Positions 1 through 25,186 of a stretch of 25,186 nucleotides of DNA are shown one piece after another. The position numbers and the translations under genes are program-made. The notes below the pieces were generated by a model. The model was not told the DNA's origin and made no database searches. It worked only from the letters and a program-made list of their open reading frames with translations. This DNA comes from a virus. Where the stretch lies: the IMG/VR virus record IMGVR_UViG_3300048928_000637, positions 1-25,186 of that record. One strand, written 5' to 3'. Positions within the stretch are counted from its first letter, which is position 1. Every line of letters begins with the position of its first letter.

Positions 1-114
1 CTTGGCCGTTTCGCTACAGCAGAACTCGCTGCTGCCGCTTATGACGCAGCAGCCATCGCGGCGTTCGGCCCAAATTGCTTCCTGAACTTCCCGCCTCTCG
101 ATGTGGCGGCATAA
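1..114 (+). CDS. AP2-domain protein, C-terminal fragment (HNH-type endonuclease)
   Basis: This is an open frame running in from the left edge and ending in TAA at 112-114; only the last 37 residues are visible. They include LGRFATAELAAAAYDAAAIA followed by a FG..C.LNFP stretch. That matches the end of the AP2/ERF-type DNA-binding domain, which in phages is normally the C-terminal half of HNH homing endonucleases (LGxFxTxEEAAxAYDxAA...FG...LNFP). The HNH catalytic part would lie left of the window and is inferred, not seen. Such endonucleases are free-standing mobile genes often lodged between structural genes, which fits its place before a decoration-like gene. The next gene begins 17 bp later with its own ribosome-binding site. 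Confidence 0.7.
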   Translation, partial: LGRFATAELAAAAYDAAAIAAFGPNCFLNFPPLDVAA

Positions 115-131
115 TCAACATAGGAGCCGAT

Positions 132-539
132 ATGGCCGACATCACCATCACCGCCGGCAATGTGCTGGCTTCCTCCGACGCCACGATCGAGCACGGCCGT
201 GCCGGGGCCACTATTACGGCTGGTCAGGTTGTGAGTTTGAACACAACCACCGGGAAATATGTTCTGGCCGACGCTGACGGTGCGGCTGGCATTGATCGTC
301 CACGCGGTCTGGCTTTGAACAATGCAGCCGACGGCCAGCCTCTGGCAATCGTGAAGTCCGGCGACGTGACCCTTGGCGGGATGACTGCAGGCGTGACCTA
401 TTACCTCAGCCCGAGCCCCGGTGGCATCGCCCCAAGGGCCGACGTGCTCACAGGCGACATCGTCTCGGTGCTGGGTGTCGCCAAGAGCACCACGGTGCTG
501 GCGCTTGATATCCAGTACAGCGGCGTGGCCTCGGCCTAA
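132..539 (+). CDS. Capsid decoration-like protein
   Basis: A 135-aa protein beginning MADITITAGNV. The ATG at 132 is preceded by TAGGAG at 121-126, which fixes this start over upstream in-frame codons. The sequence is rich in Ala, Gly, Thr and Val with alternating beta-strand character, including ITAGQVVSLNTTTGKYVLAD and a C-terminal VLGVAKSTTVLALDI segment. It resembles small phage head proteins encoded next to the major capsid gene and thought to decorate or cement the capsid. It has no signal peptide or membrane segment. It lies directly before the head-completion genes and its stop overlaps the next start (TAATG). The structural role is inferred from position and composition; no catalytic motif is present. 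Confidence 0.6.
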   Translation: MADITITAGNVLASSDATIEHGRAGATITAGQVVSLNTTTGKYVLADADGAAGIDRPRGLALNNAADGQPLAIVKSGDVTLGGMTAGVTYYLSPSPGGIAPRADVLTGDIVSVLGVAKSTTVLALDIQYSGVASA

Positions 540-679
540 TGGCGACTCGATTGAACTGGTACGTGCCACTGCTGTGCTGGTGCAAGCCGGGCAAGTGGCT
601 GATCCAGTATTTGCTTGGTCGTCAACTTGGCGAATCTCGCCGACGTAGCGCCCACGTGGCAAGCATCATGGTGCAGTAG
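539..679 (+). CDS. Small basic protein in head-completion operon
   Basis: A 46-aa frame starting at the ATG that overlaps the preceding TAA (TAATG at 537-541). It ends in TAG exactly one base before the next ATG at 680, so it fills the space between two better supported genes. The product is Trp/Cys/Arg-rich (WYVPLLCWCKPGKW near the N-terminus, then GRQLGESRRRSAH) with a short hydrophobic central stretch. I do not recognise a family. Support comes from the exact stop/start tiling that runs through this operon, not from similarity, so it could be an untranslated spacer. It is too short to judge codon use with confidence. Confidence 0.45.
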   Translation: MATRLNWYVPLLCWCKPGKWLIQYLLGRQLGESRRRSAHVASIMVQ

Positions 680-883
680 ATGAGAGTCCGCTTCACCGCG
701 GCATACGACTGGGACGTGCCCGAGTTCAAAGGGCGCGTCACGATACATCGGCCCGCCGGCTGGTCTGGCACAGTGAAGCGAGACCACGGCGAGGCTGCAA
801 TCGCAGCAGGAAAGGCGGTGCCGGATGGCACAGAAAACCGGCGCCGGCAATCTGCGCGAAGTACTAATCGCCCAACGTCGTGA
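680..883 (+). CDS. Small conserved-type phage head protein
   Basis: A 67-aa frame whose ATG follows immediately after the previous TAG (TAGATG). The first 50 residues have the form MRVRFTAAYDWDVP, then RVTIHRPAGWSGTVKRD and GEAAIAAGKAV. This is the pattern of a small protein common in alphaproteobacterial phages just upstream of the head-tail joining gene (M-K-V-R-F...D-W...G....V.....A.AA...G.A). Its function is unknown. The last 19 residues overlap the next gene (start 825) in a different frame and look Arg/Ser-rich and unconstrained, so the conserved part probably ends near residue 50. The small size and position suggest an accessory head protein, but that is inference. Confidence 0.6.
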   Translation: MRVRFTAAYDWDVPEFKGRVTIHRPAGWSGTVKRDHGEAAIAAGKAVPDGTENRRRQSARSTNRPTS

Positions 884-1175
884 AGACATCGAAGACGACT
901 ACGGCAACACGCAGGGCCAATGGGTAGAGCAGTGCCGGTTCAACGCCTCAGTGGAGCCGCGGCGCGGCGGCGAGGCGGTCATTGCCGGACGCCTGCAGGG
1001 TACGGTCACGTATATCGTCACTGCCCGCTACAGCGCCGCCGCTGCTGCCGTAGCGCCAGACTGGCGCTTGGTTGATGCTCGCTCCGGCGCTACATACGCG
1101 ATCCGCACGTGGGTGCCCCGCCCGCGGCGCGACTATATCGACGCCGACGTCGAGATCGGAGTTGCCGATGGCTAG
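825..1175 (+). CDS. Head-tail joining protein (SPP1 gp16/head-closure type)
   Basis: A 116-aa protein starting MAQKTGAGNLREVLIAQRRE. The layout matches the phage head-tail joining family (SPP1 gp16, Pfam PF05521). An N-terminal strand of the form LRE.V.IQ.R is followed by a D..GN..G.W (DDYGNTQGQW) turn. Next comes a Pro-Arg-Arg-Gly-Gly-Glu stretch (residues about 44-50), a strand of type VTYIVTARY, and a C-terminal GATYAIRTWVPRPRRDYIDADVE segment. These proteins close the portal channel and dock the tail. Length is typical for the family. It overlaps the preceding small gene by 59 bp and the next gene by 8 bp (ATGGCTAG), consistent with translational coupling. Confidence 0.8.
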   Translation: MAQKTGAGNLREVLIAQRREDIEDDYGNTQGQWVEQCRFNASVEPRRGGEAVIAGRLQGTVTYIVTARYSAAAAAVAPDWRLVDARSGATYAIRTWVPRPRRDYIDADVEIGVADG

Positions 1176-1557
1176 CTCGATCAAGGGACTTCGCGAACTC
1201 GAGCGCAAGCTCAAGGCAATCCCCAAGGCGACCCGGAATGAAGTGCGCTCGGTGCTGGTGAAGTCTGCCGCAGAGATGGTCGACTTGGCACAGGCGATTG
1301 TGCCTGTTGACCAGGGCGAGCTGAAGGGCACCATTCGCCAGCACCCTGGAAAGAACGAACTTGCCGTTGTGGTGCGGGCTGGCGGTGAGGCAACAACCGT
1401 CAATGGCTACGATATGGCCTTGGCGATTGAGCACGGAACCTCGGAAGTTCCGGAACAGCCGTTCTTCTGGAACTCCTACCGAGCCATCAAAAAGAAGGCC
1501 AAGGCCCGCGCCACACGTGCAATCCGCAAAGCAGCGCGCGCTGCGGCAGGTGTTTGA
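1168..1557 (+). CDS. HK97 gp10-like tail completion protein
   Basis: A 129-aa protein with the features of the HK97 gp10 family (PF04883). It opens with MASSIKGLRELERKLKAIPK, an amphipathic helix. The signature VPVDQGELKGTIR (about residues 49-61) corresponds to the family's tP.dtG.Lk.SI. motif. Then come YDMALAIEHGTSEVPEQPF (the family's Y...vE.Gt....qPF motif) and a Lys/Arg/Ala-rich C-terminal helix. Gp10-family proteins sit at the head-tail interface or act in tail completion. The ATG at 1168 lies inside the end of the upstream gene, and the stop overlaps the next start (TGATG). Upstream in-frame starts would run through the head-tail joining gene and were rejected. Confidence 0.85.
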   Translation: MASSIKGLRELERKLKAIPKATRNEVRSVLVKSAAEMVDLAQAIVPVDQGELKGTIRQHPGKNELAVVVRAGGEATTVNGYDMALAIEHGTSEVPEQPFFWNSYRAIKKKAKARATRAIRKAARAAAGV

Positions 1558-1970
1558 TGTCCGACCCATCCCTTCCGCTTCAGGCCGCATTCGTCGCCGC
1601 CTGTAAGGCGCTCAATACTGCGGCCAGCACTCGCGTTTATGACATTGTTCCTCGCGGCCCGACTGGCGCAGTCACCGCCACTTTCCCGTTCATCGCCTTC
1701 GGCTCCCCGGACGCCACGCCGATCGACGAGGACTGTAAGGACCGAACCGACACAACGGTTGTGCTGGACTTCTGGTCGCGGGCAGTCGGCTTCCCCGAAG
1801 CAAAAACCGCAGCAGCCCTCATGCGCGACCGGTTTCACGAAGGCGCCCTGACCGTGACTGGGCACACCATCGACCGCATGTTCGTTGAACGCATCGACAA
1901 TATCCGTGATCCCGACGGACTGACGAGTCGAGTTCGGCTGACGATAAACGTGCAGACCACGCCGACATAA
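1557..1970 (+). CDS. DUF3168-type tail terminator protein
   Basis: A 137-aa protein. It begins MSDPSLPLQAAFVAACKAL, continues with RVYDIVPRG and FPFIAFG, then TTVVLDFWSRAVGFPEAK, and ends with DGLTSRVRLTINVQT. This order (helix, V.D.VP.....FP.I..G, a W.R..G..EA..... helix, and a terminal R..L...) is that of DUF3168 (PF11367) tail-completion/terminator proteins, which cap the tail tube. The ATG at 1557 overlaps the preceding TGA (TGATG). A TTG one codon earlier is possible but the ATG is preferred. It is the last gene before a terminator-like hairpin at 1997-2022. Confidence 0.8.
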   Translation: MSDPSLPLQAAFVAACKALNTAASTRVYDIVPRGPTGAVTATFPFIAFGSPDATPIDEDCKDRTDTTVVLDFWSRAVGFPEAKTAAALMRDRFHEGALTVTGHTIDRMFVERIDNIRDPDGLTSRVRLTINVQTTPT

Positions 1971-1996
1971 CGGCAAGCCCTTATCCCTGAACATTG

Positions 1997-2022
1997 GCCA
2001 CCTTAACGGTGGCTTTCTTTTT
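1997..2022 (+). terminator. Terminator-like hairpin before the tail-tube gene
   Basis: A perfect 6-bp stem GCCACC (1997-2002) / GGTGGC (2008-2013) with loop TTAAC is followed by TTTCTTTTT (2014-2022). This is a textbook intrinsic terminator shape. It lies between the tail terminator gene and the tail-tube gene, whose ribosome-binding site (GGAG, 2025-2028) starts only three bases after the T-run. Transcription from the head genes would have to be partly terminated here or antiterminated, or a new transcript would have to start downstream. No promoter fits in the 13 bp that remain. Partial termination that sets the ratio of head to tail transcripts is one reading. Confidence 0.65.
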
Positions 2023-2035
2023 ATGGAGCCACCCA

Positions 2036-2473
2036 ATGGCAACGACCACCAAGCTACTCATTCAGATCGAAGCCGTTGCGGACTCCGGAACATACGCAGT
2101 CAACTGCTCGATCAATACCACTCGCGAGTTCACATTAGAGGCGTCGACTTCCGACTTTGTCGAGCCCAACTGCAACGACGAACAGGCGCCAAACTGGCAG
2201 GGCCGCGTGATCGACGTCCTGTCCGCCGGCATCAACGGTGCTGGCACCACCGACCCGGTGTCGTTTGGCGTGCTGCGTGGCCTGATGCTTGCAGCGCAGC
2301 CATTCAACATGCGCGTAAAGCTCGATATTCCGCTGGCCTCCGGCGGCGGCTACTTCGCCGGCCCGTATGTCATGACTTCGCTTGGCCTCGCCAAGGAAGG
2401 AAAGGGCATCGTTTCGAGCACGATGGCTTTCCAATCCGCCGGCGAAATCACCTGGGTTGACGCTGCGGCCTGA
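2036..2473 (+). CDS. Major tail tube protein
   Basis: A 145-aa protein starting MATTTKLLIQIEAV at 2036, with GGAG eight bases upstream. An in-frame TTG at 1994 would put the terminator hairpin inside the gene and was rejected. The pattern is that of siphovirus tail-tube proteins: an N-terminal strand, REFTLEAS, NWQGRVIDVLSAGINGAGTT, a VKLDIPLASGGGYFAGPYVM segment, and the typical end (GIVSSTMAFQSAGEITWV, where S...F.S.G...W is characteristic). The protein polymerises into the non-contractile tail around the tape measure. Its place between tail terminator and assembly chaperone is canonical. Its isolation between a terminator hairpin and its own strong RBS fits the high copy number needed. Confidence 0.85.
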   Translation: MATTTKLLIQIEAVADSGTYAVNCSINTTREFTLEASTSDFVEPNCNDEQAPNWQGRVIDVLSAGINGAGTTDPVSFGVLRGLMLAAQPFNMRVKLDIPLASGGGYFAGPYVMTSLGLAKEGKGIVSSTMAFQSAGEITWVDAAA

Positions 2474-2494
2474 TAGGTTGCGAGAGGAGCGCAA

Positions 2495-2902
2495 ATGAGC
2501 GATGCAATCGCCGAACTAATCTGGGGGGACGGGCCGCAAAGGTTCCGCCTCCCCATCGGACAACTCCGCGAGCTTCAGGACAAGTGCGATGCGGGTCCGG
2601 CCCGCATCCTGGCCAGACTTGGTGGCATCGATTGGAAAATCGATGATATCCGCGAGACGGTAAGGCTCGGTCTGATCGGTGGCGGCATGCTGCCGCCCGC
2701 TGCCTACACGCTGGTCAAGCGATACATTGATGATCGAGACGGCGGGCTGATGGAAAGTCGGCAGCACGCGCAAATCATCCTGATGAAAGCGCTGGTCGGC
2801 GACCCGAGCGACCCTGTGGGGGAGCAGGAGACGGCGGAGACACCGCCGACCCCGACGCCAAAATCAAGTTCAGCCACTTCTTCGCCTGGGGAGCCATCTT
2901 AG
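2495..2902 (+). CDS. Tail assembly chaperone, first ORF (GTA gp10-like)
   Basis: A 135-aa protein preceded by GAGAGGAG. The product MSDAIAELIWGDGPQRFRLP, LRELQDKCDAGPARILARL, DIRETVRLGLIGGG and a final NILMK-like helix (QIILMKALVG) matches the gene-transfer-agent gp10 / phage tail-assembly-chaperone family. Typical traits are W.DG...F.L...L.ELQ...+.GP..I..RL......+I.ET+RLGL.GG. These chaperones wrap the tape measure before tube polymerisation. After about residue 108 the frame turns into a low-complexity Pro/Thr/Ser tail. The conserved second chaperone domain continues in the -1 frame (see 2734-3048), so this ORF is probably the unshifted product of a frameshifted pair. Confidence 0.85.
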   Translation: MSDAIAELIWGDGPQRFRLPIGQLRELQDKCDAGPARILARLGGIDWKIDDIRETVRLGLIGGGMLPPAAYTLVKRYIDDRDGGLMESRQHAQIILMKALVGDPSDPVGEQETAETPPTPTPKSSSATSSPGEPS

Positions 2903-3048
2903 GCTTTTCGCCGAGACAGGTTGACGAGTCTACCCTGTGGCAGATGACGGCAGCAATCGACGGCTATAAGGCGGCGAACGCTACGGAGCCGGAGGCTAAG
3001 CCGCCGAGCGCGGACGAGTTCTTCGAGCAGGTCGCGCGGCTGGGCTAA
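2734..3048 (+). CDS. Tail assembly chaperone, second ORF, probably read by -1 frameshift
   Basis: The frame is open from 2734 to the TAA at 3046-3048 but has no ATG, GTG or TTG before the conserved part, which begins about 2860. From there it reads KIKFSHFFAWGAILGFSPRQ, then VDESTLWQMTAAIDGYKAAN and ADEFFEQVARLG. That is the usual second tail-chaperone domain of GTA-like phages (W...G..GLSP..v..mt...f.aai.Gy). The upstream gp10-like ORF is in frame +2 and this is frame +1, so a -1 slip joins them. Candidate slip sites are the five G at 2818-2822 (GTG GGG GAG) and AAAA at 2860-2863 (CCA AAA TCA). An internal ATG at 2944 would give only 34 residues and lose the conserved start. The stop overlaps the 3' end of the minus-strand gene at 3045. 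Confidence 0.65.
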   Translation, partial: SRRRADGKSAARANHPDESAGRRPERPCGGAGDGGDTADPDAKIKFSHFFAWGAILGFSPRQVDESTLWQMTAAIDGYKAANATEPEAKPPSADEFFEQVARLG

Positions 3049-3293
3049 TCCACCAACGAGCGCTGCGTGGGCTTCCACCCTCGCGGCGCCTTGTGGCGCG
3101 TTTTGGCGCCGCAGTGAGGGCATTGGTAAGCCCGCAATTCGCTCATGATCTGGGCGATCACCCATACAGGAATCCAGAAGCCTACTGTCACCAGTGCAAG
3201 CAGCAGATGCAGCACGTGGTTAGGCGTCTGCTTCTCCGCAAGCACCATCCTGTCGTCGTCCGGACAGTACCGCCGAAGTTTGGCCGTTCCCAT
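3045..3293 (-). CDS. Small membrane zinc-ribbon protein, antisense moron
   Basis: An 82-aa protein on the opposite strand to the late operon, filling the gap between the chaperone and the tape measure. Residues 22-52 read KQTPNHVLHLLLALVTVGFW then IPVWVIAQIMS, a single long hydrophobic segment, followed by YQCPHCGAKTRHK (Cys58, Cys61). The T.NH.LHL.L...T.G.W.PVW....... plus C..CG pattern recurs in small phage and bacterial membrane proteins of unknown role. The ATG at 3291-3293 follows AGGTGA closely; an internal Met at residue 16 is an alternative. The stop codon overlaps the chaperone TAA tail to tail. A weak promoter (TTGAAT at 3345-3350, AGGCTA complement at 3323-3328, 16-bp spacer) may lie in the tape-measure start. 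Function is unknown; superinfection exclusion is one guess. Confidence 0.65.
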   Translation of the reverse strand: MGTAKLRRYCPDDDRMVLAEKQTPNHVLHLLLALVTVGFWIPVWVIAQIMSELRAYQCPHCGAKTRHKAPRGWKPTQRSLVD

Positions 3294-3332
3294 CTTCACC
3301 TGCCGCTTGTCGGTCCATCGAGAGGCTATCAC

Positions 3333-5405
3333 GTGGCGGATCAAATTCAAACGCTGCTCGTCTCGCTTGAAGCTCGAATCGCGGGCTACGAGAGAGAAAT
3401 GAAGCGCGCCGTCGGGATTGCGAACAGGAACGCAAACTCGATCGAGACCCGGTTCAGGACCATGAACCGCAATATTTCCAACACGATGAACGGCGTCAGC
3501 CGGACGATCGGCGCGGCATTTGCAGGCGTCGCTGCCCTTCAGGGTGCCCAGTCGCTGATCGATGCCTCGGTTCGCATCGAGAACAGTCTGAAGGTTGCCG
3601 GGCTTGCGGGTGAGGATCTCGCACAAGTCTATGACAGCTTGCGCGATTCAGCGCTTCGAAATGCGGCCCCATTTGAAAGTCTGGTCGATCTTTACGGGCG
3701 CGTAGCGCTCGTGCAGAAAGAGCTAGGCGTTTCAAGCGAGGACCTCACAGGTTTTGCTGACAACGTGGCCCTTGCGCTGCGCGTCTCCGGGCAGTCTGCA
3801 TCCGAGGCAAGTGGTGCACTCCTACAGTTTAGCCAGGCTCTTGGCTCCGGCGTTGTGCGCGCCGAAGAGTTCAACTCCATTCTGGAGGGCGCACCAACCA
3901 TCCTGCAGGCGGCGGCGGCCGGCATTGTTGAGGCGGAGGGCTCCGTAGCCAAACTCCGCGCCATCATGTTGGAGGGCAATCTATCTTCCAAAGCACTCTT
4001 TGATGGCTTCGCTGCCGGATCCGTCATCCTCGAGGAGAAGGTCGCTGGTTCGACGCTCACCGTCTCTCAGGGCTTTGAAAACCTCAATACCCAGTTGATT
4101 GATGTTGCTCGCCGATTCAACGAGTCGGCTGGCGTTAGCGCGCTACTGAACGACGAGCTTAAGTCACTTGGGCAGGGCGTCCAAGATTTGGCGATCTTCT
4201 TGGAAAATATCGTTGGGCCGGTGCAGACATTTGTCGGCAGCATCCAAACCGGCATCGACAAGGTCCAGGAACTTTCAAGCGCCATCGCCCAGATTACTGG
4301 TCTTGAGCGTATTGGCTTTGATGCCGCGATAACGACCAACAACCTTACAGGTGGAGTTGGGCTTTCCGCCAATAGCAGCGCCGCCGGACGAGTGCTGGAC
4401 CAGACATTCGAACTCGTAGGTGCGACGCCGCAGGACGAGGCCCTCGCTGCCATTATGGCAGGAAAGGCCGAGCCAGAACCACTGAAAATTGTGGTCGAGG
4501 GCTCCAATCCGATCAGCATCAAAGATCCACAATACAAGCCTCCCGCCGGTTCAGGCGGCAAGGGCGGTTCCAAGCAAACCCCGGCCGAAAAGTTCGACGA
4601 CGCACTCAAAAAGCAGGCAGAAGAAAACCGCCTGCTCGCCGAAAAGACTGCGCTCCAGGCGACGCTGAATCCGTTGGTCAACGACTACGACTCGGCGCTG
4701 ACCAAGCTACAGGTCACGCAAGAATTGCAGTCGGCTGCCACGGCCGCCGGCATTGCTATGACTCCGGAACTCGCCGCAACGATCGAAGACCTCGCCACCG
4801 GCTACGCCACGGCGACAGTTGAAGCAGCAAAGCTGGCCGAGGCGCAGGAAAATGCGCGCGAGTCCATGCGAACCTGGTTCGATCTGGGCAAGTCCGCAAC
4901 ACGCGGATTTATCGACGATCTGGTCGAGGGCAAAGACGCGGCCGAAGCGCTCGGGAATGTCTTCAACAAGCTCGGCGACCAGCTTCTGGACATGGGCCTA
5001 TCTGCTCTCTTCGGTGGCGGTGCAGGCGGCGGTTTCGGCCTGATTGGCAAGGCGTTTGGCTTTGCTGGCGGCGGATATACCGGCAACGGCGGCAAGTATG
5101 AGCCAGCCGGCGTCGTGCACCGTGGTGAGTACGTTTTCACCAAAGAGCAAACGGCGAAACTTGGCGCCGGCAACCTTGCCGCGCTCGCCAAGGGGTACGC
5201 CAACGGCGGTCTCGTCGGTGCTCCCGCTCCCATGTCACGCGCCGCGAACGACAACGTCAGCGTGCCGGTCAGCATCTCAATCGATGCTCGAGGTGCTGAT
5301 GCCGGCGGCCTTGCCCGAGTGGAGCAGCGGCTGGCGGCTCTGCAAGCAGAACTCCCTGGCCAAGTAAAGAACATCGTCCGCACGAAGGGCACGAAATGGA
5401 GGTGA
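3333..5405 (+). CDS. Tape measure protein
   Basis: A 690-aa protein. The frame is open from 3093, but residues before 3333 are the shadow of the minus-strand gene. The GTG at 3333 has GAGAGG seven bases upstream and begins VADQIQTLLVSLEARIAGYE, a natural tape-measure start. Residues about 55-250 form the tape-measure domain: AAFAGVAALQGAQSLIDAS, FESLVDLYGRV, LGSGVVRAEEFNSILEGAPT, ISKALFDGF-like, TLTVSQGFENLNTQL. A charged coiled-coil stretch lies around 420-520. The C-terminus has the usual glycine-rich F.GGGYTG.GG..EPAGVVHRGEYVF segment. It sets tail length; 690 residues suggests a relatively short siphovirus tail. The protein ends GTKWR, and the same 12-bp junction sequence recurs after the next gene. 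Confidence 0.93.
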   Translation: MADQIQTLLVSLEARIAGYEREMKRAVGIANRNANSIETRFRTMNRNISNTMNGVSRTIGAAFAGVAALQGAQSLIDASVRIENSLKVAGLAGEDLAQVYDSLRDSALRNAAPFESLVDLYGRVALVQKELGVSSEDLTGFADNVALALRVSGQSASEASGALLQFSQALGSGVVRAEEFNSILEGAPTILQAAAAGIVEAEGSVAKLRAIMLEGNLSSKALFDGFAAGSVILEEKVAGSTLTVSQGFENLNTQLIDVARRFNESAGVSALLNDELKSLGQGVQDLAIFLENIVGPVQTFVGSIQTGIDKVQELSSAIAQITGLERIGFDAAITTNNLTGGVGLSANSSAAGRVLDQTFELVGATPQDEALAAIMAGKAEPEPLKIVVEGSNPISIKDPQYKPPAGSGGKGGSKQTPAEKFDDALKKQAEENRLLAEKTALQATLNPLVNDYDSALTKLQVTQELQSAATAAGIAMTPELAATIEDLATGYATATVEAAKLAEAQENARESMRTWFDLGKSATRGFIDDLVEGKDAAEALGNVFNKLGDQLLDMGLSALFGGGAGGGFGLIGKAFGFAGGGYTGNGGKYEPAGVVHRGEYVFTKEQTAKLGAGNLAALAKGYANGGLVGAPAPMSRAANDNVSVPVSISIDARGADAGGLARVEQRLAALQAELPGQVKNIVRTKGTKWR

Positions 5406-5587
5406 GCATGAACGAAAATGCATTTGCCGAGCTAACGAGGCGTGTGGAGGCACTTGAAGGTGATGCATCACGGCAGCTAAGGGCCGGCTTCACGGAAACG
5501 ATCGACGTGCCCCTGATGGACCTCGCCAGCGATATTGCGTCCGCGGTTGCTGATCTGGCCAAAAATCGGCACCCCGGCACGAAATGG
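5388..5587 (+). repeat. 12-bp direct repeat GGCACGAAATGG flanking a small gene
   Basis: Copies lie at 5388-5399 and 5576-5587, with starts 188 bp apart. Both are read in the same phase (Gly-Thr-Lys-Trp) as the C-terminal codons of the gene they end. Both overlap a possible start codon of the following gene. Recombination between them would remove the 61-aa gene precisely and leave an intact tape-measure end overlapping the 5584 start. Confidence 0.7.
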
Positions 5588-5593
5588 CGCTGA
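5408..5593 (+). CDS. Small helical protein between tape measure and Dit-like gene
   Basis: A 61-aa protein, MNENAFAELTRRVEALEGDA then FTETIDVPLMDLASDIASAV, ending GTKWR. I chose ATG 5408 because GGAGGTG at 5399-5405 lies at the right distance; an ATG at 5396 is in frame but has a poor RBS. The product is mostly amphipathic helix and has no recognised family. Its last codons copy the end of the tape measure gene: GGCACGAAATGG occurs at 5388-5399 and at 5576-5587, both times read G-T-K-W. The gene thus sits exactly between two copies of a junction sequence, as if inserted or duplicated there. It overlaps the following ATG at 5584. Confidence 0.6.
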   Translation: MNENAFAELTRRVEALEGDASRQLRAGFTETIDVPLMDLASDIASAVADLAKNRHPGTKWR

Positions 5594-6189
5594 CCGAACC
5601 ACTCGATCTGCTCACCGACTTCCCTGGATGGTCGACTGACTTCGCGCTGAAGGCGCGGCAGGAGCAATCCCGCCACGCCTCCGGCCGGACTCGCGTGAAG
5701 GATTTCGGCACGCCACTCTGGACGGCAACTTGGCAGAGCCGGTCGCTGTCTCGGCGACAACTGGACGAGTGGCGCGCTCGACTTGAGTACGCCATGGTCT
5801 CGCAGATAACCTTCGTTGCCTGGTCGTTTAGCCGGTGCCGTCCAATGGCGCACCAGGGCAGCGGCACGCTTCCGACGGGTGAGTTGCACACCATTGGCGA
5901 TGACGACAAGACGGTGCGTGTTGCCGATCTCGTTGGCATCCAGCTATCGGTCGGCGACATGCTCCGCATTGGCAGCGGCCTCTATCGCGTGTTGGAGCCG
6001 GCGACAGGAAGTCCAACGCCGCTTTTCACTGTCTCGCCACACCTCTGGCCCGGCACGGCGACCGGCCAGGACGTCATCATCGAGAAACCTTGGTGCCTGA
6101 TGACAGTCGACCCCGGCAGCCTTTCGGCGCCGGCCGATCCCGGCACCGGTCGCGGTGCCATATCCTTCACGGCCACAGAGGCTCGCTAA
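5584..6189 (+). CDS. Distal-tail-like (Dit position) protein
   Basis: A 201-aa protein starting MALTEPLDLLTDFPGWSTDF. It has an early FPGW.T.F.L..RQE.S....G.......G...W.A...S (SKSLS-like RSLSRRQLDEWRARL) pattern and a central strand-rich domain with GSGTLPTGELHTIGDDD and DMLRIGSGLYRVLEPATG. It ends with TVSPHLWPGTATGQDVI and a short tail. Proteins of this kind follow the tape measure in alphaproteobacterial siphophages and occupy the place of the distal tail protein, which joins tube to tip. No enzymatic motif was seen. The call rests on synteny (tape measure, this gene, DUF2163 protein) and overall shape, so the exact Dit assignment is inference. The start overlaps the previous gene. Confidence 0.6.
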   Translation: MALTEPLDLLTDFPGWSTDFALKARQEQSRHASGRTRVKDFGTPLWTATWQSRSLSRRQLDEWRARLEYAMVSQITFVAWSFSRCRPMAHQGSGTLPTGELHTIGDDDKTVRVADLVGIQLSVGDMLRIGSGLYRVLEPATGSPTPLFTVSPHLWPGTATGQDVIIEKPWCLMTVDPGSLSAPADPGTGRGAISFTATEAR

Positions 6190-6193
6190 CCGC

Positions 6194-6886
6194 ATGAAAA
6201 CGTACACGGCGAACACCGTGGCCGCGCTCGCGGCCCGGCGGTTGATGAAGCGCGACTTCCTCTGGATTGTGGCTCGCGACCGCGAAACCGGCGATCCGGT
6301 GAGTGTCGGCTTTTGGTCTGACCTCGCCAACGTCTCCGCACTGGTCGTCGATCCTGAAACTGGATCACCGTTGCTGCGCGACTTTTACGGTTCCGGCTCG
6401 CTGATTTCGATCAGCGACATTCCGGCAATCGTTGGCGTGAGCGTCGAGAACGTCACTGTGACAATGTCGCAACTGCATGACCAGGTCGAGGAGGCGTTGC
6501 GCCTCTATGACTGCAAGCAGGCGCGCATCGAAATTCATACGGGTTTACTCGACCCTGAAACCCGGCAGTTGGTCGACCCAGCCGAACCCGTGTTTGTAGG
6601 GTTCATCGACCGGGTCGAGATCAAGACGCCGGCCGAGGGCGGCGAGGGCGCTGCCATCCTCACCTGTGCCAGCGGCACGCAGGAACTGCTGCGCAACAAC
6701 CCGGCAACCCGAAGCCACGAAGACCAGCAGGTGCGCGCCCCTGGCGACACATTCTTCGTCGACGCTGCTGTGTGCCCCGACTGGGATCACTACTGGGGCG
6801 CCGTCGGCGAGAACAAGGTCCAGACAGTTCAGCAGCCCCAGCGGCAGGGCCTGTTCGGCTGGGGCAACTTTTTGGGATTCCTATGA
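6194..6886 (+). CDS. GTA gp13-like tail hub protein (DUF2163 type)
   Basis: A 230-aa protein starting MKTYTANTVAALAARRLMKR, with AGAGG shortly upstream. It contains RDFLWIVARDRETGDPVSVG, FYGSGSLISISDIPAIVGVS, VEVTVSQ-like NVTVTMSQLHDQVEEALRLY and FVGFIDRVEIKTPAEGGEG. The late part includes CPDWDHYWG near the C-terminus. This order corresponds to the DUF2163 / gene-transfer-agent gp13 family, in which a strand-rich hub domain precedes a C-terminal region that in RcGTA binds an iron-sulfur cluster. Here only Cys-Pro-Asp near residue 202 and an earlier Cys are visible, so a cluster is not obvious. It lies between the Dit-like protein and a GNAT gene, and its stop overlaps the next start (ATGA). 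Confidence 0.75.
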   Translation: MKTYTANTVAALAARRLMKRDFLWIVARDRETGDPVSVGFWSDLANVSALVVDPETGSPLLRDFYGSGSLISISDIPAIVGVSVENVTVTMSQLHDQVEEALRLYDCKQARIEIHTGLLDPETRQLVDPAEPVFVGFIDRVEIKTPAEGGEGAAILTCASGTQELLRNNPATRSHEDQQVRAPGDTFFVDAAVCPDWDHYWGAVGENKVQTVQQPQRQGLFGWGNFLGFL

Positions 6887-7320
6887 CCGTCAGACCAGCC
6901 ACCAAAGAGGACCGCGGGGCGATCATTCGATTGCTCCGCGATGCCCATGCCGCAGCGGCCTTGCCGTTCCCATTCAGTGCGCCGCACGCGGCGGCGTTGA
7001 TTGATCGGCACATCGCTGACCCGAACCTCTTGGCACTGGTGGCTGGCAAACCGGCGCAGGCCGTCTTGTTGGCGAGCAGCCAGGACCATCCCTTTGCCGC
7101 TGTTCGCTACGCCGCCGAAACCGTCTGGTGGGTGGCACCCGAAGCTCGCGGTCAGTTCGCGAGCCAGATGCTTGCTGCCTATGAGGACTGGGCCAGTGAA
7201 AAGGGTTGCGCCTTCGCTGGCATGGCCGCACTCGCCTCATTCCCGCGCGCCGAAATCATCTACCGCCGCGCCGGCTACCTCCCCGCCGAAACACACTTTT
7301 TGAAGCCGTTGGCGCCGTAA
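6883..7320 (+). CDS. GNAT-fold N-acetyltransferase in tail operon
   Basis: A 145-aa protein overlapping the previous stop (ATGA at 6883-6886). The start MTVRPATKEDRGAIIRLLRD is a classic GNAT N-terminus (.iR.At..D...i..l...). Residues 81-98 (VWWVAPEARGQFASQML) hold the acetyl-CoA motif A region (v.pe.RG.G.a..ll). Here the usual glycine after R-G is Gln-Phe. Residues 127-140 (YRRAGYLPAETHFLK) form motif B. The family transfers acetyl groups from acetyl-CoA to amines or proteins. In RcGTA-type clusters this slot usually holds a cell-wall peptidase (gp14), so the acetyltransferase is a replacement. It may modify tail proteins or host targets; the substrate cannot be told from sequence. Confidence 0.8.
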   Translation: MTVRPATKEDRGAIIRLLRDAHAAAALPFPFSAPHAAALIDRHIADPNLLALVAGKPAQAVLLASSQDHPFAAVRYAAETVWWVAPEARGQFASQMLAAYEDWASEKGCAFAGMAALASFPRAEIIYRRAGYLPAETHFLKPLAP

Positions 7321-7324
7321 CGGC

Positions 7325-7342
7325 AGCCTCGGCGACGAGGCT
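7325..7342 (+). promoter_or_regulatory. GCGA-tetraloop hairpin burying the RBS of the tip gene
   Basis: AGCCTCG (7325-7331) pairs perfectly with CGAGGCT (7336-7342) around the loop GCGA, a GNRA tetraloop. The 3' arm contains GAGG (7337-7340), eight bases before the ATG at 7349, and it is the only visible ribosome-binding site for the 827-aa tip protein. The hairpin would lower translation unless opened, for instance by ribosomes finishing the GNAT gene, which ends at 7320. There is no T-run, so it is not a terminator. Confidence 0.5.
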
Positions 7343-7348
7343 CCTTAC

Positions 7349-9832
7349 ATGGCAGTTTTTACAGCGATCGGCTCCGCGATTTTCGGAGCCGGGACGTTCC
7401 TTGCTGGCCTGACGGCGGCCGGTCTGCAGATTGCCGCTGGCGTGGTGATGAGCTCGCTGGGCCGCAGTGCATCCTCTGGCGAGCAGACTACGCAAAAATT
7501 TGGCGTGCAGGGTAAGCTACAGGGCGGCGAGGATGTTCCCCGCTCGATCAATCTTGGCTGGAACTGCACGGCCGGCTCGTTGGTGTGGCACGGGACGTTC
7601 GGTGCTGGCGGCACAATGTCGGCGCGCGTCATGGCAATCGGCGACTTGCCGATCCGTGAACTGCTTTACCCCATTGTCGATGGTGTCGATTGCACGCTGC
7701 TTAAGGGCGAAACGCACGCCAGCTACGGCTGGCCCGTAGCTGAGTACCGCAAGGGCGGTGTCGACCACCTTTGGATCAAATTCTACGACGGCACCCAGAC
7801 TGTTGCTGACCCCTTCTTGGTCTCGACCTTCGCTGCCGATCCGAACCGCCCCTACCAGTCATCGCGCGTCGGCCGTGGCGTGCCTTACGTGGTCGTGTTC
7901 GCCCGCGCTCCCGAGCGCAATGACGAGGGCGACAAACCGCTCTTCCAGGGCATCCCGACCTTCAAGTTCGTCAGCAATGGCGTCCGTTGGTATAACCTCA
8001 CGCTCGACAGCACGGCGGGCGGTGTAGGGCCGCATCGCTGGGACAATCCCGCGACTTGGGGTGGCGTCGGCGACTTCAACCCTATCGTTCACCTCTACAA
8101 CGTCCTGCGCGGTGTCCGGTACGCCGGTCAGTGGCTCTATGGCATGCAGGGCACGTCCGCTGCCCGCCTGCCTGCCGCAAACTGGATTGCTGGCATTAAT
8201 GCCGCCCAGACTGGTATCGCCGGCCCAGCGGGTACTGAGCCAACTTACCGCGCTGGTGGCGAAATCCAAGTCGGCGCGCAGGTTGCAATCACCGCAGAGG
8301 CACTGCTGACTGCGGCGAATGCACGCCTTGTCGAAAATGGCGGCATCTATACCGTTTATGTCGGCCCACCAGGCGCGCCTGTCATGGCGTTCGCGGACGG
8401 CGACATCCTGTCGACCGAAGAGCAGAGCTTCAGTCCGTTCCTGTCACTGGCCGACACGGTCAACGGCATGGATGCCAGCTACCCGAATCCGGGTGAAGGT
8501 TGGAACAGCAAGAAGGCGCCGCCGTTACTGCGGCCCGACCTTGAGGTGCTGGCCGGAAATCGCCGCCTGATGGCTTCGGTGTCGCTCGATCTCGTGCCAT
8601 ACGCGGCGCAAGTCCAGCGCCTGATGCTTTGGGCCTTGAACGAGGCCCTGCGCGCTCGCCGACACACTTTCGTGCTGGGGCCGGAGTTTCGCGTCATTGA
8701 GCCAGGCGACGTCGTTCGCTGGACCTCGGCGCGCAATGGCTATGTCGACAAGCTCTTTCGCGTCGATGGCGTCATCTACAAATGGAATCTCGACGTTATC
8801 GTCGATCTGACCGAAGTCGATCCTTCGGATTATGACTGGGATCAGGAAGTCGACTATCGCCCGGTAATTGATGGGCCGCTTGTGTTGGTGGGGCCGAAGC
8901 CCATGCCCATGCAGGGCTGGCAGGTGTTTCCTGCGGCGATTAAGGACGAGACTGGCGCAGGAAGGCGCCCCACCATAGAAGTGTGGGCTGCCAGTGGCGT
9001 GCCATCTGTCGAACGCATCCGAGTTCAGGTTCGTGTCGGCGATGAAACGGGCCCCCTTCAGTTCGACGCTGAGGTGCCATATGCCGATCCGTGGAAATGG
9101 ATTCTGCAGGGGCAGTTCCCGCCCAACACACCACATGTTGTGCGCGGAATCTTCATTGGACCGCAGGCGTCTGAGTGGTCCGGATGGCTTGCCGTCACGA
9201 CACCAAACATCAAGCTCGGCGCACTCGACATTGATATCGCCTTCGATGAAATCGCAGCGGAAATTTCCGAGGATCTAAAATTCATCAGCCTCTCGATCCG
9301 CGACGTCGAAGAAAACTTTGAGCGCCTTGGCTCGCTCCTCTCCGAACAGGATTTGGCGAACTACAACGACAAACTCGCAATGAGACGAGAGCTTGCCGTC
9401 ACGGCCGACGGGCTAACAGCCAGCTTCAATGAAATCATTGAGGTCGCGATCGGCCCCGGCGGCGCCATCACTCAGAAGCTGGAAGCCCTGTACGCTGCCA
9501 TGGGCGGCAGCACTGCCCAGGTGCTGGTCCGCTATGCCGCGGAATCCTCACCTGTTGGCGTTGAAGCGACATGGGGGCTGCAGGTCTCTACCGACGACGG
9601 CGAAACGTTCGGCCAGGCTGCATTCCTTGTGCAGGTCCAAGATGGCAACAGCCAGATCGTGCTGGCCGCTGATCGCACCATCGTCAGCAACTCGGACGGT
9701 ACCGAGGTTTACGCCTTGTTTGATGAGGATGGGCTCATGGTTCGCGATATCACTGCGGCGCTTATCAAGAGCATCAGCGGCGCAAGCTTCTGGAACCTCG
9801 ACAGCGCTGCCTTCAGGCTTTCGACAAGCTGA
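7349..9832 (+). CDS. Tail tip / host-specificity protein (central hub)
   Basis: An 827-aa protein. The N-terminus (MAVFTAIGSAIFGAGTFLAG, LTAAGLQIAAGVVMSSL) is a hydrophobic Gly/Ala-rich segment typical of tip proteins that engage the membrane. Then come VPRSINLGWNCTAGSLVWHG, a region of the form Y.NV.RG.RY.G.WLYGM (about 245-275), SPFLSLADTVNGMDASYPNP and FVLGPEFRVIEPGDVVRWTS. These match the phage tip/host-specificity type with gp27-like hub domains. Residues 540-640 look like a fibronectin-like strand domain, and 640-720 (EISEDLKFISLSIRDVEENF...) form a helical coil. The last 100 residues resemble the small C-terminal fibre-attachment domain (DUF1983-like). It overlaps the next gene (TGATG). 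It probably contacts the host and anchors the fibres that follow. Confidence 0.8.
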   Translation: MAVFTAIGSAIFGAGTFLAGLTAAGLQIAAGVVMSSLGRSASSGEQTTQKFGVQGKLQGGEDVPRSINLGWNCTAGSLVWHGTFGAGGTMSARVMAIGDLPIRELLYPIVDGVDCTLLKGETHASYGWPVAEYRKGGVDHLWIKFYDGTQTVADPFLVSTFAADPNRPYQSSRVGRGVPYVVVFARAPERNDEGDKPLFQGIPTFKFVSNGVRWYNLTLDSTAGGVGPHRWDNPATWGGVGDFNPIVHLYNVLRGVRYAGQWLYGMQGTSAARLPAANWIAGINAAQTGIAGPAGTEPTYRAGGEIQVGAQVAITAEALLTAANARLVENGGIYTVYVGPPGAPVMAFADGDILSTEEQSFSPFLSLADTVNGMDASYPNPGEGWNSKKAPPLLRPDLEVLAGNRRLMASVSLDLVPYAAQVQRLMLWALNEALRARRHTFVLGPEFRVIEPGDVVRWTSARNGYVDKLFRVDGVIYKWNLDVIVDLTEVDPSDYDWDQEVDYRPVIDGPLVLVGPKPMPMQGWQVFPAAIKDETGAGRRPTIEVWAASGVPSVERIRVQVRVGDETGPLQFDAEVPYADPWKWILQGQFPPNTPHVVRGIFIGPQASEWSGWLAVTTPNIKLGALDIDIAFDEIAAEISEDLKFISLSIRDVEENFERLGSLLSEQDLANYNDKLAMRRELAVTADGLTASFNEIIEVAIGPGGAITQKLEALYAAMGGSTAQVLVRYAAESSPVGVEATWGLQVSTDDGETFGQAAFLVQVQDGNSQIVLAADRTIVSNSDGTEVYALFDEDGLMVRDITAALIKSISGASFWNLDSAAFRLSTS

Positions 9833-10680
9833 TGGCTACTGTTTTCATGACGGACCCTGTCACTGGTCGGTGCGCGCTCTACGATGAGCCCACGACCAGC
9901 GGCGCGGCGGATAACCCGAACTCGGCCCGGAATGCGCCGCTCAACAACCCGGCCGCGAACCTCGCCTATCTCTACTTCCACTCCGACTTCAATTATCTCG
10001 AAGTCGCATTTGGACCGACGGCAGTCGTTGTCAGCCATGGTGCTGTGGCGGCCAGTTCGCCGCCGGCAGGTGCGACTGTCAACTTCGGTTGGACCGGCAC
10101 TGTCACGGATCGGCTGCTGTTCACGCATAGCCTTGGCTATGTGCCGAAGGTCTTGGCGATCGTCGGAAACAATACCGTTTGGCCGGGAATGCCCGTCCAG
10201 ACCGGTGGCGGGGCAACGCGCTTTGTCAGCATCTATGCCACGACAACACAGGTCCGAATGGTCGAGTTCGTCTCGACCGGATCGGGCACGCTACCCGCGG
10301 TTGATCTGACCTATACCCTGCTGGTGCTGGCCGATCCGCCGGCTGCAACCGGTAATATCCTCTTCGACTTCGATCCGGTCACCGGCATCGTTGAGATGGG
10401 GCGCCGGAAGTTCAAATCAGATCGCCGCTATTTGCAGGTTGTGCCTGGTGGCTCGCCATTCGGCATCTCATACGGGGGCAAGACCATCGACCTTCACAAC
10501 GGCGCCATGAGAGCGTTCCGTCCCGACGGTACCTATTACGAGCCGGTCCCGGCCGGGCTTCAACTTGGGCTGGCTCAATACGACCTCTACGGCACCTACT
10601 ATGGCATCAGCTATGGCGCCAGCATGGGCTATGGCGGCGGCTATGCTGGGCCCGGAAACATTCAGGTGCAGGCGCCATGA
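9832..10680 (+). CDS. Tail tip-associated protein of unknown function
   Basis: A 282-aa protein translationally coupled to the tip gene (TGATG) and to the next gene (ATGA at 10677). It begins MATVFMTDPVTGRCALYDEP. A strand-rich domain follows (LAYLYFHSDFNYLEVAF; TDRLLFTHSLGYVPKVLAIV). The C-terminus is Gly/Tyr-rich and repetitive: YDLYGTYYGISYGASMGYGG and GYAGPG. The H.LGYVP.V.. phrase occurs in several phage tail proteins, where it marks a beta-sandwich near the tip. No enzyme motif or signal peptide was seen. Gly/Tyr-rich ends are common in proteins that pack against fibres or surfaces. A tail tip or fibre connector is the likely role, from synteny only. Confidence 0.55.
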   Translation: MATVFMTDPVTGRCALYDEPTTSGAADNPNSARNAPLNNPAANLAYLYFHSDFNYLEVAFGPTAVVVSHGAVAASSPPAGATVNFGWTGTVTDRLLFTHSLGYVPKVLAIVGNNTVWPGMPVQTGGGATRFVSIYATTTQVRMVEFVSTGSGTLPAVDLTYTLLVLADPPAATGNILFDFDPVTGIVEMGRRKFKSDRRYLQVVPGGSPFGISYGGKTIDLHNGAMRAFRPDGTYYEPVPAGLQLGLAQYDLYGTYYGISYGASMGYGGGYAGPGNIQVQAP

Positions 10681-11501
10681 GCGGTGGGTTTGAACTCTTC
10701 GATGGCGACACGAAGATGCGGATCACCAATGGCGCCCGCACCGTGTTTACTACCGACGGCACGCTGATCAATCTGCTGCCGCCGGCCTATGACCTGAACA
10801 CGACCTTGACGGTAGCCTTCCCGGATATCGTCAAGGATTTCCAGTACAACTGGCGTCATGGCTTCGACTACACGGCTCCACCCGGCGGGACGAAGATGGT
10901 CGCCTTCGACAGCTTTTGTGTCTGCAACCTGACGGCCCGTCCGCAGGAATATGAAACCGAGAGTACCATTGTTGCGGCGCCAGCCGGTGCAGATATCTTC
11001 GTTGGCAAGGTTACGCTCACTCGGACAGCCGCGCCTTCACACACCTGGAACAGCGTTGCTATCCAGCCAAAGCAGCCGACTGGCGTTGCCATCCCTTTCA
11101 TCAGCGGATCCCTACTGATGGAGGCCGAAGTCGGGCTGGCGCGCGCCTTCTCGATCTTTGTCAGCGGCGGAAACCTACGCCTCAACATCGAGCAGTCCGT
11201 ATGCACTGCTCCGGGCGGCTGGGGGCTTTATGGAACGGCATTCCACTGGCTTAGCAATCCCAATGATGGCGGCGGCGGAGAGCATGTTTACGGCTCCGCG
11301 CCAGGCCTTCCCATTCTCCAAGTCTCGACGGTGAATGTCCCTGCCGTCGCGATGGAGGCGGACATATTCTCGTGGAACTGGGATCAGCGCACTCGCTACG
11401 GCGTTGGCGCCAACCAGTGCCCGCTGCCGAACTATGCATCCTACAACTACTCCTCGACCTACTCGGTCGCATTGACCGGCTCCTTCGGGCGCCGCAGCTA
11501 A
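10677..11501 (+). CDS. Tail-associated protein of unknown function
   Basis: A 274-aa protein starting MSGGFELFDGDTKMRITNGA, coupled to the previous gene by ATGA. Early residues resemble the start of phage fibre-module proteins that describe F.vfn..G....tD (here ARTVFTTDGTLINLLPP). The rest is strand-rich and aromatic, with FQYNWRHGFDYTAPPGG, LNIEQSVCTAPGGWGLYG, FSWNWDQRTRYGVG and a final YNYSSTYSVALTGSFGRRS. Cys residues near 80 and 178 could pair. I do not recognise a family. Together with the previous gene it forms a two-gene cassette between tip and fibre, and both are probably virion proteins of the tail tip. Confidence 0.55.
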   Translation: MSGGFELFDGDTKMRITNGARTVFTTDGTLINLLPPAYDLNTTLTVAFPDIVKDFQYNWRHGFDYTAPPGGTKMVAFDSFCVCNLTARPQEYETESTIVAAPAGADIFVGKVTLTRTAAPSHTWNSVAIQPKQPTGVAIPFISGSLLMEAEVGLARAFSIFVSGGNLRLNIEQSVCTAPGGWGLYGTAFHWLSNPNDGGGGEHVYGSAPGLPILQVSTVNVPAVAMEADIFSWNWDQRTRYGVGANQCPLPNYASYNYSSTYSVALTGSFGRRS

Positions 11502-11514
11502 TCCAGAGGCATTG

Positions 11515-13941
11515 ATGACTGAACCCTATGGCGTAGGCACCGCAACGGTGGCCAGCGGCGGCACCGTCGTGACTGGCACCAGTACATTCTGGGTGGGCAA
11601 GGTCCGGAAGAACGATCTCTTCACCGTCCCAGCCCAAGGGCTGTTTGCGCGCGTCACTGCCGATCCGACGGAGAATGATGAACTCGCCATCAATGGGTGG
11701 CCGGGCACTGATCTGGTCGATGCCGAGTATGAAATCATCTCGACCTACATCGCGGTCGATACGGCAAGCCGGACGCGCGAGCTGCTGCTTGGCCTAAGCC
11801 TCATCGACCCGAACTGGGATGTCCACGTCGACACCCTGCCAGACCGTGCACCCTTCGATGACAAGCCTGGGCCGACGCCCACGGCCCGCGGCTTCGCAGT
11901 CCTAGTTTCGGACGTTGGCGACGGCAGTTCCGCCATTTATTCCAAGCAGAGCAATGCGACTGCGGATTGGTCCGACCCGGCGCCGTATTCCGGTCCAACC
12001 GGCGCCAAGGGATGGTCGCCGCAACTCGTCGCGGAAGCGGACGGTGAGCGCCGCGTCCTGAAGCTGGCCGGATATGTTGGCGGTGAGGGGACAGAGCCTA
12101 CCGACAATGTTGGTGAATACCTGAAGGCAGACGGCACCTGGACTGCTACGATTGGCGATGCCGTTGATTTCCGCGGCGAGGGTTTCGTCTTCGTCCCTGG
12201 CGAATATGACAACGGGTTCTCCTATCCGAAGAACAGCGTAGCACGGCAGGCCGGCTCCTCCTGGATCGCCCTTCAGCCAACCACTGGCAATGCTCCTCCA
12301 ACCCTTCCAACAACAAGCAATGCCTATTGGGAGTTGATGGCGCAGAAGGGACAGGATGGCACGGGTACTATTGTCAGTCTGGTTGAAGGCGACGGAATTT
12401 CCATTGACGTCACCGACCCTCAAAACCCGGTCATCTCGTTTGATGGCGAGGTCATTCCAGCTGGCGGTGGTGCAGGACAGGCACTAGGCAAGCTTAGCGC
12501 GGATGACTTTGACGTCGGCTGGATCGACGCTGAAACGGACCTTTCGGATCTTCCGCCCTCAATTGCTTTCAATCTTGGCAATATTCTTGGCGTGGTTTCG
12601 GAAGATGGGGGTTTCCCCACCGGGAAGCTAGTCGAGGCTGGGGAGAATGCGGAAGGTTCTTACCGCCGTTTCGCTGACGGCTGGCAAATCTGCTGGAAGC
12701 GTAAGCCAATCAATGTGGCCGTAAGTACTGCCTATGGCGCACTATTCGTGTCAGCAGCGCAAACAGCAAATTTCCCCAAAACTTTTGCCTCCGCTCCAGC
12801 GCCTTTCGGAAGTATAGACAACTCGGCAGTTGGATTGAAATGGCTGGCTTTTGCTTCTGCGGCAACCAAAACTGCATGGCCCAGCCATTTTGTGGTGGAT
12901 GCGGTTACGCGAGCTGCCAGCAATATGAATTTGATCCTGATCGCGGTCGGAAAGTGGTTCGATTACAATATATTGACCCGCGGCGTTGAACTCCTGTCAT
13001 CCACCCAACAAACCGCGGACCTTCAGGCAGAACCTGCCGCAGAGAGCAATGTCTTCATCCGGCTCAATTGCATTCCGTATGAGACCACATACAGCGTGAC
13101 TTATAATGCCGCCGCGCCTTCCGGTCGCATTGTAGCCCTTGATGCCGGGCCGCAGGGACTTTTTACTGGGATCAGTGCTCGCGGTGTCACCGTTTCTCAC
13201 GGTCAGACCGTGACGTTCAAGCGGAATTCCAAAAATAGCTTCACTGTGCTCACTCCTGGGAGCCCAACCGCCCGTACTGGCGAGGCTAGCTTCGCGACGA
13301 GCCCGCAGCGGGTTATCATTGTTGGCCAGTCCCTTGGGCAGCAGTGGGAATACATGCCGGCCGGCCCAGCTTTTGTGCAGGCAAACGACGCGGATTCCAC
13401 GCAGTTCTACCACCACTGCACCGGCGGCAGCGCCGCAATGCACGAGTACACCCAAATCGCATGGCCGAATTACTGGTGGTATGATCCAGATACCGACACG
13501 GATGGACCACTATTAACGGCTGCCTGCGCGGCAATTGACGCGCTCAGTGGCACTCAAAAGCCAACGCATATTTTGTGGGTGCAAGGAGAGCAGGACAGTG
13601 GCACGTATAGTGGAACGACCGAGCTAGAAGACGCCGTGTTCGTCGCGAAGTACAAAGAATCCGTAGCGGCGATAATTGCGAAACTGCAGCAGCACTGCAA
13701 TCCTTCCTCTCCGTTAAGCGTGCCAGCCTATATCCAGATTTTGGGGCGGCGGCTGTCAGGCGAGACGCGGGGAATGCCGCTTGTGCGTCAGGCCCAATAC
13801 GAACTCATCGACACTCCAGGACTGAACATTAACCTGGGTGCGGTTCCGCCGCCCGACTTGCCGCATGCTGACGATGTGCATCCAGACGCCGAGGGATATG
13901 CCATCCTTGGTCGGCTCACTGGCTTGGCCTTTAATGCTTAG
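11515..13941 (+). CDS. Tail fibre with C-terminal SGNH/GDSL esterase domain
   Basis: An 808-aa protein; ATG 11515 has AGAGG six bases upstream. The N-terminal part (1-160) starts MTEPYGVGTATVASGGTVVT, a common fibre attachment module. Residues about 236-282 (YPKNSVARQAGSSWIALQPT...) form a carbohydrate-binding-like module (Y.....V.y.G.sW.al....) followed by KGQDG. Residues about 380-482 resemble a gp53-like fibre end (RFADGWQICWKR ... LIAVGKWFD). The last 210 residues are an SGNH hydrolase: GQS (nucleophile Ser606), GGS (637-639), WVQGEQD (Glu692 in the GExD block) and DDVHPDAEGY (Asp786, His789). This domain should remove ester groups, probably acetyl, from host surface polysaccharide. The fibre thus carries an enzyme after an apparently complete fibre end. 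Confidence 0.8.
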   Translation: MTEPYGVGTATVASGGTVVTGTSTFWVGKVRKNDLFTVPAQGLFARVTADPTENDELAINGWPGTDLVDAEYEIISTYIAVDTASRTRELLLGLSLIDPNWDVHVDTLPDRAPFDDKPGPTPTARGFAVLVSDVGDGSSAIYSKQSNATADWSDPAPYSGPTGAKGWSPQLVAEADGERRVLKLAGYVGGEGTEPTDNVGEYLKADGTWTATIGDAVDFRGEGFVFVPGEYDNGFSYPKNSVARQAGSSWIALQPTTGNAPPTLPTTSNAYWELMAQKGQDGTGTIVSLVEGDGISIDVTDPQNPVISFDGEVIPAGGGAGQALGKLSADDFDVGWIDAETDLSDLPPSIAFNLGNILGVVSEDGGFPTGKLVEAGENAEGSYRRFADGWQICWKRKPINVAVSTAYGALFVSAAQTANFPKTFASAPAPFGSIDNSAVGLKWLAFASAATKTAWPSHFVVDAVTRAASNMNLILIAVGKWFDYNILTRGVELLSSTQQTADLQAEPAAESNVFIRLNCIPYETTYSVTYNAAAPSGRIVALDAGPQGLFTGISARGVTVSHGQTVTFKRNSKNSFTVLTPGSPTARTGEASFATSPQRVIIVGQSLGQQWEYMPAGPAFVQANDADSTQFYHHCTGGSAAMHEYTQIAWPNYWWYDPDTDTDGPLLTAACAAIDALSGTQKPTHILWVQGEQDSGTYSGTTELEDAVFVAKYKESVAAIIAKLQQHCNPSSPLSVPAYIQILGRRLSGETRGMPLVRQAQYELIDTPGLNINLGAVPPPDLPHADDVHPDAEGYAILGRLTGLAFNA

Positions 13942-14120
13942 CGGTGAGCCTGCCAGCTGATGGCTTCATTGAGTTCATCAGACGTCATGTCCCGATACTC
14001 ATAGGCGCCGGTTTCCGTCACACGGCGCATTGTCGTCGGATTGCCAAGGTGGTGGTGCCAGCCCTTAGGGTTGGTCAAGCGCCGAAAAACGGCGATCACG
14101 GTTCGAAGCATTGCGCGCAT
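13938..14120 (-). CDS. Small basic protein, antisense moron candidate
   Basis: A 60-aa frame on the minus strand, ending tail to tail on the fibre stop codon (overlap 13938-13941). The product has a basic N-terminal half (MRAMLRTVIAVFRRLTNPKG) and an acidic/polar end (AYEYRDMTSDELNEAISWQA). The YRDMTSDELN phrase looks like a real helix cap and not random translation, but I recognise no family. The RBS is weak. A plausible sigma-70 promoter on the same strand lies just upstream (GTTCAA complement at 14162-14167, AAACTA complement at 14139-14144, 17-bp spacer), giving a short leader. The position matches the other minus-strand insert at 3045. Function is unknown, and it could be spurious. Confidence 0.45.
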   Translation of the reverse strand: MRAMLRTVIAVFRRLTNPKGWHHHLGNPTTMRRVTETGAYEYRDMTSDELNEAISWQAHR

Positions 14121-14138
14121 CCAAGGTTAAGTGCCGGC

Positions 14139-14167
14139 AAACTACTCGCTCCAGTTAGCACGTTCAA
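14139..14167 (-). promoter_or_regulatory. Candidate minus-strand promoter for the 13938-14120 gene
   Basis: Read on the minus strand this is TTGAAC (complement of 14162-14167), 17 bp, then TAGTTT (complement of 14139-14144). It matches the sigma-70 consensus at four of six and three of six positions. It would start RNA near 14132, about 12 bases before the ATG at 14120. The rest of 14121-14300 shows no other gene. It carries only the AAGG ribosome-binding site (14289-14292) of the endolysin. Confidence 0.35.
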
Positions 14168-14300
14168 CGGGTGGAATGGCATTTAGAAAACCGCCCATCG
14201 TTCCTCTATTGGGATACGCGGCGGCTCTGATCACCATTCCTAAGACCTGAAGTTTCCAGCCCCGCCATCGAGCTGGGCCCACTCTCCAAAGGAAATCATC

Positions 14301-14801
14301 ATGACTGAACCACGCTGGCTCACGCGAGCCCGCGGCTATATTGGCCTGCGCGAAATTCCGGGCGCCAAGCACAACGCCACGATCCTGAAATGGTGGGAAG
14401 CACTGAAGGCGCCGTTCCGTGACGACGAAACATCCTGGTGCGGCGGCTTTGTTGGCGGCGTGTTTTCCGAGTCCGGCATTACTCCGGTGGCCAGCCCGTG
14501 GGGTGCACGCAAGTGGCTGAACTTCGGCGTGCCACTGCCTCGTCCCGCACTGGGCGCCGTCGTTGTCTTCTGGCGCGGCAGCAAGTCTGGCTGGTCTGGT
14601 CATGTCGGCTTCGTTGCCGGTCAAGACGCCAGCGGCAACTTGATGGTGCTTGGCGGCAACCAGGGCGATGCGGTGAATATCAAGCCGTTTGGTCGCGACC
14701 GCGTACTTGGCTATCGCTGGCCGGCGAACACGCCACTTCCCGCGAATAACAACCTGCCATTGCTGAAGAGCGACGGCAGGCTGGGTACCAACGAGGCGTA
14801 A
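14301..14801 (+). CDS. Endolysin, TIGR02594-type CHAP/NlpC-like amidase
   Basis: A 166-aa protein; ATG 14301 has AAGGAA about eight bases upstream. It starts MTEPRWLTRARGYIGLREIP (the W...A..Y.G..EipG...n..I..w pattern of the TIGR02594 family). The catalytic Cys47 lies in SWCGGFVGG, His101 in GHVGFV, and a polar third residue in LGGNQGDAV (Asn120). These form the Cys/His/(Asn/Asp) centre of NlpC/P60- or CHAP-type hydrolases, which cut peptide bonds of peptidoglycan. There is no signal peptide or membrane anchor, so release depends on a holin. The next gene starts directly after the stop and encodes a two-helix membrane protein. It is the first gene of the lysis cassette. Confidence 0.85.
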   Translation: MTEPRWLTRARGYIGLREIPGAKHNATILKWWEALKAPFRDDETSWCGGFVGGVFSESGITPVASPWGARKWLNFGVPLPRPALGAVVVFWRGSKSGWSGHVGFVAGQDASGNLMVLGGNQGDAVNIKPFGRDRVLGYRWPANTPLPANNNLPLLKSDGRLGTNEA

Positions 14802-15110
14802 ATGAAAAACCCGCACGGCCAGTTTGAATGGCTGCGCCGTCGCCGGCTGATCTATGCGACGCTGGCGTATTGTTTTGCGTCGCAGACGGCGGTGCTGATC
14901 GCGTCGCTGTTCGGTTTTGAGGGCACGCTACTCAACACCATCACGGTGTCCAACTACGGGTTGGCCGGCTCGATGCTGGGCTCCTACATCTTTGGCGCGG
15001 CGTGGGACGACAAGAACGCCCGCGAGGCCGAAGTGGCTATGGTTGCGCTGGACCCGGTCAAAGAGCCGCCCAACGCCAAGGGCGAACCCCCAGAGGACTT
15101 TGCAGGATGA
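14802..15110 (+). CDS. Holin candidate, two membrane helices
   Basis: A 102-aa protein starting at the base after the endolysin stop. A basic N-terminus (MKNPHGQFEWLRRRRL) is followed by two hydrophobic segments, roughly residues 16-37 (LIYATLAYCFASQTAVLIAS) and 42-66 (LLNTITVSNYGLAGSMLGSY...). It ends in a charged, Pro-rich tail (VKEPPNAKGEPPEDFAG). Size, topology and position between endolysin and spanins are those of a holin that permeabilises the inner membrane for endolysin release. No specific holin family could be assigned by eye. The stop overlaps the next start (ATGA at 15107-15110). Confidence 0.65.
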   Translation: MKNPHGQFEWLRRRRLIYATLAYCFASQTAVLIASLFGFEGTLLNTITVSNYGLAGSMLGSYIFGAAWDDKNAREAEVAMVALDPVKEPPNAKGEPPEDFAG

Positions 15111-15502
15111 TCACCCTACTAGCCCGCCTTCTCGGCGGCAGCACAATTGCGGCCTGGCTCGTGGTCGCCGCACTTGGCGCAGGCGCGCTGGGCGGCGCCT
15201 ATTTCTACGTGCGCGGCCAAGGATACGAGCAAGCCACGCTGGAATGGTCGGTGCGCTACAACGAGCGCGAACTTGCGCTCGAGCGCCAGCGTCTCGCCGA
15301 GCTCGATCGCCAGGCCGCCGCTAATGACGCCGCCAAGGCAGCAGAGGCGGCAAGGATTGCTCAACTTCGCAACGAACTTTCCGCGCTGGAGCGCGAACTA
15401 CAGGAGCAGTCCAATGAGGCTGATATTGATCCCAATGCTGATCGTGTCGGCCTTAGTGCTGGCGGGGTGCAGCGCATCCAGCGGATTGGTGGCGCCCGGT
15501 GA
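15107..15502 (+). CDS. Inner-membrane spanin (i-spanin)
   Basis: A 131-aa protein with one N-terminal membrane helix (residues about 13-35, STIAAWLVVAALGAGALGGA). A long periplasmic coiled coil rich in Glu, Arg, Ala and Gln follows (ERELALERQRLAELDRQAAA; LRNELSALERELQEQSN). This is the Rz type. I-spanins pair with an outer-membrane lipoprotein to fuse the two membranes at the last step of Gram-negative lysis. Its 3' end overlaps the o-spanin gene (from 15414) in another frame by 89 bp, the classic embedded arrangement. It is coupled to the holin gene by ATGA. Confidence 0.82.
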   Translation: MITLLARLLGGSTIAAWLVVAALGAGALGGAYFYVRGQGYEQATLEWSVRYNERELALERQRLAELDRQAAANDAAKAAEAARIAQLRNELSALERELQEQSNEADIDPNADRVGLSAGGVQRIQRIGGAR

Positions 15503-15704
15503 TCGGCCGCATCTGGCCGCGCCGGATAGCTACCTGACCGAGCCGTGCGCGCCTCCGGCGAACTTACCGGTCGGCGAGATGACGCAGCGGGCCATCGAGC
15601 GTTTCTGGAGCCGAGACCGCATGTCGCTTGTTGAATGCGGCGCCCGTCAGCAGGCGTTGATCGACTATTATGCCGAGCGCGATGCGCTGTTGGGCGGGAA
15701 GTAA
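15414..15704 (+). CDS. Outer-membrane spanin lipoprotein (o-spanin)
   Basis: A 96-aa protein. ATG 15414 lies inside the i-spanin gene, with AGGAGC at 15402-15407 as RBS. The N-terminus MRLILIPMLIVSALVLAGC is a lipoprotein signal with lipobox LAGC, so Cys19 is the predicted lipidated residue. The mature part is short, Pro-rich at first (APGDRPHLAAPDS; EPCAPPANLPVGEM) and then helical, as in Rz1-like proteins. Partner: the i-spanin upstream. At 78 mature residues it is within the usual range for o-spanins. Longer frames upstream are shadows of the i-spanin. Confidence 0.82.
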   Translation: MRLILIPMLIVSALVLAGCSASSGLVAPGDRPHLAAPDSYLTEPCAPPANLPVGEMTQRAIERFWSRDRMSLVECGARQQALIDYYAERDALLGGK

Positions 15705-15706
15705 GC

Positions 15707-16048
15707 ATGGACATTTCGCAGATTCTCCAGTTGGCCGGGTTCGTCTTCGGCCTGCTCGGCGTTGCCGGCACGATCTACTGGCGTGTGCAGGTCATGATCA
15801 AAGAAGTGCGGGACGAAGCCAACCTGCGCGCCGAGGCCTCGCTGCTCGTGGCCCGCGAGAGCCAGCGCGACTTGGCTGCGCACAAGGTGCATGTCGCGGA
15901 GACCTACACCACAAAAGTTGGACTTCAGTCTGTCACAGACCAGATCATGGACGCCATCGGTGGCATCGGCGCGCAGATCACCAGCATGAATGGCCGCATC
16001 GATCGCATGTTGGAGCGCCCCGCCGCCCCGCGAGCCCGCTCCGGGTGA
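15707..16048 (+). CDS. Small membrane coiled-coil protein of the lysis region
   Basis: A 113-aa protein starting at 15707, two bases after the o-spanin stop. One N-terminal membrane helix (residues about 5-25, QILQLAGFVFGLLGVAGTIY) is followed by a helical cytoplasmic or periplasmic region. That region carries AAHKVHVAETYTTKVGLQSV and IGAQITSMNGRIDRMLE. The HKVHVAETY phrase recurs in small proteins beside alphaproteobacterial phage lysins. The role is unknown; it may be a second holin, an antiholin or a spanin helper. It is the last gene before a 111-bp AT-rich gap. Confidence 0.65.
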   Translation: MDISQILQLAGFVFGLLGVAGTIYWRVQVMIKEVRDEANLRAEASLLVARESQRDLAAHKVHVAETYTTKVGLQSVTDQIMDAIGGIGAQITSMNGRIDRMLERPAAPRARSG

Positions 16049-16159
16049 CGGAGTCGCGCCGGGTCAAGCCCATAAATCGCAATTCGCCGGTCACTAATTT
16101 ATTCCTTTCCGAATAATATGGCGCATAATATTCGCAGTTATCCATTTGGGAGACCGCGA

Positions 16160-16816
16160 ATGGCCTACAGTGAAACGAGATTTGTACCGGCGCGTGGCGC
16201 CGACGTGCGTGCCGTTCTTGCCGGTGCTGTGGCTTCCGCGGTGCTGTTAATTCCGGCCTACCTTTTGGTCAACAGCGCTGACACAGAATACGAGCCCCTC
16301 ACCAGCGCCTACGTCAAGGTCGAGACCGTGACGGGCCATGGCAGCGCCACCCATATTGGCGATGGGCTCTACGTCACGGCGGCGCACGTCGTCAAGGACG
16401 TCGCGACCGTCAAGATCAATGGCGTCGAGAGCGCCGTGCTGTGGGCCAATTCCACCTACGACATTGCGCTCATCTCCGGGCCGTCGCAGGCCAATGTCGT
16501 GCCGCTTGCCTGCTACGACGCCGCTGTCGGAGAAGTCGGTGATGCGCACGGCAATCCGCTGCAGTTCACTGACATTTCCACCACGCTCACCGTGGCTGGC
16601 GAAGCTGGCACTCTGAGCAACTGGAAGCTTGCCATGCCGATGGACGGCACGATGGCTGCCGGCATGTCGGGTGGTGGCTGGGTCATCAATGGCTTTCTGG
16701 CTGGCGTGAATGTTGGCGTGGCCATGGCCCCAACTCCTGTTGGTCTCCCATCCTTTTTCGGCATTTCGGTTGTCGTGCCGTCCAGTGTTGTTTGCGATCT
16801 GATGGGTCGCGTCTAG
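16160..16816 (+). CDS. Membrane-anchored trypsin-like serine protease
   Basis: A 218-aa protein. ATG 16160 is chosen over 16118 because GGGAGA at 16148-16153 sits six bases before it, while 16118 has no RBS. Residues 17-38 form a membrane helix (VLAGAVASAVLLIPAYLLV). The chymotrypsin/HtrA-type triad is visible in order: His76 (YVTAAHVV), Asp101 (NSTYDIALI) and Ser170 (GMSGGGW, matching GxSGG). The protease domain is short, and there is no PDZ domain. It faces the periplasm if the helix is N-in. The upstream 111 bp are AT-rich with CATAAT at 16124-16129 but no good -35. A strong terminator follows directly. The target is unknown; lysis control, virion protein processing or superinfection exclusion are possible. 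Confidence 0.8.
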   Translation: MAYSETRFVPARGADVRAVLAGAVASAVLLIPAYLLVNSADTEYEPLTSAYVKVETVTGHGSATHIGDGLYVTAAHVVKDVATVKINGVESAVLWANSTYDIALISGPSQANVVPLACYDAAVGEVGDAHGNPLQFTDISTTLTVAGEAGTLSNWKLAMPMDGTMAAGMSGGGWVINGFLAGVNVGVAMAPTPVGLPSFFGISVVVPSSVVCDLMGRV

Positions 16817-16850
16817 CCCCACACCCTTGATTGGGTGCGGGGCTATTTTT
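16815..16850 (+). terminator. Intrinsic terminator after the protease gene
   Basis: AGCCCC-A-CACCC (16815-16826) pairs with GGGTG-C-GGGGCT (16833-16844) around the loop TTGATT, with a single A/C mismatch. ATTTTTGTTT follows. The stem overlaps the stop codon of the protease gene and ends the lysis/late block. Confidence 0.9.
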
Positions 16851-16873
16851 GTTTCGAAACGAGGAGAGATTTG

Positions 16874-17059
16874 ATGGGAAGAACGATCCGCATCGACGAA
16901 TGCGATGACAGGTGGTGGCGCTTTGGTGCTTACGAGACGAGGTCAATCCTAGGGATCAAGTACGAGCATCGACTCTTCGTTGGAGACGATCTGGAGGAAA
17001 TGCAGTCTCGCGCCCAAGAAGTGCTTAAGCTGCCAATTTACGTCAGGGCCGCAGCATGA
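16874..17059 (+). CDS. Small protein opening the replication/metabolism operon
   Basis: A 61-aa protein starting at ATG 16874 behind a strong RBS (GAGGAGAG, 16861-16868), just after the terminator. The product MGRTIRIDECDDRWWRFGAY, GIKYEHRLFVGDDLEEMQSR and LPIYVRAAA is a compact, mixed-charge protein with two Trp. I recognise no family. It is the first gene of a long operon in which nearly every stop overlaps the next start. No promoter could be placed in the 23 bp between terminator and RBS, so transcription probably reads through, or starts within the protease gene. Confidence 0.6.
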   Translation: MGRTIRIDECDDRWWRFGAYETRSILGIKYEHRLFVGDDLEEMQSRAQEVLKLPIYVRAAA

Positions 17060-17865
17060 CCCAGCCATCATCCGCATACGAACGCGCCGTTGCCCGCTCC
17101 GAAGGTCGCGAACTGCCCACCACACCCGCCGTAGCACCCACAAGCACCGCCGTGCTCGGCGGGTCAAACGGCGGGCCGCCGCTCGACCCAATCATCGATC
17201 CGACCGAGGCTTTCACCAAGATCGAAGACCTCTACGAAGAGGCCAAGAACTTCGCCGACGGCGAGCCAATCACCACGCCTGAAATGGCGGCCGCAATCAC
17301 AGCGCTGTTCGACGGCCTGCACGAAGCCGGCAAGGAAGCTGAGGCACTGCGCGTTGCGGAGAAGGCGCCGCTGGACAAGCAGGTCGACGCTATCCAGGCG
17401 CGCTACAACCCGTATGTGCAAGCCAAGAAGGGCAAGGTGGCCATGGGCAAGGATGCGCTCGGCGTCCTGCTAACCGCCTGGCGCGTCGAGCAACAGCGCA
17501 TTGCCGCCGCGGCAGCACAGAAAGCACGGGAAGAAGCCGACGCGCTCCGCGTCGAGGCTGAAGCTGCCATCCGCGCATCGTCGGGCAATCTCGCCGAGCG
17601 CGAGGCGGCCGAGGAAATCCTCGACACCGCCAAGCAGGCTGAGAGGTTCGCGCGCCGCACCACCAAGGCGGCGACCACCGGCACCGGGCTACGCACTTCA
17701 TGGGTGGCCGGCCTGGTGGACGAAGAGGCTGCGCTTGAATGGGCATACGAGCGCGACCCGTCGAAGTTCACTGCGCTGGTGCAGTCCATGGCTGACGAAG
17801 CCGTGCGTGGTGGCCTGCGGGCTATTCCGGGATTCCGGGTCACAGAGGAGAAGAAGGCGGCATGA
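17056..17865 (+). CDS. Coiled-coil phage protein, unknown function
   Basis: A 269-aa protein coupled by ATGA (17056). After a Pro/Thr-rich start, residues about 50-130 hold the pattern IEDLYEEAKNFADGEPI, then AAITALFDGLHEAGKEAEAL, APLDKQVDAIQARYNPY and KVAMGKDALGVLLTAWR. A long Ala/Glu/Arg coiled coil follows (about 135-200). The end is TGLRTSWVAGLVDEEAALEW, PSKFTALVQSMADEAVRGG and IPGFRVTEEKKAA. I recognise this as a type of protein common in alphaproteobacterial phages next to recombination or replication genes, with no established function. The C-terminal I.G...... segment resembles Gam/Erf-neighbour proteins, but this is only an impression. Confidence 0.65.
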   Translation: MTQPSSAYERAVARSEGRELPTTPAVAPTSTAVLGGSNGGPPLDPIIDPTEAFTKIEDLYEEAKNFADGEPITTPEMAAAITALFDGLHEAGKEAEALRVAEKAPLDKQVDAIQARYNPYVQAKKGKVAMGKDALGVLLTAWRVEQQRIAAAAAQKAREEADALRVEAEAAIRASSGNLAEREAAEEILDTAKQAERFARRTTKAATTGTGLRTSWVAGLVDEEAALEWAYERDPSKFTALVQSMADEAVRGGLRAIPGFRVTEEKKAA

Positions 17866-18260
17866 AACTCACCGTTGTTGATATCCAAAAGCGCGTCGAC
17901 GCCTTCCCCGCAAAGATGAATGCCAAGGGCATTGCCAAGCCCAGCGTGAACTTCCGGGTGAATGCCAACGAGTCGCTTAGCGTCGACGCGCACTGGTATG
18001 CCGGCGCCCACTATACCGACTTCAAATCCAGCCACTTCAAGGGCGACACCCCAGAAGATGCGATCTCGGCTTTCGAAGCCTGGATCGAATCCCTGCCGTC
18101 AATCGAAGAGGCGCGCCGTGCCGAGTTCATGTCCGCTCTCGCGTCCGTGATCGAGTTGGGCAAGGGCAGCGGCATCGAAGTCGACTTCGTCAACCCACTT
18201 GTCGAGACGATGAAGCGGCTGTCCGAAAATGCCATCACAGACCAGCGGAAAGCAGCATGA
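17862..18260 (+). CDS. Phage protein of unknown function
   Basis: A 132-aa protein coupled to its neighbours by ATGA at both ends. MKLTVVDIQKRVDAFPAKMN is followed by SVNFRVNANESLSVDAHWYA, GDTPEDAISAFEAWIESLP and a helical C-terminus ending ENAITDQRKAA. The middle (V...V.....+.V.+.W........F.....TPE.A+.....WI..LP) resembles small phage proteins paired with the preceding coiled-coil gene. No catalytic residues, Cys pairs or membrane segments were seen. It probably works with the coiled-coil protein, judging only from conserved-looking co-location. Confidence 0.6.
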   Translation: MKLTVVDIQKRVDAFPAKMNAKGIAKPSVNFRVNANESLSVDAHWYAGAHYTDFKSSHFKGDTPEDAISAFEAWIESLPSIEEARRAEFMSALASVIELGKGSGIEVDFVNPLVETMKRLSENAITDQRKAA

Positions 18261-19528
18261 CCACACCACCCCTCACCGACGACCTCGCGATCGAGGCTGC
18301 GCTGGCTTACCGCGCCCACAACGACAACAAGACTGCGGCCGCCGCCTCGTTGGGCCTGCCGCGCAACACGTTCTGCAGCCGCCTAGCCAGGGCCGCCGAG
18401 CGCGGCCTGCTGGGCACGCAGGAGACGCTGCCGGGGTATGCGATCAGCCAGATCACCGAAACCCCAAACGGTACGTTCGTGCGCCAACGCAAAGAGCACG
18501 GCGAGGAATGGAAGCCGACCGATGGCTTGGCGATCAGGGGCAAGACCAGTCTGATCGACGCCGAAGGCCGACTGATCACGCAGCACATCATGGAGCGCAC
18601 GGAGCGCACCGGCGCAGACCCGCTGGCCGTGATGGAAGCGCTTAAGCGCGCAATGGAAGGCTATGCCGCCGCAACTCCCGTAGCGCCGCCAGCAAGCCCC
18701 GCTGCCGATCTGTTAGCCTTCACACCTTTGGCCGATTGGCATGTGGGTTTGAGGGCGTGGTCCGGCGATACCGGCATGAACTGGGATTTGTCGATCGCCG
18801 AGGAAGTCATAGGCAACGGCATTGAGGAAGTGGTGCGCCGCTCTCCGCCGTCTGCCCACGCCATCGTGCTTGGTGGTGGCGACCTGCTGCATTCGGATTC
18901 AAATGAGAACAAGACGGCGCGCTCCGGTAATGTTCTCGACGTCGACGGGCGCTATGACAAGTGTCTTGAGGTCGCCGGCCGGCTGGTGGTCAAAACCGTC
19001 GACGCACACCTGCGCCGGCACGGGCATGTGACTGTCCGCATTCTCAAGGGAAACCACGACGAGCACTCGAGCGTGGCAATCGGCTACTTCCTCAAGGGCT
19101 GGTATCGCAACGAGCCGCGCGTAACCGTCGACACCGACGCCAGCCTGTTTTTCTGGCATCGGTTCGGCAAGGTCATGATCGGGGCGACCCACGGCCACGC
19201 CGCGAAGATCGAGGCCATGCCGTCCATCATGGCGCACCGTCGCGCTGCGGACTGGGGCGAGACGGCCTACCGGTACATTCACGGATTCCACCTGCATCAC
19301 CGCGCCAAGTTTGCGACTGAGGGTCATGGCTGCATTTCGGAAGTCCACCAGACGCCGACGCCGCAAGATGCTTGGCATTTTGGTTCCGGCTATCTGTCGG
19401 GCCGCTCGTTGCAGTCGATCTCATACCATCGCGCCTATGGCGAGGTGAGCCGCGTCACGGCCGCAATGCTCGACGGCGGAATGCCTGTGGCAGCGAACGA
19501 CAATGGCGAGCGGAGGGCTGCGGCATGA
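18257..19528 (+). CDS. HTH-metallophosphoesterase fusion protein
   Basis: A 423-aa protein coupled by ATGA at both ends. Residues about 10-50 form a Fis-like helix-turn-helix (NDNKTAAAASLGLPRNTFCS, RLARAAERGL). Residues 150-400 are a calcineurin-like phosphoesterase with the metal ligands in order: D160-W-H162, GGGDLLH (Asp209), KGNHDEH (265-268 GNHD), GATHGH (309-314) and GFHLHH (343-348). Such domains cut phosphodiester bonds and in phages are usually thought to act on DNA ends (SbcD/Mre11-like) or nucleotides. The HTH suggests DNA binding. The C-terminus VAANDNGERRAAA begins like an alphaproteobacterial tmRNA tag (AANDN) and ends in three Ala, so it may be a built-in degradation signal. 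Confidence 0.82.
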   Translation: MTTPPLTDDLAIEAALAYRAHNDNKTAAAASLGLPRNTFCSRLARAAERGLLGTQETLPGYAISQITETPNGTFVRQRKEHGEEWKPTDGLAIRGKTSLIDAEGRLITQHIMERTERTGADPLAVMEALKRAMEGYAAATPVAPPASPAADLLAFTPLADWHVGLRAWSGDTGMNWDLSIAEEVIGNGIEEVVRRSPPSAHAIVLGGGDLLHSDSNENKTARSGNVLDVDGRYDKCLEVAGRLVVKTVDAHLRRHGHVTVRILKGNHDEHSSVAIGYFLKGWYRNEPRVTVDTDASLFFWHRFGKVMIGATHGHAAKIEAMPSIMAHRRAADWGETAYRYIHGFHLHHRAKFATEGHGCISEVHQTPTPQDAWHFGSGYLSGRSLQSISYHRAYGEVSRVTAAMLDGGMPVAANDNGERRAAA

Positions 19529-19638
19529 AGATTCGGGATGCATTGGCTCTGCTGTGCGTCATTGGAGCGGTCACCCTTGGTGCCAACGGGCAGGACGGTT
19601 GGGGCTGGTTCCTCTTTGCCGCTTTGGTGCTGGTGTGA
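19525..19638 (+). CDS. Tiny membrane protein
   Basis: A 37-aa frame with ATG at 19525 overlapping the preceding TGA and a stop overlapping the next GTG. It reads MKIRDALALLCVIGAVTLGA, then NGQDGWGWFLFAALVLV. These are two short hydrophobic segments around a Gly-Gln-Asp-Gly turn. RBS: CGGAGGG at 19511-19517. Small hairpin-like membrane proteins of this kind are common in phage operons and have no assigned function. Support is from perfect coupling and a good RBS. Confidence 0.6.
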   Translation: MKIRDALALLCVIGAVTLGANGQDGWGWFLFAALVLV

Positions 19639-19835
19639 CAGACCGCGACCACAACCCAGGCGAACAAGAAGCGGCGCGCCTGACTGCCATCCGAGCGATC
19701 AGCGCGCCGCGCGCAATCGACGCGCTGCGAGCAGCCAAGAGCGCGTTGAATCTGTCATACCTGCGGCACTCCGATCGCTTCATGGATGACATTTCCATCA
19801 TGATCGACGCCATCGAAGCGCAGCGCCATGAATGA
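19635..19835 (+). CDS. Small helical protein (GTG start)
   Basis: A 66-aa frame starting at GTG 19635, which overlaps the previous stop (GTGA). It ends eight bases inside the sigma-like gene. It reads MTDRDHNPGEQEAARLTAIR, then a helical region (SAPRAIDALRAAKSALNLSY) and MDDISIMIDAIEAQRHE. It is hydrophilic, with no Cys and no membrane segment. I recognise no family. The GTG start is chosen because there is no ATG before residue 50 and the coupling is exact. Confidence 0.55.
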   Translation: MTDRDHNPGEQEAARLTAIRAISAPRAIDALRAAKSALNLSYLRHSDRFMDDISIMIDAIEAQRHE

Positions 19836-20349
19836 GCCAACGCCCGAAATGCTGGCCAAGCTGATCACGGACAACCTGGGGCTCATTCACCTGTTCGCCC
19901 GTCGCATGAATTTCACTCATGCGAACGACATTGCGCAGCAAGCATGCGTTGGGATTATGCGGTCGAAGACCTACGACCCGTCGCTGTCCGTTGGGCAATT
20001 CCTGCATTGGCAGGTGCGCGGCGCTTTCGCGTACCTCAAGAAGCGGGAGAACTCGGCGATCAGGTCGAAGGTTCGCGCGCCGTCGCTGGTGGTCGAGCCG
20101 AACCAGGAAGAGGCAGCCGAGGTCGGGCTGGTGCGGGACAAGGCGCGATCCTTGCCGCCGAAGCAACGGCAAGTTCTGGAACTTCTGCTTGACGACCACA
20201 CCTACGCCGAAGCCGGCGCCGCAATGGGAATGTCGCCACAGGGCGCGAGACAACTATCCATCCGTGCACGTGACGGGCTGATAACTGGCCGCATTCGTGG
20301 CTGGGGCCATGGTCCGCGTGCCTTTGAATATTCGAGGAGGAATAAATGA
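19828..20349 (+). CDS. RNA polymerase sigma-factor-like protein
   Basis: A 173-aa protein. Residues 11-75 resemble sigma-70 region 2: LGLIHLFARRMN, ANDIAQQACVGIMRSKTYDP, FLHWQVRGAFAYLKKREN. The usual counterparts are lv...A.r........DL.QeG..gl..A...fdp..g..F..ya...+r.a+....R. Residues 105-150 resemble region 4: LPPKQRQVLELLLDDHTYAE, then AGAAMGMSPQGARQLSIRAR, a helix-turn-helix that would contact the -35 element. Region 3 is absent, as in small alternative sigma factors. It could direct late transcription or recognise a phage-specific promoter, which would explain the lack of classic promoters before several operons here. A Gly/Arg-rich tail ends in the strong RBS of the next gene. Confidence 0.72.
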   Translation: MNEPTPEMLAKLITDNLGLIHLFARRMNFTHANDIAQQACVGIMRSKTYDPSLSVGQFLHWQVRGAFAYLKKRENSAIRSKVRAPSLVVEPNQEEAAEVGLVRDKARSLPPKQRQVLELLLDDHTYAEAGAAMGMSPQGARQLSIRARDGLITGRIRGWGHGPRAFEYSRRNK

Positions 20350-20567
20350 ACATCTGGTCCATCAAATCAAAAGCCCTGCGTGCAATCGTGGCGTGGCTGT
20401 TCGCAGGCTTCGTCGCAGTCGTGGTGCTTCTGGCGCTGCCAGTTGCGTTGGTGTGGCTCGCCGCTGCGGGGGTGTGGGGTGGAGTCGAGGCGCTGTGTCG
20501 AGACAAGGAGGCCTCCTCAATCCGCAGGATGTGGTGGCGCGCGGCAACCGGCAAGGAGGCGGTGTGA
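20346..20567 (+). CDS. Small membrane protein
   Basis: A 73-aa protein. ATG 20346 follows the strong RBS GAGGAGG (20334-20340) and overlaps the previous TGA. MNIWSIKSKALRAIVAWLFA is followed by GFVAVVVLLALPVALVWLAA and AGVWGGVEALCRDKEAS. This gives one long or two closely packed membrane segments (about residues 13-45), then a basic tail (IRRMWWRAATGKEAV). No family is recognised. Coupled to the HD gene by TGATG. Confidence 0.6.
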   Translation: MNIWSIKSKALRAIVAWLFAGFVAVVVLLALPVALVWLAAAGVWGGVEALCRDKEASSIRRMWWRAATGKEAV

Positions 20568-21226
20568 TGACCTACGAAGCACAGGGCACGGCGTTCGACC
20601 CAGGCGCCGCTGGCTATGAATTGCAGGGTCGCGCTCCCGCACAGGAGCATTTGGCCGCCAGCAACGATAATGAGCCCGCACGGGAGCGCGGGCCGTACAT
20701 CGGCACGTTCACTGGCAGATTCTATATGCAGGATCCGCGCCCGGAGGACTTCTCGCTCGAGGACGTGGCACACGGCCTGTCCAACATCTGCCGGTACACC
20801 GGCGCGTGCCGTCGCCGATACTCCGTCGCAGAGCATTCCGTCATAATCGCCCGATGGCTGCGCGAGCATGGCTACTCGAATGAGGAGCAACTTTGTGGCC
20901 TTCTCCACGATGCGCCGGAAGCTTTGTCCGGATTTGGCGACGTAGCTCGGCCGGCAAAGCAATTGGCACCGATCATCAAGGCCACCGAGGAGTCGATCTG
21001 GCGGCTTGCCGTTGCTCCGAAGTTCGGCCTGCCGATCGAGTTGCCAGGCATCGTTCACGAGGCCGACAACCGCATCATCGCCGACGAGATGTCTCAAAAC
21101 ATGGGGGAGGTGGACCCGGCATACACCAGCCCGCTGGGAATCCGCCTTGGGTACTGGACGCCGGAGGTGGCCGAGGCCGCATTCATCGGTGAGTTTTGGC
21201 GCATTATCGAAACCGGGAGGATGTGA
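20567..21226 (+). CDS. HD-domain phosphohydrolase
   Basis: A 219-aa protein with ATG 20567 overlapping the previous stop (TGATG) and AAGGAGG just upstream. The start is disordered (ASNDNEPARERG) and leads to YIGTFTGRFYMQDPRPEDFS. The HD metal site is clear: His69 (VAHGLS), His90 (YSVAEHSVI), His114-Asp115 (GLLHDAPEAL) and Asp167 (HEADNRI). This resembles YfbR-type 5'-nucleotidases and phage HD hydrolases acting on nucleoside monophosphates. Together with the P-loop kinase-like gene that follows, it points to control of the nucleotide pool during infection. The exact substrate is not predictable from sequence. Confidence 0.8.
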   Translation: MTYEAQGTAFDPGAAGYELQGRAPAQEHLAASNDNEPARERGPYIGTFTGRFYMQDPRPEDFSLEDVAHGLSNICRYTGACRRRYSVAEHSVIIARWLREHGYSNEEQLCGLLHDAPEALSGFGDVARPAKQLAPIIKATEESIWRLAVAPKFGLPIELPGIVHEADNRIIADEMSQNMGEVDPAYTSPLGIRLGYWTPEVAEAAFIGEFWRIIETGRM

Positions 21227-21227
21227 A

Positions 21228-21986
21228 ATGTTGGCAGCAGATAGCGGAATGACAGTTGGCCGCGTCGAGTACGCGCCAGGGTATGCCGGCGACCCCGAGC
21301 ACGCAGCCAAGGCAGGCGACGTCCGGCCGTTCCATCACGTTGGCATCGTCCAGCCACCACATCCCAGCGGCGACAACACCTTCACCCGCGACAGCAAGGC
21401 ATGGAACGCTTGGCACCTGCCGCCGCTCACCGCGGCGAATGACAACCACCGGCACGAGTTGCCCAAGGTTGTCGCACTCACCGGCCGCGCCGGCAGTGGG
21501 AAGTCGACACTGGCCGACTATCTGATCGAGCGGCACGGCTATGTGCGCGTCAAGTTCGCCGGCCCACTGAAGGCCATGATGCGCGCCATGGGCCTGTCCG
21601 ACGCGCACATCGAGGGCGATCTCAAGGAGTTGCCCTGTCCGCTGCTCCAGGGCAAAACACCGCGCTACGCCATGCAGACCATCGGCACAGAATGGGGGCG
21701 CGACATCATCGGGCCAGGCTTCTGGACTGGGCTATGGGCCGATGTTGCCAACGATGTGCTGGACAACGGCGGGCGGGTGGTCTGTGATGATTGCCGCTTC
21801 GACAATGAGGCCGATACGGTGCGGCGCTTCGGCGGCGTCGTGATCGAACTGCAGGGTCGCGGCGGTATCGCCGGTGCGCACTCATCCGAGGGCGGTATCG
21901 ATGCGGACCTGGTGCTGCACAATACGGGCAGCGTGGCAGACCTGAAGTTGCGGGCCGACGAGGTGTTATTCGGGGGTGGGTGGTAG
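21228..21986 (+). CDS. P-loop deoxynucleoside-monophosphate kinase-like protein
   Basis: A 252-aa protein; ATG 21228 has GGGAGG eight bases upstream. Residues 1-78 are a disordered-looking extension with AANDN near residue 70. The kinase-like domain starts at LPKVVALTGRAGSGKSTLAD, where Walker A is GRAGSGKST at residues 86-94. Then come VRVKFAGPLKAMMRAMGLSD, a lid-like region (KTPRYAMQTIGTEWGRDI) and VVCDDCRFDNEADTVRRFGG (D-D-x-R, typical of phage dNMP kinases). Such enzymes phosphorylate dNMPs to dNDPs for phage DNA synthesis. Together with the HD hydrolase it ends the operon. A terminator follows 50 bp downstream. Confidence 0.8.
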   Translation: MLAADSGMTVGRVEYAPGYAGDPEHAAKAGDVRPFHHVGIVQPPHPSGDNTFTRDSKAWNAWHLPPLTAANDNHRHELPKVVALTGRAGSGKSTLADYLIERHGYVRVKFAGPLKAMMRAMGLSDAHIEGDLKELPCPLLQGKTPRYAMQTIGTEWGRDIIGPGFWTGLWADVANDVLDNGGRVVCDDCRFDNEADTVRRFGGVVIELQGRGGIAGAHSSEGGIDADLVLHNTGSVADLKLRADEVLFGGGW

Positions 21987-22036
21987 ACCGCACAGCCACG
22001 AGTACGACTGACCACGAAGCCTCCCGTTAACCACAG

Positions 22037-22069
22037 CGCCTCGCCACAACGGCGGGGCGTTTTCTTTTT
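22037..22069 (+). terminator. Intrinsic terminator closing the metabolism operon
   Basis: CGCCTCGCC (22037-22045) pairs with GGCGGGGCG (22051-22059) around the loop ACAAC, with one T/G wobble. TTTTCTTTTT follows. It separates the long operon from the accessory region to the right. Confidence 0.9.
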
Positions 22070-22094
22070 GCCCTCGGCGGTTTAGCGTCTGCAT

Positions 22095-22511
22095 ATGAAC
22101 AGAACCGCAAACCTGAATGCCCTCCAGGCAGAACGCATCCTTGCTAGGCTCACGGAAGAGGGGCACGTGCTCTCGGCGACGTCCGCCAATGTGAACGTCG
22201 AAGTGCCTGCGCTACTCTTTGACGAGATCAGCGCTTGGGGTGCCGATAACGAAGACGCCGAGATGGATGACGGATACGGCGAGGCGGCGCTGGAGCAGGA
22301 ATCTCAGTATGAAGTTGAGACCAAGGCGTCGAGGCAGGTAGTCATTTCAAAGGCGCAGAGTCAGGACACCCTAACGGTGGTGTTCGATGAGCCAATCGAC
22401 CTTGAGCAGACGTTGTCGGAATTGCGCAGGCTGAAGGTTGAAATAGCTCGCTCGGAGAAGAGTTTCGAAGACCACATGTCAGTCATCTTTGGCGAGGCTT
22501 ACCACGGATAA
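22095..22511 (+). CDS. Acidic orphan protein with WGADN motif
   Basis: A 138-aa protein starting MNRTANLNALQAERILARLT, with no clear RBS (nearest G-rich run is about 15 bases upstream), so the start is tentative. Residues 43-61 (DEISAWGADNEDAEMDDG) form an acidic WG.DN.D.E motif. The same motif occurs in the next gene (22932), and related sequences are common in small rhizobial proteins. The rest is helical and acidic (EQTLSELRRLKVEIARSEKS). No enzyme motif, Cys or membrane segment was seen. It stands alone between a terminator and a long noncoding stretch. It may be a regulatory or anti-host protein; the function is unknown. Confidence 0.65.
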   Translation: MNRTANLNALQAERILARLTEEGHVLSATSANVNVEVPALLFDEISAWGADNEDAEMDDGYGEAALEQESQYEVETKASRQVVISKAQSQDTLTVVFDEPIDLEQTLSELRRLKVEIARSEKSFEDHMSVIFGEAYHG

Positions 22512-22679
22512 CGCGTCCCGTCGCGAATCACCTGGCGTGCGCACATTTCTCGTCTTGCCGCCCTACACAGCGACGAAAGACTCGTAGATCACGAAGACGT
22601 GGAACTTTTTCTGCAGTGGTAATTCGGATGGAAATTTACCAATCGTTCATGGAGCGTTCCGCGTCGATTTCGAAGGGTA

Positions 22680-22697
22680 GTGTCAACTCCATGACAC
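22680..22697. promoter_or_regulatory. 18-bp perfect palindrome, operator candidate
   Basis: GTGTCA and TGACAC are perfect 6-bp arms around the spacer ACTCCA. It has no T-run and lies in the noncoding stretch upstream of 22932. Size and symmetry fit a dimeric repressor site; an RNA hairpin is also possible. Confidence 0.4.
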
Positions 22698-22776
22698 GGC
22701 TCTATAGGTAGATTCGGACGTGAACGCCGACCATTTAAAATTGTCTAGCGTTATCCGTCTGTTAACCTTTTATTTC

Positions 22777-22834
22777 TTGACCCCGTGAGTCGTTTTCGAT
22801 TCCTATAGATTGTGGCCAGCCCTTCGTTGGCCAC
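22777..22834 (+). promoter_or_regulatory. Possible promoter with downstream inverted repeat
   Basis: TTGACC (22777-22782) and TATAGA (22804-22809) face right but are 21 bp apart. GTGGCCA (22812-22818) and TGGCCAC (22828-22834) then form a perfect 7-bp inverted repeat with a 9-base spacer where transcription would begin. This could be an activator- or repressor-controlled promoter of the 22932 gene, or a leader hairpin. The long spacer makes unaided sigma-70 use doubtful. Confidence 0.35.
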
Positions 22835-22931
22835 CGGGCAAACAAACAAAATCGACAGCATCGGTTTCGACCTCTTGCGGCCTCGTGGTGCGGTCACAAG
22901 ACCGGCGGAGCTATGCGGGGAAGAGAGATGC

Positions 22932-23273
22932 ATGGGACAAGTTTTTAAGTTGAATACCACCTCCATCACCGAGGCTCTGGCACAAGAACAGGCTAGGGTG
23001 GCGCGTCTCGCCAGGTCGATGCCGCCGCCCAATGCTGTGGCAAAAAGCGACTTGGCCTTCGCCTCGCGTGAGGAGCGAGCAGGAGCGACACTGCTGCGCG
23101 AAATTATCCTTCAGATGGACATCATCCATGAGGATGCCGAGGCAACCATCATGCGCCTGATCGTGCCGAACTCCACTGTCGAACGGCTAGAGATGTGGGG
23201 CGTCGACAACCTCGATAATGAGGATGGCATGGATCGCGAGTTTATCGAGCTTTCAGTTCCGCTGCGGGAGTAA
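22932..23273 (+). CDS. Acidic orphan protein with WGVDN motif
   Basis: A 113-aa protein. ATG 22932 follows GGGGAAGAGAG; the ATG at 22928 is out of frame. It starts MGQVFKLNTTSITEALAQEQ, with a helical first half. A second half has LLREIILQMDIIHEDAEATI and the acidic motif RLEMWGVDNLDNEDGMDREF (residues 85-104). It shares (L/I)xxWGxDNxDxE with the 22095 product, in both cases after a VP.... strand, so the two are probably distant relatives. No known enzyme motif. A rhizobial-type small protein of unknown role, preceded by a long regulated-looking leader. Confidence 0.65.
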   Translation: MGQVFKLNTTSITEALAQEQARVARLARSMPPPNAVAKSDLAFASREERAGATLLREIILQMDIIHEDAEATIMRLIVPNSTVERLEMWGVDNLDNEDGMDREFIELSVPLRE

Positions 23274-23430
23274 AACTGCGCGCCGGCAGAGCCTGACAGC
23301 CATCACGCCAACCACCAGTAACGCGAAAACTCGCATTTCGTTCCGCGTCAAGGCGATAAAAACGCCAGATGCCGCCCCGAAGGGTGGTTTCTTAGCTATG
23401 CAAATAATGCGGGGATGATATTCTGGTACG
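23274..23430 (+). other. Noncoding leader before the candidate structured RNA
   Basis: No convincing gene lies here. It contains a short stem GGCG (23353-23356) / CGCC (23364-23367) around ATAAAAA, and an AT-rich AAATAATG near 23402-23409 that could be a -10 element but has no matching -35. A 27-aa hydrophobic minus-strand frame at 23253-23336 was considered and not accepted. Confidence 0.4.
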
Positions 23431-23436
23431 TGGGCG

Positions 23437-23455
23437 TAGCAACCCGGACCAGTGA
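23437..23455 (+). repeat. Strand A: TAGCAAC...CCAGTGA
   Basis: TAGCAAC (23437-23443) and CCAGTGA (23449-23455) are complementary to GTTGCTA (23631-23637) and TCACTGG (23621-23627) of strand B, giving 14 pairs in two blocks. The same two blocks recur in direct orientation as strand C. The preceding CG is also shared with C. Confidence 0.75.
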
Positions 23456-23462
23456 AGCAAGC

Positions 23463-23542
23463 AACCCTTGGCGGGGTTCCCTTGCTTAAGCGTGAGAGCC
23501 TTGGCGGGCTCAAGAGCGCTAGGCATGCGACTTGGCGGTCGC
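23463..23542 (+). repeat. Three tandem hairpins with identical loop and covarying stems
   Basis: CTTGGCGG occurs at 23467-23474, 23500-23507 and 23531-23538, spaced 33 and 31 bp. Each copy is centred in a perfect 5-bp inverted repeat of different sequence. The loop is conserved in sequence and the stems only in pairing, the signature of selection on RNA (or extruded DNA) structure and not on primary sequence. Confidence 0.8.
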
Positions 23543-23620
23543 TGCACTTCGGTAGACCTTATACCGGGGGCGGTGCGCCATGTCCAAGAGAATCTTTCTC
23601 TAAAAGCACGCCGGCTTGTC

Positions 23621-23637
23621 TCACTGGCAAGTTGCTA
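23621..23637 (+). repeat. Strand B: complement of both A and C
   Basis: TCACTGG-CAA-GTTGCTA can pair with A upstream (7 + 7 bp) or with C downstream (8 + 6 bp, adding C23620 with G23694). The two pairings use the same bases and so exclude each other. Confidence 0.75.
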
Positions 23638-23672
23638 ACCCCCGGTTCCGGTCCTGTCGACCGGCCTGGCCG

Positions 23673-23694
23673 TAGCAAGCCATTCACCAGTGAG
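23673..23694 (+). repeat. Strand C: second copy of TAGCAA...CCAGTGA
   Basis: TAGCAA (23673-23678) and CCAGTGAG (23687-23694) repeat strand A in direct orientation and pair with B, enclosing the CCGGTC/GACCGG hairpin. C lies 10 bases before the ATG at 23704 and includes GTGAG, a possible ribosome-binding site. B:C pairing could therefore hide the start of that gene. Confidence 0.7.
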
Positions 23695-23703
23695 CCTGAT
23701 TAA

Positions 23704-23847
23704 ATGAACATCGAGAAAACACCGCCGCCACTTTGCGTCGAGTACGTCGCGGAGCTGTACGTCCGTCCGCGCAATGGAGGGCCGCCGACCAGTCGCGGCG
23801 CGGTCACCGTGCGCCACGAAGTCCCAGCACAACTGTTGGCGGCATAG
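23704..23847 (+). CDS. Small protein downstream of the structured RNA
   Basis: A 47-aa frame starting MNIEKTPPPLCVEYVAELYV, then PRNGGPPTSRGAVTVRHEVP and AQLLAA. The only visible RBS is GTGAG (23690-23694), which is part of RNA strand C. The product is a short mixed protein with one Cys and no membrane segment. I recognise no family. It fills the space between the structured RNA and the hairpin before 23904. Codon use is GC-rich at third positions like its neighbours, which supports it. It may be the gene controlled by the A/B/C switch. Confidence 0.5.
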   Translation: MNIEKTPPPLCVEYVAELYVRPRNGGPPTSRGAVTVRHEVPAQLLAA

Positions 23848-23858
23848 CGCCATCTGGA

Positions 23859-23897
23859 CTCCTTTCGTCTCTGGTGGCATAACCAGAACGAAAGGAG
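23859..23897 (+). promoter_or_regulatory. Long hairpin burying the RBS of the 23904 gene
   Basis: CTCCTTTCGT (23859-23868) pairs with ACGAAAGGAG (23888-23897). Inside, TCTGGT (23870-23875) pairs with ACCAGA (23882-23887) around the loop GGCATA, with one bulged C. The 16 pairs include the whole AAAGGAG ribosome-binding site of the next gene. There is no T-run. It could be a translational off-switch or, as DNA, an operator for the small HTH-like product that follows. Confidence 0.75.
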
Positions 23898-23903
23898 AAC
23901 ATT

Positions 23904-24053
23904 ATGAACGTTTGGATCAAGGTATCGCCAGCCGCGAACATCAGGCGGCTGGCGGCAGTCGGGCTCGACGCTAACGACATCGTCAAGCTCACCGGCTATC
24001 ACAAGACCGAAGTTGCGCGGGCTCTAGCAGCAAAGCGGCCACTGAAAAAATGA
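23904..24053 (+). CDS. 49-aa HTH-like regulator candidate
   Basis: ATG 23904 follows AAAGGAG, which lies in the 3' arm of a long hairpin. The product is MNVWIKVSPAANIRRLAAVG then LDANDIVKLTGYHKTEVARA, ending LAAKRPLKK. Residues about 14-42 have helix-turn-helix spacing (RRLAAVG.DANDIVKLTGYHKTEVARAL), with the second helix HKTEVARAL. At 49 residues it would be a minimal DNA-binding protein. The stop overlaps the next ATG (ATGA at 24050). An autoregulator binding the palindrome at 23859-23897 is the natural hypothesis, unproven by sequence alone. Confidence 0.6.
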   Translation: MNVWIKVSPAANIRRLAAVGLDANDIVKLTGYHKTEVARALAAKRPLKK

Positions 24054-24364
24054 GCATGACGCCGAGCCGCCGAACCATTGACGCAATGACGCTAGACGGC
24101 GCGGCAATTGACGGCCGTCTGCTGGTGGTGCGCTGCAGCCTGTGCAGGACTAGCGACACCTATATGGCAGCGGATCTCATAGATGTCTTTGGTGGAAGCG
24201 CACACCCTTATCGGGTTTTCAGCAGGTGCAGGCACTGCGGCAAGCCCGAGTGGGTGCGCTACTATCTGCGCTTGCCTAATCACGACGACGTCGGGCACTT
24301 GCGCGTCCGGCGCCCCGCTGGAGTGCTGAAGACCCAGCTATGGGAAGATCAGTGGTTTGGCTAG
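24050..24364 (+). CDS. Zinc-ribbon protein
   Basis: A 104-aa protein coupled to the HTH-like gene by ATGA; it has no RBS of its own. Two Cys pairs form a zinc ribbon: VRCSLCRTS (Cys29, Cys32) and SRCRHCGKP (Cys60, Cys63). The start MTLDGAAIDGRLLVVRCSLC (after residue 12) resembles small rhizobial proteins of the form mtLdgAradGr.L.v.C..C. These are common near mobile elements and have no established role. Zinc ribbons of this size usually bind nucleic acids or proteins. Its stop is adjacent to the stop of the minus-strand gene at 24365. Confidence 0.7.
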   Translation: MSMTPSRRTIDAMTLDGAAIDGRLLVVRCSLCRTSDTYMAADLIDVFGGSAHPYRVFSRCRHCGKPEWVRYYLRLPNHDDVGHLRVRRPAGVLKTQLWEDQWFG

Positions 24365-24601
24365 TTACGCGACCTGTTGAGCAGCCACCACCAGCTTCCA
24401 CTGGATAGGCAGGAGCGGATTTTTATGCTGGTGCCGGTTCTGAGGAGGAAGCGGGTCGCCCTTGTTCGCGGCGACCTCGTCGCCGCACTGGGTGCACCTG
24501 TAGATGCCTGAGATGCTGATCCTGAAGCCTGGTGGAAGCAGCTGATCAAAGGCAGGGCCGTCCAGATGGACGAAGTTTCCGGGATATTTGTAGGCGGCCA
24601 T
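24365..24601 (-). CDS. Small zinc-ribbon protein (rhizobial 'protein L'-like)
   Basis: A 78-aa minus-strand protein: MAAYKYPGNFVHLDGPAFDQ, then ISGIYRCTQCGDEVAANKGD, LPPQNRHQHK and IQWKLVVAA. I recognise the pattern yKYP......aFD....PG....sGIYRC..CG.Ei....g.pLPPQN.HqH.....i+WkL.v from small alphaproteobacterial proteins; Cys36/Cys39 and His57/His59 look like metal ligands. Function is unknown. RBS AAGGA (complement of 24613-24617) lies 11 bases before the ATG and can be hidden in a hairpin. A consensus promoter on the same strand lies at 24751-24780, giving a roughly 140-nt structured leader. It is convergent with the zinc-ribbon gene at 24050. Confidence 0.75.
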   Translation of the reverse strand: MAAYKYPGNFVHLDGPAFDQLLPPGFRISISGIYRCTQCGDEVAANKGDPLPPQNRHQHKNPLLPIQWKLVVAAQQVA

Positions 24602-24608
24602 AGTTTTA

Positions 24609-24702
24609 AGAGTCCTTGCATTGTGGACCCTCCGACGTTAGACCTGCGGTTGCTACACTACAGAACGTCGAAGGGGTCAGCCGCATAATCGCGACTGGCC
24701 CC
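24609..24702 (-). promoter_or_regulatory. Leader RNA with two competing folds (riboswitch-like)
   Basis: Read on the minus strand, GGGGCCAG pairs with CTGACCCC (complements of 24695-24702 and 24673-24680). Later, AGGGTCC pairs with GGACTCT (complements of 24625-24631 and 24609-24615), which covers the RBS of the 24365 gene. Alternatively GACCC of the first hairpin pairs with GGGTC of the second, extended by CGACGTT/AACGTCG (24633-24639 with 24664-24670). That fold frees the RBS. The layout is that of an expression platform with on and off states; the ligand or trigger is unknown. Confidence 0.5.
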
Positions 24703-24707
24703 TTTTT
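24673..24707 (+). terminator. Plus-strand terminator after the zinc-ribbon genes
   Basis: GGGGTCAG (24673-24680) pairs with CTGGCCCC (24695-24702), with one T/G wobble. An inner CGC/GCG lies in the loop, and TTTTT follows (24703-24707). It would stop rightward transcripts from the 23704-24364 genes. The same bases form the first hairpin of the minus-strand leader. Confidence 0.6.
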
Positions 24708-24750
24708 ACATGTCTTTTACTACAATTGCAACAACGAGCGCGCTACTGCG

Positions 24751-24780
24751 ATTATAACGGGCAAGCGCTGTTGGTGTCAA
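24751..24780 (-). promoter_or_regulatory. Consensus sigma-70 promoter facing left
   Basis: On the minus strand this reads TTGACA (complement of 24775-24780), 18 bp, then TATAAT (complement of 24751-24756). Both hexamers match the consensus at all six positions. RNA would begin near 24744 and run about 140 bases before the ATG at 24601. It is the best promoter I found in the window. Confidence 0.75.
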
Positions 24781-24823
24781 TACAAAAGAGTGATTCCTCT
24801 CTTGTCAGCTTAACTTCAAGCCA

Positions 24824-25186
24824 TTATAAGCCCGCCGGCCTAGCGACCACCCTAACCACCCCCGCATCCCAAAGCCTCTCCGCCACGGCTAGCGGCACTT
24901 CACCCTGTCCAAGGCCAACCACGGCCTGCCGCTGCAACAGCGCCGCATAGAACCCCGCGTCCATCTCGCTGTCGGGTAGCGCGCGCGCCGGCAGCGCAGC
25001 GATCGTGTCGCCCTCCACCGGCACGGGGTGGGCCTTGGCTATGGCTTCGGCTACTTGCTCGGGTGTTAGGGTCGTCATGGCCTGCCGTGGCCTGTTGCGC
25101 ATGGCGCGCTGTAGCGTCGTGAGTTGGATGGGGTAGTGGGCGCGGACCAGGGCGGGGCGGGGTTGAGGTTTGGGGAGTGGGGTCAT
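24824..25186 (-). CDS. Protein of unknown function at the right edge
   Basis: A 120-aa minus-strand frame whose ATG is the last three bases of the window (25184-25186), so the true start may lie outside. The first part is Pro/Arg-rich (MTPLPKPQPRPALVRAHYPI, QLTTLQRAMRNRPRQA). The second starts at an internal Met (MTTLTPEQVAEAIAKAHPVP, 25078) and carries PDSEMDAGFYAALLQRQAVV and VPLAVAERLWDAGVVRVV. The internal ATG would give an 84-aa protein. I do not recognise it. Its stop lies just upstream of the consensus promoter of the next minus-strand gene. Confidence 0.55.
   Translation of the reverse strand: MTPLPKPQPRPALVRAHYPIQLTTLQRAMRNRPRQAMTTLTPEQVAEAIAKAHPVPVEGDTIAALPARALPDSEMDAGFYAALLQRQAVVGLGQGEVPLAVAERLWDAGVVRVVARPAGL

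Follow-up and report, generated by a model that had tools for sequence, protein, structure and literature searches.

What does a phage do with one loop sequence displayed on three unrelated stems? The window (the whole stretch of DNA that was analyzed, an IMG/VR virus record of 25,186 bases) carries the word TTGGCG at 23468-23473, 23501-23506, and 23532-23537. Each copy forms the loop of a hairpin with an upper stem of 5 bp, all three upper stems being different, and with a lower stem beyond an internal loop or bulge (Table 1). The loops are spaced 33 and 31 bases apart. The preliminary description had placed these hairpins at 23463-23542 and judged them improbable by chance; its coordinates, stems, and spacing are all exact, and 0 of 300 first-order Markov simulations of the window contained a same-loop triple (at least five Watson-Crick pairs each, a 6-nt loop, within 110 nt), compared with one in the real sequence. 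TTGGCG is a frequent word in the window overall (52 observed, 25 expected), and among its 34 plus-strand occurrences the only 5-bp stem outside the array is at 4188.

We find that the array belongs to a larger element, 23432-23703, which reaches up to an ATG at 23704. From the layout of this element and its relatives, we consider it very likely that the hairpins are part of the leader transcript of a phage antisense regulator of the C4 type. The array had been proposed as an RNA in its own right; it sits instead in a spacer, between an upstream pair of target segments (a1/b1) and a C4-like RNA. The same region had also been described as lacking a credible gene, which holds for the hairpins themselves but not for what follows them, where a small open reading frame (ORF) with a conserved start position opens at 23704. 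The naming of the a and b segments follows phage P1.

Table 1. Features of the predicted C4-type element and of the gene that follows it, in window coordinates.
Feature	Position	Strand	Basis
5′ hairpin GGGC-GTAGCA-ACCC showing target a1 (GTAGCAA, 23436-23442)	23432..23445	+	Matches a1 of phage P1 in place and order
Target b1, CCAGTGA	23449..23455	+	Perfect complement of b′; co-varies; counterpart of b1 of phage P1
UUGGCG hairpin 1 (upper AACCC/GGGTT, lower AAGCAAG/CTTGCTT)	23455..23487	+	Loop and pairing kept family-wide
UUGGCG hairpin 2 (upper GAGCC/GGCTC, lower AGCG/CGCT)	23489..23520	+	Loop and pairing kept family-wide
UUGGCG hairpin 3 (upper GCGAC/GTCGC, lower GCA/TGC)	23523..23545	+	Loop and pairing kept family-wide
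C4-like antisense RNA core, about 84 nt	23563..23646	+	Boundaries by homology
Core helix P1, ACCGGGGG/CCCCCGGT	within 23563..23646	+	Pairs co-vary in 38 sequences
Core helix P2 with hairpin	23587-23601	+	Three-helix fold
Core helix P3, CTTG/CAAG	23615-23618/23628-23631	+	Pairs co-vary in 38 sequences
Antisense b′, TCACTGG, in P3 loop	23621..23627	+	Complementary to b1 and b2
Antisense a′, TTGCTAA, single-stranded, from P3 to the 3′ strand of P1	23632..23638	+	Complementary to a1 and a2
Hairpin CCGGTC/GACCGG, between C4-like core and a2	23648..23664	+	Sequence; equivalent in most relatives
Hairpin GGCC-GTAGCA-AGCC showing target a2 (GTAGCAA, 23672-23678)	23668..23681	+	Duplicate of a1; changes together with a′
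Target b2, CCAGTGAG, purine-rich, Shine-Dalgarno-like	23687..23694	+	Perfect complement of b′
47-aa ORF (MNIEKTPPPLC...), presumed regulated gene	23704..23847	+	Start at the family's near-fixed distance

The core alone folds into the three-helix topology of C4, in which an outer helix P1 encloses two inner hairpins, P2 and P3. This fold is markedly stable (z −3.55), with 0 of 200 shuffles equally stable. The a1 hairpin is a weak fold on its own. In the window, a′ is complementary to a1 and to a2 at six of seven positions, and b2 ends 9 nt before the ATG. The annotated record of phage P1 served as a positive control and presents the same arrangement: promoters, a1, b1, spacer, c4, a2, b2 at the icd ribosome-binding site, icd, and ant. 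The window a2 is the counterpart of the phage P1 a2, and the window b2 matches in position the phage P1 b2 at the icd ribosome-binding site. In c4 of phage P1, as in the window, b is matched by the P3 loop and a by the single strand after it. RNase P releases C4 from a longer precursor by cutting at the 5′ end of P1, and pairing of the two C4 segments with their targets then prevents translation (PMC5320573).

Relatives of the element were sought with two kinds of pattern. A first scan looked in viral contigs for three CTTGGCGG words and returned mostly in-frame coding repeats of Lys/Ala- or Gly-rich proteins. Its sole true relative, L083, has four such hairpins and, downstream of them, a core that matches. 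Core patterns were derived from the core common to the window and L083, and the final pattern, CCGGGRGCGGTGCGCYATG, is free of TTGGCG. With these core patterns, relatives came to light among viral contigs and also in Bradyrhizobium, Tardiphaga, Rhodopseudomonas, Ancylobacter, Hansschlegelia, Methylobacterium, Aurantimonas, Consotaella, Reyranella, and other genomes. Three matches from the first core scan (L128, L130, and L131), together with L187, were chance matches and were dropped. The family set comprises 38 distinct sequences, window included (about 37 relatives). The window core scores 92.5 bits against the covariance model R1, the window being among the model's 38 building sequences.

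The core covariance model, whose E-values are only rough, matches 43 genomes out of 398 sampled from a single order, and well over half of those genomes' matches are weak (36-52 bits). The covariance matches that were read (L224-L237) are compact core relatives with no UUGGCG hairpin array. One genome among them (G237) has five copies, and the upstream a1/b1 pairing is kept in the compact relatives where it was read.

The antisense segments and their targets change together. Across 36 members there are 18 distinct versions of a′ and 21 of b′. On average, members nevertheless match their own targets: the upstream copy pairs at a mean of 6.85 and 6.01 of 7 positions, compared with 4.9 and 4.1 when members are swapped (4.88 for a1 with a′), and the downstream copy at 6.58 and 6.60, compared with 5.2 and 5.4. 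The best of 300 swaps gave 5.4 and 4.5 for the upstream copy and 5.6 and 5.75 for the downstream copy, and none reached the real values. Among members, the downstream target usually overlies a purine-rich, Shine-Dalgarno-like segment. A short subtype (e.g., L127, L144, and L196) has no clear a2/b2 directly downstream. Within the 38 sequences, pairs of P3, hairpin 3, and helix P1 also co-vary; kinship inflates these co-variation counts, an effect lessened by the swapped-member control and by a within-locus TTGGCG control.

This second control concerns the array. We counted TTGGCG words flanked by a stem of at least 4 bp and took the spacer as the 150 nt preceding the core. Such stems accompany 83 of the 90 spacer words, compared with 8 of the 257 words that lie outside the spacer on the corresponding strand of these loci. 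The spacer words sit on 32 distinct 4-bp stems, among which all four Watson-Crick closing pairs occur, and each member has one to four of them. UUGGCG accounts for 76 of the hexaloops counted in relatives and for all three window loops. Hairpin 3 is the least variable of the three among relatives. The conservation of the array is independent of how the relatives were found, because the control is internal to each locus and the search pattern is free of TTGGCG. On this comparative evidence, the array hairpins are real and are conserved in many phages of soil alphaproteobacteria. The idea of a structured RNA with a fixed loop on changing stems is thus borne out in alphaproteobacterial phage and prophage relatives, which retain both the loop and the pairing; loss of the two in relatives was the outcome that the preliminary description had named as refuting it.

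In most members, a start codon lies at core +124 to +140. The first ORFs beginning there are short and diverse, and include helix-turn-helix (HTH) proteins and several families without a Pfam match; the 47-aa ORF of the window likewise has no Pfam match. One first ORF is weakly Rha-like (L147) and another is S24 peptidase-like (L172). We found no Icd or Ant homologues among the regulated ORFs and no ORF family common to most members, the ORFs being mostly unrelated to each other. The largest ORF clusters were contaminated by translated RNA and out-of-frame sequence. If the antisense reading is right, C4-type control stands ahead of many unrelated small genes. Integrase genes follow the element in seven loci, which suggests that the element is often found at the integration end of prophages.

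Among the downstream ORFs of L122, L126, L135, L138, L171, L173, L175, and L177, several are acidic proteins with repeated E-P-S/T-L-G motifs. Others start with M..RPMFPP or belong to a DPIFAAIERH family with a signal-like N terminus.

The window shares much with the C4 RNA of phages P1 and P7 (RF01695). Both have upstream targets, antisense RNA, downstream targets, and an ORF, in that order, with b2 at the ribosome-binding site. In both, one antisense segment occupies the P3 loop and the other the unpaired stretch from P3 to P1, and both have a three-helix core of 77-84 nt, closed by helix P1, with a UUAU-like context before the 5′ end. Among members, the commonest context at the 5′ end of the core is TTATGG; the window has TTATACC. 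In contrast, the window differs from C4 in sequence, in its enlarged P2, in the UUGGCG array of its spacer, and in its next gene, which is not icd/ant. The window branch is alphaproteobacterial, whereas described C4 RNAs come from other proteobacterial orders (PMC5320573). The best C4 match of any relative, 20.9 bits against a gathering threshold of 45, comes from one distant relative, at the same place as its sRNA-Xcc1 match. Because the Rfam model gives no match in the window and no icd/ant antirepressor operon follows, we call the element C4-type and do not file it in RF01695.

More generally, the window has no relevant Rfam match at gathering or permissive thresholds, even at E 10, and two sub-threshold microRNA matches were taken as chance. 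BLASTN of the element region against annotated phages gave nothing, and a tRNA/tmRNA search gave none. Our literature search found no UUGGCG hairpin RNA of such a kind, and nothing linking C4 antisense to alphaproteobacteria. The claim that no described family fits is therefore only partly upheld: the system as a whole is of a described type, C4, but Rfam misses its alphaproteobacterial branch, and the literature searched has no description of the UUGGCG array. C4-type antisense control of phages would thereby extend to alphaproteobacterial, mainly rhizobial, phages that current RNA models miss.

Other C4-related RNAs share single features with the window. In the c4-a1b1 motif, too, a C4 RNA comes after a structured region with upstream targets, but the motif is reported only from gammaproteobacteria and from phages (PMC2864571); the comparison here is by description. 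The C4-like Group 1 sRNAs of Acinetobacter baumannii likewise have a C4 core that is matured from a longer precursor carrying a 5′ leader. Unlike the window element, they occur in many chromosomal copies, and no UUGGCG array is reported for them (PMC5320573).

By analogy with phage P1, the short antisense RNA probably keeps the following gene from being translated. The C4-like RNA would be cut out of the leader and would pair with a2/b2, so that the downstream ORF is not translated. A lytic, antirepressor, or otherwise disruptive gene would thereby be kept silent in lysogens. The a1/b1 copy could capture the same antisense segments in the nascent transcript, and repression might thus be delayed or tuned. 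The most speculative step concerns the hairpins: they may be repeated sites for a phage or host factor that acts on the leader and controls either continuation of the transcript or release of the C4-like RNA. We tentatively propose, as a possibility that falls short of an even chance, that UUGGCG hexaloops are a new class of recognition site, at which a phage or host factor bound to one to four copies decides transcript continuation and release of the C4-like repressor. This would give C4 immunity in alphaproteobacterial phages a second, protein-controlled input. The array adds to C4-type leaders a conserved, repeated loop that is directly testable by pulldown.

Two unlikely alternatives deserve most attention. 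The element might be a purely intramolecular switch, resembling an attenuator or riboswitch, in which the middle strand pairs with either the upstream copy or the ribosome-binding-site copy, the UUGGCG hairpins together with the core act as a sensor domain, and no separate antisense RNA is released. The two target copies do compete for one and the same pair of segments and change in concert, and the long-range upstream pairing is present in the minimum-energy fold of 23431-23700. Against such a switch, a separate antisense RNA of 77 nt is both annotated and known to be made from this architecture in phage P1 (PMC5320573), and the core folds by itself as a closed three-helix unit. An early reading of the element as a stand-alone cis switch was dropped after the phage P1 comparison.

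We give the same low probability to a tertiary contact in which the UUGGCG loops pair with CGCYA in the core (GCGGUGCGCYAUG) and keep the leader inactive before release of the C4-like RNA. CGCCA or CGCUA can make five pairs with UGGCG. Furthermore, outside the seed set, most loop-bearing members keep a CGCYA-like sequence and most loopless members do not. However, we see no compensatory change: L218 and L219 have cores without CGCYA, yet their loops are still UUGGCG. No more than one of the several loops could make the contact at a time, and the P2 stem also accounts for the CGC bases.

The remaining alternatives fare worse than these two. That the TTGGCG words act in DNA, as −35 boxes or operators with the pairing reflecting palindromes, is very improbable: L083 and L125 do have an extra upstream palindromic TTGGCG, 17 bp before CATAAA, that resembles a −35 box, but the spacer stems vary both within a molecule and between members, with only the loop fixed, and the plus strand of the window region has no promoter-like site. 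Slighter still are the prospects of a CsrA/RsmA-type sponge, a comparison raised in the preliminary description that has gained no positive support. Sponges such as CsrB and RsmY, like the window, present several hairpins with a common loop within one RNA; the window loop differs, lacks the GGA that defines CsrA sites, and is tied to an antisense leader having its own cis target. Chance or codon-driven repetition, which the coding repeats of the three-word scan and the high frequency of TTGGCG might have suggested, has a negligible probability: the simulations speak against it, and it is already refuted by the retention of loop and pairing in unrelated phages.

The C4-type reading also bears on a known RNA. 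For distant relatives, the closest core by score is that of sRNA-Xcc1 (RF02221), an integron-borne RNA of Xanthomonas; some compact or distant relatives score 22-33 bits against its model (threshold 53), which gives no match in the window. Like the window, sRNA-Xcc1 has a1/b1 and a2/b2 around its core. It differs in having no UUGGCG array, in the terminator-like hairpin (by scan) of its spacer at L246, and in the SymE toxin ORF downstream. The spacer of phage P1 also holds a hairpin of another kind, which did not pass the terminator scan.

Of 120 genomes sampled from the family around a Xanthomonas genome (G417), 35 carry sRNA-Xcc1, with at most 10 per genome. In the sRNA-Xcc1 loci L246 and L247 (about position 1500), flanking copies of a bipartite target are complementary to the P3 loop and the adjacent strand, and a SymE toxin ORF (PF08845, E about 1e-13 to 1e-14) starts right after b2. 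sRNA-Xcc1 has been placed upstream of symE, with a regulatory mechanism called divergent from that of Escherichia coli symR (PMC12444791). To judge by these sequences, sRNA-Xcc1 looks like a C4-type antisense RNA of SymE, and a C4-type mechanism would explain the divergence from symR. The same logic predicts that sRNA-Xcc1, long known without an established target, acts in cis as an antisense RNA on the SymE toxin gene next to it.

Several loci have further features near the element. Extra palindromic TTGGCG words lie upstream of the a1 hairpin in L083, L125, and L165; in L083 and L125 the extra word may be a −35 box embedded in a palindrome that resembles an operator. The virus record L134 carries the element twice (L134:734-851 and L134:4358-4478), about 3.6 kb apart. 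A few kilobases from the element in L167, an ORF at L167:4445-5578 encodes the C-terminal part of a portal protein fused to an anti-CBASS Acb1 domain. In the window itself, the ORF at 19828-20346 matches sigma-70 region 2 and region 4.
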